From positions 661,001 through 725,000 of the forward strand of contig NZ_OY776414.1 of assembly GCF_963675585.1 (NCBI RefSeq): DNA of 64,000 bases, in the 5' to 3' direction. How positions within the stretch are numbered: position 1 is the first letter of the stretch; every line of letters starts with the position of its first letter. The translations under genes and the position numbers were made by a program. The stretch comes from an uncultured Draconibacterium sp. Lineage in GTDB: Bacteria > Bacteroidota > Bacteroidia > Bacteroidales > Prolixibacteraceae. Positions 1-64,000 of the stretch are shown in pieces. Below the pieces are notes generated by a model. That model saw only the letters and a list, made by a program, of their open reading frames with translations. It made no database searches and was not told where the DNA came from.

Positions 1-34
1 GGTACATTTTTTCAAGGTTTGGTTTAGGTTTATT

Positions 35-62
35 AAAGGCTGCTGTTGAGCGGCCTTTTTTT
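35..62 (+). terminator. rho-independent terminator of an upstream gene
   Basis: A 9-bp stem (35-43 with 50-58, one T-G wobble) around a 6-base loop is followed by a T run at 56-62. It probably ends a rightward gene that lies left of the window. It faces the 3' end of the leftward peptidase gene. Confidence 0.65.
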
Positions 63-73
63 ATGTTTTTGTG

Positions 74-1492
74 TTATTCCATCGACGTGAAATCATCTTT
101 GTTTATAAGCACCTCGTGTTTGTTTTTATCGAATCTCGAGAAACCACGATCAAATATTTTGTGAGGTAATCTTTGGGTGGCTCTGCGCCCGCTTTTCAAA
201 GCAAGAACAGGAACACCTGTAATGTCAGCAATGGCAGCTGAAAATAAAGGTTCTTCCATGGTTCCCAGTGGCAAAGTATTCCATAAATCATCATCGGCTT
301 CAATATCCGGAACAAAACCGTCTTTGAAATCGGTAACACCAGCAGAGTTGGCATAACGAATTACAATGGGTTGAATTCCCCAGTTATTAATGTCGTCGTA
401 ATAGTTGGCGTCATCGTAAATGTCTTCAGGTTTTAAAGTGATTGAAGCAGTGTATTTCCCATAAGTAGTATCTCCAACAGTGGTAACCTGCATGTACGGA
501 TTAAGTCCTGTAATTGTTAATTCCGATGCTGAGGCTGTTCCCGAACCGGTTAAAAAATGTACATGGTCCAAATCCATTTTTACCGGAACCGATTTGTCGA
601 AATCAATTTGAATCTGACTTACGATCTGTTTGTCGGTAAAGTAGTCCTGATATTTATCGTTCCATTTAAAAGTAACCAATGTACTTTTGTTGTTTACTGC
701 TGTTAGTGGTCCAATGGCACTACACAAATGCTGTGCAGCCGACACAGTTCCACCCGGGTTGTAACGTAAATCAATTACTAAATCAGTTACCTGTTCGTTC
801 AGCATTCGTTGCAAAGCAGTGTCGATACTGTGGTTGTAATTATCAATGTATTGAGCATAAAACATGTAGCCAATTTTGTGACCTTCGTGCTCAATAATAT
901 TGGTAAAAACTACCGGATTTAAATTCAACTCAACAGCAGTTAAATCAATGGTTTCACCTGCTGCAATTCCATCTTCCTGAAGTATTCCGAAGGTAATTGA
1001 CATACTTTCGCTATACAGAAGGTCAGTATAATTATTTTCAGTAATTGCCGCGCCATTCATTTCAACGATAATATCGCCCCGCTTAATTCCGGCAACCGAT
1101 GCCGGGGTTTGCGGATAAATGTATTCAACTATAGCAAAAATTTCCTGTGTATCGGTAAACCGACCAAAAGCAAGAGAATATCCATACGATTTTTCTATTC
1201 CTTCGAAACTGTTTTCAAGCGCATCAATATCGTCGGTCATGTACGACCACTTGTCATCGGAGTACAGTAATTTGTCGAAATAATCGAACGAATTTAGTTC
1301 GTAACGATAATCGATATCGGGCATTTTACTGTACCACAGGTATACATCCTCCATTCCTGACTTGATAAACCGGTTTACTTTTTGTGTATATTCCGATGCC
1401 AGTGTACCGGAGGGATCATCTTTTTGACAAGCATTAATTGCTATTCCCAGGATTAGAAGAAAGAAGAAAGAAACTCGTATCTGATTTTTCAT
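74..1492 (-). CDS. S41 family peptidase (C-terminal processing protease-like), lipoprotein
   Basis: This 472-aa protein starts with a lipoprotein signal; the hydrophobic segment ends in an AINAC lipobox with the lipidated Cys at residue 22, so it is probably tethered in the envelope. A PDZ domain lies around residues 105-165 and binds peptide C-termini in this family. The S41 protease core follows at about 200-400. The GTASASE motif at 318-324 holds the nucleophilic Ser (probably S321), and K346 is the likely Ser-Lys dyad partner. Length and order match Bacteroidota S41 lipoproteins. Substrates cannot be read from the sequence. The gene stands alone, followed leftward by the terminator hairpin at the window edge. 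Confidence 0.85.
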   Translation of the reverse strand: MKNQIRVSFFFLLILGIAINACQKDDPSGTLASEYTQKVNRFIKSGMEDVYLWYSKMPDIDYRYELNSFDYFDKLLYSDDKWSYMTDDIDALENSFEGIEKSYGYSLAFGRFTDTQEIFAIVEYIYPQTPASVAGIKRGDIIVEMNGAAITENNYTDLLYSESMSITFGILQEDGIAAGETIDLTAVELNLNPVVFTNIIEHEGHKIGYMFYAQYIDNYNHSIDTALQRMLNEQVTDLVIDLRYNPGGTVSAAQHLCSAIGPLTAVNNKSTLVTFKWNDKYQDYFTDKQIVSQIQIDFDKSVPVKMDLDHVHFLTGSGTASASELTITGLNPYMQVTTVGDTTYGKYTASITLKPEDIYDDANYYDDINNWGIQPIVIRYANSAGVTDFKDGFVPDIEADDDLWNTLPLGTMEEPLFSAAIADITGVPVLALKSGRRATQRLPHKIFDRGFSRFDKNKHEVLINKDDFTSME

Positions 1493-1566
1493 TGTTTTGC
1501 TTTTAGAATTACAAAATTAACGTAATAACACAATCAATTCTTGCTTTGTTAACAAGAAAAATGCCA

Positions 1567-3645
1567 TTATTCCTTTTTCTGTTCTTTCGGATACTCAATT
1601 CTGATGTGATAAATATTAATTAGTTTTTGAAGTAAAGTAGCTTTTATGGTTTCAATATCCCGAAAGGTTAAATCAGAATCGTCCAACTGTCGGTCCGCTA
1701 TTTTTTTGTCGATCATGTTGTTTATCAGTTCTTTCAGGTTTTCTCTTGTCTTTTCTTTCATACTTCTCGACGCTGCTTCGATACCATCAACCAGCATTAC
1801 AACTGCGGCTTCTTTCGATTTTGGCAGTGGCCCCGGGTAGATAAAAGCCTTTTCATCAATTTTCTCGCCGGGGTTTTCCTGCTGATGTTTCAGATAAAAA
1901 TAATTCGCTTTTGTAGTACCATGATGGGTGGCAATAAATTCGATAATTGGCGCCGGAAGTTTGTGCTTTTGTGCCATTTTTACTCCATTGTGCACGTGTT
2001 CGATAATCAGCTCAGCACTTTTCAAATAGTTTAACTGATCGTGTGGATTCATTCCAACCGCCTGATTTTCGATAAAGAAATTTGGCCGGCCAACTTTACC
2101 AATGTCGTGATACAAAGCACCTGCCCGCACCAAAAATGGATTTCCACCAATTTTAAGAATAACTTCTTCTGCCAGGTTTGCAATTTGCATCGAATGCTGG
2201 AAAGTTCCGGGTGCTTCTTCAGCCAATTTGCGCAACAAAGGTTGGTTGCTGTCTGATATTTCAATTAAAGTTACATCGGATATAAATCCAAAAAGTTTTT
2301 CGAAAATATATACAAGTGGATACACCAAAAGTAAAAGTACACTGCTAATTGCAAACCATTTTATGGTGGCAAAACTGCTGGTAACAAAAGCTCCTTCGTG
2401 AATAAGATTTAATGCAGTATATACAACCGTATAGGTTAAAAATACCCATAAGGTAGCCAGTACCAGATGAACCCTGCGGTGCATTTTGTCCAAACTAAAA
2501 ACGGCTACAATTCCTGCGGAAATTTGAATAAGAATAAACTCGTAATTATTGGGCGCGTAAAATCCAATTAATAATGTGCTAATTACAAGCATAAAAATTG
2601 CCGTTCGCGAATCGAAAAATGTACGCACCACAATGGGGAAAATTACCAGCGGAACCATGTAAATATGCAGATTTGGAAAGGAGTCGATAAAGTTCGACAA
2701 CAAAATCATACTTACCATTAAAAGCAACAGAAAACTAAGTTTGTTTAGCTGGTTAATAATGTCGCGTCTGTAAATATAAAGGAAGGCAAAAATAAGCCCG
2801 AGCATGGTAATTACAAGGAATATTTTACCGGCCGCAACCATGTAACGGTTTACATTGTTCCCTCGTTCTTTTTCGTAACTCGCTTTTAGCGATTCTAACA
2901 TCTGAAAGCGTTCGCTGTCTACAATTTCTCCCTCCAGAATAATTCGTTCGCCAAGTTTTACCATCCCGCGTACCAACGATAAGTTTTGCGTTGCTTCATT
3001 AATATCCTTTTCGGTGGTTTCTGTGTCAAAACTCAGGTTAGCTGTTATGTATCTTTCCAGCATTAAACCCGATAACCAGGCCGATTTGTTTCCTGATTTT
3101 ACCAAATCCTGCCGCACTTTATTTAATAAATTATATGCCGATTTTTCGGAATAGAGTTTACTTATTTCAATTTTTGTAACGGAGTTTCCAATGCGTTTTT
3201 TTATTTCTGTTTTATCAGCTAGTTCGGTGTACGAATCGGGTGAGAATTGCAAAACTCCGGCACTGTAAATTTGCTGAAGGTTTTCCTTTATTTGTTCGAA
3301 AGCTGAAACCTTTTTTTCGTTTAACGAATCAGAAGCAAGATTTAAATCCTGAATCAGAAGCTTTATTCCGGTGGAATAGTTCGATGTGTCGTTTATAAAA
3401 TAAGGAACAACAGAAGCAATTTGCTCCGCCTTTTCCTGTTCTATCTCGGTACTTGTTTTCAGTATGGCAAAATCAAATGGTGCTACCAGGTTTTCATGTC
3501 GCCACGGAAATCCTTTTTGATATTCGTATTTAAATTTTGGTTCGCCGGGTAATATTAAATAAATGGCAACGGCAGCCAAAATGAAAATGACCAGCTGTAA
3601 AAATATTTTGGTATAGCTTTTAAATTTTGTATAAAATTTGCTCAT
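1567..3645 (-). CDS. 7TM-HD membrane phosphohydrolase (PgpH-like c-di-AMP phosphodiesterase)
   Basis: This 692-aa protein has an N-terminal membrane segment (about 12-32), a large extracytoplasmic 7TMR-HDED-type region to about 285, six to seven packed membrane helices at about 290-490, and a C-terminal cytoplasmic HD domain. The HD metal-binding motif HDIGK begins at H513-D514. This architecture defines the PgpH family, whose Listeria member hydrolyses the second messenger c-di-AMP. Assignment to c-di-AMP rather than another nucleotide rests on family membership. The gene is 75 bp upstream of the S41 peptidase on the same strand, so cotranscription is possible. Confidence 0.85.
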   Translation of the reverse strand: MSKFYTKFKSYTKIFLQLVIFILAAVAIYLILPGEPKFKYEYQKGFPWRHENLVAPFDFAILKTSTEIEQEKAEQIASVVPYFINDTSNYSTGIKLLIQDLNLASDSLNEKKVSAFEQIKENLQQIYSAGVLQFSPDSYTELADKTEIKKRIGNSVTKIEISKLYSEKSAYNLLNKVRQDLVKSGNKSAWLSGLMLERYITANLSFDTETTEKDINEATQNLSLVRGMVKLGERIILEGEIVDSERFQMLESLKASYEKERGNNVNRYMVAAGKIFLVITMLGLIFAFLYIYRRDIINQLNKLSFLLLLMVSMILLSNFIDSFPNLHIYMVPLVIFPIVVRTFFDSRTAIFMLVISTLLIGFYAPNNYEFILIQISAGIVAVFSLDKMHRRVHLVLATLWVFLTYTVVYTALNLIHEGAFVTSSFATIKWFAISSVLLLLVYPLVYIFEKLFGFISDVTLIEISDSNQPLLRKLAEEAPGTFQHSMQIANLAEEVILKIGGNPFLVRAGALYHDIGKVGRPNFFIENQAVGMNPHDQLNYLKSAELIIEHVHNGVKMAQKHKLPAPIIEFIATHHGTTKANYFYLKHQQENPGEKIDEKAFIYPGPLPKSKEAAVVMLVDGIEAASRSMKEKTRENLKELINNMIDKKIADRQLDDSDLTFRDIETIKATLLQKLINIYHIRIEYPKEQKKE

Positions 3646-3838
3646 AATTCGAATTTCAAAATAATTGGATTAATATACAACATTTGTTTGCATTGTAATG
3701 ATTTTTAAAACAGTTGTACTAAAATCAAAAAATTAAAGCTTACAACAGCAGGTCTAGCCCATTTTTTCATAGATTTGTGAATATACGAGTAGGGCAGAGT
3801 TCAATTCTGTTTTACAAAATAAAATTAAAAAAATATTG

Positions 3839-4624
3839 ATGAACTACGGCATTTCCAATTTAAGTATTATTCCTGTTCGGGTAGAACCATCGGAAAAAAG
3901 TGAGATGGCTACGCAAATTTTATTTGGTGAGCATTTTGAGATGCGCGAACAAATGGTTGGCTGGACCAATGTGAAGTTGGCATACGATGGTTACGAAGGT
4001 TGGATTGATACAAAAATGGCAACACCAATTCATGCCAGAACACTTAATAAAATTGAAAATAGCGCCATGGCCGTAACTTCTGATGTTATCACTATCGTTC
4101 CGGTTAATGATGAGCAAAACCTGATGTTGGTAGCCGGTAGTTCGCTTCCGGTTTGGAGACCTTATCTGAAACAGTTTTCGGTGACCCGCGACACCTATCT
4201 GGCAACCGGTGAAGTTGTTTACGGAGATTTAAAAAATCCGCGGGAAATTGTCATTCAGCAAGCCTTAAAATATTTTAATGCTCCGTATTTATGGGGTGGC
4301 CGTACACCTTTTGGAGTGGATTGCAGCGGACTTAGCCAAATAATCTATAAGATGATTGGAATTAAACTGCCGCGCGATGCAAGTGAACAGGTAAAAGTAG
4401 GAACGGCAATGAGTTTTGTTGATGAAGCAGAACCCGGTGATCTGGCGTTTTTCGACGATGAAGAAGGCAACATAGTACATGTTGGAATCATTTGGAAACG
4501 AAATAAAATTATCCATGCTTCAGGGCAGGTTCGTATCGATAATGTCGATCAGTTTGGGATATTTAATGTTGATACACAGCGTTATACACATAAAATGCGT
4601 GTGATGAAGAAAATAATTACCTAA
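3839..4624 (+). CDS. SH3b plus NlpC/P60 cysteine peptidase (cell-wall hydrolase)
   Basis: The protein is about 261 aa. An N-terminal bacterial SH3-like region (about 5-65) precedes a linker and a C-terminal NlpC/P60 domain (about 130-260). The catalytic Cys is C162 in the VDCSG motif; the histidines in IVHVGI and IIHASG fit the catalytic and supporting positions. The family cuts D-gamma-glutamyl-meso-diaminopimelate bonds in peptidoglycan peptides. No signal peptide is visible, so a cytoplasmic recycling role as in YkfC-type enzymes is possible. An in-frame TTG lies one codon upstream at 3836; the ATG at 3839 is preferred. Confidence 0.85.
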   Translation: MNYGISNLSIIPVRVEPSEKSEMATQILFGEHFEMREQMVGWTNVKLAYDGYEGWIDTKMATPIHARTLNKIENSAMAVTSDVITIVPVNDEQNLMLVAGSSLPVWRPYLKQFSVTRDTYLATGEVVYGDLKNPREIVIQQALKYFNAPYLWGGRTPFGVDCSGLSQIIYKMIGIKLPRDASEQVKVGTAMSFVDEAEPGDLAFFDDEEGNIVHVGIIWKRNKIIHASGQVRIDNVDQFGIFNVDTQRYTHKMRVMKKIIT

Positions 4625-4626
4625 AA

Positions 4627-4719
4627 ATGGAACGCATAAAATTTGTAATTTATTTGGTCATTTTTGTGGCGGTAGTATTTCTGATTGTAAAACATTGGAA
4701 AACCGGAAGAAAGAACTAG
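4627..4719 (+). CDS. 30-aa predicted single-pass membrane peptide
   Basis: A short ORF starts two bases after the NlpC/P60 stop codon. It has one hydrophobic helix (about residues 6-22) with a basic C-terminal tail ending KTGRKN. The near-zero spacing suggests translational coupling with the peptidase gene. No function is known; it could also be a chance ORF. Confidence 0.45.
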   Translation: MERIKFVIYLVIFVAVVFLIVKHWKTGRKN

Positions 4720-4792
4720 TTTTCTTTCCGTTATCGCAAACAAACACCTATTCCTTTTAATTACAAAGGCGATTTATAATTACTTATTATCA

Positions 4793-5221
4793 ATGTATTC
4801 ATACAAATATCCGCGTGCTGCTCTTACCGTTGATGCCATTGTTTACACCAAAAATGAAAATTTGGTAAAAGTGCTTCTAATCGAAAGAGGAAACGAACCT
4901 TTTAAGTATAAGTGGGCACTTCCGGGTGGTTTTATCGAAATGAATGAAACGCTGGAAAATGCCTGCATACGTGAACTGGCTGAGGAAACAGGGCTGGTTC
5001 TGGAACAAATGCAGCAATTCAGAACCTACGATGCAATTGACAGGGATCCCCGGCACCGAACTATTTCAGTTGTATTTACCGCCGAATTGAAATTGGAAGA
5101 AAATGTGACAGGTAGCGACGATGCAGCGCGTGCCGATTGGTTTCCAATTTCCGATTTACCGGAGTTGGCATTTGATCATACTCAAATTTTGCGTGATTTT
5201 ATCGAAAGCCAATTGGCTTGA
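4793..5221 (+). CDS. Nudix hydrolase
   Basis: The 142-aa protein carries a complete Nudix box (GFIEMNETLENACIRELAEE and the following TGL), with the metal-binding REL.EE core. The family cleaves nucleoside diphosphate-linked compounds. The N-terminal RAALTVDAIVY segment and overall length match the ADP-ribose/CTP pyrophosphohydrolase-like group found beside NAD or sugar genes, but the substrate cannot be assigned. It is convergent with the molybdenum cofactor operon, with only three bases between the two stops and no obvious terminator. Confidence 0.85.
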   Translation: MYSYKYPRAALTVDAIVYTKNENLVKVLLIERGNEPFKYKWALPGGFIEMNETLENACIRELAEETGLVLEQMQQFRTYDAIDRDPRHRTISVVFTAELKLEENVTGSDDAARADWFPISDLPELAFDHTQILRDFIESQLA

Positions 5222-5224
5222 ATC

Positions 5225-5557
5225 TTAATGACTATCAATTCCGTGCAGCATTAAAAACGAGTGCATTAGTATTTTATGAATCTCACTAAGGTATTCGTTT
5301 ACCGCTTTTGTACTTCCCGGCAATGAGAATACCAGTGTTTTATCTTTAACTCCGGCCAACGATCTGCTTAACAATGCATTGGGTTTTTCAGCGCCGTATT
5401 TTAAGCGTATCATTTCCATAATTCCCGGAATTTCCAGATCGATAAAGTCAGCTATTATTTTTGGTGCAATATCGCGTGGTCCAATTCCGGTGCTGCCTGT
5501 GGTGTAAATAATGTCGTAGTTTTCCTGTGCTGCCTTTTCAAGTTCTTTTTCAAGCAA
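5225..5557 (-). pseudogene. C-terminal fragment of a MogA/MoaB-type molybdopterin adenylyltransferase
   Basis: The fragment holds the second half of a MogA-like domain: TTGSTGIGPRD, the equivalent of the family TTGGTG.G.RD motif, and LPGSTKAV, the equivalent of PGSPKAV. The first half lies in another frame at the end of the upstream MOSC ORF. Reading across 5585-5620, all three frames contribute recognisable MogA sequence (ends FTETG, then GTYAKQTEVL, then IPDQKELL). This fits two single-base losses, one in the C5/G5 run near 5603-5607 and one near 5577. The only start in this frame is a TTG. Without repair or recoding, no intact MogA is made from this locus. Sequencing error cannot be excluded. 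Confidence 0.7.
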
Positions 5558-6164
5558 CTCTTTTTGATCCGGAATAACACTTCGGTTTGTTTCGCATAGG
5601 TACCCCCGTTTCTGTAAACCAGTCTTTACTTAATTTTTCGATGAGCGGGCCGCTTTTGTCCTTGTAAATGCCCTCAAAAGCTCTGTCGCTTAGTGTAATT
5701 ACTTTTATTTTGAATGTTTTTCGGATGTAGGTAAGTACATCGTTTTCGCTCAGTTTTCCGGGCGTAACAACCCGGCAAAAAATCCCCTCTTTGGGCATCA
5801 CACAATTACCTGTTAACTGGAAAATCTCACAGTTTGTACCGTGGCATTTTTTCCCAATCTGTGTCACTTCCATTTCAACGTTTTCACTCACAAACCGATC
5901 GAAAGGTTTTGTTAAGTGCACCTGGAATCCTTCGGTGGTAATGTTTTCAGCAAATTCGCCAAAGTTAATTTTTCGTCCCAGCTCGCTTTCAAAACTTTCA
6001 ATGCTTTCAGCTGCCAGAAGACTAACCTGGCGGTGCCATTTGCCGGCATGTGCATCTCCTTCAATGCCTTCCATGTTAAGCGTAATTTCTTTGCGAGGTG
6101 TTTTTATAGTTCCTTTTTTTTCAGAAATATTAAGGGATTTTATGGTGCAGGTATTTTGTGTCAT
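5550..6164 (-). CDS. MOSC domain protein fused to a truncated MogA N-terminus
   Basis: Residues 1 to about 145 form a MOSC domain, which in this family handles Mo-pterin or sulfur carriers; the conserved Cys in GKKCH and the TGNCVMPKEGIFCRV block are visible. From about 153 (KVITLSDRA) the protein enters a MogA domain, which breaks off at the frameshift, leaving an unrelated tail of about 17 residues. An intact version would be about 310 aa, a MOSC-MogA fusion. The start lies one base from the moaC stop region, so it belongs to the Moco operon. The MOSC half may still function. Confidence 0.75.
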   Translation of the reverse strand: MTQNTCTIKSLNISEKKGTIKTPRKEITLNMEGIEGDAHAGKWHRQVSLLAAESIESFESELGRKINFGEFAENITTEGFQVHLTKPFDRFVSENVEMEVTQIGKKCHGTNCEIFQLTGNCVMPKEGIFCRVVTPGKLSENDVLTYIRKTFKIKVITLSDRAFEGIYKDKSGPLIEKLSKDWFTETGVPMRNKPKCYSGSKRVA

Positions 6165-6165
6165 T

Positions 6166-6612
6166 TTATATTTTTTCTTTGGAAATTAATTTTATGTTGC
6201 TCATTGTCATTTGTTTGTCAACGGCTTTGCACATATCATAAATGGTGAGTAAGGCAATATTAACAGCTGTGAGTGCCTCCATTTCAACACCGGTTTGTCC
6301 GATACATTTGGTCAGACTTACCACTTCAACGCCGTTCGTTTTTACTGTTGCTTTTACCTCAACTTTTGTAAGTTGTAAGGGATGACATAGCGGAATCAGG
6401 CGCGATGTTTCTTTTGCAGCCTGTATTCCGGCAATTTCGGCAATGGTAATTACATCGCCTTTTTTTATCAGGCTTTCATTAATAAGCCGAATGGTTTCTT
6501 TTTCAAGCTGAATAAAACCTGACGCTACGGCTGTGCGAACTTGTTGCGGTTTATCTCCAACATCAACCATGTTGGCTTTTCCGTCGGAATTAATATGTGA
6601 CAGTTTACTCAT
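6166..6612 (-). CDS. moaC: cyclic pyranopterin monophosphate synthase
   Basis: The 148-aa protein is full length for MoaC, which converts the MoaA product (3',8-cyclo-GTP) to cyclic pyranopterin monophosphate. Conserved blocks seen are the N-terminal MVDVGDK, the LIPLCHPL substrate pocket and TGVEMEALTAV near the C-terminus. The gene follows moaA with two bases between them. The usual KTTGKTG before the last motif reads KCIGQTG here, a mild deviation. Confidence 0.95.
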   Translation of the reverse strand: MSKLSHINSDGKANMVDVGDKPQQVRTAVASGFIQLEKETIRLINESLIKKGDVITIAEIAGIQAAKETSRLIPLCHPLQLTKVEVKATVKTNGVEVVSLTKCIGQTGVEMEALTAVNIALLTIYDMCKAVDKQMTMSNIKLISKEKI

Positions 6613-6614
6613 TT

Positions 6615-7415
6615 TTATCCTCCAATATTTGAAAATTCGTGTGTTGATGTGCCCATTCCTTTTTCAGGTTTAAACTCTACGGCACTTTTAAAAGCCTCTT
6701 CAATACCTAATTCACGTATGTTATATCGTAGTTCGGAATGTAAACAGGGAACAATAAAACCATCGGCTGTTAAACGCAGTCGGTTGCAAATTTCACAAAT
6801 ACCGCCTTTGCCGCCTTCGACCGAATAAAACTCGCCCGAGCGCAAATCCATCTGACGAATAAAGCGCAGTTTTAAATTCTTTGTAGCACAAAACTCACGA
6901 ACCGCATTTTCATCTTCCTGGTTTTCGCCCGGAATACGAACAAAATTGATTTTTACAGGCAGCAATTCAGCTTCCAAAGCCGCATCAATTCCTTTGAGAA
7001 CATCTTCAAGAGTACCAATCCGTGTGATTTTTCTGAATTTTTCCGGATTGAGTGTATCGAGACTAATGTTTACACGTTTTAGTCCGGCTTCTTTTAATTG
7101 TTTGGCATATTTTGGCAGTAAAACTCCGTTGGTTGTAAGCCCTATATCTGTAATTTCCGGAATGTCGGAAAGCATTTTTACAAGCAGTGGCAAATTTTTA
7201 CGAACCAGTGGCTCACCTCCGGTTAAACGAATTTTTGTTAGTCCAAGCTTTGTTCCAACCTTCACGATCTCCAATATTTCATCGAACGATAAAATATCTT
7301 CCTGCTTTTTTAAGGGAACACCTTCGGCAGGCATACAATATTCGCAACGGAAGTTACAACGGTCGGTAACCGAAATGCGAAGGTAATTTATACGGCGGTT
7401 ATAGCGGTCTAACAT
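6615..7415 (-). CDS. moaA: GTP 3',8-cyclase (radical SAM)
   Basis: MoaA carries out the first step of molybdenum cofactor synthesis. The N-terminal radical SAM cluster motif CNFRCEYC is present, followed by the SAM-binding GGEPL. The C-terminal second cluster shows CEICNRLRLTADG with a further Cys in VPCLH. The protein ends in a GG dipeptide, as required for MoaA activity in studied enzymes. At 266 aa it is about 60 residues shorter than typical; the shortage lies between the barrel and the second cluster (around MDLRSGEFYSVEGG). All catalytic parts are kept. The start overlaps the moeA stop by 17 bp. Confidence 0.93.
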   Translation of the reverse strand: MLDRYNRRINYLRISVTDRCNFRCEYCMPAEGVPLKKQEDILSFDEILEIVKVGTKLGLTKIRLTGGEPLVRKNLPLLVKMLSDIPEITDIGLTTNGVLLPKYAKQLKEAGLKRVNISLDTLNPEKFRKITRIGTLEDVLKGIDAALEAELLPVKINFVRIPGENQEDENAVREFCATKNLKLRFIRQMDLRSGEFYSVEGGKGGICEICNRLRLTADGFIVPCLHSELRYNIRELGIEEAFKSAVEFKPEKGMGTSTHEFSNIGG

Positions 7416-8574
7416 AAGCCATTTCTTCTTTTAACACTGCTGCTGTGCCAAGTGGAATTTCCAACAGGGCATTTGCGGAGGTGAGTGCATTTATATGTGC
7501 CGATCCATGAAAAGCGATCTCTTCAATGGTGCTGTCGTTGCCAATGTAAACCGGAACAACGGCAAAACGGTCGGCTTTTTTTCTGAAATAATCAAAGTTC
7601 ATTTTGGCCTTTATCCGAAGTGGATTAAAGTTGGCACCCAAAAGCCGGTAAATTACAGGTTTGGCCAAAAACTCGAACTGTACCAACGACGAAACAGGAT
7701 TACCCGACAGCCCGAAACAATATTTATTTTCCTTTTGTGAAAAACTCATCGGATTACCCGGTTTCATTCCGGTTGTTTTCCAGTAAATAGTAAAGTTCTG
7801 ATCTTTTAGTATTTCGGGTATAAAATCGAAATCGCCAAATGAAGCGCCTCCTGTAAAAAATACGATGTCATTCAATTTTAAGGCCTCAATAAAGGTTTGT
7901 GTAAGTTCATCATAATTGTCAACTACCAGTTTATTCATTCTCACCTGGAGATTCATTTTACGAAGTTGGCTAATCAATTGACTGGTATTGCTGTTGCGAA
8001 TTTTTCCCGCTTCCGGTTTTTGGTGCGGAGCAACCAACTCGCTGCCACTGGCAATAATGGCAACTTTAGGCACAGCAGCAACTTTTACTTTGTGGTAGCC
8101 GGCACCTGCCAAAACGGCCATTTGCGGAACGTTTATTATCGTACCTTTCTGCAATAAAACTTCACCCGTTTTGTAATCTTCGCCCTGGTAACAAATATTT
8201 TTAGTGGTTTTCGGGTTTGTACAAATTACCTGATTTTCATCTGTATTTTCCGAATCTTCCACTTTAAAAACACAATCGCAACCGGCCGGAACGGCAGCAC
8301 CAGTCATTATTTTGGAGCATTGATTTTTACCCACCCCTTTTGTTGGCATCATGCCTGCGTGCAGTACCTCCAATACTTCCAATTTATTTCCAATGTGTTC
8401 AAAATGACAGGCGTAACCATCCATCGCCGATTTATGAAACGGTGGCATATCCATATCGGCCAGCACATCTTCACGAAGAACCCGATTGTAAGCATCTTCC
8501 AGGGCTACTTCCTCTGTTTTAAAATAGGCAGGAATTTGCTGAATGAACTCTTGTATTTCGTAAAACTTATTCAT
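7399..8574 (-). CDS. moeA: molybdopterin molybdenumtransferase
   Basis: The 391-aa protein is normal length for MoeA, which inserts molybdate into adenylylated molybdopterin. Motifs include the N-terminal MPPFHKSAMDGYA, the IMTGAAVPAGCD block, the MoCF_biosynth motif FFTGGASFGDFD and GLSGNPVSS. It overlaps both neighbours slightly: moaA downstream, and the P-loop gene upstream by 8 bp. This supports one transcript. Its activity normally needs MogA-made adenylyl-MPT, so the broken MogA next door raises the question of another copy elsewhere. Confidence 0.94.
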   Translation of the reverse strand: MNKFYEIQEFIQQIPAYFKTEEVALEDAYNRVLREDVLADMDMPPFHKSAMDGYACHFEHIGNKLEVLEVLHAGMMPTKGVGKNQCSKIMTGAAVPAGCDCVFKVEDSENTDENQVICTNPKTTKNICYQGEDYKTGEVLLQKGTIINVPQMAVLAGAGYHKVKVAAVPKVAIIASGSELVAPHQKPEAGKIRNSNTSQLISQLRKMNLQVRMNKLVVDNYDELTQTFIEALKLNDIVFFTGGASFGDFDFIPEILKDQNFTIYWKTTGMKPGNPMSFSQKENKYCFGLSGNPVSSLVQFEFLAKPVIYRLLGANFNPLRIKAKMNFDYFRKKADRFAVVPVYIGNDSTIEEIAFHGSAHINALTSANALLEIPLGTAAVLKEEMAYVRPL

Positions 8575-9118
8575 TTTTTAGTTTAAAGTGCTTATTAACA
8601 AACTGAATATTTCTGAAGTCGAAATCAAACTCTTTTCCATTGTTTATTACCAGAATAGGAGCGTAATTCAAATGCTGCTTTTTTATAATTTCTTTACCCT
8701 CTGAATTTACAAAAAAGAACAATCCGGGAGAAACAATTTCATGTAAACCTCCTGATTCGCAAACGATAGCATGCGATTTCAGATTTGCACTGATTTCAAG
8801 GAATGCTTCTTTGAGGTGTTGCTGATCTGCCATTATAAAAAGAACTCGTTTGGCACCTGCCTGCAAAAACAATGAACTGTCTTTTGTTGTGTTTTGCTTT
8901 TCTTCAACAATACAAAAACGTTCATTTTCTATCAGAATATCATCCTTTTTAACAGGATGCCGATGAGAGGAAATTTTTACTCCAATAACTTCTGATACCG
9001 CTGCAAGTTGTTTAATAACTGTACATGCAAAATAGGTTTTACCTACATCTCTTCCATTGCCCGCTATCAACAATAAGTTAGGCATATGTAAACCACTATT
9101 TGTTTTATTTACAGTCAT
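8567..9118 (-). CDS. P-loop NTPase, MobB-like (molybdopterin-related)
   Basis: The protein has a Walker A motif GNGRDVGKT about 20 residues after the start, then alternating strands typical of the SIMIBI/MobB fold and SSHRHPVKKDD. It resembles MobB, the GTP-binding partner in molybdopterin dinucleotide synthesis, but no full match to MobB signatures could be checked. The open frame continues upstream to 9379, but that stretch is the structured RNA leader, so the ATG at 9118 (183 aa) or the inner ATG at 9085 is the credible start. It is the first gene of the Moco operon. Confidence 0.7.
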   Translation of the reverse strand: MTVNKTNSGLHMPNLLLIAGNGRDVGKTYFACTVIKQLAAVSEVIGVKISSHRHPVKKDDILIENERFCIVEEKQNTTKDSSLFLQAGAKRVLFIMADQQHLKEAFLEISANLKSHAIVCESGGLHEIVSPGLFFFVNSEGKEIIKKQHLNYAPILVINNGKEFDFDFRNIQFVNKHFKLKNE

Positions 9119-9147
9119 TTTAATAAATATACGGAAAGTTGCCTGAA

Positions 9148-9288
9148 CTTTTACCGGGTGGGTAAAAGCGCATTCTCCTTTCCAATTTATTCCCAATTTT
9201 ATCGGGAATGCGGGAGGATAACCTGTTTCCGGGTTATCCCATCGGCTGGTACACCATAACAGAAGTTTTAGGTGTAAAAGCTCGGAGA
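9148..9288 (-). promoter_or_regulatory. structured leader, candidate Moco riboswitch
   Basis: On the leftward transcript, CUCC (9280s) can pair with GGAG at 9174-9178 to close a multi-helix domain. Inside are a hairpin ACACC/GGUGU carrying CCUAAA opposite UAUGG, which closely matches the 11-nt GAAA tetraloop receptor, and an 8-bp hairpin GGAUAACC/GGUUAUCC capped by a GGAAAC loop (GAAA tetraloop). A further AUUCCC/GGGAAU hairpin follows. A tetraloop-receptor pair and a position directly ahead of Moco genes are features of the Moco riboswitch (Rfam MOCO_RNA_motif). A final 8-bp hairpin at 9148-9168, without a U run, suggests translational control. Confidence 0.7.
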
Positions 9289-9416
9289 CAAAATTTATCT
9301 GACAAAAATAATAAACAAATGTAGATATGTGTATATGATAGTGAATTTTGTTGAAATTTATAATCGTTTTTAAAAGCATTGAATATCTTTACAGCTATAC
9401 TTTAAGGATTGAATGT

Positions 9417-10874
9417 ATGATGCGGTTTCTCTATCTCTATCTTTTCCTTTTTTCGCTTTCTTTTCTGGGAAAGGCAAGTGAGAAATACATGTCTGAACCG
9501 TTCTCTGCAAAGCAAAATAACTTGCCTGATTTATTAAAAAGCCGGAGTTTTGCCAATAAATCTACTTTGATTAATGAACTGTATTTTGGGGATTTTTCCG
9601 AGGGTATAAAAAGCACTTCATACAAATTAAAACTCGATAGTATAATCGTATCGGAACGATCGGTAGTTAGTGGAAATCTGGAAAAATCGTATTTGCATAC
9701 ATGTACTTTTGATACCGAAGGAAATAGGGTAGTAGTGAATATTTTTTATTGGGATACGGAGAAGGAAAAGTGGAGAATTAACGACGAAAATTATTATTTG
9801 TTTGATGAAAATAAGCAGTTAAAACAGGTTGAGTTTCAGGAGTACTTTTTACCCACATACCGCTGGTATACACGTATTGATTATGAATACGAAAATGGTA
9901 TGCTAAAAACCGAGAGTCGCTACGACAAAGTGGATGAGATTGAATTTTGGGACGAAATTGAGCAGATTGAATACATTTACAATGCCGACAATTCGCTAAA
10001 TACAATCAACAGCAAAGAATGGGATCTTTTTGAGAATGACTGGGTAACAAATGCTTATCGTACTTTTGATTATGATAGTATTGGGAATCTTGTAACAGAA
10101 ACTGGTTTTGATTACAATGCTTATGATATGATAGCTACAAGAAAATTTGAAATTCAGTACCAGTATGATGAGAATAATAATTTGAGTGAAATTGTAAAAT
10201 ATGCACCTGGTGAGAACGAAGAAGTTTTTGAAGAACAATGGATGCAGGTAAATACATACAACGAATACGCTGAGCTTACCGGTGAACTTTTTTTTATCTG
10301 GGATTTCGATTTAAAAATCTGGAACAACGCAGAGAAAAATCTATATGTAACCGAGGCTCAGGGAAGTACCCTTTTTGAAGAGAGCAAACACCTTTGGAAT
10401 GAGAAAAATTTGGAATGGGTGGCCAGTTCAAAAACAGACTATATTTCAGAATACAACTATTTTTTGGACGACATTCAGAATTGGGATTTTTTGCAGGTTT
10501 ATGTGCCCGCGTATTCGTTTAATAACGTGGTTTGCGACAGAATAGAATTTGCCTCTTGGGAGAACGATGAGTGGCTGGTTTTAAGCGCAAACGATTATTA
10601 TTTCTCTGAAGATACAGTGGTTGGAATTGATGATTCAGAAGATTTGGTAATCAGCGTTTATCCAAATCCTGTAACAAACCTGTTAAACATTAAAACCGGC
10701 AATTTATCTGAAAGCGTATGTACTATTCGGGATTTAAACGGACGTGTACTAACACAAACTTATTTTCAAAACAGCACACAAATTAATGTGAGCGGTTTTA
10801 CCTCAGGAATTTATTTGATTGAGTTGACTTCGGATAATGAACGGATTTATATCGATAAGATCATAAAAAAATGA
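9417..10874 (+). CDS. secreted protein with T9SS type A sorting domain
   Basis: From the double ATG at 9417 the protein is 485 aa with a clear signal peptide (MMRFLYLYLFLFSLSFLG). The middle is rich in aromatic and acidic residues, with repeated Y.Y/W..E patterns (for example RIDYEYENGMLKTESRYD) resembling the YD-like or DUF4595-type repeats of Bacteroidota secreted proteins. The C-terminal 80 residues (from VVGIDD) form a type IX secretion sorting domain with the YPNPVTNLLNI motif and the terminal IYLIELTSDNERIYIDKIIKK-like strand pattern. The function of the middle part is unknown. It is transcribed divergently from the Moco operon. Confidence 0.85.
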   Translation: MMRFLYLYLFLFSLSFLGKASEKYMSEPFSAKQNNLPDLLKSRSFANKSTLINELYFGDFSEGIKSTSYKLKLDSIIVSERSVVSGNLEKSYLHTCTFDTEGNRVVVNIFYWDTEKEKWRINDENYYLFDENKQLKQVEFQEYFLPTYRWYTRIDYEYENGMLKTESRYDKVDEIEFWDEIEQIEYIYNADNSLNTINSKEWDLFENDWVTNAYRTFDYDSIGNLVTETGFDYNAYDMIATRKFEIQYQYDENNNLSEIVKYAPGENEEVFEEQWMQVNTYNEYAELTGELFFIWDFDLKIWNNAEKNLYVTEAQGSTLFEESKHLWNEKNLEWVASSKTDYISEYNYFLDDIQNWDFLQVYVPAYSFNNVVCDRIEFASWENDEWLVLSANDYYFSEDTVVGIDDSEDLVISVYPNPVTNLLNIKTGNLSESVCTIRDLNGRVLTQTYFQNSTQINVSGFTSGIYLIELTSDNERIYIDKIIKK

Positions 10875-10907
10875 TTGATGTAAAATACGTAAACATCAAT
10901 CATTTTT
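10870..10907 (+). terminator. rho-independent terminator
   Basis: A perfect 12-bp inverted repeat (10870-10881 with 10893-10904) overlaps the stop codon of the T9SS cargo gene and runs into a T tract. It works in both directions and also lies past the leftward ccsBA gene. Confidence 0.8.
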
Positions 10908-10971
10908 AATAGCCGAATTTTTTTATTATCTCAACAATCCCGGATACCTAACGGTAAACTCGTTGAGTAAA

Positions 10972-13900
10972 TTAAGCTGTTTCTACTGGCTCTTTAATTT
11001 TGTATTTTCCTTCAGAAAAATAGGCTGCAGCAATTACGATAAACACGATAAATGCTGCAATGTAAACTCCTGTTGGAATTGGTGCAGGTTCGCCTTGTGC
11101 ATACGAATGTAATCCTGACAAGTAATAGTTTACACCAAAATAGGTCATTAAAACCGAGCTGAAACCCAGAAGAGCACCTGCACTCATGGCAAAACTTCCT
11201 TTAAATCCCGGAATCCGGTGCATGTGAGTGATAAATGTATAAACCAAAACAGTTACCAAAGCCCAAGTTTCTTTAGGATCCCAACCCCAATAGCGACCCC
11301 AGCTTTCGTTGGCCCAAACACCACCTAAAAACGAACCTATTGTAAGCATCAAAAGACCTACAATCAATGCAATTTGAATAATGTTGGTGAGCTCTTTTAT
11401 GGTAAAGTTTATAGGTTGATGGTTTTTGCCCGATCTTGAAACCATTAAAACAAGGTTTAAGAAACCCAGCAAAGCACTGATGCCAAGAAAACCGTAACTA
11501 GCTGTAATAACAGCAACATGCACAATTAGCCAATACGATTTCAGAACTGGAACCAGGTTGGTAATTTCCGGACTCATCCAGCTCATTCCGGCAACCATTA
11601 ATGTTAGTCCGGCCAAAACAGTGGTAAGCGAAAGTGTAATTTCCGAACGGCGTGAAAATACCAAACCTCCCAAACAGGTTGCCCAACTTACAAAAATCAT
11701 CGACTCGTAACCGTTGCTCCATGGGGCATGCCCCGAAATGTACCAACGAATACCAAGACCTGCCGTTTCGAGAAAAAACATGATGAATATAAAAATGAAG
11801 GCCAGTTTTTTTATTCTTGTAAGTTGAATTTTAGGATTAAATACACTGGTTAACTGAATAAAGAGTAGAATCAGTCCGGTGAACATTAAAATTTTCGACA
11901 GCTTGCCAAAAATATTGATGTCGTTGTAAAATACTTCAAGTTTTATTTTGCTTGCCGAAGGAAGTACCGATGCTCCGAAATTAACCTGATTCTCTTTTAT
12001 TTTTTCCAATATTTTAGAAGCGCTTGCCCAATCGTTTTGGCGGAGTACATTAAAATAATTGTTTATGGTTTCATTGGCCGCGATTGCCATTTCCTGCGAT
12101 AACATGTTCGGATTGGAACCTGAGACCCATTTGCTGTTCGAGTGGTCGGGGATGGGGAAAATAGTAAGGAAATCACCCGAAAAAACGTTCATCAGAATAT
12201 TCACCCGTTCGTCAACATAAATAATTTCTTTGTCGAGTTTATTGCGTTCGTTCGACTTCTTTTCGTAAGCTTGCTGAACCAAAGCAGCCAATTTGTAACC
12301 CCCCATTTCGCGTGGTAAAACAATGGAGTTAAATGAGGCATATTTACCTGAAAATATCCCCAGCTGTTTTCTTAATTCAGGATTAGAAACTTTTATAATG
12401 GGTTCATTTTTCCATGTTTCAGGATTCACCTGCATGTCGAGAAATACTTCGGTTGGCGACATGCCTTCCCAGCTTGTTTTTTTAGCAACCTTCCTTAAAA
12501 TCTGAGAGGCCAGTGTATTTACAGGTTCAACTCGTCCGCTTCTGTTTTGAATGGCCAATTCGCCAAATTCTTTTACATGCTGTTTGTTGATTGTTGAAGA
12601 TTGAGCATTTGCAGTAAAACTGAATAAAACTCCAAGAAGCAAAATGGCGAAAAACTTTTTCCGTTCTTCTCTGATTTTTGCAGAGGTGTTAAGTAAGGTT
12701 TTAAAACGACTGTTTTTATTGAAAAGACCTAAAACCATTCCCAGCGCCATTATCAGATACCCAAAATAGGTAATTCCGGTTCCCAGGGAGTCGTGGTTTA
12801 CCGATAGAATTGTTCCTTTTTCATCGGTATCATACGACGATTGAAAGAAACGATAACCACCGTATTTTAGAATGTTATTCATATAAATCCGGAAAGGTTG
12901 TTCAACACCGCTATCTTTTAAAATTACCTCGCTGGCATACGATGAAGGACTCATTGACCCGGGGTAGCGTTCCAGTTGAAAATCGGAAAGATAAAGAGAG
13001 AATGGTAACTCAATTTGTTTAGCGCCATAGCTTATTTCTACTTCAATACCGTTAATACTGGTTTTTGTTGGTGCGCCAATTTCACCGGTGCGGCCATACA
13101 CAATTATTTCTTTTCCCTGGCTTTCGTTGGTAAGTAGCAGTTTGATTCCATCGGGCTGCGACATCCCATTTTGCGGTTGTGAATAAACCAACTCTGTTCT
13201 TGCTTTTGGATAGTACTGTTGCACCACAAAATTCAATTCCCCAATGGAATATAATTTCTGGGTTTGCACTTCAGTTTCGTTATTGGGCAGAATGTTTGTG
13301 TTTTCGGTTTGTACCATTCCCGACACCGAAATTGTATCGTTTCCAATTATATACAGCTGATTGTTTTTGCTTTTAAATACAACATCGGCCGTTTCAGTTT
13401 CCAATCCTACAGTTGTTCCAAAAAGAATCTGGTTTTCGCCTGCTTTTAAGGTTATATCATAACGTTGCATGCTTCCATCAACTGCAATAAGCGAAATAAT
13501 TGGCTGGCCCATTTGATCGGGGATAATTGTTTCAGTTGCTGAAGGCATAAACAATAAATTTTTTACTTTAATTGTTTGCCCGTTAATACTCAATTTGTCG
13601 TGGTAGGAGTTTCCGGTGTAACCCGAAAACATCACTTGTTTTTCAGTTTGTACCGTTTGGTTGTTTTGCGAAGCTTTTACAGTTACATAAGTTTCGGTTG
13701 AAATTATGGAATTGGAATCCTGTCCTTCGCGAATATGCATATTCCCTTCGTAACCGTTGTAGCGTGTTACCATGGCGCCAATGCCTATCACAATAAATGA
13801 GATGTGAAACAATAACATGGTCCATTTTTTTCGCGACACCAATTTGTATTTAAACACACTACCAATAATATTTAAACACATAATACCCAGTAAAACCTCA

Positions 13901-14049
13901 AACCAGGTAGATTTATAAATTAATATTTGAGCAGTAGTGGTGCCGTAATCGTTTTCAATAAAAGTTGCGTAGGCAATTGCAAGCGCAAAAATTGTCAAAA
14001 GTATTCCGGTAAAAAACATGGATTGTAGAAACGAGAAAAATCTTTTCAT
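10972..14049 (-). CDS. ccsBA: cytochrome c biogenesis protein CcsBA (ResB-ResC fusion)
   Basis: The 1025-aa fusion joins ResB/CcsB and CcsA. The N-terminal part has membrane helices near residues 10-30 and 55-110 with a large periplasmic domain. The C-terminal part has about eight helices and the tryptophan-rich heme-binding WWD motif (ESWGRYWGWDPKETW, D924). In system II, CcsBA exports heme and attaches it to CXXCH motifs. This is the enzyme needed to mature the multiheme cytochromes encoded directly upstream. A strong terminator at 14123-14159 separates it from them, so it may have its own promoter in the short gap. Confidence 0.92.
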   Translation of the reverse strand: MKRFFSFLQSMFFTGILLTIFALAIAYATFIENDYGTTTAQILIYKSTWFEVLLGIMCLNIIGSVFKYKLVSRKKWTMLLFHISFIVIGIGAMVTRYNGYEGNMHIREGQDSNSIISTETYVTVKASQNNQTVQTEKQVMFSGYTGNSYHDKLSINGQTIKVKNLLFMPSATETIIPDQMGQPIISLIAVDGSMQRYDITLKAGENQILFGTTVGLETETADVVFKSKNNQLYIIGNDTISVSGMVQTENTNILPNNETEVQTQKLYSIGELNFVVQQYYPKARTELVYSQPQNGMSQPDGIKLLLTNESQGKEIIVYGRTGEIGAPTKTSINGIEVEISYGAKQIELPFSLYLSDFQLERYPGSMSPSSYASEVILKDSGVEQPFRIYMNNILKYGGYRFFQSSYDTDEKGTILSVNHDSLGTGITYFGYLIMALGMVLGLFNKNSRFKTLLNTSAKIREERKKFFAILLLGVLFSFTANAQSSTINKQHVKEFGELAIQNRSGRVEPVNTLASQILRKVAKKTSWEGMSPTEVFLDMQVNPETWKNEPIIKVSNPELRKQLGIFSGKYASFNSIVLPREMGGYKLAALVQQAYEKKSNERNKLDKEIIYVDERVNILMNVFSGDFLTIFPIPDHSNSKWVSGSNPNMLSQEMAIAANETINNYFNVLRQNDWASASKILEKIKENQVNFGASVLPSASKIKLEVFYNDINIFGKLSKILMFTGLILLFIQLTSVFNPKIQLTRIKKLAFIFIFIMFFLETAGLGIRWYISGHAPWSNGYESMIFVSWATCLGGLVFSRRSEITLSLTTVLAGLTLMVAGMSWMSPEITNLVPVLKSYWLIVHVAVITASYGFLGISALLGFLNLVLMVSRSGKNHQPINFTIKELTNIIQIALIVGLLMLTIGSFLGGVWANESWGRYWGWDPKETWALVTVLVYTFITHMHRIPGFKGSFAMSAGALLGFSSVLMTYFGVNYYLSGLHSYAQGEPAPIPTGVYIAAFIVFIVIAAAYFSEGKYKIKEPVETA

Positions 14050-14122
14050 GATATTATTTCATTCATGTAAATAATTAGAAACTAGCTGTGTATTAAAGGG
14101 TTGGTTTGTCAGTAATGTACTA

Positions 14123-14159
14123 AAAAAATTCCTTTGCTTTTTTAACAAAGGAATTTTTT
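14123..14159 (-). terminator. terminator after the four-heme cytochrome gene
   Basis: A 14-bp stem (14123-14136 with 14146-14159) has A/T runs on both flanks. It ends leftward transcripts of the cytochrome cluster just before ccsBA. Confidence 0.8.
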
Positions 14160-14185
14160 ATTTTCAACTACAATTGTGTTGCAAA

Positions 14186-14677
14186 TTAATTTGTAGTTGG
14201 GTCGTCGTGAGCAATTTTTGCCACATATTCATCAAAGTTAAATCCTTTGTAATTCGGACTTTCTTCGTTGTGACAAGTTTTACAAACTGCTTCGTCAGGA
14301 AGAATCAGGCCTTTCGCCAACGAAAGTTTTTGATTTTTCATAATGGCTGCAGTTTTGTACATACTACCTGGCCCGTGGCATGATTCACAAGAAACACCTT
14401 CTTCAACTTTTAGCCCTGCCAATAATTTAGAATCAACAGAAGCTGCAGTTGAGTGGCATTTCAAACATTTCGGATCTTTTGCCTCGTCGCCTTTTAAGCT
14501 TTCCATAGCTTTGGCGTGTGGCCCTGCTTGCCACTTGTTAAACTGTTCGCCTTTATCGGCTTTGTTGTGGCACATTTTGCATTTTACTGCACCGATGTAC
14601 TTAAAATCTTGTGCTGATATTCCTGTACTAAACAGTATAACCAACCCGAATACTAAAAATAGATTTTTGTAGTTCAT
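14186..14677 (-). CDS. periplasmic tetraheme cytochrome c (c554-like)
   Basis: Starting at the ATG at 14677 gives a clean signal peptide (MNYKNLFLVFGLVILFSTGISAQ) and about 163 aa. Four CXXCH heme sites are visible (CKMCH, CLKCH, CESCH, CKTCH), with extra His residues such as AGPHAKAM that could serve as distal ligands. The spacing and the WQAGPHA/SCESCHGPG motifs resemble cytochrome c554/c-prime multiheme domains. It is probably a periplasmic electron shuttle next to the NapC/NirT-type quinol oxidase. The upstream ATG at 14710 would spoil the signal peptide. Confidence 0.85.
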   Translation of the reverse strand: MNYKNLFLVFGLVILFSTGISAQDFKYIGAVKCKMCHNKADKGEQFNKWQAGPHAKAMESLKGDEAKDPKCLKCHSTAASVDSKLLAGLKVEEGVSCESCHGPGSMYKTAAIMKNQKLSLAKGLILPDEAVCKTCHNEESPNYKGFNFDEYVAKIAHDDPTTN

Positions 14678-14721
14678 ATTTAAATTTTTATGGTTGTTAA
14701 TAATAAACAATTTCTATTCCA

Positions 14722-16224
14722 TTAATACAATGCCGCGTGACACAACGAACAAAGTTCTGTTTTCCAGGCTTCATCAATTTCTGCCGGATGTACAAACTCT
14801 AACGGTTCAAATGAATTTGCATAAGTCATACTATCCGCATTCCCCTGGGCCAGTATATTATGACACAAGTTACAATCTTTTGAGATAACTTTACCTGTTT
14901 CGGTTGCATGACGATCGTTGTGGCAACGGTAACATCCATCCGATTCCATGTGGCCGATGTTATTCGGATATTCTTTCCAACTGGCTTTCATAAACGGGAA
15001 TATGTTGTTTGCATATCCGTTTTTAATTTCGTCAATGGCCTGATTTATATCTTCTGTTTTTTCGGTATATACATCGGGATATCCCGATTCGAACCATTCT
15101 TTTACCTGCGTTTCAATTGCAAAAAATGCGCTGTCTTTATCCGGATATTCCTGATTCAGAGCCAACATGGCAATAAGTTTTATACCGGGCAGTTTTGTTG
15201 AAATTTTACCTTCACTCATCGATTTGTCGATGAAATTTTGCGGAGCATTGTAATTGTGCGACGGCCGGTTATGGCAATCCAAACAGTCCATAGTCCTTAT
15301 TTCCATCGAATCGAGTTCGGCCTCACTTACCATATTATCAGCATCGGTAAAAATTTCGGAAACACCGGTTTTGGTATTTGTATATCTTACCCATGGAATT
15401 ATTTGTCGTTTGTCGTCGGCAGATTTGTATTCAATTTTAACATCCGGGCTAATGTGTTGATGAATTCCTTTTTCTATTTCACCACTCATCATTTTCGAAC
15501 TGGTTTTTACCTGAAGATGAATAATGTTTTCAGTATTGTCTTCTTCGGTGAGGAAAGAATGTTTGATTTTTAGTTTCCGGTCGTAAAACTTCTCAGGCCA
15601 GTGACACTGCTCGCATGTTTCTTGTGCTGGTCGCAAATTTGCAATAGGAGTTGGAATGGGTTGCGGATATTTTTTGGCGAGTACCGAATAAACCTGATAC
15701 AAACCCGATAATTTACTTTTTACGTACCAGCTGGCACCTGAACCAACGTGGCATTCAACACAGGCAACTCGTTCGTGCGACGAACCATGATAGGTTGTAT
15801 ATTCAGGTTCCATTACCTGGTGACATAATTTTCCGCAAAATTCTACCGATTCAGTGTAATGAAATGCTTCGTAACTACCAATTGAAGATATTATTAGAAG
15901 AAACGTAGTTCCAATGAGGAAAATAATGGCGGCATTTCTTGTTCCAACATTATTGAAATCTATTGTGGGCCAGTTTAGTTGTTTCCCGTCTTTTTCTGCT
16001 TTTCTGGCTTTTTTGCGGTTAATACGCATTCCCAAAGGAATAAGAATCAAACCAAACACCATAAACATTGGAAGCACAATGTATATGAATAAACCAATGT
16101 ATGAACCTCCAAAACTAAAGATAGTGTTTAGGATTACCAATGATAAGATAGTTGCAAGGTTAAAGGAAGCCAGTACAGCACCTGCAATTGAAATCCAGTT
16201 TTTAATCGATGAAGGTAATTTCAT
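14722..16224 (-). CDS. NapC/NirT-type membrane multiheme cytochrome (7 heme sites)
   Basis: The 500-aa protein has two N-terminal membrane helices (about 12-35 and 40-62), a basic linker and a third helix (about 95-117), followed by a periplasmic heme domain. The first heme motif is the unusual CX3CH (CGKLCH) followed by QVMEPEYTTY, as in the NapC/NirT-like family. Six normal CXXCH motifs follow (CVECH, CEQCH, CLDCH, CYRCH, CNLCH, CSLCH). Relatives oxidise menaquinol and pass electrons to periplasmic partners. No NrfA or NapA partner is encoded in the window, so the acceptor is unknown. Confidence 0.85.
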   Translation of the reverse strand: MKLPSSIKNWISIAGAVLASFNLATILSLVILNTIFSFGGSYIGLFIYIVLPMFMVFGLILIPLGMRINRKKARKAEKDGKQLNWPTIDFNNVGTRNAAIIFLIGTTFLLIISSIGSYEAFHYTESVEFCGKLCHQVMEPEYTTYHGSSHERVACVECHVGSGASWYVKSKLSGLYQVYSVLAKKYPQPIPTPIANLRPAQETCEQCHWPEKFYDRKLKIKHSFLTEEDNTENIIHLQVKTSSKMMSGEIEKGIHQHISPDVKIEYKSADDKRQIIPWVRYTNTKTGVSEIFTDADNMVSEAELDSMEIRTMDCLDCHNRPSHNYNAPQNFIDKSMSEGKISTKLPGIKLIAMLALNQEYPDKDSAFFAIETQVKEWFESGYPDVYTEKTEDINQAIDEIKNGYANNIFPFMKASWKEYPNNIGHMESDGCYRCHNDRHATETGKVISKDCNLCHNILAQGNADSMTYANSFEPLEFVHPAEIDEAWKTELCSLCHAALY

Positions 16225-16473
16225 ATCTCTATTTTATTAATGTACAATTTAAATAGACCTAAGCAAGGTTGCAAAAAATGAATAATATTTCAATACCTGA
16301 TCTTAATTTATATCTCTTCTATATATGTCTGATTATTATGAAATTATGCTCTGTAATTGATTTTTGTTTGTAATTATTCTTAAAGAATGTTTTTCATTTT
16401 CAATAGGTTAATAATTCCTATTGTTTAGCGTATGCTATTAATAGTCGTTTTATGGAATTTTAATTTTTGATGT

Positions 16474-19323
16474 TTAGTGAAATAGCAATGAGTAGATAAT
16501 TAATCCAACCAGTATAATTCCGCTGAAAAGGGCAATAAATCCAAATGTACGAATCCATCTCATTTTTGATTTTGAGAATTCTTTTTCAACCATAACATCT
16601 TCCAATTTGCCTGATTTTCTAAGTTCATCAAATTCGTGAGGCCTGTCTTTTCTGTATTCATCAATGGGCACATGTCCTGTAAAAATTACGGTATCCATTG
16701 GGAATGCTTCCGGGCGAAGGTGTGTATTAAAAAAGTGTACCGTAAAAATAAATCCAACTGCAAGCAATGCTTCATCGCTGTGGATTATTTGGGCCACATT
16801 TATTAACCAACCCGGTAAAAAGCGGGTAAAGAACTCGGGGAACCAAAGCATTAATCCGGTTGAGCCAATTACCACTACTCCCCAGAAAACGGCAAAATAA
16901 TCGAACTTTTCCCAATAGGTCCAGCGACCATATTTCGGACGTTTGCCAATTCCTATAAACCATTTTATCGATCCCCAGAAATCCTGCACGTCTTTCTTAT
17001 TAAACATCAAAGAGTTGGGGCCAAAAATGAATTTACTAAAAGAAAGTCCTTTATTAAATTTTATTTTCAGAAGTGATACTACGTGGAATATAAAATAGCC
17101 AAAAGTAATTACGGCGGCAACCCGGTGGATTCTACCTGCAATTAAGGCGCCACCAATTAGATCTGAAAGGAATTTAGCCCAGTTCATGTAGGCAAACTTC
17201 AGTATCATTCCTGTAAGGGCAAGCATTAAGAAACTAACAATTATAAAAATGTGCGTAATCCTGTTCTTTTTTGAAAACCTTCGGATGTAGATCTGTTTAC
17301 CTTCAATTTTTTTGTGCTTTTTCTTCTTTTTAATCATGGCGCCCAACGAGCGTGGTATCCAAAGTAAGGTGTGCAATCCAAAAAATGCAAAAACACTTAA
17401 AAGTAGCCCTGTCATTGCCCAGAAAGTATAATACAACCAGGGGAAATTACTTTTGTCGTAGTGTGTTGCGTGCGTTAAATAACCCGTAAATTTCATGTTT
17501 GCATCTTCGTGGCATTTTTTACAGGTTTCAACAATATTTCGTGGACTTATTGTCGATTTTGGATTGTCCATCCGATAAATGTTGTGTGCACCGTGGCAAT
17601 CGGAGCACCTTGCTGCTTCGTTGTATCCCAGCTGATAAACTTTACCATGGTATGTTTCCAGATAAGTTTCGGCAAGCTCACCATGACACTGACCGCACTG
17701 ATCCGTAATTTCCGACATAAATTTGTCTTCATGCACGTTAGAAATCTGATGCGCCGAGTGACAGGTTTCGCAGGTTGGGAATTTTTTATCACCGGTATTG
17801 TCTTTGTGCCCATGTTCGCTCTGCGTGTATTCATCGTAAATTCCTTTATGACACTGGCCGCAGGTTTTCGCGAGGTTAGCCGGATTAACCGATGAACGTT
17901 CGTCTTCCTCTTTTAAATTCAAGTGAGTGGTGTGACAGTCGGTACAGATTGCAGCGGATAGAAGTCCTTTTTCCGCTAAACTTTTACCATGTACACTACT
18001 GGAATAATCGTGAAACACGTTTTTCTCTTTTAGGTCTGCATCTCCGGTGTTACTCTCATCCTCGTTGTGACAGGATCCGCAAAGTTTTGGAACGGCCGAT
18101 CTGAAAGTAGGAGAGGTTTCATCTTCTGTTTTTTTAACCACATGCGATCCATGGCAATCCGTACAATAAGGCGCATTCGGATCTTTGGCAAAATAGGCAG
18201 TTCCGTGTCCGCTTGTGAAATAAATATCGGCTTCTTCTGCATGGCAACTCGAACAATCTACCTGATCAGCAGTTTCGCAGGGACGAGCAATGTTTGCGGT
18301 TACGTCTGAATGGCATTTAACGCAAGTAATGTTATTGTGTGCCGAGCCCACCAAATCGTTTACATCAACAGACAAGGAAACCTGTTCGCCTTCAACCATT
18401 TTATGAATGCCTTCATTCTCATGACAAGTCAAACATGTTTTATCAGAAATATTCGCAATAATATTTTGCATTTCCACTTTATGTGGAGGATGGCAATCGG
18501 TACAGGCAGGAATTGCTCCCGGCTTTTTCTCCCACAACTCTTTATTAATTACCTTGACGTGTACATCCTCGATTCGAGCATGGCATTTCATACAGGTACT
18601 TGCAATATTCTTTTGCGAAATACTGGAATTAATGTTGGTGTGTGGCAAAACAAGGTGATTGCCGTGACAATCGTTACAAGTGGCAGTAACGATCAACCCG
18701 GCACTAAACAGACCTCGTCCGTGAATACCCTGGCTGTAGTTTTCTATAATGTTGTGTTCCGGAATTTTGTACGATCTTGCAACCGGTGCACCTTCGCGGT
18801 GACATTTGGCGCATAATACCGGAATATTCATTTTATAGGTTAGCGATTTAGGATCGCTGGAACTGATAATCTGATGTGTTCCGTGGCATTCGGCACAATT
18901 TGGTGCATTTTTATCGTTTGCCTGAAAAGCTTTTCCATGCACACCGCCTAAAAAGTTCGTCATCGGTTCATCGTGGCATTCGCCACAATTTACGGGCTGA
19001 AGCTTTTCAGGGTGAGGAAACTCTTCTACCGCCGCATCGGTGTGGCACGATACACATTCAAGGTAACTGTGCACCGAGTTTTCAAGTATTCCGGTTGGAA
19101 TGTATCTGGATAACTTTTGACCCCCGCGCATCGTGTACATTTCGGGATCGTCATGACACATGGCACAATCTTCATTTGATTGAGCCTGTATTTTCAGATT
19201 CGCAAACGTCAGAGCTAAAACTATGAATATAAACTTTATAACACTTTTAAAGCTTAGGTTATTTCTATTATTAGAAAATCGGAGGGCGAAAAAAACGATA
19301 CGTTCTTTTAGTATTTCAAGCAT
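16474..19323 (-). CDS. 19-heme cytochrome c fused to a cytochrome b561-type membrane domain
   Basis: The 949-aa protein has an N-terminal signal (about 25-48), then 19 CXXCH motifs from CAMCH (about residue 53) to CKKCH (about residue 600). A C-terminal membrane domain of about five helices starts near residue 625, with conserved His residues and HLRPEAFPMD, as in formate dehydrogenase gamma/thiosulfate reductase cytochrome b subunits. This suggests direct quinol-to-periplasm electron transfer in one polypeptide. Fusions of multiheme c and cytochrome b are known from CbcL-type proteins of metal reducers, but with fewer hemes as I recall; this needs a search. A 249-bp leader lies downstream of it before the NapC-like gene. 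Confidence 0.85.
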   Translation of the reverse strand: MLEILKERIVFFALRFSNNRNNLSFKSVIKFIFIVLALTFANLKIQAQSNEDCAMCHDDPEMYTMRGGQKLSRYIPTGILENSVHSYLECVSCHTDAAVEEFPHPEKLQPVNCGECHDEPMTNFLGGVHGKAFQANDKNAPNCAECHGTHQIISSSDPKSLTYKMNIPVLCAKCHREGAPVARSYKIPEHNIIENYSQGIHGRGLFSAGLIVTATCNDCHGNHLVLPHTNINSSISQKNIASTCMKCHARIEDVHVKVINKELWEKKPGAIPACTDCHPPHKVEMQNIIANISDKTCLTCHENEGIHKMVEGEQVSLSVDVNDLVGSAHNNITCVKCHSDVTANIARPCETADQVDCSSCHAEEADIYFTSGHGTAYFAKDPNAPYCTDCHGSHVVKKTEDETSPTFRSAVPKLCGSCHNEDESNTGDADLKEKNVFHDYSSSVHGKSLAEKGLLSAAICTDCHTTHLNLKEEDERSSVNPANLAKTCGQCHKGIYDEYTQSEHGHKDNTGDKKFPTCETCHSAHQISNVHEDKFMSEITDQCGQCHGELAETYLETYHGKVYQLGYNEAARCSDCHGAHNIYRMDNPKSTISPRNIVETCKKCHEDANMKFTGYLTHATHYDKSNFPWLYYTFWAMTGLLLSVFAFFGLHTLLWIPRSLGAMIKKKKKHKKIEGKQIYIRRFSKKNRITHIFIIVSFLMLALTGMILKFAYMNWAKFLSDLIGGALIAGRIHRVAAVITFGYFIFHVVSLLKIKFNKGLSFSKFIFGPNSLMFNKKDVQDFWGSIKWFIGIGKRPKYGRWTYWEKFDYFAVFWGVVVIGSTGLMLWFPEFFTRFLPGWLINVAQIIHSDEALLAVGFIFTVHFFNTHLRPEAFPMDTVIFTGHVPIDEYRKDRPHEFDELRKSGKLEDVMVEKEFSKSKMRWIRTFGFIALFSGIILVGLIIYSLLFH

Positions 19324-19465
19324 CCTTTGTTTTTTAAAGTTGAAAAATCACTTTATTTCCTACTGCACTTTATGAAGCTAACATTTAACTATTCGTATTG
19401 TATTATCGTATTTTGTTTTCTAATTGTTCTATTTCTGTTTTAATCTCAACCTTGTTAGTCACTTA

Positions 19466-20083
19466 TTAAATATGGTGCCATCCACTAATAATACTTTTAA
19501 AATTCTCCACTGGCGATTTACCGATGGAAGCAACATAAAGGTGAATCATCAAAAAAATGGAGATAAAAAATCCAAGAGCTGAATGCAGAACGGCAGTAAT
19601 AAATACTCCACTCAGCGTATAAACTCTTTCAATAATTAGTTCAGGAAAAAGAAGGGCAAAACCGGTAATTATTACTGCAGGTACTACCAAATACATCACA
19701 GCAACATAAAAATATTTTTGAAGCGGATTAAATTTTCTTTTATCTGATAGGGGATAAGGGGCTTTCATTCCGTGAAACATTCCCCATGCATAATAGTATG
19801 CTTGTTTTAATGGTCGTTTTATAAAATTACGCGGCTTAATAATGTAAAACTTTCGATTATTGGTAAACATATTTCCGAATACAAATAGCAAATAATTAAA
19901 CGATACCACTACTCCGGCAATATTATGAAGGTTCACGGCTGTGTTAAAACCAATGATAGATGTTTTAACTGCAGAGTTCATTGAAATACCGGTAAGAATA
20001 AGAATAATTATTCCGATGGCATTAATTCCGTGCCAAATACGTAACCAGAGTGGATAAAAATATATTTTGTTTTGAGCTGTCAT
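19466..20083 (-). CDS. cytochrome b561-type diheme membrane protein
   Basis: The 205-aa protein has four predicted helices (about 12-32, 47-68, 130-150, 165-190), with His residues at helix positions fitting two b hemes (WHGINAIG, NLHNIAG, LHSALG, MIHLYVA). This fold passes electrons from quinol to a partner cytochrome c. Its stop and start spacing to the upstream seven-heme cytochrome (4 bp) indicates that the two work as a pair. Confidence 0.8.
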   Translation of the reverse strand: MTAQNKIYFYPLWLRIWHGINAIGIIILILTGISMNSAVKTSIIGFNTAVNLHNIAGVVVSFNYLLFVFGNMFTNNRKFYIIKPRNFIKRPLKQAYYYAWGMFHGMKAPYPLSDKRKFNPLQKYFYVAVMYLVVPAVIITGFALLFPELIIERVYTLSGVFITAVLHSALGFFISIFLMIHLYVASIGKSPVENFKSIISGWHHI

Positions 20084-20087
20084 GGTC

Positions 20088-21044
20088 CTACTTTTTTAAT
20101 ATTCTGAAAACGGTGTGAATGATAATTCCGGCAAGTGTTAAAATAAAAATGATAATACTTAACCAATTGAGCAAAGGAACCTGGTTTGTTCCAATTACAT
20201 ATGATTCGTTGGTGATAACCGTTCTTAAATTGCCATTTTCAGACCTTTGTTGCAGGTTTTGGTATTTATACAACGATGCTTTTAACCTTGATTCGGCAGT
20301 ATGACATTCAACACAGTTTTTTACGGCTAAGTCTTTTCCAACAATGTTATGTGAAACCATTAAACTATCAACCACTTCGGTATGACATTCAATACAACGA
20401 ACGTGTTTAAAATGAAGTTCCTGGTTAGGTAACCAATTATGAATTTCCACAATTTGCGGATTTTCATGCCCCGATACCAATTCATACTTTCTCATATCGT
20501 TGTGGCACGAAAGACACATACTGTTGCTGTATTCAACAATTTCAACGACATCATGACTGGTTCGGGCGGTGGTAGCATAAGTGTGTTGACTGTGGCATTT
20601 CGCACACGTAAAGTTGTCGCCATATACCTGGTAGTGTACACTTTTCTGAAATTCTTCTTCAATTTTGTCAAACTGGTACTGTGCAAACGATTCATCTCCA
20701 CCGTGGCAATCCAGACAGGTTCCAAGCGGCTCAAGTTTTAAACTGGATTCGTGAGGGTAGGTACTGTATTCGTACGAATGACAGTCGGTGCAATCGAATT
20801 GTTTGTGAACACCCGCTTTTAAAGCCACTGTATCCATAATGTAATACGGATTCATTAACTTTTTATCCTCGGTTTCCATTAACGAATTGTGGAACGTGTA
20901 AGTCTGGTTCGAGTGACATTTTAAACACATATGATTTTGTGGATCATCATAGTATTGTGCTCCGGCAACCATATTTATCCCCAGTAGAAATAGTATGTTT
21001 AATATTATGTGAGAGTATCTCATTTTGAAATGATATTTGGACAA
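20088..21044 (-). CDS. membrane-anchored seven-heme cytochrome c
   Basis: The 318-aa protein has a signal peptide, seven CXXCH motifs (CLKCH, CTDCH, CLDCH, CAKCH, CLSCH, CIECH, CVECH) and a C-terminal membrane helix (about 290-312), so the heme domain faces the periplasm. It resembles the cytochrome c3/NapC-NirT-like multiheme family. It is probably the redox partner of the cytochrome b gene 4 bp downstream. Translation may start at the inner Met (21023), which fits the signal peptide better. Confidence 0.82.
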   Translation of the reverse strand: MSKYHFKMRYSHIILNILFLLGINMVAGAQYYDDPQNHMCLKCHSNQTYTFHNSLMETEDKKLMNPYYIMDTVALKAGVHKQFDCTDCHSYEYSTYPHESSLKLEPLGTCLDCHGGDESFAQYQFDKIEEEFQKSVHYQVYGDNFTCAKCHSQHTYATTARTSHDVVEIVEYSNSMCLSCHNDMRKYELVSGHENPQIVEIHNWLPNQELHFKHVRCIECHTEVVDSLMVSHNIVGKDLAVKNCVECHTAESRLKASLYKYQNLQQRSENGNLRTVITNESYVIGTNQVPLLNWLSIIIFILTLAGIIIHTVFRILKK

Positions 21045-21167
21045 AATTTATTTTTTAATCCGATCGTTATTTCTAAAATTATTTTCCGTTTTTATTAAAA
21101 AATGGTAATACCACAAATCTGTAATATTACCATTAAATAGTGACCGTACACTTTCATTGTTTCTCAA

Positions 21168-22085
21168 TTAAAACATCCAAAGTCGTGTTATGGTAAAACC
21201 AAGAGCAAGACCTTTATTTTTCCAGTCGTTTTGGTTGTTCATCATAGCATCCTGTGGTATAATACCATCTGCTGTTCCAACATAAATCTGGAAAGCATGA
21301 GTAAATGTAAATATCTCCACACCAAATGCCAGGTTCGGTTTTGCTTTAGTGTCCCATGGTGATTGTTCGGTAATACTTTCGATTTCAAGTGGATGATCGT
21401 AATTAAAAATAAACGATCCTTGTGGCGAAAATTTTACTCGTCCGTTAACATGTATTCCTACAACGTCGTGGTTCGAATCCATTGTAACCATATTGTAGTG
21501 AGTAAAACTTGCTCCGGCCTGAAGCGAGAACCAATCACAAAACTTTCTCCCGATAATAATTTGTGAGAAATACGAAAGTCTGTCGTTCAGATCAATATAA
21601 GTGGGTAGGGCCTCACCTTGTGTATCAACAACTTTACCTGTTCCAAACTGATCTACGTTTCTGCCATCAACTGCAACTACACCGTAAAGAGCAACCGATA
21701 CAGGTACTTTGTTTTTTTCCGTTTGGTGAAAAATAGTCCATTTGGCATTCAAATCGGTGTACATGTTCTTTTTGGTTTGACCGATTCCAACCTGGAAATT
21801 TTTAACAGGAGTATAATTTAATGCCAGACGTACATTTGCTCCGGGAGCATAAAGTCCCCACAGATCAGATCTGCCGTTATCCATGGTACCAAATTTATGT
21901 TGAATTAAAAATTCAAGTGTTTTGGCATCAGGAATTACAGTAGTTTGCGCATCAATTAATATCCCACTCTCAAACGGATTACTAACAGGAGTATCCTTTA
22001 CTTTCTCAGTTTCTTCTTGTGCAAAAAGCTGCATTGCATAAGCAAAAATGACGAGTAATATTATATATTTTTTCATATTAGGCAT
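21168..22085 (-). CDS. DUF5777-like outer-membrane beta-barrel protein
   Basis: A signal peptide (MKKYIILLVIFAYAMQLFAQ, probably from the second ATG at 22076) precedes about 285 residues of amphipathic strands with many aromatic ends (FQVGIGQTKKNMYTD, FSLQAGASFTHYN) and a C-terminal aromatic residue (RLWMF), which fits an outer-membrane barrel. The family is recognised only as DUF5777-like and often sits beside cytochromes in Bacteroidota. A role as outer-membrane component of the electron route is inference. Confidence 0.65.
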   Translation of the reverse strand: MPNMKKYIILLVIFAYAMQLFAQEETEKVKDTPVSNPFESGILIDAQTTVIPDAKTLEFLIQHKFGTMDNGRSDLWGLYAPGANVRLALNYTPVKNFQVGIGQTKKNMYTDLNAKWTIFHQTEKNKVPVSVALYGVVAVDGRNVDQFGTGKVVDTQGEALPTYIDLNDRLSYFSQIIIGRKFCDWFSLQAGASFTHYNMVTMDSNHDVVGIHVNGRVKFSPQGSFIFNYDHPLEIESITEQSPWDTKAKPNLAFGVEIFTFTHAFQIYVGTADGIIPQDAMMNNQNDWKNKGLALGFTITRLWMF

Positions 22086-22096
22086 TTTGAATGTGG

Positions 22097-22498
22097 TTAG
22101 TTATTCTTAGCTCCCTGACTTATCCATACAAGAATTTGTGCTGCTTGTGCACTGGTATATTTCTTTTGTTTATGCGTATCAGTATCCGGATGAGGATGAG
22201 TATAAATTTTACTTTCCTCGGGAGTAGCTGAGTTTATATAGCGGGCGCTATTTATCGCAGCATACGCTTTACCTGTTGTTAAATCGGGAGCCTGACCTCC
22301 TGTTTTGTGACAGGCAGTGCAATAGTTACTATTGTTAAAAATAGGTTCAATAACCTCTACAAAACTAACTTCCGGTGCATCCGGATCATCTGGATCCACA
22401 ACAGGTGGTGCTTCTTCCGGAAGAATAAAATTGTATAGACATCCTGTAAAAAGGAAGGAAACAAATACAATTGATAATAAAATCTTTAGTTTTTTCAT
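22097..22498 (-). CDS. monoheme cytochrome c-like lipoprotein
   Basis: This 133-aa lipoprotein has a lipobox FTGC at about residue 20, an acidic/proline linker (EEAPPVVDPDDPDAPE), and a small cytochrome c domain with a single CTACH site and a YTSAQAAQILVWISQGAKNN end typical of short cytochrome c domains. It is 12 bp downstream of the DUF5777 start and is probably cotranscribed. It may dock to the barrel. Confidence 0.75.
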   Translation of the reverse strand: MKKLKILLSIVFVSFLFTGCLYNFILPEEAPPVVDPDDPDAPEVSFVEVIEPIFNNSNYCTACHKTGGQAPDLTTGKAYAAINSARYINSATPEESKIYTHPHPDTDTHKQKKYTSAQAAQILVWISQGAKNN

Positions 22499-22523
22499 GG
22501 TAATATTTCTTATTATGAAAAAG

Positions 22524-22558
22524 AAATAAAAAAGACCTCTTGTAAAAAAGAAGTCTTT
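22524..22558 (-). terminator. terminator after the collagen-like cytochrome gene
   Basis: A 10-bp stem (22531-22540 with 22549-22558) is followed, on the leftward transcript, by a U run from the A tract at 22524-22533. Confidence 0.7.
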
Positions 22559-22605
22559 ATTATCCTATTTTAAAAGTATCATCTTAATGTTGCATGAAAT
22601 GTTTA

Positions 22606-23697
22606 TTACAATCCTAAAGCAGTTTCAGCTGATTTTAATAAATTCTCAAAATGAGGAGGATTATGAGCTCCGTGGCTGTGATCTTCGTAAAGATACATAT
22701 AGTGCCAGAATGCTAAAAATTCATCATCGGTAACAATTGAGACTGCAGGATGGTATTCACCTGTGTCTTCGTCTTTTCCTAACGCACCTGCTTCAACCAG
22801 CGCTTCGGCAATTGCTTCCAAACGGGTATCAAAATCTGTACGTTTACCATTGATGTTAAAATCAGTGGCACCTGAGTGACAGCTATTACAAGCAGCTAAA
22901 CTTGGTTTAAACGAGTGTCCTCCTGTAAAACCATCAACTTCTCCCATGTGGCAACCGGTACAACCAACACTTGTGTGTGTAGCAATAGTGCCAGTAACCA
23001 TAGCGCCATCACCTAAAAGCGTATTGGCTTGTGGTCCGTGGTGTGGTCCTGCATGTGAACTGTTAATTCCTACCATTCCGTCTGGTACTTCAGTTGGGAT
23101 TCCATTAATAGTTACCGATGTAAGTGCCTGATAGTACTCGAATCCTCTTCTTGACTGGTGGCAGTTTGCACATAAATTAGATGCATTACCAAAATCAAGA
23201 GTAACTGATTCATTTGCAATGGCAGTAACAGCAGCTACCGTTGTCATTGGTGCCGAAATATCATCTTCCAGACTTTGGTGGTTGGCATGACAAGTTGAGC
23301 AACTGATCGCTGTAGGATAAGCAATATCTACTGCTGCAACACCCGGTGCCTGGTTAAGTGCATTTAAGAATAATTCGTTAGAGTGACATGGAGAACAACT
23401 TGCTCTGCCACCTGCATAACTTACATTTTCTGCAGCTGCGTGTCCCGAATAATTGTAAAGTGCAGTTAATGCATCCATGCCTGCTTGTGTATGACACACC
23501 AAACATGATACATTTCCATCAACACCATCCTTGCCATCTGTTCCATTGGTACCGTTTATTCCATTAATACCATTTTCCCCGTTTTCCCCGTTGAGTCCAT
23601 TCGCTCCCATTGGTCCTTCTTTTGTTGTACAAGAAGCTGCCATAAAAGCACAGATGATTGCAAATAAAAAGAGTTTTAAAAATGAAGTGTTTTTCAT
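22606..23697 (-). CDS. hexaheme cytochrome c lipoprotein with collagen-like tether
   Basis: The 363-aa protein has a lipobox (AASC, Cys 23), then 11-12 Gly-X-Y triplets (about residues 27-63, rich in NG/ENG/ING/TDG), then six CXXCH motifs (CLVCH, CSPCH, CSTCH, CANCH, CTGCH, CNSCH). The triplet run should form a rigid collagen-like stalk that lifts the heme domain off the membrane. It is the first cytochrome gene downstream of the FNR-like regulator, with phased direct repeats and an FNR-like box in the gap. Confidence 0.82.
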   Translation of the reverse strand: MKNTSFLKLFLFAIICAFMAASCTTKEGPMGANGLNGENGENGINGINGTNGTDGKDGVDGNVSCLVCHTQAGMDALTALYNYSGHAAAENVSYAGGRASCSPCHSNELFLNALNQAPGVAAVDIAYPTAISCSTCHANHQSLEDDISAPMTTVAAVTAIANESVTLDFGNASNLCANCHQSRRGFEYYQALTSVTINGIPTEVPDGMVGINSSHAGPHHGPQANTLLGDGAMVTGTIATHTSVGCTGCHMGEVDGFTGGHSFKPSLAACNSCHSGATDFNINGKRTDFDTRLEAIAEALVEAGALGKDEDTGEYHPAVSIVTDDEFLAFWHYMYLYEDHSHGAHNPPHFENLLKSAETALGL

Positions 23698-23788
23698 AAC
23701 GTAAAGTATTTTGATATAGGTTTATTAATTCTTACTAATTCCTAGAAGTAAAAATAGTTCTCAAATCAAATACTATTACGTAGCTAAA

Positions 23789-23847
23789 GGTGATATAAAC
23801 GAGATGTGGAGGTGATATAAACCACTATTATGGTTGATATATGTCAA
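23789..23847. promoter_or_regulatory. three phased direct repeats and an FNR-like palindrome
   Basis: The 12-mer GGTGATATAAAC occurs at 23789 and 23811, with a degenerate copy (GTTGATATATGT) at 23833, giving an exact 22-bp period (two helical turns). The third copy overlaps a palindrome TTGATATATGTCAA (23834-23847), close to the CRP/FNR consensus TTGATnnnnATCAA. The site lies between the FNR-like gene and the hexaheme lipoprotein gene, about 140 bp before the latter's start. Confidence 0.55.
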
Positions 23848-23848
23848 T

Positions 23849-24580
23849 TTAGCCGTTTCTGCTGATTTCTATTAATGAATTTTCGTCCATTATTTCGATC
23901 GTATTGCCCTGTGTCTTAATTATGTTAGACTCTTTAAATTGTTGAAGTATTCTTACAAAGCTTTCTTTTGTCATGTTTGACATCTCCGCTAATTCGGTGC
24001 GCGTAAGTGGTACCTGGAACGAATTTGTTTGAAAGATTTCCTTCTTTAAATACAGGATTGTATCGGCTACTCTCCCCGGCATATATTTCTGAGTATGGTT
24101 GACCAGTTTTTGTAAAAGAAAGTTGTTTTGTTTGGTGTGATGACGCAATAAAACTACTGCAAAGTCAGCATTCTCGGAAAATAAGGCAGTTAGTTTGGCC
24201 GAATTAACAAGACAACATTTAACTTGAGTTAAAGCAGAAATACTAAAATGCTGAATACTTCCGTTAAATAAACCACCTCCGGTTATAAAATCTCCGTGCG
24301 AAGCAATTCTTAGAATTACATTTTTACCGGTATTGCTCTCAACGTATACTTTCGCCAAACCTTCTTTAATACAAACTACGGTTGTTGAAGAGGTGTTTTG
24401 TTTTATAATTGTTTCACCAGGATTGTAAATTATTTGTTGTTTTCCGTCAATTAAGAAGTCAATTTCGCTTGTGGTTAAAGGAGCAAATACACTCGCCTTA
24501 TGCGTGTCAACACAAGTCTTACAACAGTCATTATCTTTTTGTGGACAAGTTTTACAATTGATGTCAATTATTTTCGCCAT
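23849..24580 (-). CDS. CRP/FNR-family transcription regulator with N-terminal Cys cluster
   Basis: The 243-aa protein has five N-terminal Cys (9, 12, 19, 20, 23), a cyclic-nucleotide-binding-like beta-roll (about 30-150), a dimer helix and a C-terminal winged helix. The recognition helix reads MTKESFVRIL, keeping the E..S..R type residues that read TTGA half-sites. The Cys group is consistent with an oxygen- or NO-sensing Fe-S cluster, as in FNR. Two further Cys (CC in VKCCLVN) lie in the roll. Position and the nearby palindrome suggest it controls the cytochrome island under low oxygen. The effector is inferred. Confidence 0.85.
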   Translation of the reverse strand: MAKIIDINCKTCPQKDNDCCKTCVDTHKASVFAPLTTSEIDFLIDGKQQIIYNPGETIIKQNTSSTTVVCIKEGLAKVYVESNTGKNVILRIASHGDFITGGGLFNGSIQHFSISALTQVKCCLVNSAKLTALFSENADFAVVLLRHHTKQNNFLLQKLVNHTQKYMPGRVADTILYLKKEIFQTNSFQVPLTRTELAEMSNMTKESFVRILQQFKESNIIKTQGNTIEIMDENSLIEISRNG

Positions 24581-24899
24581 CTTATTTCGTTGTTCTTAAG
24601 TTGTTTATAGCGTCATTGTTATTGGTAGCAAATAGTTTCGTGTATTTACGAAATACCAAAAACTATTGCATGTAACTTAATAAATTATACCTAATACTAA
24701 AAATTTTTACATCTAATTTTTTAATGTAAACAAATGGTCAGTAAATAAGTTTGGTTCAGCGTGGCATTTTTAGAGTGAAAAATTGAAAAAATTAAGAAAA
24801 ATTTAATTTGGTTACAGAGTTCCAATTTTTGAGTTTAATTTTGTTTTAAAACCGTGAAATTTTACTTTTGAAGTCGATTACAAATCCAAACTATTTTCG
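24581..24899. promoter_or_regulatory. divergent intergenic region with inverted repeat
   Basis: This 319-bp AT-rich region separates the leftward FNR-like gene from the rightward TonB-like gene. An inverted repeat TTTCGT-N6-ACGAAA lies at 24636-24653, about 56 bp upstream of the regulator start, and could be an operator. No coding sequence was seen. Confidence 0.4.
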
Positions 24900-25703
24900 A
24901 TGTTTAAAATACTCCCTTTTATCGCGCTCTTCTCTGTATTATGTTTGACTAGTGTTGCTCAAAAATTAAAAACGACAAAGCAAGTATCCGGAATTTACAA
25001 AGAAGTTTATTTGGTTGATAAAACCACCGGGTTTCGTCAGGGCAGGTATTCGGTTATAAATATGAATACCAAAGATACAGTTGCTTTAGGAAACTTTAAA
25101 AACAGTGCAAGAGTGGGTGAGTGGAAATTTCTCGATCCGAAAAGTTCGTCTACGTATATAATATATGATTATACAAAAAATGAAGAGCGGTATTTAAACG
25201 ATGCTTTTTTGCCGGATTCGTTTTACGTTAAAATTGGTGGTGGTTTTGAAGTAAAAAAGGTTGACCGTCCGCTTTTATACACAGGTTTTAAAGATGAACT
25301 AAACTGGAGAATTGCTCAGCAGATTGATATTCCGATTGAGGATTTAATTGAAGGGAATGTTGGAGTGTCAATTCTCAACTTTATTGTTGATGAAATGGGG
25401 GCCGTTAAAGAAGTAAAAATAGTTTCAGGATTTAATAAAGAAATTGAGCAGGAAATAAACAAGATTGTTATGCAACTGCCCGGCAGATTTTTGCCTGCCA
25501 TATATAATGGTCAACCAGTTGAGTCTTCTTTCTATGTTCGTGCTAATATTGGATTACCGGTGCAGTCGTTTGACAACACTAAATTACCGCCTTATATTAT
25601 ACACCTCGATTTGATTAGCAAAAAAATTGGAACGACAACCACAAAAAGAGTTGGTTACGCAACCAAACCCCTTTCGCCGGCAATAAAACCAACACGTAAT
25701 TAA
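24900..25703 (+). CDS. secreted protein with TonB C-terminal-like domain
   Basis: The 267-aa protein has a signal peptide (MFKILPFIALFSVLCLTSVAQ). The N-terminal half is of the kind seen in 'toxin-antitoxin antidote-like' repeats of Bacteroidota (GFRQGRYSVINMNTKDTVALG). The second half (about 150-225) resembles a TonB/energy-transducer C-terminal domain (VGVSILNFIVDEMGAVKEVK, LPGRFLPAIYNGQPVESSFYV). It lacks the N-terminal membrane anchor and proline linker of true TonB, so it is probably periplasmic. Function unknown. Confidence 0.65.
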   Translation: MFKILPFIALFSVLCLTSVAQKLKTTKQVSGIYKEVYLVDKTTGFRQGRYSVINMNTKDTVALGNFKNSARVGEWKFLDPKSSSTYIIYDYTKNEERYLNDAFLPDSFYVKIGGGFEVKKVDRPLLYTGFKDELNWRIAQQIDIPIEDLIEGNVGVSILNFIVDEMGAVKEVKIVSGFNKEIEQEINKIVMQLPGRFLPAIYNGQPVESSFYVRANIGLPVQSFDNTKLPPYIIHLDLISKKIGTTTTKRVGYATKPLSPAIKPTRN

Positions 25704-25727
25704 AGTTGGTTTCCCGGTTGAATTAAT

Positions 25728-26495
25728 TTACACTAATCGTGTTCCTCGTCCGGTGGCAATGTTTTCAGGATTGGTAATCAGAATTTCTTTAACGCCTCTC
25801 ATTTTAGCGCGGAAACCGTTTTCAAGTTTTGGAATCATTCCGTCGCTGATTACTCCTTCATTTTTGTATTGATTGAAAAGCGGTACTGTTAAGTCATAAA
25901 TAACAGATGACTCATCATCGGGATCGATCAGTACACCTCGTTTTTCAAAACAATAGAATAGGTAAACATTAAAGTAATTTGACAGCTCGCTTGCCAGTTC
26001 CGAAGCAATGGTATCGGCATTTGTATTTAAAAGCTGCCCTTTACCATCGTGTGTAAGAGGTGCAATTACCGGCACCACATTTTCGTTAATCAACAGGCGT
26101 AATTCTGCCGGATTTACATCGTCAACATCACCAACATAACCATAATCGATGTCTTTTACAGGGCGTTTGTGTGCTTTTATTAAATCCAGGTCTGCCCCGG
26201 TTAATCCAACTGCATTCATGCCGCGGGCTTGTAATCCTGCCACAATTTTTTTGTTTACCAAACCTCCGTAAACCATGGTAACTACCTCAAGCATGTCCTG
26301 GTCGGTAATTCTGCGGCCCTCAACCATTTTTGTTTCTATTCCAAGCCTTTTGGCTATTTCAGTGGCAGTTCTTCCTCCACCGTGCACCAGCAGCTTGTTT
26401 CCCGAAATATGATCAAATTGATTGAGAAGTGCATTTAACGATTCGGGTTCTTCAACCACTTTACCGCCTACTTTTATAATGGTTAACCTATCCAT
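25728..26495 (-). CDS. argB: acetylglutamate (or succinylglutamate) kinase
   Basis: This amino-acid kinase family protein (255 aa) has the N-terminal IIKVGGK phosphate loop, LVHGGG, the N-acylglutamate pocket (NTNADTIASELA) and the C-terminal RGTRLV end. In Bacteroidota the arginine pathway often uses succinylated intermediates, so the natural substrate may be N-succinylglutamate. It is 14 bp downstream of hisH and cotranscribed with it; no other arg gene is in the window. Confidence 0.9.
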   Translation of the reverse strand: MDRLTIIKVGGKVVEEPESLNALLNQFDHISGNKLLVHGGGRTATEIAKRLGIETKMVEGRRITDQDMLEVVTMVYGGLVNKKIVAGLQARGMNAVGLTGADLDLIKAHKRPVKDIDYGYVGDVDDVNPAELRLLINENVVPVIAPLTHDGKGQLLNTNADTIASELASELSNYFNVYLFYCFEKRGVLIDPDDESSVIYDLTVPLFNQYKNEGVISDGMIPKLENGFRAKMRGVKEILITNPENIATGRGTRLV

Positions 26496-26509
26496 GGTCT
26501 GATTTACGT

Positions 26510-27109
26510 TTAAAGATTTAAAAAGTTTTCTAAAATTTTGGCTCCAATACTCCCGCTTTTTTCAGGGTGAAACTGGGTGGCATAAAAATTGTCGCGGTGC
26601 AGGGCAGCACTAAACGGGAGTATGTAATTGCAGGTTGCAATGGTATGTTCACTTTTCTCGGCATAATACGAATGCACAAAATAAACATATTCATTTTCCA
26701 ACTCAGCATTAAAAATGTCGCTTTTTAAATCGGATATGGCATTCCATCCCATGTGCGGAACTTTGGTAATGTATTCTTCGCCGGGTGCCGGAACAAAACG
26801 TTTTACTTTTTCATCAAAAATACCCAGACAATCTGTATCGTTTTCTTCGGAATGGGAGCACATTAACTGTAAACCAAGGCAAATGCCAAGTACCGGTTGT
26901 TTTAACGACACAATCAGTTCATCCAGTTTGTTCTCGCGCAAATAAGCCATAGTAGTACTGGCTTCTCCAACTCCGGGGAAAATAACCTTATCGGCTTTTC
27001 TGATTTTTTCGGGATCAGCTGTAATTTCAGCATTTACACCCAAACGGTTGAGTGCGTTGTTTACCGATTCAATGTTTCCTGCGTTGTATTTTATAATTAC
27101 AATATTCAT
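26510..27109 (-). CDS. hisH: imidazole glycerol phosphate synthase, glutaminase subunit
   Basis: The 199-aa class I amidotransferase has the nucleophile motif GICLGLQLM and the His/Glu dyad in TQFHPEKSG. It supplies ammonia to HisF. The rest of the pathway's late genes (hisA, hisF, hisIE) are absent from the window and presumably lie elsewhere. The usual hisBHAF order is broken here, with purU and tlpA between hisB and hisH. Confidence 0.93.
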   Translation of the reverse strand: MNIVIIKYNAGNIESVNNALNRLGVNAEITADPEKIRKADKVIFPGVGEASTTMAYLRENKLDELIVSLKQPVLGICLGLQLMCSHSEENDTDCLGIFDEKVKRFVPAPGEEYITKVPHMGWNAISDLKSDIFNAELENEYVYFVHSYYAEKSEHTIATCNYILPFSAALHRDNFYATQFHPEKSGSIGAKILENFLNL

Positions 27110-27183
27110 TTCTTTTAGTTTCGAGTTACAGGTTGCTGGTTACAAGTTACACGTTGTTATCATTCGCTTTGGTTTTTGCCTTC

Positions 27184-27729
27184 TCACTTCAATAACAAAT
27201 CAATCACCTCAACCATTTCCTGAAATTCATCTTCTTTAAACAGGCGGGTCAAATAAACTATTTTACCGGTTTTGTCAACAATAACATTGCGTGTAACACC
27301 TGCATTTTTGGCTGCAAAAGTGTAGAATATCTCTGCTCCCGGATCCAGTGCCAAAGGATAAGTCACTTTCATGGTTTCCTTAAATGCTTGTACTTTATCC
27401 AGCGGTTCATCCATGTCAACTCCAATTAAAACAAAATCTTTATTCTCCTTGTGTTTTTGCCAGATTTCGGATTCGATGTGTGGCATTTCTTTTCGACACA
27501 CCGAACACCAACTTGCTGTAAACTGAAGCATGGTTACTTTCCCTTTTAAGGACTCGGTAGTAATTGTTGTTCCATCGGTTAACTGCATTGATATGTTTGG
27601 CATTTGCTGACCAAGTTTAACAATGTAACCGTAATCGGCCGGAATTTCCTTTTGAGGAATTTCGGTTAACTGCGAAAATGCTGAGAGTGTGAACATGGCT
27701 GCGAATACAAGTGTAACTATTTTTTTCAT
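27184..27729 (-). CDS. TlpA-like thiol-disulfide oxidoreductase
   Basis: The 181-aa protein has a signal peptide (FAAMFTLSAFSQ), then a thioredoxin fold with the active site WCSVC (SWCSVCRKEMPH). The TTESLKGKVTMLQFTASWC strand is typical of TlpA/ResA periplasmic reductases. It may reduce apocytochrome thiols or other envelope proteins; the partner is not shown by context. It lies inside the his cluster and may be a separate insertion. Confidence 0.85.
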   Translation of the reverse strand: MKKIVTLVFAAMFTLSAFSQLTEIPQKEIPADYGYIVKLGQQMPNISMQLTDGTTITTESLKGKVTMLQFTASWCSVCRKEMPHIESEIWQKHKENKDFVLIGVDMDEPLDKVQAFKETMKVTYPLALDPGAEIFYTFAAKNAGVTRNVIVDKTGKIVYLTRLFKEDEFQEMVEVIDLLLK

Positions 27730-27759
27730 TTTGTTGAGTTATATTATATATCTCTGTTT

Positions 27760-27835
27760 TCACCCCCTGTCGCTACTTCGGCGCTCCTGTCCCCCTGCAG
27801 GGGGACAATCGGAACAAAGTGAAGATAGGGGGTGA
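27760..27835. repeat. palindromic intergenic element (MITE-like)
   Basis: Near-perfect outer arms (TCACCCCCT at 27760 and its complement ending 27835) enclose a perfect inner 18-bp palindrome GTCCCCCTGCAGGGGGAC (27789-27806). The whole 76 bp can fold as one long imperfect hairpin. It lies between tlpA and purU and is much more GC-rich than its surroundings. Confidence 0.6.
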
Positions 27836-27860
27836 ATTATCCCTGATCTAAATCCATGTA

Positions 27861-28745
27861 TTAATTAAATACTACTGTCCGGTTTTTGTATACCAGTACT
27901 TTTCGCTGCAGGTGTTTGTAAACTGCCTGCGAAAGTACAATTTTTTCCAAATCGCGCCCTTTGCGAATTAAATTCTGGATGGTGTCAACGTGGCTGCAGC
28001 GAGTAACATCCTGCTCGATAATTGGCCCTGCATCCAGCTCCGAAGTTACATAGTGACTGGTTGCTCCAATAATTTTAACTCCACGCTGGTGCGCGGCATG
28101 GTATGGTTTTGCACCTGCAAATGCCGGTAAAAACGAGTGGTGTATATTAATCACCTTATTCGGAAAGTGTTTTACAAAGTCTTCCGATAAAATTTGCATG
28201 TAACGTGCCAGCACAACAAAATCAATGTTGTTTTCTTTTAACAATTTTAATTCAGCTGCTTCCTGTTCTTCTTTGTTGTCTTTATTGATCGGGAAATAAT
28301 GAAAGTCAATTCCAAATCGATCTGCTACAGGTTTTAAAGTTTCGTGATTACTAATAATCATCGGAATTTCAACGTCCCATTCGCCGGCAGTGTAACGTGC
28401 TAAAATATCGAACAAAGCGTGTGGCATTTTCGATACAAAAAGTGCCATACGAGGAATTGTGTTCGAGAAATAGATTTTCCATGTCATTTGCAGCGGAGCA
28501 CCGATTAGCGTGTCAAAGTACTCACCAATCTTTTCCGGAGGAATGGCAAAATTTTCCAATTCCCACTCAACGCGCATGTAAAATATCTTTTCCTGACGGT
28601 CAACATGCTGGTCGAGATAAAGAATGTTTCCTTTGTTTTTATTCAGAAATTCGGTAACTGTTGCCAGAATTCCCTGTTTGTCCGGGCAGTGAATCAGCAA
28701 AATGGCTGTATCCTTTTTTTCCCGTAAAGGTTTTATAGTTTTCAT
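27861..28745 (-). CDS. purU: formyltetrahydrofolate deformylase
   Basis: The 294-aa protein has an N-terminal ACT domain (about 10-85: TAILLIHCPDKQGILATVTE) followed by a formyltransferase fold. The catalytic region shows NIHHSFLPAFAGAKPYHAA and ELDAGPIIEQD, with the Asp used for hydrolysis. It releases formate and THF from 10-formyl-THF. Being next to hisB is metabolically sensible (histidine synthesis yields AICAR and links to folate), though that is inference. Confidence 0.92.
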   Translation of the reverse strand: MKTIKPLREKKDTAILLIHCPDKQGILATVTEFLNKNKGNILYLDQHVDRQEKIFYMRVEWELENFAIPPEKIGEYFDTLIGAPLQMTWKIYFSNTIPRMALFVSKMPHALFDILARYTAGEWDVEIPMIISNHETLKPVADRFGIDFHYFPINKDNKEEQEAAELKLLKENNIDFVVLARYMQILSEDFVKHFPNKVINIHHSFLPAFAGAKPYHAAHQRGVKIIGATSHYVTSELDAGPIIEQDVTRCSHVDTIQNLIRKGRDLEKIVLSQAVYKHLQRKVLVYKNRTVVFN

Positions 28746-28883
28746 ATATTTTCTTTTACCGCAGAGAACGCAAAGATTTACACAGAGCTTCTCAGTATTA
28801 GTTTTTGTATTTATTGATAACTCGTCTCACTCCTTTAATTAATTGAAGTATTTTAAAGATATTATTTTAGGACTTCGCTTTTC

Positions 28884-30005
28884 TTAAAGTTTTCCTTTTG
28901 TCGATGGCAATTCAAAGTTAAAAACATCGCGGCGGATGGCCATTTTTATGGCTTTTGCCAACGCTTTAAATATTGCCTCAATTTTATGGTGTTCGTTTGT
29001 TCCTTCTGCCTTAATGTTCAAATTGCACAAGGCTGCATCCGAAAATGATTTAAAAAAGTGCATAAACATTTCGGTGGGCATGTCGCCAACCATTTCGCGA
29101 TTAAATTCGGTTTCCCACATTAACCACGGACGTCCGCCAAAGTCGATGGCTGCCATTGCCAGACAATCATCCATGGGCAAACAAAAACCGTAACGTTCCA
29201 TGCCTAATTTGTTGCCAACGGCGTTCTTAAAGGCCTCGCCCAAGGCAAGTGCTGTGTCTTCAATGGTGTGGTGTTCGTCAACTTCCAAATCGCCTTTTAC
29301 CTGAACCGTTAAATCAACGCCCGAGTGTCTTCCAATCTGGTTTAACATGTGATCGAAGAATTTTAATCCGGTTGAGATTTCGCAAACTCCCGATCCATCG
29401 AGGTTTAGCCAAACTCTAATGTCGGTTTCCTTGGTAGTTCGAACAACTTCGGCTGTTCGTTGCGGCGATGCCACACAAGCATAAATATCGTCCCAATCAT
29501 CCGAAACCAACGCACAAACATCAGCAAGGCCTTGTTTTTCCATCTCTTCAACAAGGTCGCCGTTGTTTATAAAAATGCCCTTTGCTCCAAGGTTTTTAGC
29601 CAGTTGAATATCGGTTAAACGGTCGCCAATTACAAAGCTGTTTGCCAAATCGTAATCGCCTTCCATGTATTTGGTAAGCATGGCAGTTCCCGGTTTTCGG
29701 GTTGGCAAGTTATCGGCCGGAAAACTTCTGTCGATACAAATTTCATCAAAAGTAACTCCTTCGTTTTCAAATGCTTTTAAAATGAAATTCTGAACAGGCC
29801 AGAATGTGTCTTCCGGAAAGGAATCGGTACCCAAACCATCCTGATTGGTTACCATCACCAATTCGTAATCCAGATTTTTTTGAATGTTGTACATGTTCCT
29901 GAAAACTTTGGGCAGAAATTCCAGCTTTTCGTATGCGTCGATTTGCTCGTCCTCGGTTTCAAAATTTAAGGTACCGTCGCGGTCTATAAATAGTACTTTT
30001 TTCAT
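28884..30005 (-). CDS. hisB: bifunctional histidinol-phosphatase/imidazoleglycerol-phosphate dehydratase
   Basis: The ATG at 30005 gives [13 protein letters not shown], with the HAD phosphatase nucleophile D9 and acid D11, followed by KPGTAM and [11 protein letters not shown]. The C-terminal half (from about 180) is the dehydratase with two metal-binding motifs, [12 protein letters not shown] and [12 protein letters not shown], and ANEHHKIEA-like TNEHHKIEA near the end. At 373 aa it is the normal bifunctional length. It is downstream of hisC by 40 bp. Confidence 0.95.
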
Positions 30006-30045
30006 TGTTCTATAATTTGCTCCCAAATTGGTGGGTAATTTGTGA

Positions 30046-31089
30046 TTATATCAATTTTTTTAAGGCATTTAATAAAATCTCATTCTCTTCCGATGAGCCA
30101 ATTGTAATTCGCAAACTGCTGGCACACAAATGTATTTTCGATCGGTCGCGAACTATAATTCCTTCCTCTACCAAATAATCGTAAATGCCTTTTGCGTCGT
30201 GCATGTTTACCAAAAGGAAGTTGGCATCCGAAGGGTAAACTTTTTCAACAAATGGCAGGTCGTTTAGTAATTGTGCCATTTTTTCCCGTTCGGCAATCAA
30301 CAGTTTTACCCATTTCTGAACAGTGACTTTTTTATCGAGCAATTCGAGTGCTTTTTGCTGGGTAAGAATGTTCAGGTTGTACGGGTACTTTATTTTATTC
30401 AGTACATTAATTATTTCGACCGAAGCAAATGCCATTCCCAAACGCATCCCTGCCATTCCCCATGCTTTCGAAAACGTTTGAAGAATAACAAGATTTGGGT
30501 ACTCCTCCAATTCTTGTAAAAGAGTCTTCCCCGGTGCAAAGTCAATGTATGCTTCATCAACCACAACCAATCCTTTAAACGAATCAGCAATTTCGAGCAT
30601 GGCTTCTTTGTTTAAACTGTTACCTGTGGGATTGTTAGGCGAACAAAGAAAAATAATTTTAGAATGAGTATCGCAGGCACCAAGCACATCATTTGTGTTT
30701 AACTGAAAATCGTCGGTTAACGATACTTTTCGCACTTCAACTCCTGAAATGTCGGCAGCCACCTGGTACATTCCATAGGTTGGATCAATGCTTACAATGT
30801 TGTCCTGACCCGGCTCACAAAAAGCGCGGATGAGCAAATCGATAGGCTCGTCGCTTCCATTTCCCAAAAAGATGTTTTCGGTGGCAATGTGTTTTAAGGC
30901 CGACACTTTTAATTTTACATTTTTTTGAAGCGGATCAGGATATCGGTTGTAAGGCTCGTGGAACGGATTTTCGTTGGCATCGAGAAAAACCATTGCTTCG
31001 CCTGTGTACTCATCTCTTGCCGAAGAATATGGTTTAAGAGATTGTATATTTTTTCTAAGTAGTTGATTAATGTCCATTTTTTTCGTCAT
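30046..31089 (-). CDS. hisC: histidinol-phosphate aminotransferase
   Basis: This PLP aminotransferase (347 aa) has [10 protein letters not shown] and [10 protein letters not shown] (PLP-phenol Asp) and the Schiff-base Lys in [14 protein letters not shown]. The phosphate-binding Arg region NFLLVN...RDRS and LRITIGS are present. It converts imidazole-acetol phosphate to histidinol phosphate. The start could also be the inner Met (MDINQLL, 31077). Confidence 0.94.
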
Positions 31090-31203
31090 GCTGAATTTAT
31101 TTCAGCATCTTTTTATTTGTTATTTTATTATCAGTTCCTGATCTGTCAACCGACAGACTGGATTACTTATTACTCAAATATTTGCCAAGCTTAAATTCCT
31201 AAT

Positions 31204-32499
31204 TTATTTTGGAATCTTTCTTATTTCTTTCAAACGTAAAGTTACTGCATTTTTGTGGGCATCAAGTTGCTCGGCCGCGGCCATTTTCTCAATTGCCGGG
31301 CCAATGCTTAAAAGTCCTTGTTTTGTTATTTCCTGAAACGTGATTTTTTTACTAAAACTATCGAGGTTTACGCCGCTATACGAGCGTGCCCAACCATTTG
31401 TTGGTAAAGTATGATTTGTTCCCGAAGCATAATCGCCGGCACTTTCAGGTGTTAATTCGCCTAGAAAGACAGAACCTGCGTTGGTAATTTTTTCAGCAAT
31501 CTCCAGGTAATTTTTAGTACTTAAGATCAGATGTTCAGGTGCATATTCGTTTATCAAATCAATCTGTTCTTCTTTGTTTTCGACTACAATAAAAACACTG
31601 TTCGAAAGTGCTTTTTCAGCCATTTCTTTTCGGGGAAGAGTAGCCAGTTGTGTTGAAATTTCAATAGTTACATTCTTAATTACTTCAGAGTTACTGGCCA
31701 CCAAAACAACCTGACTGTCAACGCCATGTTCAGCCTGCGAAAGCAAATCGGAGGCAACAAATGCAGGATTTGAAGTTTCGTCGGCAACAACAAGTACTTC
31801 CGATGGTCCGGCCGGCATGTCAATGGAAACATCGTTCATACTTACCAATTGTTTGGCTGCCATTACATATTGATTTCCGGGGCCAAATATTTTATAGGTT
31901 TGCGGCACCGTTTGTGTTCCGTAAGCCATAGCACCAATTGCCTGAACACCGCCAAGTTTATAAATCTGTGTAACTCCGGCAACTTTAGCAGCATACAAAA
32001 TAGCTGGATGAATTTTTCCGGTTTTATCGGGTGGCGAACAAAGTACAATTTCTTTACAACCTGCAATTTGGGCAGGAATGGCCAACATAAGCACGGTTGA
32101 AAATAACGGAGCAGTTCCTCCGGGTATATACAAACCTACTTTTTCGATTGCGACGGCTTTTTGCCAGCAATTTACGCCCGGTGTAGTTTCGATTTTTTTG
32201 ATTTGGAACTTTTGTGAAGCATGAAAAACTTCAATATTTTTTGCAGCCAATGCAATGGCTTCTTTTAATTCTGCTGAAACCAGATTTTCTGCCTCAGTAA
32301 TTTCCGATGCAGACACTTCCAGCGAATCCAACTTTATACCGTCAAATTTCTCTGTAAATTCGCGAAGTGCGTCGTCGCCATTTTTACGAATTTCATTTAA
32401 TATGGTCTGTACTTTTCCATACAATTCGGAAACATCGAAAAGCGGACGTTTCAGAATGTCGGACCACAAATTTTTATCAGGATTTATGTACGTCCTCAT
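31204..32499 (-). CDS. hisD: histidinol dehydrogenase
   Basis: The 431-aa protein is full length. Typical blocks are GLYIPGGTAPLFSTVLM, the signature DMPAGPSEVLVVADE, SQAEHGVDSQ with the zinc ligands Gln/His, and the C-terminal catalytic TLPTNGWARSYSG. The start overlaps the upstream EamA stop by four bases (ATGA), so the two are translationally coupled. Confidence 0.95.
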   Translation of the reverse strand: MRTYINPDKNLWSDILKRPLFDVSELYGKVQTILNEIRKNGDDALREFTEKFDGIKLDSLEVSASEITEAENLVSAELKEAIALAAKNIEVFHASQKFQIKKIETTPGVNCWQKAVAIEKVGLYIPGGTAPLFSTVLMLAIPAQIAGCKEIVLCSPPDKTGKIHPAILYAAKVAGVTQIYKLGGVQAIGAMAYGTQTVPQTYKIFGPGNQYVMAAKQLVSMNDVSIDMPAGPSEVLVVADETSNPAFVASDLLSQAEHGVDSQVVLVASNSEVIKNVTIEISTQLATLPRKEMAEKALSNSVFIVVENKEEQIDLINEYAPEHLILSTKNYLEIAEKITNAGSVFLGELTPESAGDYASGTNHTLPTNGWARSYSGVNLDSFSKKITFQEITKQGLLSIGPAIEKMAAAEQLDAHKNAVTLRLKEIRKIPK

Positions 32500-33389
32500 G
32501 CGCTTATTTTTTTGCTTTTAAATCGTAGTGCAAGAATATTGCCCGAAAATAGTAAAACTATTCCCAAAAGAGCGAATATATCCCAGCGGTAGCCTTCAAA
32601 TATTGTAGATATAACAAGTGCGATAGCGGGTGTTATCAATGCAATGTAAATCGAACGGTCGGGGCCAATTTCACCCAGTAACTTTAAATAGGTTGAAAAG
32701 GCGATTATAGAGCCAAAAACTGCTAAATAGAATAACGAACTCAGGTAGCTTAAAGAACTGTCGAAGGCAACCGGTTTTCCTAAAATAAGGACCATTACAA
32801 ACATGCTTAAACCTCCGTATAACATACCCAGAGCCGTGGATTGGATGAGCGGAATTTTTTTCTTCTGTTTGTAAGCCGATAAAATGTTTCCGAGCGAGGC
32901 ACTGATTAGACCGCCCAAACAGATAAGGAAAACCAGTGAATCTTTGCTGTTTAAATTGAAGGACTTTAATTCATTTTTAAACAGTAGTGCTGTTCCTCCA
33001 ACGCCAAGAATGGCGGCGATAACCACATCAATTTTAATTTTTCCTTTTAGAAGCAAAGCATTAAAGAAGATATTAAAAAAGATAATGAGCGAAAAAACAA
33101 CAGCAACCACACCACTTGTTAATACCGTTTCGGCCTGGTAAACAAACCAGTAGTTTATTCCAAAAAGGCAAAGTCCTAGAAGCAGCGCTAAAAAATGCTC
33201 TTTAACTGTAAACTTTAAACTTCTTTTGGTGGCCAAACAAAACGAGATCAATATAATTCCGGCTAAAATAAATCGATAGGCCACTGATAGAAGTGGATCT
33301 ACAATTCCGAGCTGAAATTTGATGACATACCAGGTTGATCCCCAAATCAGGGATGGAATGGCAAATAATATGGATTGTCTTGCGGTCAT
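32496..33389 (-). CDS. EamA/DMT-family transporter
   Basis: The 297-aa protein has ten predicted helices in two EamA repeats (first: PSLIWGSTWYVIKFQLG; second: AFGSIIAFSTYLKLLGEIGP). The family exports amino acids and other metabolites. It sits between hisG and hisD and overlaps hisD by four bases, so it is made together with the histidine enzymes. Export of histidine or an intermediate is a guess from position. Confidence 0.85.
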   Translation of the reverse strand: MTARQSILFAIPSLIWGSTWYVIKFQLGIVDPLLSVAYRFILAGIILISFCLATKRSLKFTVKEHFLALLLGLCLFGINYWFVYQAETVLTSGVVAVVFSLIIFFNIFFNALLLKGKIKIDVVIAAILGVGGTALLFKNELKSFNLNSKDSLVFLICLGGLISASLGNILSAYKQKKKIPLIQSTALGMLYGGLSMFVMVLILGKPVAFDSSLSYLSSLFYLAVFGSIIAFSTYLKLLGEIGPDRSIYIALITPAIALVISTIFEGYRWDIFALLGIVLLFSGNILALRFKSKKISA

Positions 33390-33469
33390 ACTTCGATTTA
33401 AGTTGAGAGTTTAACGTTCAGAGTTCAAAGCTGATTTATTCCAGCTTCGAACTTCTGACTTAAATCTAT

Positions 33470-34330
33470 TTAAAAAATCATTTTCTCAATCGGAATTACC
33501 AAAATACCTTCGGCACCGGCTTTTTTCAGTCGGCCAATTACCTCCCAAAAGTCATCTTCTTCAATTACCGAGTGCATCGAACTCCAGCCTTCTTTTGCTA
33601 ACGGTACCAGAGTTGGTGCTTTCATACCGGGAAGTAAACCTGTTATTTCTTCTATTTTTTCGTTGGGTACATTTAATAAAATATATTTTTTACCTTCAGC
33701 ACGTTGCACCGATTCGATGCGGAAAATCAATTCGTCAAGAATTTCCTGTTTCTCGGCAGAAAGGTTAGGATTAGCAATAAGAACGGCTTCCGATTGCATC
33801 ACTACTTCAACTTCTTTTAATCGGTTACTAACCAAAGTAGATCCTGAACTTACAATATCGAAAATGGCATCGGCCAAACCAATTCCAGGAGCAATTTCTA
33901 CCGAACCCGAAATAACATGAATTTCAGCTTTAATATTTTTTTCGTCCAAAAACTTTTTAAGAATAACAGGATATGAAGTGGCAATTTTTTTGCCTTCAAA
34001 AAACTCGATGCCGCTGTACTCAATTGATTTTGGAATGGCCAGCGATAAACGGCATTTACTAAAACCAAGACGTTTGGCAATTACAACGTTTTCGTTTTTT
34101 TCTGCCATTTCGTTTTCGCCAACCACACCAATGTCTGCAACGCCATCGGCTACTGTTTGCGGAATGTCATCGTCGCGCAGAAACAAGGCGTCCATCGGAA
34201 AATTTTTGGCTTCAGAAACCAATGTTCTTCTTCCCATTTTTAATCCAATTCCTGCTTCGTTAATCAGGTTCATCGAATCTTCGTTTAATCTTCCTTTTGT
34301 CTGAATGGCAATTTTAATTTTGTTTTCCAT
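33470..34330 (-). CDS. hisG: ATP phosphoribosyltransferase, long form
   Basis: The 286-aa protein joins the catalytic domain (IAIQTKGRLNEDS, DIVSSGSTLVSN PRPP-binding region) and a C-terminal ACT-like regulatory domain (from about 210: KKYILLNVPNEKI ... PTLVPLAKEGWSSMHSV) that binds histidine for feedback. It is the first enzyme gene of the operon, about 105 bp after the attenuator. Confidence 0.94.
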   Translation of the reverse strand: MENKIKIAIQTKGRLNEDSMNLINEAGIGLKMGRRTLVSEAKNFPMDALFLRDDDIPQTVADGVADIGVVGENEMAEKNENVVIAKRLGFSKCRLSLAIPKSIEYSGIEFFEGKKIATSYPVILKKFLDEKNIKAEIHVISGSVEIAPGIGLADAIFDIVSSGSTLVSNRLKEVEVVMQSEAVLIANPNLSAEKQEILDELIFRIESVQRAEGKKYILLNVPNEKIEEITGLLPGMKAPTLVPLAKEGWSSMHSVIEEDDFWEVIGRLKKAGAEGILVIPIEKMIF

Positions 34331-34434
34331 AATTGAAAAATTTTTGGGAAATCCGTAGACGAAATATTAATAGTGTATCGTCTTTGTTTTTCCTTTATGT
34401 TTTTGTCTGTTTATAATTCGTTTTTATTGTAGCT

Positions 34435-34470
34435 AAAATAAAAAAGGCTCACCATCTCTGGCAAGCCTTT
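34435..34470 (-). terminator. his operon attenuator terminator
   Basis: On the leftward transcript a 12-bp stem (two wobbles) closed by a GAGA loop is followed by six U and then AUUUU (34435-34447). It lies 32 bases after the leader-peptide stop and about 105 bases before hisG, as expected for transcription attenuation. Confidence 0.85.
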
Positions 34471-34502
34471 AAATTAATATCGTTTTAAAATGAACAAAAC
34501 AA

Positions 34503-34565
34503 TTACAGCCTACCCGATGGTTGGTTTTTCCAATGATGGCCGCAATGTCCGTGTTCAAATATCAT
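34503..34565 (-). CDS. hisL: histidine operon leader peptide
   Basis: The 20-codon ORF encodes MIFEHGHCGHHWKNQPSGRL, with four His in eleven residues at the start. It lies between the likely promoter and an intrinsic terminator ahead of hisG. Ribosome stalling at His codons when histidyl-tRNA is scarce would favour an antiterminator fold, as in enteric his operons. The peptide is unrelated in sequence to enterobacterial HisL. The larger leftward frame across 34562-34780 is not supported. Confidence 0.85.
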   Translation of the reverse strand: MIFEHGHCGHHWKNQPSGRL

Positions 34566-34743
34566 TTTGTCAATTTTGATGCAAGTATAATTATAAATTT
34601 GATTTGAACAAGCGCTTGGCGTGTTAATTTAAAATTAAGGTTAAATAGGATTCGTACTGGCAGATAGGTAAAGTAGTATTTCACCAAGTATTGACATTCG
34701 TTTTTCGGATTGTAAAAAATAGGTATAAATTTTCTTTTTTCAT

Positions 34744-34774
34744 TTTGCAAGTTGCAATCGATTGCATATTTTTG
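34744..34774 (+). promoter_or_regulatory. Bacteroidota-type promoter with LacI-like operator for the GH105 gene
   Basis: TTTG at 34744-34747 and TATTTTTG at 34767-34774 match the -33/-7 consensus TTTG-N19-TAxxTTTG exactly. The spacer holds a perfect 14-bp palindrome TGCAATCGATTGCA (34753-34766) with the central CG of LacI/GalR operators. Binding there would block the promoter. The start codon follows at 34793. Confidence 0.75.
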
Positions 34775-34792
34775 ATGCAAACTTAAATCAAC

Positions 34793-35899
34793 ATGAATAA
34801 AATTATTATTGCACTATTGTGTAGTTTCCTGATTGGAGGAACAGGCTTTGCTCAAAAAGCCGATAACGCAAAACTTTTCAAAGATTCGTACATTAAAAAA
34901 ACCATGACCAGAGCTTTAGACTGGCAGTTAAAAAATCCGAAGCACAAGTTGTACGACTGGACAAACGGAGCGTATTACGCCGGGGTTTTTGCTGCTTACG
35001 AAACAACAGGCTCGAAAAAGATTTGGAAAGCCATGTACGAAATGGGTGAAGCCAATGAGTGGAAACCCGGACCACGTTTGCAACATGCCGATGATCATGT
35101 TATCTGTCAAACTTACATCGATATGTATCGCGTTTCGGGAGAAAAGAAAATGATTGAACCATTTACTGCCACTATGGAGGAGTTTATGACCACTCCGTAC
35201 GAAACGGGCAGAATTAATAAAATTACCTGGTGGTGGTGCGATGCCTTATTTATGGGGCCGGCAGCTTTTGTGAAACTTGGTGTAACGCTTGATGATGACA
35301 GGTACCTGAAATTAAACGATAAACTGTGGAAAGAAACATACGATTTGTTGTACGACAAAGAATACAGTTTGTATGCGCGCGATATTAACTACAAGTGGAA
35401 CGAACCCGGTATTGATCCGATAAAAGAAGCCAATGGTAAAAAGATTTTTTGGTCGCGTGGAAACGGTTGGGTTATGGGTGGATTAGTTCGCACCATTGCC
35501 GAATTACCGGAAGATTATCCAACCCGGAATTTTTACATCGATAATTTTAAAGAAATGGCAGCGGCAATTGTTTCGCTACAGCAGGAAGATGGTTTGTGGC
35601 GTGCCAGTTTGCTTGATCCGGAATCATATCCTGGAGGCGAAGCAAGTGGATCGGGATTTTACTGTTATGCTTTGGCATGGGGAATAAACAATGGCATTCT
35701 CGACAAGGAAACATATTTACCGGCAGTTGAAAAAGCCTGGGTGGGATTAAACGGATTAATTCAACCGGATGGTCATGTGGGATGGTGTCAGCCAATTGGA
35801 GCCGATCCGAAAAAGAATTTCGAGGCAAACAGTTGGGAGGTTTATGGAACTGGTGCTTTTTTGCTTGCGGGAAGCGAAGTAATTAAACTGAAGAAATAG
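34793..35899 (+). CDS. glycoside hydrolase family 105 (unsaturated glucuronyl/galacturonyl hydrolase)
   Basis: The 368-aa protein has a signal peptide (MNKIIIALLCSFLIGGTGFAQ) and the alpha6/alpha6 barrel of GH88/105 (YteR-like). Family marks include YDWTNGAYYAGV, the catalytic-region DDHVICQTYIDMY and WWWCDALFMGP, FWSRGNGWVMGGL and SGSGFYCYALAWGIN. These enzymes remove the unsaturated sugar left by polysaccharide lyases (pectin, ulvan or similar). No lyase or SusCD pair is next to it, so the polysaccharide is unknown. The operator in its promoter suggests sugar-responsive control. Confidence 0.9.
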   Translation: MNKIIIALLCSFLIGGTGFAQKADNAKLFKDSYIKKTMTRALDWQLKNPKHKLYDWTNGAYYAGVFAAYETTGSKKIWKAMYEMGEANEWKPGPRLQHADDHVICQTYIDMYRVSGEKKMIEPFTATMEEFMTTPYETGRINKITWWWCDALFMGPAAFVKLGVTLDDDRYLKLNDKLWKETYDLLYDKEYSLYARDINYKWNEPGIDPIKEANGKKIFWSRGNGWVMGGLVRTIAELPEDYPTRNFYIDNFKEMAAAIVSLQQEDGLWRASLLDPESYPGGEASGSGFYCYALAWGINNGILDKETYLPAVEKAWVGLNGLIQPDGHVGWCQPIGADPKKNFEANSWEVYGTGAFLLAGSEVIKLKK

Positions 35900-35918
35900 A
35901 ACAATAAGAATAAAAAAA

Positions 35919-35940
35919 GGCTCCTCATCGGAGCCTTTTT
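35919..35940 (+). terminator. rho-independent terminator
   Basis: The hairpin GGCTCC-TCATC-GGAGCC is followed by T5 and preceded by A7. It works in both directions, between GH105 and the leftward small secreted gene. Confidence 0.9.
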
Positions 35941-35954
35941 GTTGCCAAACCTTT

Positions 35955-36326
35955 TTATTTAATTTTTGTAGCTGTAATTTTCATTGCTCCTTCGGGAGTG
36001 TCAACTGTTCCCTCCATCGATTTTTTATCGATTTTTGCTTTTATGGTAACATAATTGTAATCTACATAAAGGCCACATTTTAAAACACCTTCTACATAGC
36101 TTACATCTTTTAAATCAATTTTATAATCGTCGGCAAATTTTACTTCCCCAACCAGGTTACCATCTTTTTCGCTAAACACAAAAACACCTGCCGAGTAACC
36201 GTATGGTGCGGTTGGAACCTCATATTTCCATTCGCCTGTAAGTTCTTTGTTGTCGTTCGATTTTACAGCGCTGGCAGTACCTGCAACAATTGTTACCAAT
36301 AAAATAAAAGCCAATAATTTTTTCAT
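35955..36326 (-). CDS. small secreted protein, unknown function
   Basis: The 123-aa protein has a signal peptide (MKKLLAFILLVTIVAGTASA) and about 100 residues with alternating hydrophobic strands (GEWKYEVP, AGVFVFSEKDGNLVGEVKF, MEGTVDTPEGAMKITATKI), resembling a small lipocalin-like or DUF-type beta sandwich seen in Bacteroidota. No catalytic motif is visible. Confidence 0.65.
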   Translation of the reverse strand: MKKLLAFILLVTIVAGTASAVKSNDNKELTGEWKYEVPTAPYGYSAGVFVFSEKDGNLVGEVKFADDYKIDLKDVSYVEGVLKCGLYVDYNYVTIKAKIDKKSMEGTVDTPEGAMKITATKIK

Positions 36327-36465
36327 TCTGATAGTTTTAAATTAATGATTTGTTTTTTCTGATTCATTACATTTAATTGAATCTGTTTCACAAATTTTAT
36401 CAGCTTATTTTACTATTCCAAATTAATGGGGCGAACAAGCATATTTTGGGACGAAGTGATCTTCT

Positions 36466-37293
36466 TCAGGATAAAAGATCCAAAAAGCGGGATGTATATT
36501 TTTCCGAAACCGGAATCGTATTGTCTATTAGCCGAACTTTTAACAACAGCTTTTTTCCTGCCTTTTTAACAAATTCCACATTTAGTGTATTTACCATATA
36601 CGACCGGTGGCAGCGTACTACAGAACTGTCTTTAAACGATTCTTCCATATTTTTCATGGTGTTGCGTAAAAGTTCGCGATGCAGTTTTCCTTCCAAAATG
36701 TAAAAAACCGAAACATAATTGTCGGTCGATTCCAAAACAAGCAGGTCTTTTGCCAAAACAGAGAACCGGACCTTCCCGTTGTCGTCCTTAAAAGCAATTA
36801 AATTTTTCGTGGGTGGTTTGCCGATTTGAGTTTGTAAGTGTGCGATTTGAGCTTGCTGATTTTTATAATAAATAATGAGCAGAGCAAAAGAGTAGGGGAT
36901 GCATATGCCGAGAATGGTGTATTTCAGTGAAAAAAAGAAATCGTTCATAAAATTACCCAGCGGATTTCCATAAAGAAAAATGTACACCAAACTGATCAAC
37001 AAAATTTCAATAAAAAACCAAAGTGCGTAGGTTTTAATTTTAAACTGAGCTTGCCTGAAAAGCTTCCGAAGTGGAAATTGCGTGAAAAGAAATACCAGTG
37101 CCACCACAATCCCGTAGCTGGATAATCGAAGGAATTTTACAAATCCCAGATCGGAGTGCCACCTGCCAATGTTCCAAGGCTTAAAAATATTGATGAAAAA
37201 TATGCTAAAAACAAGCACAATGAGAATTAGCAGGTACCTGTCTTTTTTATTGTCAAGCAGCGCAAATGGTTTATTTAGAAAATCAGGATTCAA
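36466..37293 (-). CDS. membrane-bound LytTR-family transcription regulator
   Basis: The 275-aa protein has four membrane helices (about 22-40, 55-72, 90-110, 118-145), a short coiled linker (YKNQQAQIAHLQTQI) and a C-terminal LytTR DNA-binding domain (about 165-272: VLESTDNYVSVFYILEGKLHRELLRNTM..., VRCHRSYMVN). Such membrane LytTR proteins without receiver domain are common in Bacteroidota. The gene is divergent from the lipoprotein at 37469; targets unknown. Confidence 0.82.
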   Translation of the reverse strand: MNPDFLNKPFALLDNKKDRYLLILIVLVFSIFFINIFKPWNIGRWHSDLGFVKFLRLSSYGIVVALVFLFTQFPLRKLFRQAQFKIKTYALWFFIEILLISLVYIFLYGNPLGNFMNDFFFSLKYTILGICIPYSFALLIIYYKNQQAQIAHLQTQIGKPPTKNLIAFKDDNGKVRFSVLAKDLLVLESTDNYVSVFYILEGKLHRELLRNTMKNMEESFKDSSVVRCHRSYMVNTLNVEFVKKAGKKLLLKVRLIDNTIPVSEKYTSRFLDLLS

Positions 37294-37468
37294 AATATGC
37301 CAGTTAAGTTTTGGATTGATTTGTTTTTCGACACTTCACTCGTTTTCAAATATATTGATAATTGTTGGTTGTAACGAGCTTCGTACTTGTTTTAATGTTA
37401 ATTGTTTTGCAGGCAGGGCACGATATTTGTTTAAATGAAGTTTCTTTGGAAACTAAATTTTTAGTTAA

Positions 37469-38584
37469 ATGAAAATCATACTATTTAAGTCCTTACTACT
37501 GTTTTCGGTGCTGGTTGTAATTTTTGCGTGTAATCAGAAAGATGTTTCGGTGGCTGATGTAAAAACAATCGAATTAAAGGGGTCGCAAGATTTTTTGCCT
37601 ATTTCAAGTTTTATTGCCGAACTCGGTTATTTGGAATTACAGGTTTCGGAAGCCGGTTATGAAATGGGAGAAATAACAGACGTAAAAGTACTTGATGGAG
37701 ATTTAATTGTAAAACAGCGTAAAGCACGGGAGCTCAGTTTTGTGCGTTTTTCGGAAACAGGTCGATTTTTGAATGAGATTGTCAACAATAAGAATGAGGA
37801 AATTTCAAATCCTCTGGATGTTGTATTGTACAAAAACGGCTATGCAATATTAGGCGAAAATGGTATTTATGAGGTTTCGAAAGATGGAAAAAATCTAAAG
37901 AAAATTATTTCGGCAGAAATGGCCGGAGAATCTTTTTTTGTTGTAAAAAATACCTTTTATGTAATAAGTGAAACAGGATCGAATGAGTTTTTAACCCAGT
38001 ACTCTGAAAATAAAAAAGCAAAGAACAGTGTCCGGATTGATCAACGATTCGACAAATTGATGTACACTGATGTTGCGCATTTTGGGAAACAAAATTATCA
38101 TTTGCTATCGTCGTTTTCCGATGTGATTTACACCTTTGTAAATAATATACTTATGCCCTTGTATAAACTCGACGGCGGGAATTATTCAACTTTAAATGAG
38201 GTGTGGCAAAATGTAGGCGACCGCGATACAAAAGAAACCATGCGCTACATTTACGATACACAGCACGTACTCGTTAAAAACTATCTCGAAAACGATGACA
38301 TTATTTTTATAACCTATTGGGTGGGTTCCAGTTCTACTACATTAATTATAAAAAAGGCCGATTGGGAAATGCGTTATTATGGTCGTGGTGTAAACGATAT
38401 TGATGGCGGTATTTGGGACAGAGCAATGCATTTGTCCGACAAAAATGAACTGTATATTCCAATCAGTTCCGGAAAAATTGGAGGACACAAAATTACCAAC
38501 AAATGGCACAAGGAATTTGAAAATTTGCAAGCACATATTGCATCTACCGGAAATCCTGTAATAATGAAGTGCATGCTGAAGTAG
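37469..38584 (+). CDS. 6-bladed beta-propeller lipoprotein
   Basis: The 371-aa protein has a lipobox (VVIFAC, Cys 21) and a repeating beta-propeller pattern such as ITDVKVLDGDLIVKQ, FVRFSETGRFLNEI and YKNGYAILGENGIYEVSKDG. This matches the 6-bladed propeller (DUF4934/NHL-like) lipoproteins of Bacteroidota. It may be a surface or periplasmic binding protein. It is divergent from the LytTR regulator with a 175-bp gap. Confidence 0.65.
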   Translation: MKIILFKSLLLFSVLVVIFACNQKDVSVADVKTIELKGSQDFLPISSFIAELGYLELQVSEAGYEMGEITDVKVLDGDLIVKQRKARELSFVRFSETGRFLNEIVNNKNEEISNPLDVVLYKNGYAILGENGIYEVSKDGKNLKKIISAEMAGESFFVVKNTFYVISETGSNEFLTQYSENKKAKNSVRIDQRFDKLMYTDVAHFGKQNYHLLSSFSDVIYTFVNNILMPLYKLDGGNYSTLNEVWQNVGDRDTKETMRYIYDTQHVLVKNYLENDDIIFITYWVGSSSTTLIIKKADWEMRYYGRGVNDIDGGIWDRAMHLSDKNELYIPISSGKIGGHKITNKWHKEFENLQAHIASTGNPVIMKCMLK

Positions 38585-38769
38585 AGTTCAGGGTTCAGAG
38601 TTTAGAGTTCAGAGTTGCTTCGATTTATAATTATATCCGACAAGCTTGCAGGAAAATTGAAAGTTTGAACAGGAAATGAGTTGGGTCAATTTCAGTAAAA
38701 TCTAAGTTCTCAAATCAAAATTAAAAATTCAGCCCACAAAAAGCTTAAAAGTATTTTTAATGAACTTTG

Positions 38770-39126
38770 CTACCCATTTTCTTTTTTTACCAACATAAAC
38801 TTATTGTTTTCAAGTTCGGAGTAGCCCTGGTCGTAAACAAAAAAGTATTCCCGGCCGGTTTTTGTGGTGTAAATATTTGTATAGTAATTAAAGTTAAACC
38901 CCAGTTTTTCGAGAATACTTCTAAATGTTGTCGTTTTTTCTTCAGTATTTAACTCTTCTAAAATGCTGTGATTTTTTTTTAGAACGCGGTTAATTTTTCG
39001 CATAAAATTAGTTGAACCGCTAAGCTTTTTATTGTTGTATGAATTTCGGCAAAGGTCGTTGCAAAACTTTTGATCGGCTCGTCCTTTTAAAGGTTCTCCA
39101 CATTCAAGGCATGTTCTTATTTCCAT
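38770..39126 (-). CDS. zinc-ribbon protein, unknown function
   Basis: The 118-aa protein begins with a zinc ribbon (CLECGEPL, FCNDLCRNSYNN) of the DUF2116 type and continues with a helical segment and a C-terminal FNFNYYTNIYTTKTGREYFFVYDQGY region. It is divergent from ssb with a shared region containing TTACAAAC sites, so it may regulate or be co-regulated with it. Confidence 0.65.
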   Translation of the reverse strand: MEIRTCLECGEPLKGRADQKFCNDLCRNSYNNKKLSGSTNFMRKINRVLKKNHSILEELNTEEKTTTFRSILEKLGFNFNYYTNIYTTKTGREYFFVYDQGYSELENNKFMLVKKENG

Positions 39127-39176
39127 ATTGAATTAAATGCTTGAGTTCGTAAAATGCTAATATATAAAATTATATC

Positions 39177-39218
39177 CGTTTGTAAACGCTTACAAACGTT
39201 TATTGTCGATTACAAACA
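39177..39218. promoter_or_regulatory. operator-like palindrome and third half-site
   Basis: A 9-bp inverted repeat CGTTTGTAA-N4-TTACAAACG (39177-39198) is followed 20 bp later by a third half-site TTACAAACA (39210-39218). It lies between the divergent zinc-ribbon and ssb genes. A good -7 box TACCTTTG for ssb follows at 39251-39258, but no clear -33 box. Confidence 0.5.
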
Positions 39219-39327
39219 TTTAAAAACCGAATAAAATTTGGAGCTCACTATACCTTTGAATCAACAATTTCGTTAAAGGGCTCGAAAAAAGAAACAGCCC
39301 TACATTATTAACTCAAAAACAAATATC

Positions 39328-39669
39328 ATGAATGTTTTAAGAAACAGCGTACGATTATTGGGGAACTTAGGAGAAGATCCAAAAGTTAGAAGATTTGACG
39401 GTGGAAAAGTAGTTGCTCATTTTAATTTGGCAACCAACGAAATTTATCGGGATAGCCACGGAGAAAAACAAAGTGAAACCACCTGGCATCGTTTGGTAGC
39501 ATGGGGGAAACAAGCTGAAATTGCTGAAAAACACCTGAAAAAGGGTTCTGAAATTTCGATTCTTGGAAAATTGACCAATCGGTCGTGGGAAGATAAAAAT
39601 GGAGAAAAACAATACATGACCGAAGTGGTTATAAACTCGATGTTAATGTTGGATAAAAACAGTAATTAG
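39328..39669 (+). CDS. ssb: single-stranded DNA-binding protein (short)
   Basis: The 113-aa OB-fold protein has the family marks MNVLRNSVRLLGNLGEDPKV and TTWHRLVAWGKQAE, KGSEISILGKL. It ends right after the OB fold (LMLDKNSN) and lacks the acidic DDDIPF-type tail that recruits repair and replication proteins, so it is probably an accessory rather than the main chromosomal SSB. Confidence 0.9.
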   Translation: MNVLRNSVRLLGNLGEDPKVRRFDGGKVVAHFNLATNEIYRDSHGEKQSETTWHRLVAWGKQAEIAEKHLKKGSEISILGKLTNRSWEDKNGEKQYMTEVVINSMLMLDKNSN

Positions 39670-39680
39670 TGAAAAGGTAT

Positions 39681-39737
39681 GAGTTACAAGATTTAGTTTC
39701 AAGTGATATTCTGCTTGTGGCTTGAGTCTTGTAACTC
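39681..39737. terminator. convergent inverted repeat between ssb and the CAP gene
   Basis: A perfect 11-bp inverted repeat GAGTTACAAGA/TCTTGTAACTC (39681-39691, 39727-39737) with an inner CAAG/CTTG pairing and a T run (39745-39751) lies between two convergent genes. It is probably a bidirectional terminator. Confidence 0.5.
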
Positions 39738-39741
39738 GTAG

Positions 39742-40404
39742 CTATTTTTTTATTATTCCACCTGCAAAATCCATCACACACATGGTACGGTAAACAGGAT
39801 GTTTGCCACAAGCGATGCCCACATTTTTAAAAGCCGGATGAAGTAAATTTGTGCGGTGTCCGCGATTTTTAACTCCATCGTCGATTAAAAGAAAAATCAC
39901 GATCTGGCGCGCTGATGTATTCCCGTAAGCAATATTTTCGGCAATTCGATCCTGCCAGCTTCCATAACGTTCAATCCGAATTTTTAAATCAGAACGGTCG
40001 CTACCCGAGTGCCCGGTATTTCCTGTATTTTCCTGATCTTTTTGGTGGTCACCTGCCGCAAGGCTGAGTGCCTCACTTGGTTGCAATATATCCAGCGATC
40101 GTGCTTTTTTAAGTTCCCTCACACACTCGTATAGTGCTCCTACTCCTTCGTTGGTTTTTATGGCGATATCACCCGGGTAATGCAATATTCTGCCTTCGTA
40201 ATATTTTGCCAGCGGAGCAATAAATTCTTCGGCATATTTGGCCGGATTGGAACGAAATAAATTGATTTCATAAACAACCTCCTTTTCGAGCGGAGTGAGG
40301 TAATTTGCGTTTTCGGCTGTATTTAACTTCTTCTCCGGTTCAGTACTACTTACCGAAATAACACTTCCAAAAACAATCAATACCGTTACAATCCAAATTT
40401 TCAT
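39742..40404 (-). CDS. CAP (SCP/PR1) domain secreted protein
   Basis: The 220-aa protein has a signal peptide (MKIWIVTVLIVFGSVISVSS) and a CAP domain: YEINLFRSNPAKYAEE, SLAAGDHQKDQENTGNTGHSG (metal-site His), ENIAYG, and LLIDDGVKNRGHRTNLLHPAFKNVGIACG. The CAP tetrad His and Glu residues are kept. Function of bacterial CAP proteins is mostly unknown; proteolysis or lipid binding has been proposed. Confidence 0.88.
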   Translation of the reverse strand: MKIWIVTVLIVFGSVISVSSTEPEKKLNTAENANYLTPLEKEVVYEINLFRSNPAKYAEEFIAPLAKYYEGRILHYPGDIAIKTNEGVGALYECVRELKKARSLDILQPSEALSLAAGDHQKDQENTGNTGHSGSDRSDLKIRIERYGSWQDRIAENIAYGNTSARQIVIFLLIDDGVKNRGHRTNLLHPAFKNVGIACGKHPVYRTMCVMDFAGGIIKK

Positions 40405-40560
40405 ACAATTGTGTTGAGTTCATTACCTTTCCAGTTCACAAACGTAAATTTCAGGAAATATGTTTTTTAAGTAAACGCATTTTGCGCCATTTTATTCGTT
40501 AAACTTTGTTTGATTGAAAATAAATTTAATGTCAAGCGTGGCAGGAAGCCGAGTAGGTAT

Positions 40561-41727
40561 TTAAAAGTTCCACTTTAAGCGGGCATAGGCAACATTCGAT
40601 CCCGACCTTTTATTGTGTAGTTCTAAATTAAAATATTGATACATCAGTGAAAAATAGAGATTAGAACTTATTGAGAAATCAATTGCAGGCATTAAAAAAT
40701 AGCCTTTGTAATCGGTGTAGTAGATTCCGGCAAGGTTGGCGGTTAAAATTGGACTTATAATATATGACAGGTTTGCAAAAATATTGTATTCGCTGAATGA
40801 CAGACTTTTAGATGTAGAAGGCGCCTGGAAAATTGCCGTTGGACTTTGCTCTATGTCGATGAGTGTTTTGGGATCGTTGTACAGGAATTCCCACTGAATG
40901 GTTAATTTATTTCCCAGCAAATAATCGAAGCCAACGCTTGCAAGAAAAACACCTGATGTATCGGCAAAATTCTCAGCAGCCTTATAATAACTGGCTTCAC
41001 CCCTAAATGCAACTTTGCCGATGTTTCCTTCCCAACCGGTTCCAACAACAATGTCCTGTCCGTAAACATAGCCGCCCATGAATTGAATGTCGTAACTCCA
41101 TTTATTGAATTTATACAATCCGGCTAAGGTTAAATCATTCGAGCTGTCAATTTTTGCGACCAACTCGGCTGACGAAGCAGTGCCAAGGTAATATTTCATC
41201 CTCAGGGCATCTGATCCGGGCCGTTCCATATAATCAAAGTCGTAATACGAGAAGGCATTAAAAATATCGTTGGGATTCCACACCAGTGTTCGTCCCCAGT
41301 TTACTCTTTGTCGCCCAACACTTATTTCAAATTTTCCGGTAACATATTCAATATAAGCCCTGTCGAATTGGGTGTTCATTAAATTGTTGGCGTTTTGCCA
41401 CCAGTTAAAATTCATATTAAAAAAGCCCCGGTCGCGGGCAAATTCATTCGCATATCCGGGAATATTCGCCATACTTTGTCCCCATACAAATTGATTGCGA
41501 AATTCCAGGTGAGCAGTAAAATTATCGTTGGCATACCAGGTCATATTAATGCGGTTGTGCAAGATAAAGTCGTTTAAAAACTGATAATCATTGCCGGCAT
41601 CTTTTGCAAATGCCGATTGCCCCATGTTTGAAATATAACCGTTAATGTCGAGTTTCGATTGTGCATTCGATACGACTGTTACAAAGGAAACGAATATAAA
41701 AAGTATGTATTTAAACCAGCGCATCAT
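40561..41727 (-). CDS. outer-membrane beta-barrel protein of the export operon
   Basis: The 388-aa protein has a signal peptide (to VVSNAQ) and about 16 alternating amphipathic strands (NDNFTAHLEFRNQFVWG, GKFEISVGRQRVNWG) ending in a C-terminal aromatic, LKWNF. The N-terminal YISNMGQ and VGRQRVNWGRTLVWNPND resemble DUF1302/alginate-porin-like barrels. Its start overlaps the ATPase stop by four bases, so it is made with the ABC exporter and may be its outer-membrane acceptor. Confidence 0.7.
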   Translation of the reverse strand: MMRWFKYILFIFVSFVTVVSNAQSKLDINGYISNMGQSAFAKDAGNDYQFLNDFILHNRINMTWYANDNFTAHLEFRNQFVWGQSMANIPGYANEFARDRGFFNMNFNWWQNANNLMNTQFDRAYIEYVTGKFEISVGRQRVNWGRTLVWNPNDIFNAFSYYDFDYMERPGSDALRMKYYLGTASSAELVAKIDSSNDLTLAGLYKFNKWSYDIQFMGGYVYGQDIVVGTGWEGNIGKVAFRGEASYYKAAENFADTSGVFLASVGFDYLLGNKLTIQWEFLYNDPKTLIDIEQSPTAIFQAPSTSKSLSFSEYNIFANLSYIISPILTANLAGIYYTDYKGYFLMPAIDFSISSNLYFSLMYQYFNLELHNKRSGSNVAYARLKWNF

Positions 41728-42419
41728 TCACCACCGTTTTTACGTTCGTCACTGATTACTTTCCCATCCTCGACAGTTATTACGCGACGTGCCTTTTTAA
41801 CCACGCGTGCATCGTGTGTACTAAATACAAAGGTTATGTTTTCTTCGCGATTCAATTTTTCCATGATGTCGAGCAAAGTTTCTGTTGATTTTGAATCGAG
41901 GTTGGCAGTGGGCTCATCGGCCAGCACAAATTTGGGTTTGCTGGCCAAAGCCCGCGCCACTGCAACGCGCTGTTGCTGTCCTCCCGATAATTTTGCCGGG
42001 CGTGCATTCATGCGTTCACCCAGTCCAACCGACTTTAAAAGTTCTTCTGTTCGTACATCGCATTCTTTGCTGTTCTTTCCCTGAAGACGCATTACAAATT
42101 CAGTATTTTCTTTTGCTGTTAAAACAGGAATCAGATTGTAGGATTGAAACACAAAACCAATATTATTTAAGCGGAAATCGGTTAAGGCCTCACCTTTCAA
42201 ATTACTCATTGTAGTTCCTCCAACCAAAACCTCTCCCGAAGTTGGATCATCCAAACCACCAATCATATTTAAAAGAGTTGTTTTTCCAGATCCTGAAGGG
42301 CCAACAATCGCCGCAAATTCTCCTTCGTTAAAATCGAGTGTTACACCGTTTACTGCATGTACCTCAACTTCCGATTCTTTGTATATTTTAACAAGGTCTT
42401 TAATTTCTATGACTTTCAT
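41724..42419 (-). CDS. ABC transporter ATP-binding protein, LolD/MacB type
   Basis: The 231-aa protein has Walker A GPSGSGKTT, Q-loop FVFQSYNLIPVLTAKEN, signature LSGGQQQRVAVARAL and Walker B FVLADEPTANLD with the H-loop FSTHDARV. This is the FtsE/LolD/MacB class, which pairs with FtsX-fold permeases, as found upstream. It energises lipoprotein or small-molecule extraction from the inner membrane. Confidence 0.93.
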   Translation of the reverse strand: MKVIEIKDLVKIYKESEVEVHAVNGVTLDFNEGEFAAIVGPSGSGKTTLLNMIGGLDDPTSGEVLVGGTTMSNLKGEALTDFRLNNIGFVFQSYNLIPVLTAKENTEFVMRLQGKNSKECDVRTEELLKSVGLGERMNARPAKLSGGQQQRVAVARALASKPKFVLADEPTANLDSKSTETLLDIMEKLNREENITFVFSTHDARVVKKARRVITVEDGKVISDERKNGGE

Positions 42420-42487
42420 ATCCGTGGTATTTGTAGTGATTTTATATTCTGTTTGTTCTTTTTAAAAGTTAGTTTCTTACTGATACT

Positions 42488-42526
42488 ATGTTGTTGGTTG
42501 TTGGTTGTTGGTTGTTGGTTGTTATT
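42488..42526. repeat. TTGTTGG heptamer tandem repeat, downstream arm of the FHB1 cassette
   Basis: About five copies of TTGTTGG follow one another. The last 19 bases (42508-42526) are the inverted complement, with one mismatch, of 42931-42949 on the other side of the four-helix-bundle gene. Confidence 0.8.
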
Positions 42527-42532
42527 TGTTTG

Positions 42533-42898
42533 TTAGGTTCGCCAATTTGATTCAATGTATTGAATGAATTTGTTGATTTTGGATCCTAAATGATTGTATC
42601 TTTCAATTAATTCGTTTAATGGATTTTCAGAAAAGTAGAGATTACTAATCATTGATAGTTGAGATGTCGTTTCGTTACAAGAAGCTTGCGCATACGTGAG
42701 AAATTTAACAAACTCAGCTTTATAACGTTTTCTTCCATATCCTTCTGCAATATTGTCTTTAATACTTTTTGACGATCTACGAATCTGATTTCCCTGTTCA
42801 TACAATTCAAAAGTTGGAAGTGTTAAACTTAAATGATGAACTTCAACTGCTAATTCGTAAGCCATTTTATAAATATCTAAGTCGTTATAACTACTCAT
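42533..42898 (-). CDS. four-helix bundle protein (23S rRNA IVP/S23 family)
   Basis: The 121-aa helical protein shows the family pattern YNDLDIYKMAYELAVEVHHL, IRRSSKSIKDNIAEGYGR and YAQASCNETTSQLSMI. These proteins were first found encoded in intervening sequences of 23S rRNA; their function is unclear. Here it lies between the FtsX permease and the ATPase of one operon, bracketed by a 19-bp inverted repeat (42508-42526 and 42931-42949). The cassette looks inserted. Confidence 0.88.
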   Translation of the reverse strand: MSSYNDLDIYKMAYELAVEVHHLSLTLPTFELYEQGNQIRRSSKSIKDNIAEGYGRKRYKAEFVKFLTYAQASCNETTSQLSMISNLYFSENPLNELIERYNHLGSKINKFIQYIESNWRT

Positions 42899-42930
42899 TT
42901 TGTTTTATTTATTTGAATCAACTAATAACT

Positions 42931-42949
42931 AATAACTACCAACAACCAA
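42931..42949. repeat. upstream arm of the FHB1 inverted repeat
   Basis: AATAACTACCAACAACCAA is complementary to 42508-42526 at 18 of 19 positions. It starts directly after the permease stop codon. The two arms can form one long stem in the mRNA that encloses the four-helix-bundle gene. Confidence 0.75.
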
Positions 42950-42951
42950 TT

Positions 42952-44379
42952 CTATTCTGTCCGCAATGCATCAATGGGTTTTAGTTTTAAAGCCTTTCGC
43001 GCTGGTGCAATTGACGATGCTATTCCAACAATAATTACCAGAACAATTATGGCAAAGAAATAATTCCATTCGATGTTGGGATAAACGATTGCCGAATAAC
43101 CAAAAGCCTCAAATCCTTCACCTACCGACGAAAAATCAAGCCCTGTATAACTGGTGATTTTTAAAACCAAGGCGCCTAAACCCATTCCAACTACACTTCC
43201 GGTAAGTGTCAGAAATACGGTTTCCAGCATAATCATTCTGAATACTTTTTTCTTATTCATGCCTATGGCCATTAACATTCCCAATTCCTTGATCCGCTCC
43301 ATTATGGCCATCAGCATTGTATTTACAATTCCAAAAGCCAAGGCCAGAAATATGATACTCATAATCATAAAATAATATACATCCATAATGTCGGCAAGCA
43401 TAGCTGCATCGGGAGCAATTTCGCGCCACGTCATAACATTAACTTGCGGAAACCGGGAACTAATGGCCAGCTGTTCCGTTTTTTCGCTTGAGGTATCGAG
43501 GTTGACCAGAAGAGCAATTTCATGAAAATCATCCGGCCCGAATCCGGCAGCTCTTGCCAAATCTTCTTGTAGAACAAATGCATTTTGTGCATCAAAAGCA
43601 GTATTGCTTGTTTTGTAAATTCCGCATACACGATACGACTGGTAAGTCATTTCACCATGCATGTCGGTAAACGTGAAAACTATTTTTGATTTAAGTTGAT
43701 AATTTTTAGCCAGTTCAGTAATTAGTGCTCCGTATTTGCGTGCTTCCGATTTACTTAGTTCACTTTCAAAGGCTTTACGAAACTTGGTTTTTGAATAAAA
43801 CCTTCGCCCTTCGTATTCCTGTGCCACTTTTAAAACGGTTTCGGGAACCTGTAAATTTTTTAAACTATCAATAAGTTCGGTGCTTACACGAAAGGTCTTG
43901 ATCCGAAGTTGTTCTGCTGTTTTATCGCTAATTACAATCGGATTTTTGTACTCCACATCGAAATAGCTTCCTCCATCGTGCTGAATAAATTCATACAGAC
44001 TCGATACTTGTTTTTCGTCCTCTGGATTTATGCCTTTAATGGTTACAGCCGTATTACCGCGCGACGTGGCTGCCATTGCCACTACTTTGGTGCGGCTGGT
44101 AAATTTTGTTATGGCTGATTGTTGTTTAATAAAGTCTTTAACCTGGCTGTAATCGGGAATTGTATAAGCTATTTCTTCATTATTCAGATATTCCGGATTT
44201 TGAATTTTTAGGTGAGCTGCTTCTATGTTTATGGCCGCATTAACACGTTGGTCGCCCCAGCCTTTCATCATGCCGGCAACAAATATACCAGCCACTGTTC
44301 CCAATGTAACCGCTACAATTACAATCAGGCTTCGGTGTTTATTCCGCCAAACATTTTTCCATGAAATTGATGTTATCAT
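42952..44379 (-). CDS. FtsX-fold ABC transporter permease (LolC/E-like)
   Basis: The 475-aa protein has an N-terminal helix (about 17-40), a large periplasmic domain (about 45-320), and three C-terminal helices ending in GIASSIAPARKALKLKPIDALRTE, typical of MacB/FtsX permeases. The cytoplasmic loop IMERIKELGMLMAIGMNKKKVFRMI is the ATPase-contact region. It probably pairs with the second permease to form an asymmetric exporter. Confidence 0.9.
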   Translation of the reverse strand: MITSISWKNVWRNKHRSLIVIVAVTLGTVAGIFVAGMMKGWGDQRVNAAINIEAAHLKIQNPEYLNNEEIAYTIPDYSQVKDFIKQQSAITKFTSRTKVVAMAATSRGNTAVTIKGINPEDEKQVSSLYEFIQHDGGSYFDVEYKNPIVISDKTAEQLRIKTFRVSTELIDSLKNLQVPETVLKVAQEYEGRRFYSKTKFRKAFESELSKSEARKYGALITELAKNYQLKSKIVFTFTDMHGEMTYQSYRVCGIYKTSNTAFDAQNAFVLQEDLARAAGFGPDDFHEIALLVNLDTSSEKTEQLAISSRFPQVNVMTWREIAPDAAMLADIMDVYYFMIMSIIFLALAFGIVNTMLMAIMERIKELGMLMAIGMNKKKVFRMIMLETVFLTLTGSVVGMGLGALVLKITSYTGLDFSSVGEGFEAFGYSAIVYPNIEWNYFFAIIVLVIIVGIASSIAPARKALKLKPIDALRTE

Positions 44380-44445
44380 TGTACTTATTTTAAGGTAGTA
44401 GATTTAAAGGAATATTTTTCATTATTATTTGATCCTGTTTATTGG

Positions 44446-44572
44446 TGATTGAATGAGATTGAATTTAAAGATTGAATGAGATTGAATTTAAAGATTGAAA
44501 GAGATTGAATTTAAAGATTGAAAAAGATTGAATTCAAAGATTGAATTCAAAGATTGAAAAAGATGGATGCTT
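44446..44572. repeat. GATTGAA-based tandem repeat, downstream arm of the FHB2 cassette
   Basis: A unit of about 23 bp (AGATTGAATTTAAAGATTGAA) repeats about four times and then degenerates into 14-bp steps. Inverted copies of GATTGA with short linkers lie on the other side of the second four-helix-bundle gene (44964-44996). Confidence 0.8.
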
Positions 44573-44579
44573 CATATTT

Positions 44580-44945
44580 TTATTTTAGGCGTTTGCGCAT
44601 GGTAGCAAGAATTTTGATTATTTCGACACTTTCTGCATGAAGTTGTATTGCAAGTTCTGATACAGAAATTTTTGAATCAATTATTAAATCCAGCCACATT
44701 TCTGTTTCATCCGCTTCTTCTACAGTTACTGATAGTTTAGCGAAAAATTCAGCTTTCGATCTGGCTCTTAATGCAGCCCTATAATTTGCGTAAGTTGAAG
44801 TTCCGGATCTGGTAATTTGCCGATTCAGAATACGTGCTCTTTCAGAGTTTGGTAAAGAATTTGATAGCTCAAGAATATTCAACGCAAAAACTTTAAGTCT
44901 TTCACGCACTTGTATTTTATAATCAATCCAACTATTACTATCCAT
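44580..44945 (-). CDS. four-helix bundle protein, second copy
   Basis: The 121-aa helical protein of the same family has a different sequence (KIQVRERLKVFALNILELSNSLPN, ILNRQITRSGTSTYANYRAALRARSKAEF). It lies between the two FtsX permease genes. It is too divergent from the first copy for recent duplication, so the two were probably acquired independently. Its flanks carry their own low-complexity inverted repeats. Confidence 0.88.
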   Translation of the reverse strand: MDSNSWIDYKIQVRERLKVFALNILELSNSLPNSERARILNRQITRSGTSTYANYRAALRARSKAEFFAKLSVTVEEADETEMWLDLIIDSKISVSELAIQLHAESVEIIKILATMRKRLK

Positions 44946-44963
44946 AAGAATTCGTTTAATTTT

Positions 44964-44996
44964 CTTTCAATCTTCATCAATCTTCATCAATCTCCC
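44964..44996. repeat. upstream arm of the FHB2 inverted repeat
   Basis: CTTTCAATCTTCATCAATCT and following TCAATC units are complementary, imperfectly, to the GATTGAA repeats at 44446-44572; the best block is CTTTCAATCTT (11 bases). Confidence 0.6.
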
Positions 44997-45001
44997 TCAA
45001 A

Positions 45002-46408
45002 CTACGCTCTCAGCGCATTCATAATTTTTAGTTTTCGAATACTTTTTAGAGGGAAATAACTGGCTACCAAAACCATTAATAGCACAATTAAGGCCTGCCA
45101 CCAAAAATACCCGTCGAAACTGGCCAGAGGCATAATTGCTTCGTAGCCCATATCTTCATACATTTTTGCCGTTTTACCTGTCATTTGTATTGGGAATTTA
45201 TTGCCAAGATAAATTAATGGCGAAACTCCAATCATTCCGATCAGCGTACCAACTGCACCAATAAAAAACATTTCGATAACCACCACATACATTAACAAGC
45301 GCTTTTTCATACCTATTGCGATAAGCACTCCAAATTCGCGCTTCCGCTCGGCAATCATCATAAGTACTGTTCCAAAAATTCCAAAAAATACGATTACATA
45401 AAGTATGGCTGCAAACACAATTCCACCTGCGTTATCACCTTCAATCGACTGTTTTAAAACCGGATTAAATTCCTGCCAGTTTTTAATTACATAAGTGTTT
45501 TTATCGAGCACATCTGTTAGTTCGTTCTGTACCGTTACCATTTCGCTGTTGTCGTATAAATTAATGGCAAGTGTAGTAAGCATATTTTCCATGCTGAAAA
45601 ATTCCTGTGCTCTTGTGAGCGACATGTAAACCAGTTTGTTGTCCAGTTCGGGAGATGCAATTTTAATAATTCCCCGCACAGGAAACAGACCGGCAGCTGA
45701 CGAACCGTGGTAACCGGTTCCCATTAGTACTAAAGTGTCACCAATGTTTAGCTTCATAAATTTCGATAAACGATCCGAAACCAAAACACCATCGTCGTTT
45801 GGCTGCAGATAGTTGCTTTCAAATGCGGTTATTTCCCCAATTTTGTCAAGCACCTTCGTATCGGTAATGCCACAGTTTAGGCTAATTTTATCCAGCGAAC
45901 TAAAAGACGCATTCTCATACATTTTCAGGTTGGTAATGTCATCTTCGCTTAAGCCAGGAATAGCATAAACGGCGTCCATTAAATGGCTTAAAAAACGATA
46001 ATGAACCAGGTTTCTTTCCGGATTTGAAAGTTGTCCCTCCTTTTCCACATCGATGCCATTTACCAAAACTCCTTTTGTTTTTGCACCAATCGATGCAAGT
46101 GCAAAGGACTCCAAACGTGGAACAGCAATTTTTACGCCCGGATTGCTGTTGATCTGCTCCAGCAATGCCTTGTCGTATTCAAACGAATTATCGAGACCCG
46201 GTTCGTCAAAGTAATCGGGGCTTTGTACCTGCAAATATCCACTGTACGACTCAATTACCTGATGTATCATATGTCCGTATGTTCCCAGCTGAAACGAGCG
46301 CATAATGATGGCAAAAAATAACGCGAAAAAAATGGATGCTGCAGTAATAATTGTACGTTTTCGGTTTCGCCAAATATTACGCCATGCCATTTGTATTATT
46401 TTTTTCAT
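45002..46408 (-). CDS. FtsX-fold ABC transporter permease (second)
   Basis: The 468-aa protein has the same architecture as its partner: MAWRNIWRNRKRTIITAASIFFAL N-terminal helix, periplasmic domain, then helices with MIAERKREFGVLIAIGMKKRLLMYVV and the IRKLKIMNALRA end. It begins 24 bp after the LolA-like gene. Two unlike permeases plus one ATPase and a LolA-like chaperone parallel the LolCDE-A lipoprotein route, though the actual cargo is unknown. Confidence 0.9.
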   Translation of the reverse strand: MKKIIQMAWRNIWRNRKRTIITAASIFFALFFAIIMRSFQLGTYGHMIHQVIESYSGYLQVQSPDYFDEPGLDNSFEYDKALLEQINSNPGVKIAVPRLESFALASIGAKTKGVLVNGIDVEKEGQLSNPERNLVHYRFLSHLMDAVYAIPGLSEDDITNLKMYENASFSSLDKISLNCGITDTKVLDKIGEITAFESNYLQPNDDGVLVSDRLSKFMKLNIGDTLVLMGTGYHGSSAAGLFPVRGIIKIASPELDNKLVYMSLTRAQEFFSMENMLTTLAINLYDNSEMVTVQNELTDVLDKNTYVIKNWQEFNPVLKQSIEGDNAGGIVFAAILYVIVFFGIFGTVLMMIAERKREFGVLIAIGMKKRLLMYVVVIEMFFIGAVGTLIGMIGVSPLIYLGNKFPIQMTGKTAKMYEDMGYEAIMPLASFDGYFWWQALIVLLMVLVASYFPLKSIRKLKIMNALRA

Positions 46409-46432
46409 TCGTAATGGTTTTTAATGAATAAA

Positions 46433-47173
46433 TTATCGTACTCTTTTCATGTTTTGTTGCGAGAAAAAGCTTTCCTGAATATCAACATCAAACTCCATGG
46501 AAGTAATTGTGATAATGGTACGGTTTTCAGGTTCTTCTGCAGGTATTATTTCCATCAGGGAAGGAAGTTCTCTGCCGTCAAAAGTTTTCACATCTTTTCC
46601 CAGCTCCGTGCGAACCAGAAATTCTTCTTCGTCGTAGTATTCGCTTTTTATTGAAATGTATTTTTCTTTGTCGATCCAGGTTAAAATTTTGCCCCAAACT
46701 ACATTGGCATCTGCATTCGGAACCATTTGAATGTGGTAGCACAATCTGCCGTCAATCGTTTCTTCACCCAATAAAGTGTGGGTGTAATCGTCAACAATCG
46801 ACGATTGTTTAACCAGGTCGTCGTTGGTGTAATCCGATCCCATCCAACCCTGCGACATCATGCTTGGCGGTAGTTTTATCATTCGGTTGATCGATGGAGT
46901 GTAGCTCCACATTTCTTTCTTGTATTTCATCGATACCATCCCTTTGTCTTTTGACGGCGCAGTAACATAAGTGAGAAAGTAGTCGCGGCCCAGGCTCCAG
47001 TTTTTAAAGGCAATTGTACGTGTGTATTTTGGGCGTACAATCGACATTTTCATTTCGCTTTTATTGGAATCACCCTGAAGTTTGTCATCCATTTTTTTGA
47101 TAATCTCTTTGGCATCTTGTGCGCTAACTAAACTTGCTAAAAACACAAAAATTACGATAAGTTGTTTCTTCAT
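46433..47173 (-). CDS. outer membrane lipoprotein-sorting (LolA-like) protein
   Basis: From the ATG at 47173 the protein is 246 aa with signal peptide MKKQLIVIFVFLASLVSAQ. It has the LolA-like fold of the DUF4292/outer-membrane lipoprotein-sorting family: MKMSIVRPKYTRTIAFKNWSL, MWSYTPSINRMIKLPPSMM, QGWMGSDYTNDDLV and LTWIDKEKYISIKSEYYD. These proteins accompany exporters and probably carry lipid cargo across the periplasm. Confidence 0.85.
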   Translation of the reverse strand: MKKQLIVIFVFLASLVSAQDAKEIIKKMDDKLQGDSNKSEMKMSIVRPKYTRTIAFKNWSLGRDYFLTYVTAPSKDKGMVSMKYKKEMWSYTPSINRMIKLPPSMMSQGWMGSDYTNDDLVKQSSIVDDYTHTLLGEETIDGRLCYHIQMVPNADANVVWGKILTWIDKEKYISIKSEYYDEEEFLVRTELGKDVKTFDGRELPSLMEIIPAEEPENRTIITITSMEFDVDIQESFFSQQNMKRVR

Positions 47174-47219
47174 TTTACTGTCTTTATATGTTATTATCAT
47201 CGTGTGTAGTTGTCAATAT

Positions 47220-47807
47220 TTATCCCTTCACTATTTTAAAACACGAGCTAATCACAGCTTCTTCCAGTTTGTCCATCGGAAAAACATCGGGAGCCGCCAC
47301 ACAATACAAAAATGCACCTTCCAGCATCGATGAAATTGCCATCAGGTCGCTTTCCGGATTTTTGCTGCCCATGGATTTTATAAACTCGAAAAACAAATTA
47401 AAAATAGGGCCTGCTTTTTCTTCGTATTTTTCGCCAAATGTTGCCGAAACTTTTGGTTGAAGAAGCAGCGAAAAGAACAGTTTCCAATGCTGCATATTTT
47501 CACGTAAAAGTTTGAAGTTTTGTTTTATAAAAAAGATGAATTCCTCTTCGTTTAGAATTCCGTCATGATTGATGTCCAGGTTGTCATAAATTTCATTAAA
47601 ACCATGTTCCATTAACTCGTTCAGAATTTCAGATTTACTTTCAAAATAATTGTAGGTAAGTCCTTTCGAAATGCCTGCTTTTTTTGCAATCTGGCTCATT
47701 GATGTGGAGTGGTACCCGTTTTCGGCAAAGAGTTCAAGTGCCACTCCCATAATAAGTTCTTTTTTGTGTTTTCTTATATCGTCGTATTGTTTCGGACTTC
47801 TTGGCAT
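47220..47807 (-). CDS. TetR/AcrR-family regulator with an EF-hand loop
   Basis: The 195-aa protein has an N-terminal TetR helix-turn-helix (about 15-62: STSMSQIAKKAGISKGLTYNYFESKSEIL). In the ligand domain, residues 78-89 (DINHDGILNEEE) form a canonical EF-hand loop with Asp1, Asn3, Asp5, Gly6 and Glu12, flanked by helices, suggesting Ca2+ binding. It is the first gene of the leftward export operon and lies beside two TGACCG-type operators, so it probably represses itself and the exporter. Confidence 0.88.
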   Translation of the reverse strand: MPRSPKQYDDIRKHKKELIMGVALELFAENGYHSTSMSQIAKKAGISKGLTYNYFESKSEILNELMEHGFNEIYDNLDINHDGILNEEEFIFFIKQNFKLLRENMQHWKLFFSLLLQPKVSATFGEKYEEKAGPIFNLFFEFIKSMGSKNPESDLMAISSMLEGAFLYCVAAPDVFPMDKLEEAVISSCFKIVKG

Positions 47808-47826
47808 AAATGTAAGTATTTTTGAT

Positions 47827-47900
47827 TGAACGGTCGGTCAAAGGTAATTGGTCGTTTTCTAAATTCCAAATATTTGAGCTAAAAAATGACCGATCGGTCA
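47827..47900. promoter_or_regulatory. two TetR-type operators 60 bp apart
   Basis: TGACCGATCGGTCA at 47887-47900 is a perfect 14-bp palindrome; TGAACGGTCGGTCA at 47827-47840 is a degenerate copy in register 60 bp away. Both lie just upstream of the TetR gene start. The rest of the 320-bp gap to the next gene shows nothing else recognisable. Confidence 0.8.
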
Positions 47901-48127
47901 ATCTTAGAATTATTCTGCATAGCAAACTTTCGACTATTTAGGTGTAAAGTTTTAATCGGGTATGTCAATAAATCCTAAAAGAATGAAGATATGGGATAGT
48001 TGCACCTAATGTTGCAAATTTATTACAAATAACTTGTTTTCTTTGGCTTCCATTAATTTGTGCAGGAGATACAAAAACCGGCCGGTTTAAAAACAATTGT
48101 TTTTGGGGCTGGTATAAAAATATATAT

Positions 48128-49900
48128 ATGAAATTATTTGAAGGACACACTTTTCATATCCCGGTTTTGGGAGTTGGTTATTCGGTTGACACACCAATAA
48201 ATGTGGCGCCTTTTGGTATTTCTTCGGTTATTTCGTTGGTTGATGACGGAACAATTGAAAAAATGCGTGAATTCTACTGTAATAAATTCGATATTCCTTT
48301 TAAAGCGATATCGAAAAAAGTAGAAGATTTTAGGGCCGAACGAATTACCTCGTACCTAAACGTGGTTGAAGAGATTGTGAATAGAAAGGTTGAAGAGATT
48401 AAAAATGCTGCATCGAATGCAGGAGGCGGATTGGAAAAGTATTTTGAAATGCTTCCGGATACATCGGCATTAAAATCGAAATTTAAACTGGCAGACAAAA
48501 GCAGAAGTGCTGCCGACGAACTTTCAAAGTGGGTAAAAGAAAAGTTGCACGTTGGGTCGATTGATGTAAACATCATGACAAAACTTGATCAGGCACATTT
48601 CAAAAATGGGGAGCAATTACCCATCGAACACAACGATGCACATGCTGCATTGCGTGGTTATGCCAATAGTAACTTAAATTCGTCGCTGGTACTGTCGGCC
48701 GGAATGAGTCCGCGTTTGTACAGCTACATCGAAAACTTTAAAGACTTTTTCCCGGATGTAAAAGGGAAAATTAAAAAGAAGATTATTCTTAAAGTAAGCG
48801 ATTTTCGTTCTGCTTTTATTCAGGGTAAAATGTTTGCTGCAAAAGGCTTGTGGGTTTCGGAATACCGAATCGAATCGGGTGTTAACTGTGGCGGCCATGC
48901 TTTTCCAACCGATGGTGTTTTATTCGGGCCAATTCTGGAAGAGTTTAAACAGAACCGCGAAAAGCTATTTACCACCTGTATTGAAGCCTACAAATCTGCA
49001 CTATCAAAAAAAGAAATGCCACAACCTGCCGAAGAACCGGAGCTGAAAGTAACCGCTCAGGGTGGGGTAGGAACAAGTGAAGAACACAGTTTTCTGCTTG
49101 AAGAGTACAACATGGACAGTGTTGGCTGGGCAACTCCTTTTATGTTGGTACCCGAAGTAATTAGCATCGATACCGAAACAATGGATTTGCTGGCAAAGGG
49201 AAAAGAGGCCGACTACTATTTTAGTGGTTTGTCGCCACTTGGCGTTCCGTTTAACAGCATTAAAGGGGCATCGATGAGTGTAAGGCGTTTGCAACTTGCT
49301 AAAGATGGTAAACCCGGAACTCCTTGTACAAAAGGATTTTTACGTTACAATACCGAATTTACCGAGGAGCCAATCTGTACTTCATCGCGTCAGTACCAAA
49401 CATTAAAGTTACAGGAACTGGAAACAATGAACCTGCCGGAAGCTGAATACAAAAAAGCTTACGACAAAATTATTGAACCCGAATGTTTGTGTATTGGTTT
49501 AAGTGTTTCAACCCAACTTTCGAAAGGAATGGCGATGAAAGACGCCGAGAAAGTAACGGTTTGTCCGGGACCAAACCTGGCGTATTTTTCAAAAATTTCT
49601 ACTTTAAAAGAAATGGTTGATCATATTTACGGGCGTATAAATTTGTTGGACAAAGGCTATCGTCCGCACATGTTTATTAAGGAGTTAAATATGTATCTCG
49701 ATATTTTTAAGGAGAAAATGGAAAACTTCCAGAAAAATATGGAAGATGTAAAAGAGAAACGGAATCTGGTAAAATTCAAAAATAACCTGTTCGACGGTAT
49801 TAACTACTACAAAGAACTTTTTACTGAGAAGAAAAAAGAAGTAGTGGATGAACTCGATCGTTTATTGAAAAAATATCCGGAACTGGATACTGAATTGTAA
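48128..49900 (+). CDS. conserved protein of unknown function, possible flavin-enzyme-like barrel
   Basis: The 590-aa soluble protein has no signal peptide. Several Cys occur in conserved-looking contexts (GVNCGGHAFPTDGVLFGP, TPCTKGFLRYN, EECLCIGL-like PECLCIGL and TVCPGPNLAYFS). Glycine-rich VTAQGGVGTSEEHSFLLEEY and the central motifs recall nitronate monooxygenase/FMN-dependent TIM barrels, but I could not confirm this. The C-terminal 100 residues are helical and charged (coiled-coil-like). It is followed by a strong terminator and stands alone. Confidence 0.55.
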   Translation: MKLFEGHTFHIPVLGVGYSVDTPINVAPFGISSVISLVDDGTIEKMREFYCNKFDIPFKAISKKVEDFRAERITSYLNVVEEIVNRKVEEIKNAASNAGGGLEKYFEMLPDTSALKSKFKLADKSRSAADELSKWVKEKLHVGSIDVNIMTKLDQAHFKNGEQLPIEHNDAHAALRGYANSNLNSSLVLSAGMSPRLYSYIENFKDFFPDVKGKIKKKIILKVSDFRSAFIQGKMFAAKGLWVSEYRIESGVNCGGHAFPTDGVLFGPILEEFKQNREKLFTTCIEAYKSALSKKEMPQPAEEPELKVTAQGGVGTSEEHSFLLEEYNMDSVGWATPFMLVPEVISIDTETMDLLAKGKEADYYFSGLSPLGVPFNSIKGASMSVRRLQLAKDGKPGTPCTKGFLRYNTEFTEEPICTSSRQYQTLKLQELETMNLPEAEYKKAYDKIIEPECLCIGLSVSTQLSKGMAMKDAEKVTVCPGPNLAYFSKISTLKEMVDHIYGRINLLDKGYRPHMFIKELNMYLDIFKEKMENFQKNMEDVKEKRNLVKFKNNLFDGINYYKELFTEKKKEVVDELDRLLKKYPELDTEL

Positions 49901-49916
49901 GATATTAAACTGATTT

Positions 49917-49956
49917 TAAAAACGGAATTCACGAAAGTGGATTCCGTTTTTTTTTT
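49917..49956 (+). terminator. rho-independent terminator
   Basis: AAAACGGAATTCAC and its near complement GTGGATTCCGTTTT form a hairpin with a GAAA loop followed by a run of about 12 T. It ends the 590-aa gene. Confidence 0.9.
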
Positions 49957-49973
49957 TATTCAATATCTATTTA

Positions 49974-50044
49974 AACACCGAAGGTCGGAAAGACACTTCG
50001 GGGTTTGGGGGAAACCTTACGGTGTTTGATAAACCCGAAAGTGA
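49974..50044 (+). repeat. REP-like element, copy A
   Basis: A two-hairpin element starts ACCGAAGGTC...ACACTTCGGGG and ends ACCTTACGGTG...CCCGAAAGTG. It matches the family seen at 56181, 56515, 56984 and 58375. It lies between the terminator and the tracrRNA gene. Confidence 0.75.
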
Positions 50045-50093
50045 TTTCTAACTTTCCAAAGTTTCAAACTTTGAAAAAGGTAAAAAAAAGCAT

Positions 50094-50195
50094 AAAAAAA
50101 CTCCCACCGAGGCGGGAGTACAGGAATTTTTTTCCTTCGGCATATAGCCTTATTGTGATAAGATGTAAAATTGAATTTCTATGTTTTTGAACAGA
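50094..50195 (-). ncRNA. tracrRNA of the type II-C CRISPR system
   Basis: The leftward RNA contains an anti-repeat (50153-50193) that pairs with the CRISPR repeat: TTCAATTTTACATC gives a 14-bp perfect upper stem, a 4-nt bulge follows, and ATCACAAT pairs with the repeat's first six bases. Immediately 3' is ATAAGGCTATATGCCG, a hairpin like the nexus of II-C tracrRNAs, then a GGAAAAAAATTCC hairpin, then a GC-rich terminator (50101-50118) with U7. The start is uncertain. Transcription is divergent from cas9. Confidence 0.88.
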
Positions 50196-50295
50196 TGTTT
50201 TGTAAATACTTGGGCTAATATAAAACATAATTATTATAAACTCGCTATATTTAACAACATAAAATTCAAAAAACAACCTTTTATACCCCAAAATA

Positions 50296-53200
50296 ATGGC
50301 AAAAATTTTAGGACTTGACCTCGGAACTAACAGCATCGGATGGGCTGTTGTAGACTCAGATACGCAAAAAATATTAAACACAGGAGTACGAATCTTTCCT
50401 GAAGGAGTAGAACCCAAAACAATTGGACAGGGAGATAAAGAGCAATCAAAGAATGCTACGCGCAGAGATAAACGTCAGATGCGCCGACAGTTTTACAGGA
50501 AACGGCTCCGAAAAATTAAGCTGTTACAGGTACTTATACAACAGGAGATGTGTCCATTAACTATAGATGGATTGAGCAAATGGAAAAACTGGAGCCGGAC
50601 AGAAAAAGCAGAAGGTCGAAAATTTCCCGATTCTGAGAAATTTATCGACTGGATAAAATTGAATCCTTATGATCTTCGCGAAAAAGCTCTTGAAGAAGAA
50701 TTGACCTTACATGAACTGGGAAGAATCTTTTATCACCTAATTCAACGTCGAGGATTTCTAAGTAACCGAAAGGGTACAGAAGATTCTACCATATTTACAA
50801 AAGGAAAACCTGATGAAAATATTCTCCCTATTAACGATACAAAGGCAAAGATTGGCAATCGGACTTTGGGAGGATATCTGAACTCAATTGCTTGTAAAGA
50901 TGGAGAACCTTATAAAAACATTACCGATGAGAATGGTAAAGAAATCAGGGTGCGCGGAAGATATACCGTTCGTGATATGTACATTGATGAATTTGAGAAA
51001 ATCTGGTCGGTTCAAAAGGAATTTCTGGAAATAGATAATAAAAAAGTTGAAGCCAAAAGAGCAAGAGAATTACGTGGAACTGTTAACAACAAAAGAAATA
51101 AAAACAAGATTGACCACCTAAAAATAAAATTTGGCGAATCGAATGTTGATATAAAAATTGACGATAAAGGAAAAACAAAAGTTATTACAACAGAACACAT
51201 TTCTTTAAAGGAATTTCTTGCTGGAAGAATTGACCGCATTAAGGATGAGGCAGGAGAAGAAACACTGCAGTTTAAAAGCAACGAAAGTGTTTTATTTTGG
51301 CAGCGCCCTTTACGTTCTCAAAAAGGCTTACTGTCTAACTGTAGGTTTGAAGATAATCTCCCAGTCATTAAGGAAAACGGGGATTTTCTTTTGAAGCCAA
51401 ATGGAGAAAGACAAACAAGGGGCAAGAAGCCGTGCCCGATTTCTCATCCTGAATTTGAATTATTCCGTGCTTACCAGTTTGTTAATAATATTAGCTACGG
51501 TAAAAATCAGAAACTAACGCCTGAACAGAAGAAAGAAGTATTGGCTTTAATTAATAAAAATGATGGGAATTTTGATTTCAGTAAAATACCGGATGCACTT
51601 AAACTGAACTATGAAAAGTTTAATTATGGTGATAAACAAAAAGTGGCAGGAAATCCTACAATTAAGGCATTAAAGCCTCTTTTCTCGGACGATATTTGGG
51701 ACAAACATTACGAAGAAATCTGGCATTGCTTTTATTTTTATGAAGACAATGATAAACTGTTTGAAAAGCTAAAGAAAGATTTTGGATTTAAAAAGGATAT
51801 TGAAGCTGTTAAAAAGGTCAGGATAAAAGTTGGTTATAGCAATGTTTCATTAAAGGCGATTAGAAATATCTTGCCGTTTTTGGAAAAAGGGTATCAGTAT
51901 GACAGGGCAGTAATTTTGGGTGGCGTGAAAAATGCTTTCGGCAAACGTTGGGAATTTTTTAAAGAATTTCATGATAACATCGAAAAGGAAATACTAAGCA
52001 TACTCAGAGAGGAAAACAAGGATGGAGAAGCCATTGAGAAAATTAAAGAGCATTTGGCTTCACCTGTTTTTAATTATGGTTTTGAAAAGGACGATCCGCA
52101 TTTTCTTCATCTGTACCACCATAGCCAGGAAGTAGAAAAACAGGATGAATTAAACTCATTAGTACCGATAGTTGAAAATCTTCGAAATCCAATTGTACAG
52201 CAAGGTTTAAATGAAACAAGACGTTTGGTTAACTACCTAGTACAAAAATATCAGAAAGAGTTTGGTTCAGGTTTTCATTTCGACCAGATAAAAGTGGAAA
52301 TGGGGCGTGAACTGCGTAATAACAAAGATGGCAGACAGGAAATGAGTTTTCGAATTCGCGAAAATGAAGCAAAGAATGATGATGCACGGCAACGTTTGGC
52401 TGAATACGGTTTACAGCCATCTCGGGAAAACATCCAAAAATATTTGATGTTTAAGGAGATTGAAGAGAGGTCAGGGAAAGCACAATGCCCCTATACAGGA
52501 AAGGTAATTTCTGTTTCTGATTTATTGGGGCGTGATAATGCCGTTCAAATCGAACATATTATCCCATTTAGCGTCTCACTTGACGATAGCTTTGGTAATA
52601 AAACGCTTTGTGAAGCTAATTTTAACAGGGAGAAAAGTGAAAAAACACCTTACCTGTTTTACAAAGAAAATCCTGATCCTAATTTATGGGGTGTAACTTC
52701 GTGGGAAGCTGTTGAGGAGCGAGCATTTCGCTTGTTGCCTTATCGGAAAGCAAAGAAGTTTACTGCTAAACGGGAATTTGAAAAATCCGATTTTATTCAA
52801 CGCCAGCTAAACGATAGCAGATACATTGCTAAAAAATCGGTTGAGTTGCTTTCACATATTTGTAACGATGTACGTGTAATGCCTGGGCAGCTTACAGCAG
52901 AACTGCGCCATTTGTGGGGCTTGAATAATATATTGCAGCCTGTACAAAACCTTGGGGAACACACTTTCGATGTTGACGGGGAAAACAGCATCGCACATTA
53001 TGTTGTCACAAATGAAACGGGCGAGGTAGTGAGCATTCACCGGAAACAAAACATCCGACCGTCAACAAATTCTAACGAGATTTTGGTAACAGGTAATGTC
53101 AATAAAAAGAAATTTACATCAAAGTATTTTAAAATTGATATGGAAACGCCGGATTTGCCTGATGGTAAATACTGGGTAAAACTGAACATTGGCGACAATT

Positions 53201-55020
53201 TGCATGTAATTCCAAAATATATCGACAAACCTGAAATCGATGAAAAAAGTATCGTTTTTAAAGGAAATGTTGAAAAGGGATATTTTAAAAATGACACGTA
53301 CGGAAGGATAAAAGCCGATATCGGAGATGGTTCGTATTGGGCGAAGTTTGAGATTCTGAATGTGAAATTTGAGACGCCAGTTAAGGACAATCAACCTAAA
53401 ATCAAACGTAATCAGGTAATGTTATTTGGCAATGTTTTAAACGGCCAATTCAAATGTTTCATCTATCAGTGCGAAACAAATTTGCGCGATGGCAAGTATT
53501 GGATTATACTCGACTTGAATCCTGCCAGTGTAGAGTTTATTCGTTCAGTAAATCCAAAACCAGAAGTTCAGGTAAACGAACTTCTAATAACAGCTACCAT
53601 TGATGAAGATGGGGTATTAAATGCTGATATCGATAAAGAGTATCAAGTGCAAACCGATAGCCCGACAGGTAAATATTATGTGGTAATGGATATAATTACA
53701 CGTGAACCGAAACTTTATAGTATCGAAAATGAGCCGCCGAAGCTGGAAAATGGACAACAGCTGATTGAAGGAAATATTTGGGTCGATAAATATACCGGTG
53801 AAATTAAATTCGACCCAAAAAAGAATCGCGACGACCACCGCCATCATGCCATTGATGCGATTACTATTGCTCTTACCGAGCAAGGATATTTACAGCGTTT
53901 AAGCACGTATAATGCCCAAAGAAAAGAAAAGCAACGACAAAAACTCGATAGTACAGAAAAATTTCCTGAACCGTGGAATGGGTTTACAAACGACGTGGCC
54001 AGGGCGGCTTCTGCAATCCTTATATCACACAAGAAAAACAATAAAACGCTAACGAAAACGAAAAAAGGTTTTGGCGTAAGGGGGCAGTTGCATGAACAAA
54101 CGCTTTATGGTAAAAAAGATTATTGTAAATCTAAAGAATTTACATCGAGAGTATCAATAAAGAAATTGAAGTTTAAAAAAACAAAAGGACAAGCAACATA
54201 TCTTGACGATATTATTGATGCTGGAATTCAAAATGCGATTTATAAAACGATTAAAGAAAACCTTAAAAATGAAGAAGATAAGAGAATAATAGAAGATATT
54301 TTGAAACGATATCACAATATTGGAAATATTAAAACAAAAAAAGCACAGGAACAAGAGGCCAAAGAGTTGAATATATTAAGAACAAAAATTAACTCCCAGG
54401 TTGAAAAAATTTTACAGGAAGAAAATTTCTTTTTGAAGAATGAGGGGAATCGATATAAAAAATTAAAAAAAGAGAGTATTGAAGAGAGGCATCCCGTTCC
54501 AATAAAAAAAGTGAAGGTTTTAAAAGTTTTAGGACACGGTGGACATTTAAAAGAATTAAGTTCATATTCAAAGAAAAAAAATCGGGTAGTTAAAGGGAAT
54601 CAGTATGTTAATCCTGGAAATAATCATCATATATTGATTTATTTGAATTCTGATGGAAAATTATCTCAGGAAGCTATTCAACTTTGGGCAGTAATTGAAC
54701 GAAAAAGTCAAGGTGATGAAATTTATCAGTTGCCAGAAGATGGAGTATCGATTGTAACCACCCTTGAAACCAATGATATGTTTATTCTTGGATTAAGTAA
54801 TGATGAGTTCGAGTCAAATATAAATAATCGGGCATTTTTAAGTCGATATTTATATAGAGTTCAGAATATTTCTGATATGTATTATAATTTTAGGTTCCAT
54901 CTTGCTTCAACTTTAGATAAGAAAGAAGAGTGGATTTATATCCAAAGCCTTAGTGCATGGGAAAAGTTGAATCCAATCAAAGTAAAAATTGATATCTTAG
55001 GGAATATTAAAAAGGTTTAA
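50296..55020 (+). CDS. cas9: CRISPR-associated endonuclease Cas9, type II-C, with long HNH-RuvC-III insertion
   Basis: The 1574-aa nuclease contains RuvC-I (LGLDLGTNSIGWAVVD, D8), an Arg-rich bridge helix (about 52-80), RuvC-II (QIKVEMGRE, E668), HNH (QIEHIIPFS, H754; N768) and RuvC-III (DDHRHHAIDAI, H1184 and D1187). All catalytic residues are present. RGQLHEQTLYG in the C-terminal part is a usual II-C PAM-domain entry motif. Residues about 880-1175, between HNH/L2 and RuvC-III, hold four to five copies of a 55-59-residue beta motif (GNV....F...DGKYW) at G933, G990, G1045, about 1100 and G1159. Type II-C enzymes usually lack this. Absence of csn2 and cas4 fits subtype II-C. Confidence 0.96.
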   Translation: MAKILGLDLGTNSIGWAVVDSDTQKILNTGVRIFPEGVEPKTIGQGDKEQSKNATRRDKRQMRRQFYRKRLRKIKLLQVLIQQEMCPLTIDGLSKWKNWSRTEKAEGRKFPDSEKFIDWIKLNPYDLREKALEEELTLHELGRIFYHLIQRRGFLSNRKGTEDSTIFTKGKPDENILPINDTKAKIGNRTLGGYLNSIACKDGEPYKNITDENGKEIRVRGRYTVRDMYIDEFEKIWSVQKEFLEIDNKKVEAKRARELRGTVNNKRNKNKIDHLKIKFGESNVDIKIDDKGKTKVITTEHISLKEFLAGRIDRIKDEAGEETLQFKSNESVLFWQRPLRSQKGLLSNCRFEDNLPVIKENGDFLLKPNGERQTRGKKPCPISHPEFELFRAYQFVNNISYGKNQKLTPEQKKEVLALINKNDGNFDFSKIPDALKLNYEKFNYGDKQKVAGNPTIKALKPLFSDDIWDKHYEEIWHCFYFYEDNDKLFEKLKKDFGFKKDIEAVKKVRIKVGYSNVSLKAIRNILPFLEKGYQYDRAVILGGVKNAFGKRWEFFKEFHDNIEKEILSILREENKDGEAIEKIKEHLASPVFNYGFEKDDPHFLHLYHHSQEVEKQDELNSLVPIVENLRNPIVQQGLNETRRLVNYLVQKYQKEFGSGFHFDQIKVEMGRELRNNKDGRQEMSFRIRENEAKNDDARQRLAEYGLQPSRENIQKYLMFKEIEERSGKAQCPYTGKVISVSDLLGRDNAVQIEHIIPFSVSLDDSFGNKTLCEANFNREKSEKTPYLFYKENPDPNLWGVTSWEAVEERAFRLLPYRKAKKFTAKREFEKSDFIQRQLNDSRYIAKKSVELLSHICNDVRVMPGQLTAELRHLWGLNNILQPVQNLGEHTFDVDGENSIAHYVVTNETGEVVSIHRKQNIRPSTNSNEILVTGNVNKKKFTSKYFKIDMETPDLPDGKYWVKLNIGDNLHVIPKYIDKPEIDEKSIVFKGNVEKGYFKNDTYGRIKADIGDGSYWAKFEILNVKFETPVKDNQPKIKRNQVMLFGNVLNGQFKCFIYQCETNLRDGKYWIILDLNPASVEFIRSVNPKPEVQVNELLITATIDEDGVLNADIDKEYQVQTDSPTGKYYVVMDIITREPKLYSIENEPPKLENGQQLIEGNIWVDKYTGEIKFDPKKNRDDHRHHAIDAITIALTEQGYLQRLSTYNAQRKEKQRQKLDSTEKFPEPWNGFTNDVARAASAILISHKKNNKTLTKTKKGFGVRGQLHEQTLYGKKDYCKSKEFTSRVSIKKLKFKKTKGQATYLDDIIDAGIQNAIYKTIKENLKNEEDKRIIEDILKRYHNIGNIKTKKAQEQEAKELNILRTKINSQVEKILQEENFFLKNEGNRYKKLKKESIEERHPVPIKKVKVLKVLGHGGHLKELSSYSKKKNRVVKGNQYVNPGNNHHILIYLNSDGKLSQEAIQLWAVIERKSQGDEIYQLPEDGVSIVTTLETNDMFILGLSNDEFESNINNRAFLSRYLYRVQNISDMYYNFRFHLASTLDKKEEWIYIQSLSAWEKLNPIKVKIDILGNIKKV

Positions 55021-55030
55021 CAAACAACCC

Positions 55031-55063
55031 AATCCTTCAAGGTTTCCAAAACCTTGAAGGATT
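55031..55063. repeat. perfect 15-bp inverted repeat after cas9
   Basis: AATCCTTCAAGGTTT and its exact complement are separated by 3 bases. A sister hairpin with the core CCTTCAAGG/CCTTGAAGG lies at 61260-61292 after the array. No T run follows on the plus strand, so it is not a standard terminator. Confidence 0.75.
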
Positions 55064-55162
55064 AAAAAAAACAAACAAAACAAAAAAATAACCGCAAAAA
55101 CAACACAACATGTTTCAACCCAAAACAAAACCCAAAAAAACCAGTCGGAAGTCGGTCGTACC

Positions 55163-55285
55163 GTCCGGAAACCTGAAAAACCATCCGGTAATGCCATCGA
55201 ACCACACCGGAAAGCTACAAAACCGTACGGAAATGTAAAAAACCGTACGGAAATGCAAAAATCCATTCGGAAATGGAACACATGC
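55163..55285. repeat. degenerate 20-bp tandem repeat
   Basis: Six units of 20-21 bp share the core CCGTACGGAAATG; units 4 and 5 are nearly identical. GC content is higher than in the neighbouring DNA. Confidence 0.7.
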
Positions 55286-55509
55286 ACGTTATGTTGCATT
55301 TCCGCCCCGTTTGGAGTAGTTCCGCCTGCACAATCCAATAAACCGATTGTAGTTTCACAAACAAATAGTGTTAATCGAACCTGAGCAAAGGATACAGCAA
55401 ACCTTGCCGGTAGTTAGCTCCCGGTTTATGTTTCTTCCAATGTTCGCCCTTAAGCTGCCTGTAGTGCAGGATACATTGTTATTTTTTCTACAATTAAAAA
55501 ATTTTACTC

Positions 55510-56166
55510 ATGAACACTTCTGATTTAACGATTGAAGAAATTTTATTTCAATCGGGTTTGCGCATAAACAATAGTTTGAGCGACCCAAAAATTTTAAATG
55601 CCGTGTCGCCATTGGGCTACACCGAAACAAAATTAAACGAAGGAGCAAGCCTGCTTGCCGATGCAACCACCCTTGTTGAAACTCAAAAACGCGAATACGG
55701 TGAGGTAGACGCTGCGCAAACAACTTACGAAACCGATCGTAAACAGGCCCATAGCAACTACATGAATATGCTGGCACTGTGTAAAGTGGCTTTTAAAAAG
55801 GATGTAAAAGCAATTTCGGTGCTCGATTTAACTGGTCGGCGTGCCACTACAATAAGTGGATGGCTAAAACAAACCAGCGGTTTTTACCGTGCTTTGCTTG
55901 ACAACGAAGAATGGAAAAGTGTGCTGGCAGGCTTTGGACAAACCGAAGATACTTTAAATGCACAACTGGCGGCCATAGAAGCTGTAGCTGCTGCATCGGA
56001 GATGGTTAAAAAGGAAAAAGGCGATGCCCAGAATGCAACCCAGGAACGCGATGTGAAAATTGAAGGACTGCTTGACTGGGTAAGCGACTACGAAGTAATT
56101 GCGCGCATTGCCCTGACCGACAAACCTCAACTGCTCGAAAAACTGGGCATTGTGGTAAAAGGATAG
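55510..56166 (+). CDS. all-helical protein of unknown function in the cas operon
   Basis: The 218-aa protein has no signal peptide or membrane helix and is predicted almost fully helical, with coiled-coil-like stretches (ETKLNEGASLLADATTLVETQ, LNAQLAAIEAVAAASEMVKKE). A central basic patch (VLDLTGRRATTISGWLKQT) could bind DNA or protein. It lies between cas9 and cas1, on the same strand. It is not Csn2 or Cas4 (no RecB-like motif, wrong size pattern). It may be a cargo gene or an accessory Cas protein; I do not recognise a named family. Confidence 0.7.
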   Translation: MNTSDLTIEEILFQSGLRINNSLSDPKILNAVSPLGYTETKLNEGASLLADATTLVETQKREYGEVDAAQTTYETDRKQAHSNYMNMLALCKVAFKKDVKAISVLDLTGRRATTISGWLKQTSGFYRALLDNEEWKSVLAGFGQTEDTLNAQLAAIEAVAAASEMVKKEKGDAQNATQERDVKIEGLLDWVSDYEVIARIALTDKPQLLEKLGIVVKG

Positions 56167-56180
56167 TATTTGGTTCTATA

Positions 56181-56275
56181 AGACACCCGAAGGTCGAAAA
56201 GACACTTCGGGGTCTTGCCTCTTGAAAATAATTTAGAACAAACCTTTCGGTGTCTGCCAGACCCGAAAGTGTTTA
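56181..56275 (+). repeat. REP-like element, copy B
   Basis: It starts ACACCCGAAGGTCG...GACACTTCGGGG, has a 29-bp middle, then ACCTTTCGGTGTCTGCC and AGACCCGAAAGTG. Each half can fold as a hairpin. It lies directly upstream of the RAYT gene. Confidence 0.8.
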
Positions 56276-56293
56276 ATAACTAAAATAAATACA

Positions 56294-56962
56294 ATGAAAA
56301 CCACCCCGCTTGAATACGGCCATTTTTATCATATTTACAATCGTGGTATAAATGGCTGTAACCTGTTTCAGGAGAATGAAAACTACGACTATTTTCTTTA
56401 CTTGTATGATAAATATATTTCTTCTGTGGCCGAAACGTATGCATGGGTATTAATGCGGAATCATTTTCATTTGCTGGTTCGAATAAAAACTGTTCGAGAA
56501 ATACCGTTTATTGAAACACCCGAAGGTTTAAAAAATACTTCGGGGTTGGTCTCAAACCTTTCGGTGTCTGCCAGACCCGAAAGTGTTTATAAAAGGTATA
56601 AACCGGTCAACCAATTTAGTCACCTTTTTAACGCCTACACCAAAGCAATAAACAAACGTTACAACCGAACCGGCAGTTTATTCGAACATCCCTTTCGCAG
56701 AAAACAGGTTGTTTCAAACCATCAGTTAAAATACTTGGTATACTACATTCATCACAATCCTATTCATCATGGTTTTTGCGAACATTATCTCGACTATCCA
56801 TGGAGCTCTTACTTAACCGTTGTTTCGCCAAAAGAAACAAAATTGAGCAGAACTGAAGTGATACGTTGGTTTGATGATAAATCGAACTTTGAAAAATTTC
56901 ATTCGCAGCAAGAAATAAGGAAATTCGATGAATTGAATATTGATTTTTCATGTGATGGATGA
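56294..56962 (+). CDS. REP-associated tyrosine transposase (RAYT, Y1/HUH family)
   Basis: The 222-aa protein has the IS200-like fold: EYGHFYHIYNRGINGCNLF, the HUH motif RNHFHLLVRI and the catalytic Tyr region LVYYIHHNPIHHGF. RAYTs nick single-stranded DNA at REP hairpins. REP copies lie on both sides (56181, 56984). In addition residues about 74-99 (TPEGLKNTSGL...SARPESVYK) are encoded by a REP copy inside the gene, in a loop between the HUH motif and the helix starting KPVNQFSHLF, without breaking the frame. It separates the 218-aa gene from cas1. Confidence 0.9.
   Translation: MKTTPLEYGHFYHIYNRGINGCNLFQENENYDYFLYLYDKYISSVAETYAWVLMRNHFHLLVRIKTVREIPFIETPEGLKNTSGLVSNLSVSARPESVYKRYKPVNQFSHLFNAYTKAINKRYNRTGSLFEHPFRRKQVVSNHQLKYLVYYIHHNPIHHGFCEHYLDYPWSSYLTVVSPKETKLSRTEVIRWFDDKSNFEKFHSQQEIRKFDELNIDFSCDG
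56515..56590 (+). repeat. REP-like element, copy C, inside the RAYT coding sequence
   Basis: It shows the same order as copies B and D: ACACCCGAAGGTTT...TACTTCGGGG and ACCTTTCGGTGTCTGCC...CCCGAAAGTGTTT. It encodes in-frame amino acids of the transposase, so its length is compatible with the reading frame. Confidence 0.85.
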
Positions 56963-56983
56963 AAAATAATTTTAAGTGAAGCC

Positions 56984-57058
56984 AGACACCCGAAGGTCTT
57001 CGAGACACTTCGGGGCCAGGAAATAACCTTTCAGAGTCTGCAAGACCTGAAAGTGTTG
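56984..57058 (+). repeat. REP-like element, copy D
   Basis: ACACCCGAAGGTCTTCGAG...ACACTTCGGGG and ACCTTTCAGAGTCTG...GACCTGAAAGTG. It lies between the RAYT stop and the cas1 start (24 bp before cas1). Confidence 0.8.
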
Positions 57059-57081
57059 AACAAACCAATTAAGTTAAAACC

Positions 57082-57972
57082 ATGATAAAACGTACTCTCT
57101 TTTTCTCCAATCCCTATCACCTGTCTTTAAAAAACAAACAACTTGAAGTGGCAGAACCGCACGGAATGACGATGAAAACCATTCCGGTGGAAGACATTGG
57201 TTTTATAGTACTCGATCATCCGCAAATATCGTTTACCATGAAACTGGTGGAACAGTTAAACGAATACAACGTGGCCACCGTTTTTTGCGACAGCAAACAC
57301 ATGCCTTCGTCCATGTTGTTACCACTCGATGCACATCACATTCAGAGCGAGTTGTTCAGGGCACAGGTGTCGGCTTCCGAACCCTTAAAAAAGAACCTTT
57401 GGAAACAAACCATTGAAGCCAAAGTAAAAAATCAGGCCCGATTGCTTGATAAATGCGGAAAGAATAGCCTTCAACTTCGAAGTATTGCTAAAACCATAAA
57501 AAGCGGCGACAGCGATAACCGCGAAGGTTTTGCAGCCCGTTTGTATTGGATGGCACTGTTTGGTAAAACATTTATACGCGATCGGTTTGGCGAACCCCCC
57601 AATGCTTTTCTTAATTATGGATACATTCTTTTGCGTTCGGCTGTGGCGCGTGCCATTGCCGGATCGGGACTACTGGCTACTTTGGGTATTTTTCACCGCA
57701 ACCGCTACAATGCCTTTTGTTTGGCCGACGACATTATGGAACCTTACCGTCCCTATGTTGATGAAATTGCATACAGTTTAAATCAGAAGTATCCCGGAAC
57801 TCTGGTGCTGGATAAGGAACATAAAGCCGAATTGCTCGGGCTAATGGCAGCCGATGTAAAAATAGGAGAGAACAAACGCCCTTTAATGCTGGCTTTGTCG
57901 CAAACCACGGCCTCGCTCTCCCGCTGTTTCTCGGGCGAACAACGTAAAATTGAATATCCCGTTTTTGAATAA
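57082..57972 (+). CDS. cas1: CRISPR-associated integrase Cas1 (type II)
   Basis: The 296-aa protein has metal-binding residues E148 (NREGFAARLYW), H205 (GIFHRNRYN) and D216/D217 with E220 (LADDIMEPYRP). Length and motifs match type II Cas1. With Cas2 it integrates new spacers. A perfect 13-bp inverted repeat lies between its stop and cas2. Confidence 0.96.
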   Translation: MIKRTLFFSNPYHLSLKNKQLEVAEPHGMTMKTIPVEDIGFIVLDHPQISFTMKLVEQLNEYNVATVFCDSKHMPSSMLLPLDAHHIQSELFRAQVSASEPLKKNLWKQTIEAKVKNQARLLDKCGKNSLQLRSIAKTIKSGDSDNREGFAARLYWMALFGKTFIRDRFGEPPNAFLNYGYILLRSAVARAIAGSGLLATLGIFHRNRYNAFCLADDIMEPYRPYVDEIAYSLNQKYPGTLVLDKEHKAELLGLMAADVKIGENKRPLMLALSQTTASLSRCFSGEQRKIEYPVFE

Positions 57973-57979
57973 GCTCTAT

Positions 57980-58008
57980 CTTTTCCAAAGTTCCAAACTT
58001 TGGAAAAG
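57980..58008. repeat. 13-bp perfect inverted repeat between cas1 and cas2
   Basis: CTTTTCCAAAGTT-CCA-AACTTTGGAAAAG lies between the two genes. A relative with core CAAAGTTTCAAACTTTG lies at 50057-50073 near the tracrRNA gene. Confidence 0.75.
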
Positions 58009-58024
58009 TTTCAAAAGATAAACA

Positions 58025-58363
58025 ATGCAACAAACCCGGCTAAATGCGTATCATATTATGTGGTTATTTGTTTTTTTCGACCTTCCGGTTACTTCCAAAA
58101 AAGAGCGCCGCCTGGCAACCCGTTTTCGGAAAGAGCTAATGAAAGATGGTTTTTCGATGATGCAGTTTTCGGTGTACAACCGCCATTGTGCCAGTAAAGA
58201 AAGTGCCGAAGTGCATATTAAACGCGTAAAAAGTTTTATTCCCGAACACGGTCAGGTGAGCATACTTAGCGTAACCGACAAACAATACGGCAATATCGTA
58301 AACATTTGGGGCAACAAATCGAGCCCCATGCCCGAAGGCCCTAAACAACTCGAAATGTTTTAA
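58025..58363 (+). CDS. cas2: CRISPR-associated endoribonuclease-like Cas2
   Basis: The 112-aa protein has the ferredoxin-like fold, the Asp in LFVFFDLPV (D19), the GFSMMQFSVYNRHC strand and the C-terminal VNIWGNKSSPMPEGPKQLEMF of type II Cas2. It bridges Cas1 dimers during spacer integration. The inner Met (MWLFVFFD) is another possible start. Confidence 0.95.
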   Translation: MQQTRLNAYHIMWLFVFFDLPVTSKKERRLATRFRKELMKDGFSMMQFSVYNRHCASKESAEVHIKRVKSFIPEHGQVSILSVTDKQYGNIVNIWGNKSSPMPEGPKQLEMF

Positions 58364-58589
58364 CTGTTTTTGTAAACCTTTCGGAGTCTTTCAGACCCGA
58401 AAGTGTTTAAATTAGATGGAAAACACTACATTCGTAAACCGTTCTTTGATATTTTGACCGAATATCAATTTTTTCCGAATAGAATTTAAAAAACAATACA
58501 TCATTCCGCTTCCCTGTCAGAAAAACAGCAGAATCCCTTTTGTGTTTTTACTCAAACAAGTAGTAAAAACAGGGCATAGACACTGCTTG
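58364..58589. other. leader-side region between cas2 and the array, with REP copy E
   Basis: A half REP (58375-58410: ACCTTTCGGAGTCTTTC, AGACCCGAAAGTG) follows cas2. The rest is AT-rich and contains a perfect 9-bp inverted repeat GTTTTTACT-N9-AGTAAAAAC (58544-58570) ending 19 bp before the first repeat. It may include the array promoter or an integration signal; no gene seen. Confidence 0.5.
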
Positions 58590-61174
58590 GTTGTGGTTTG
58601 ATGTAAAATTGAAAAGATATTCAACCCAAGAGTCGATGCATCTTCAGATGTTGTGGTTTGATGTAAAATTGAAAAGATATTCAACAGATAAAGAATTGGG
58701 CAAATTACCGAGTGTGTTGTGGTTTGATGTAAAATGTTATGGATTCCGGGAGTTGATGAAATTCGTTGTGGTTTGATGTAAAATTGAAAAGATATTCAAC
58801 TGGTACTGCTTGCGATGCTGCTACTCCTTCGTTGTGGTTTGATGTAAAATTGAAAAGATATTCAACTATCAGCGATAATTAATTGAGCCTTGTGTAGTTG
58901 TGGTTTGATGTAAAATTGAAAAGATATTCAACACCATTGAGAATAGGGTAATCCATTCCCTGGTTGTGGTTTGATGTAAAATTGAAAAGATATTCAACCT
59001 CAGTTGGTAGAGCAGTCGCTTTTAGGTGTTGTGGTTTGATGTAAAATTGAAAAGATATTCAACGTTAATGTTCATATCAGGATCATCATTCCAGTTGTGG
59101 TTTGATGTAAAATTGAAAAGATATTCAACTTATCTATTACGAACTTGTTACACTCTACAGTTGTGGTTTGATGTAAAATTGAAAAGATATTCAACGGATA
59201 AAGAGCAAGCGCATGTGGCGCACCGTTGTGGTTTGATGTAAAATTGAAAAGATATTCAACACTGTTGAGGATATGTATTGGCTTTGTCAGGTTGTGGTTT
59301 GATGTAAAATTGAAAAGATATTCAACAATACAAAAATCCGTCATCGCCTTCCATGTGTTGTGGTTTGATGTAAAATTGAAAAGATATTCAACAAATACCA
59401 TATTCGGTTAATGGTTAATCGTGTTGTGGTTTGATGTAAAATTGAAAAGATATTCAACCAGGTTGTTTATGGCCCTGCACTGTATTATGTTGTGGTTTGA
59501 TGTAAAATTGAAAAGATATTCAACCATCATTTTATCGAACGACGCGATTAATGGTTGTGGTTTGATGTAAAATTGAAAAGATATTCAACTTATTTGCTCA
59601 AGTGTATTTTGTTGCTGTTGTTGTGGTTTGATGTAAAATTGAAAAGATATTCAACTTGTTGAAGATTGGAGTAATACCATTATTGGTTGTGGTTTGATGT
59701 AAAATTGAAAAGATATTCAACGGTAACTAATTCAGGGAGAGATGTGCCTACGTTGTGGTTTGATGTAAAATTGAAAAGATATTCAACAGATAACGGCGAG
59801 GAGTTATGGTCGCCTTTGTTGTGGTTTGATGTAAAATTGAAAAGATATTCAACAACGTGGATGAGCCTTCCGTCACTGCACACGTTGTGGTTTGATGTAA
59901 AATTGAAAAGATATTCAACAACTTGTCTTAACAAGTGACGTCTTTTATTGTTGTGGTTTGATGTAAAATTGAAAAGATATTCAACCTTTTCTTCATTTGC
60001 TTGGTCTAGGATTGCGTTGTGGTTTGATGTAAAATTGAAAAGATATTCAACAGCAACAGAAAGGCAACGATTAACTAAGTTGTTGTGGTTTGATGTAAAA
60101 TTGAAAAGATATTCAACAATGGAAATAGTTTAGCTAACAGTTTTCTTGTTGTGGTTTGATGTAAAATTGAAAAGATATTCAACGAAAAGAAAATTGTAAG
60201 CATTGGGGGCGTCGTTGTGGTTTGATGTAAAATTGAAAAGATATTCAACTGTAAGAGGTACCGATACCACCACAGTAACGTTGTGGTTTGATGTAAAATT
60301 GAAAAGATATTCAACGGCTACTGGCAATTTCATTAATAGGCTTTTGTTGTGGTTTGATGTAAAATTGAAAAGATATTCAACTCTTATCGGTAAGAAGGTA
60401 TGCTCTGAAACGTTGTGGTTTGATGTAAAATTGAAAAGATATTCAACGAGCCAAAATCAAGTTCGGATGCCGGAACCGTTGTGGTTTGATGTAAAATTGA
60501 AAAGATATTCAACACAGCATCACCAAAGTGTGTAGCTTCCTCTGTTGTGGTTTGATGTAAAATTGAAAAGATATTCAACCAATTCACGTAATATCAAACC
60601 ATCTTTTATGTTGTGGTTTGATGTAAAATTGAAAAGATATTCAACAACTTTTAGATGTGTAAGTTTTTTATCTTCGTTGTGGTTTGATGTAAAATTGAAA
60701 AGATATTCAACTAAAATGCCTATATATTCAATGTCATCGTTGTTGTGGTTTGATGTAAAATTGAAAAGATATTCAACGGCAATACTAATATAAGCGGATG
60801 GGACACTGTTGTGGTTTGATGTAAAATTGAAAAGATATTCAACTAAATCCATAATTGCAATTATTTGTTACAAAGTTGTGGTTTGATGTAAAATTGAAAA
60901 GATATTCAACTTAACTGAAGTAAATAAGCAACTTTACAACGTTGTGGTTTGATGTAAAATTGAAAAGATATTCAACATTGTTAACGGGTAATGTTTCATT
61001 GTCTGGGTTGTGGTTTGATGTAAAATTGAAAAGATATTCAACGCGTTAGCATTTTCACACAGTTCAAGTTCTGTTGTGGTTTGATGTAAAATTGAAAAGA
61101 TATTCAACTGTTTCGGGCTTCGGGTGTTGGTGCCTGGTGTTGTGGTTTGATGTAAAATTGAAAAGATATTCAAC
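58590..61174 (+). CRISPR. CRISPR array, 40 repeats of 36 bp, 39 spacers
   Basis: The 36-bp repeat starts GTTGTGGTTTGATG and ends AAGATATTCAAC, with GTTG/CAAC termini. Spacers are 29-31 bp, except the first (24 bp). Repeat 3 (58716-58735) is cut to its first 20 bases. All other copies look identical. Pairing with the tracrRNA fixes crRNA direction as rightward. Beyond the last repeat a 33-bp spacer-like segment leads to a degenerate repeat at 61208-61245 containing GAAATTGAAAAGATAG. ORFs translating the repeat (LWFDVKLKRYST) are artefacts. Confidence 0.98.
58999..59027 (+). other. CRISPR spacer 7 resembling a tRNA D-arm
   Basis: The 29-base spacer starts CTCAGTTGGTAGAGCA, the near-universal D-arm of bacterial tRNAs, and continues into a plausible anticodon arm (GTCGCTTTTAGG). 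Its protospacer is thus probably a tRNA gene of a phage, a plasmid or the host. Confidence 0.7.
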
Positions 61175-61207
61175 CAATTCGGGACTGTTTCCCGGTTGGT
61201 TTTCCTT

Positions 61208-61245
61208 GTCGTTTGTTATGAAATTGAAAAGATAGCTGTTGAATG
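61208..61245 (+). repeat. degenerate terminal CRISPR repeat
   Basis: It shares ATGAAATTGAAAAGATA and a GTTGAAT end with the array repeat but has several substitutions and insertions. It lies 33 bp beyond repeat 40. Confidence 0.6.
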
Positions 61246-61259
61246 CCGAGGTAGTTATA

Positions 61260-61292
61260 AAACCTTCAAGGATTCAAAAACCTTGAAGGTTT
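61260..61292. terminator. hairpin after the CRISPR array
   Basis: AAACCTTCAAGG (61260-61271) and CCTTGAAGGTTT (61281-61292) form a 12-bp stem followed by an AT-rich stretch. It may end both the array transcript and the leftward DUF2179 gene. Confidence 0.6.
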
Positions 61293-61310
61293 ATATTTTA
61301 ATAAGTCTTT

Positions 61311-61874
61311 TTATTTCCCTTTTCTCCAAACCGTTTTGGCTGGGAAAATCCCTTTGTTAACCGATTTTACATCTTCAACCGAATAAAAGGCCAGCGGATT
61401 GGTTTTATGCACAATGTCCTGTACTCTTTTTACCTTTTTCCGGTTAACTATGGTATAAATAATACTAACCGTTTCGCTGCTTCCGTTTGCTTCGTGGTGG
61501 GTAATTCCATAGCCGGCATCTGTCAGGTTTTCAATAAGCTGCTGGGCATCTTTTCTGGTTATAATTTGGACTTTTACAATGCCAACCGCCAGTTTTTCCT
61601 CGATGAGTAAGCCGACATAATTACCGGCAGCAAATCCTGCAGCATAAGCAATGTAGCAGGTCCAGTTATCAAGATTTTGAAAAATGCGCGAGATGGCAAG
61701 CAACCAGATTAAGACTTCGAAAAAGCCAAGAAAAGGTGCCCAGAATTTGTGCCCTTTCGAAACCATAACAATTCGGATGGTACCAAACGAAACATCGAGT
61801 ACCCTCGAAAAGAAGATCAGCGCCGGCAACAGTGCGTAGGTGAATAAATTACTGTCGTAAAATGAGGTATCCAT
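61311..61874 (-). CDS. DUF2179/UPF0316-like membrane protein
   Basis: The 187-aa protein has three N-terminal helices (about 10-30, 45-65, 70-90: LIFFSRVLDVSFGTIRIV, FFEVLIWLLAISRIF, AYAAGFAAGNYVGLLIEEKL), then a cytoplasmic DUF2179 domain (VQIITRKDAQQLIENLTDAGYG...). The family resembles YitT-like C-terminal domains; function unknown. It is leftward and ends just beyond the CRISPR array. Confidence 0.85.
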   Translation of the reverse strand: MDTSFYDSNLFTYALLPALIFFSRVLDVSFGTIRIVMVSKGHKFWAPFLGFFEVLIWLLAISRIFQNLDNWTCYIAYAAGFAAGNYVGLLIEEKLAVGIVKVQIITRKDAQQLIENLTDAGYGITHHEANGSSETVSIIYTIVNRKKVKRVQDIVHKTNPLAFYSVEDVKSVNKGIFPAKTVWRKGK

Positions 61875-61914
61875 AGAATGTAATCTAAGTTAAAAGTATA
61901 AAGATACACGTTTA

Positions 61915-61977
61915 AAGTTCAAAGTTTAGTGTTCAGAGTTTAGAGTTCAGGGTTCAGCGTTCAGGGTTCAGAGTTTT
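61915..61977. repeat. GTTCAGAGTTTAGA-type low-complexity repeat
   Basis: About six imperfect 10-bp units of GTTCAGAGTT/GTTCAGGGTT occur between DUF2179 and prfC. Related stretches lie at 33404-33430 and 38584-38615, always in intergenic DNA. TGCCTACTGCC repeats follow at 61986-62007. Confidence 0.65.
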
Positions 61978-62037
61978 TTTGCTTCTGCCTACTGCCTACT
62001 GCCTTCTAACTTCCAACTACCAACTTCTGCCTTTTTT

Positions 62038-63612
62038 CTAAAACTCTGAGGTAAAATGGAATTTAACATCCTTAAATTCGTCCTGAGCCATTTGCAGAAT
62101 AAAGGAGGAGTCGGCCATAAATACATCGCGGCCCAATTTGTCTTTGGCCATTTTTTGGTATTTGCGCTTTTTAAACTCAGTTAAAACCTTTTCGTTGTCC
62201 GATTCAATCCAGCAGGCTTTGTGCATTTGCAACGGCTCGAACCTACATTTCGCACTGTATTCGTGTTCCAAACGGTACTGAATTACTTCAAATTGAAGTT
62301 GTCCTACAGTTCCAATAATTTTACGTCCGTTAAAGGTACTTGTAAACAACTGCGCCACACCTTCGTCCATTAACTGGTCGATTCCTTTTCCCAGCTGCTT
62401 CGATTTCATTGGGTCAGCGTTTTCTACAAAACGGAACATTTCGGGAGAGAAACTTGGTAAACCTTTAAAATGAATGTCTTCGCCATCGGTTAAGGTGTCG
62501 CCAATAATAAAGTTACCGGTATCGGGTACTCCAATAATATCGCCGGGGTAGGCCACTTCCACAATTTCTTTTTGCGAAGCCATAAATGCTGTTGGGCTCG
62601 AAATGCGGAACGATTTGCCCAAACGAATGTTTTTGTACATTTTGTTGCGTTCGAATATGCCTGAACATATTTTTACAAAGGCAATTCTGCTTCGGTGGTT
62701 CGGATCGATGTTGGCATGAATTTTAAATACAAAGCCTGTGAAACCGTTTTCTTCCGGTTTTATTTCGCGTTCTTCGGTGACACTTGGGCGTGGAGTTGGT
62801 GCAATTTTTACAAAAGCATCCAACAGTTCCTGAACACCAAAATTGTACAAGGCACTTCCAAAAAATACCGGTGCCAGGTCACCTGCCAAATACTGATCGT
62901 TCTCGTACTCCGGATAAACTCCATCAACCAGTTCCAGCTCATCGCGCAATGTCTGGGCATCGTCGCCAATGTAATCTTCCAGTTGCGGATCGGTAAGATC
63001 TTCAAATTTTATTCGTTCTTCAATTTCCTGAATATCAGGTTTGAAAAGTTTCAGGCTTTTGTTAAAAATATTGTAAACCCCTTTAAAATCGGGACCATTG
63101 TTTATGGGCCAGCTAAGCGGGCGAACTTTTATCTTCAACTGTTCTTCCACTTCATCCATTAACGAGAACGGATCTTGCGCAGGACGGTCCATTTTGTTTA
63201 CAAAAACAATTACAGGAGTTTTTCGCATCCGGCAAACATTCATCAGTTTTTCGGTTTGCGGCTCAACCCCCTTGGCTGCATCAATTACAATAATAACACT
63301 GTCAACAGCTGTTAAAGTCCGAAATGTATCTTCCTGAAAATCCTGGTGACCGGGAGTATCGAGAATGTTTACTTTGTATCCGTTGTACTCGAATCCCATT
63401 ACCGAAGTAGCCACAGAAATTCCACGCTGGCGCTCAATTTCCATAAAATCGGAAGTAGCCCCTTTTTTAATTTTATTGCTTTTTACGGCACCTGCCACTC
63501 GAATAGCTCCACCAAACAAAAGTAGTTTCTCTGTTAAAGTGGTTTTTCCGGCATCGGGGTGACTCACAATTCCAAATGTACGTCGGCGTTTTATTTCTTC
63601 CAGAAATGTCAT
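62038..63612 (-). CDS. prfC: peptide chain release factor 3
   Basis: The 524-aa translational GTPase has G1 [12 protein letters not shown], switch [10 protein letters not shown], and NKMD. Domain content and the RF3-specific [14 protein letters not shown] fit PrfC rather than EF-G. It recycles RF1/RF2 after termination. It stands alone, leftward, with its promoter between 63613 and 63707. Confidence 0.95.
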
Positions 63613-63707
63613 TTTCTTGTTCCTTTAATTTCAGGGCGCAAAAGTAAGTAAACTAGTTGAAAGATTTTTTGATTGTCTTTGGTATTTCTTTTAAGTGAGT
63701 TAAAAGC

Positions 63708-64000
63708 TTAATTTTTATTTTTTGGTTTTCTTACACTTTTCAGCTCATCCGAGATAAAATTCCAGTAGGCTTCATGAAAACGAACACTCTGTTTGCCTAA
63801 AATATCGTTGTAACTTTGGGCAACATCGTCAGGATGAAATTTCCGTAAATACATGTCTTCGTACAATGCCGGAACTTCGGGATGAAACTGTACGGCAAAA
63901 ACATTTTTGTATTTCGAATGTGCCAGTCCTTCAACAATTTTCCCGTCGGGTGAAACACAGGTTACTTCCAGGTTTTTACCAAGTTTATCGTCAGCCTGAT
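63708..64000 (-). CDS. class I glutamine amidotransferase/peptidase C26 (partial)
   Basis: The C-terminal 97 codons of a leftward gene continue beyond the window. The His of the catalytic triad lies in NVFAVQFHPEV, with VSPDGKIVEGLAH before it, as in gamma-glutamyl-gamma-aminobutyrate hydrolase-like (PuuD) proteins. The N-terminal part with the nucleophile Cys is not in the window. Confidence 0.75.
   Translation of the reverse strand, partial: QADDKLGKNLEVTCVSPDGKIVEGLAHSKYKNVFAVQFHPEVPALYEDMYLRKFHPDDVAQSYNDILGKQSVRFHEAYWNFISDELKSVRKPKNKN

Follow-up and report, generated by a model that had tools for sequence, protein, structure and literature searches.

The window, a stretch of 64,000 nucleotides from a contig of an uncultured Draconibacterium sp., contains a type II-C CRISPR-Cas locus composed of cas9, cas1, cas2 and a CRISPR array (Table 1), without csn2 or cas4 among the three neighbours checked (at 48128, 55510 and 56294, against NCBIfam, Pfam and PADLOC). 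The Cas9 has all four nuclease motifs: RuvC-I GLDLGT, RuvC-II VEMGRE, HNH IEHIIP and RuvC-III HHAIDA. By the features tested, the Cas9 itself is of a known type; what is new is the domain inserted into it.

Table 1. Features of the CRISPR-Cas locus and of the window Cas9 (window coordinates; residues are those of Cas9).
Feature	Position	Strand	Basis or detail
cas9, type II-C, 1574 aa	50296..55020	+	TIGR01865, E 1.3e-155
HNH core, residues 731-786	52486..52653	+	Pfam HNH_4, E 3.6e-20
RuvC-III stretch QLTAELRHLWGLNN, residues 865-878, immediately ahead of the insertion point	52888..52929	+	phmmer alignments to solved Cas9s; helix in AF2 model
Insert leader, residues 882-895	52939..52980	+	boundary from insert-free relatives; alignment
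Unit 1, residues 896-952 (HYVV...GNV)	52981..53151	+	profile similarity to units 2-5, probability 95.0-98.2
Unit 2, residues 953-1007 (GKYW...GNV)	53152..53316	+	hhalign unit-unit profiles
Unit 3, residues 1008-1061 (GSYW...GNV)	53317..53478	+	hhalign unit-unit profiles
Unit 4, residues 1062-1120 (GKYW...ATI)	53479..53655	+	hhalign unit-unit profiles
Unit 5, residues 1121-1174 (GKYY...GNI)	53656..53817	+	hhalign unit-unit profiles
RuvC-III motif KKNRDDHRHHAIDA, residues 1175-1188	53818..53859	+	Pfam RuvC_III, best stretch 1169-1250
cas1 (type II)	57082..57972	+	TIGR03639, E 6.4e-89
cas2, 112 aa	58025..58363	+	TIGR01573, E 3.9e-20, over cut-off; Pfam CRISPR_Cas2, E 1e-18
CRISPR array	58590..61174		39 exact 36-bp repeats

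Directly upstream of cas9 lies a single candidate tracrRNA anti-repeat (window 50153-50175, minus-strand reading), which agrees with the CRISPR repeat at 20 of 23 bases. At the array start (58590-58765), spacers 1 and 2 are 24 and 79 nt long and the remaining ones 29-31; perhaps this end of the array has been worn by deletion, or a repeat has been lost. Dispersed elements of about 30-70 bp, found in four places (49972-50060 and 56181-57072), surround an ORF (56294-56962) similar to REP-associated tyrosine transposases (NF047646, E 1.4e-12, under its cut-off), and in 7 of 25 loci ORFs related to it adjoin the cas genes. The ORF upstream of cas9 (48128-49900, 590 residues) drew no match from NCBIfam, Pfam or PADLOC at the cut-offs applied.

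The extra block in the window Cas9 comprises residues 882-1174 (window 52939-53817). Its boundary is given by the relative G174, which has no insert: the match to the window Cas9 ends at residue 881 and restarts at 1175, with 9 nt in between. Behind the leader there are five complete units of 54-59 residues each, and the end of unit 5 directly abuts the restart of RuvC-III. Two kinds of anchor recur: the YW type at Y902, 959, 1014, 1068 and 1127, of which the first is divergent (HYVV at 901) and the others belong to GKYW 957, GSYW 1012, GKYW 1066 and GKYY 1125; and the GNV type, with GNV at 933, 990 and 1045, ATI at 1100 and GNI at 1159. The block is flanked by WGLNN at 874 and KNRDDHRHHAID at 1176, and the consensus pooled from 115 units is about dGkYWavldid.e..ef.p..NekPe..enqilleG.V.kG.Fksd. 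A preliminary description of this DNA had already placed tandem beta-unit repeats ahead of the RuvC-III motif, and these are real; its motif positions hold to within two residues (WGLNN had been put at 876 and ATI at 1101), but its count of four to five units, the last of them partial, has to be replaced, the divergent first anchor having been missed.

The five units are almost certainly homologous, beyond chance, as judged from their profiles. For hhalign, unit profiles were built from 23 orthologues, with 200 column-shuffled profiles as controls: all 10 unit pairs gave probabilities of 95.0-98.7% (E 3.7e-8 to 3.1e-16), whereas the top-scoring control reached a score of 16.0 and a probability of 6.8%, and 0 of 200 exceeded a probability of 50. 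At the DNA level, no tandem repeat at the unit period is present in the insert region, which fits old duplications; the only repeat there is one 21-base row with an 11-nt period.

The insert lies inside RuvC-III, not at the HNH hinge. The QLTAELRHLWGLNN stretch is helical over most of its length in the AlphaFold2 (AF2) model, and phmmer alignments with solved Cas9s cross residues 865-878 and restart at RuvC-III with no insert; from the insert end to H1184 there are 10 residues. The Cas9s of PDB 8hnt and 9ar4, which we take to be of the Nme/Geo type, share the RuvC-III helix and the HHAxDA motif with the window Cas9, but in them WGL or W leads straight to the motif (aligned residue 706 then 708, and 710 then 710). 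Because these alignments run from the LRxxW helix to HHAxDA almost without a gap, the insert belongs inside RuvC-III. It had at first been regarded as the hinge that moves HNH. In PMC7673026, AGFIK/RQLVE at 919 of SpCas9 is the last HNH-labelled site ahead of RuvC-III; its counterpart in the window Cas9 is FIQRQL (residues 833-838), which marks the HNH/RuvC-III junction and hence the place of the hinge. The insert thus starts about 46 residues into RuvC-III and is not that hinge.

Other Cas9s lack the block at this site. CbCas9 (PDB 8iyq, 8wmh), presumably from Chryseobacterium, is large like the window Cas9 (1442 residues, solved) and matches it at 330-717 and in HNH/RuvC, but has only about 50 residues, without GNV/GKYW units, from WGL to RIDHRHHALDA. 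Three short Bacteroidota Cas9s (L068, L069 and L070, with open frames of 1054-1136 aa, that of L070 possibly missing its start at a contig end) are 41-43% identical to the window Cas9 over about residues 313-881 and have the same RuvC-II, HNH and RuvC-III motifs, but carry no insert: the LRxxW helix and HHAxDA are 18 residues apart in L068 and L069 and 19 in L070, compared with 308 in the window Cas9. As first supposed, the insertion is absent from most Cas9s compared here, being passed over in the PDB Cas9s and in G174, and it is not one known continuous domain kept at the same length in most type II-C Cas9s. No published description of the insert was found in a search judged by title or start of abstract, with most subscription papers outside its scope.

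The insert is predicted to be a run of repeated beta units that folds on its own. The AF2 model of the insert alone (nine sequences, 313 residues modelled) has a mean pLDDT of 84.6 and a pTM of 0.70, with a pLDDT of at least 90 for 168 of the 313 residues; across the five models the mean pLDDT was 84.6, 84.4, 84.3, 82.9 and 58.8. Its secondary structure is all beta bar a 3-residue helical turn in the C-terminal flank, with about four strands per unit, the first two of which merge in units 2-4 into one stretch of 15-18 residues. The model of residues 619-1574 (mean pLDDT 58.3, pTM 0.34) is unreliable outside the insert, and a fold search with it was uninformative. With the insert model, Foldseek gave no match at E <= 0.001 in 350,542 PDB chains and none in the viral library BFVD. 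Among the best 50 PDB hits listed, the top probability was 0.07 and none was significant. The insert has five units of about four strands each, as a five-bladed beta-propeller would, but no propeller was named among these hits.

Sequence libraries gave a similar picture. Pfam has no match over cut-off for the window insert, and over 12 insert members its best was Por_Secre_tail (E 0.0011, in 2 of 12); the best NCBIfam match (E 0.02) fails its cut-off, PADLOC has no match, and no PDB sequence matches (E 0.43 with the insert profile). Since no significant sequence or Foldseek match was obtained, the insert fold is unmatched among the libraries searched. The sole library match with E <0.001 is phrog_32621 (function not assigned), in 5 of the 12 members (best 8.1e-5), and in the window insert it covers 12 residues around the GKYW motif (E 2e-4).

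All 23 insert-bearing Cas9s that we compared have five units, so that the variation in unit number envisaged among Bacteroidota Cas9s was not seen. In these proteins 115 of 115 unit segments are present, 53-74 residues each, and the spacing from the LRxxW helix to HHAxDA is 306-335 residues. The nuclease motif patterns of RuvC-III and HNH occur in all 23, that of RuvC-II in 21 and that of RuvC-I in 19; of the four without the RuvC-I pattern, L052 and L053 lack the N-terminus. In a sample of the phylum, 67 of 395 genomes had Cas9 matches, and among the matches listed only those of G000 and G296 span the insert; 57 of 149 relatives had matches, with the insert in G000, G458, G427, G454, G408 and G452, and an N-terminal Cas9 fragment only in G433. 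The insert profile matched 13 of the 393 genomes of the window's order: 11 with five-unit Cas9s, the window Cas9 among them, G896 (L104), whose contig ends within the last unit, and G967 (L106), rejected as a carrier because its match (E 2.2e-4) lies in a protein resembling a histidine kinase. Neither of these two entered the unit counts, nor did L060 (match at a contig end) or L038/L065 (the G433 fragment). In the order of G296 (judged to be Flavobacteriales), 2 of 395 genomes matched, and a scan of one genome per species over 84,980 species, which detects close relatives only, gave nine loci, all Bacteroidota, including Draconibacterium, Mariniphaga, Bizionia saleffrena and Flavobacterium branchiophilum. 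When the 393 order genomes were searched with only residues 313-881, the catalytic part (E <= 1e-55), 12 came up, the same 11 and G518; the insert is therefore the rule in this Cas9 clade. A viral origin was considered and rejected: L032 has only a short common peptide, in an unrelated ORF, and three later scans of IMG/VR found no carrier, nor did searches of phages and plasmids.

We built a tree of 44 Cas9s by a quick method with the insert left out (L045 and L047 were dropped, their anchor not being found; L052 and L053 lack the N-terminus, and L074, L078 and L105 have long branches). On it the 23 five-unit Cas9s form one clade (SH-aLRT 99), with L066 from G518 as its sister (SH-aLRT 95) and the zero-unit L068-L073 next; L068, L069 and L070 fall with the five-unit group in a larger clade (SH-aLRT 100). 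All six zero-unit Cas9s have the RuvC-II, HNH and RuvC-III motifs (the RuvC-I pattern in 2 of 6), so the arm is dispensable for Cas9s in general. L066 (1209 aa) has a unit-sized linker at the same site: 77 residues from helix to motif versus 18 in L068, one unit's worth extra. As a one-unit ancestor this linker was rejected, its similarity to the units not being significant: the unit HMMs score it no better than shuffles (best 2.8 bits, unit 3 model; top shuffle 5.4, with 272 of 300 shuffles scored by that model). A series of zero, one and five units through L066 would thus be suggestive only. A separate clade of eight Bacteroidota Cas9s (L022, L023, L024, L027, L040, L041, L042 and L044) has a stretch of 47-55 residues at that point of RuvC-III; the five tested against the unit models gave no unit-like score, and the RuvC-III loop may accordingly have gained insertions repeatedly.

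The units themselves largely group by position on a unit tree (U3 and U4 in 23/23, U5 in 22/23, U2 in 20/23 and U1 in 11/23), which points to old duplications. Cross-position identity is similar within one protein (mean 21.9%) and between proteins (20.7%), and hence recent duplication or homogenisation is not generally indicated, although single within-protein pairs reach 49%. From these comparisons it is nearly certain that the beta unit had reached five copies by the time the clade began to diversify. The insert dN/dS values, usable in 2 of 7 pairs (insert dS being >1 or undefined in the other five), are 0.12 for L052/L053 and 0.21 for L036/L064, and on these ratios we judge the insert to be under purifying selection. 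In 6 of 7 pairs the RuvC-II/HNH part is better conserved than the insert (83% versus 62% identity in L056/L057, for example), and only in L052/L053 does the insert lead (92.1% versus 89.7%). The L052/L053 inserts are 92% identical, while RuvC-III onward is only 65% identical (dS 0.31 versus 1.09), a pattern that replacement of the C-terminal, PAM-reading part would give.

The net charge of the insert is negative in 23 of 23 proteins (-1 to -14), and the remainder of each protein is net positive; units 1-3 of the window insert are slightly positive (+2, +1 and +1). In the 25 loci, cas1 is present in 18, cas2 in 14 and the REP-transposase-like gene in the seven mentioned above. No other neighbour gene cluster is common to more than three of them (four of the 25 have Cas9s without five units, and the flanks are often short), a result that weighs against a partner encoded in the locus.

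We regard the part of our account that is read from sequence and evolution (five homologous units, fixed copy number, a single clade, old duplications, purifying selection, acidity and nuclease motifs) as nearly certain. The best explanation as a whole, a lineage-specific accessory beta-repeat domain in RuvC-III acting as an arm in cis, is a good possibility, though short of probable. The domain, five beta units of about 55 residues each set just ahead of the catalytic HHAxDA, would form an arm of fixed length beside the opening through which the non-target strand enters the RuvC site, and would tune the capture or cleavage of that strand, or a step after, rather than swing HNH. This mechanism is our preferred reading, and a tentative one: net acidity, the lack of a locus-wide partner gene and the fixed five units rank it first. 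Five units in diverged proteins suggest a fixed reach or shape, and their constant number, with no further conserved flank gene, fits a role in cis. The insertion point adjoins residues that contact the non-target strand in a SpCas9 model (PMC5680257); a gap-free count back from H1184, which presumes zero gap from the insert end to HHAxDA, would map the SpCas9 sites to 1175 and 1177, 1 and 3 residues past the insert end. Against a role in cis, the constant copy number could instead come from the needs of stable folding or from a partner in trans whose shape is fixed, and the lower conservation of the insert fits a surface-exposed or conflict-driven role equally.

Recruitment in trans, in which the beta array docks another protein (a second Cas9, Cas1-Cas2, RNase III or a host factor) and so adds an interference or adaptation step, is somewhat unlikely. 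The insert is an acidic, faster-evolving repeat domain that folds separately in the AF2 prediction, and domains of this kind are usual at protein-protein interfaces; one Cas9 reportedly has PcrIIC1 as its protein partner, and we take that Cas9 to be the large CbCas9 of the PDB entries. Yet past cas1, cas2 and the REP-transposase-like gene, the loci offer no candidate common to more than three of the 25. Distinctly unlikely is an arm that binds nucleic acid, as had also been proposed, holding the displaced non-target strand, the PAM-distal duplex or the tracrRNA. Its position beside the SpCas9-model contacts in PMC5680257 would suit such an arm, and the charge of units 1-3 makes a local patch possible; net acidity in 23 of 23, however, against positive remainders, speaks against an arm that mainly binds nucleic acid, and in the searches run no family or fold that binds nucleic acid was matched significantly. 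Slightly more unlikely still, in our view, is that the insert serves as structural filler or as a decoy, tolerated at the surface, where it would stabilise the protein or keep anti-CRISPRs from docking, with no role in the cleavage cycle: the zero-unit L068-L073 exist, and Cas9 accepts engineered domains at RuvC-III sites 1010 and 1029 (PMC7673026), but five units are retained in frame in 23 diverged orthologues, with dN/dS well under 1 where measurable. That the repeats arose by chance, as their low identity within one protein might suggest, or that the insert is an assembly artefact, has practically no chance of being right, given the shuffled controls and the same insert in independently assembled genomes, including the isolates Bizionia saleffrena and Flavobacterium branchiophilum.

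Cas9 has been postulated to have evolved by domain accretion on a RuvC core (PMC8476515). The insert is a natural addition to Cas9 by tandem duplication, adjoining the path of the non-target strand and with outgroups close by that lack it, and it lets the effect of an added RuvC-III arm on strand cleavage, fidelity and partner binding be tested by clean deletion; the RuvC-III site also offers a natural insertion point for a large domain. Our tentative view is that the insert may represent a beta-repeat fold not described before, so far found only inside Cas9 and amplified five-fold in a Bacteroidota clade, which would either regulate non-target-strand cleavage from within the protein or act as a partner-docking arm.
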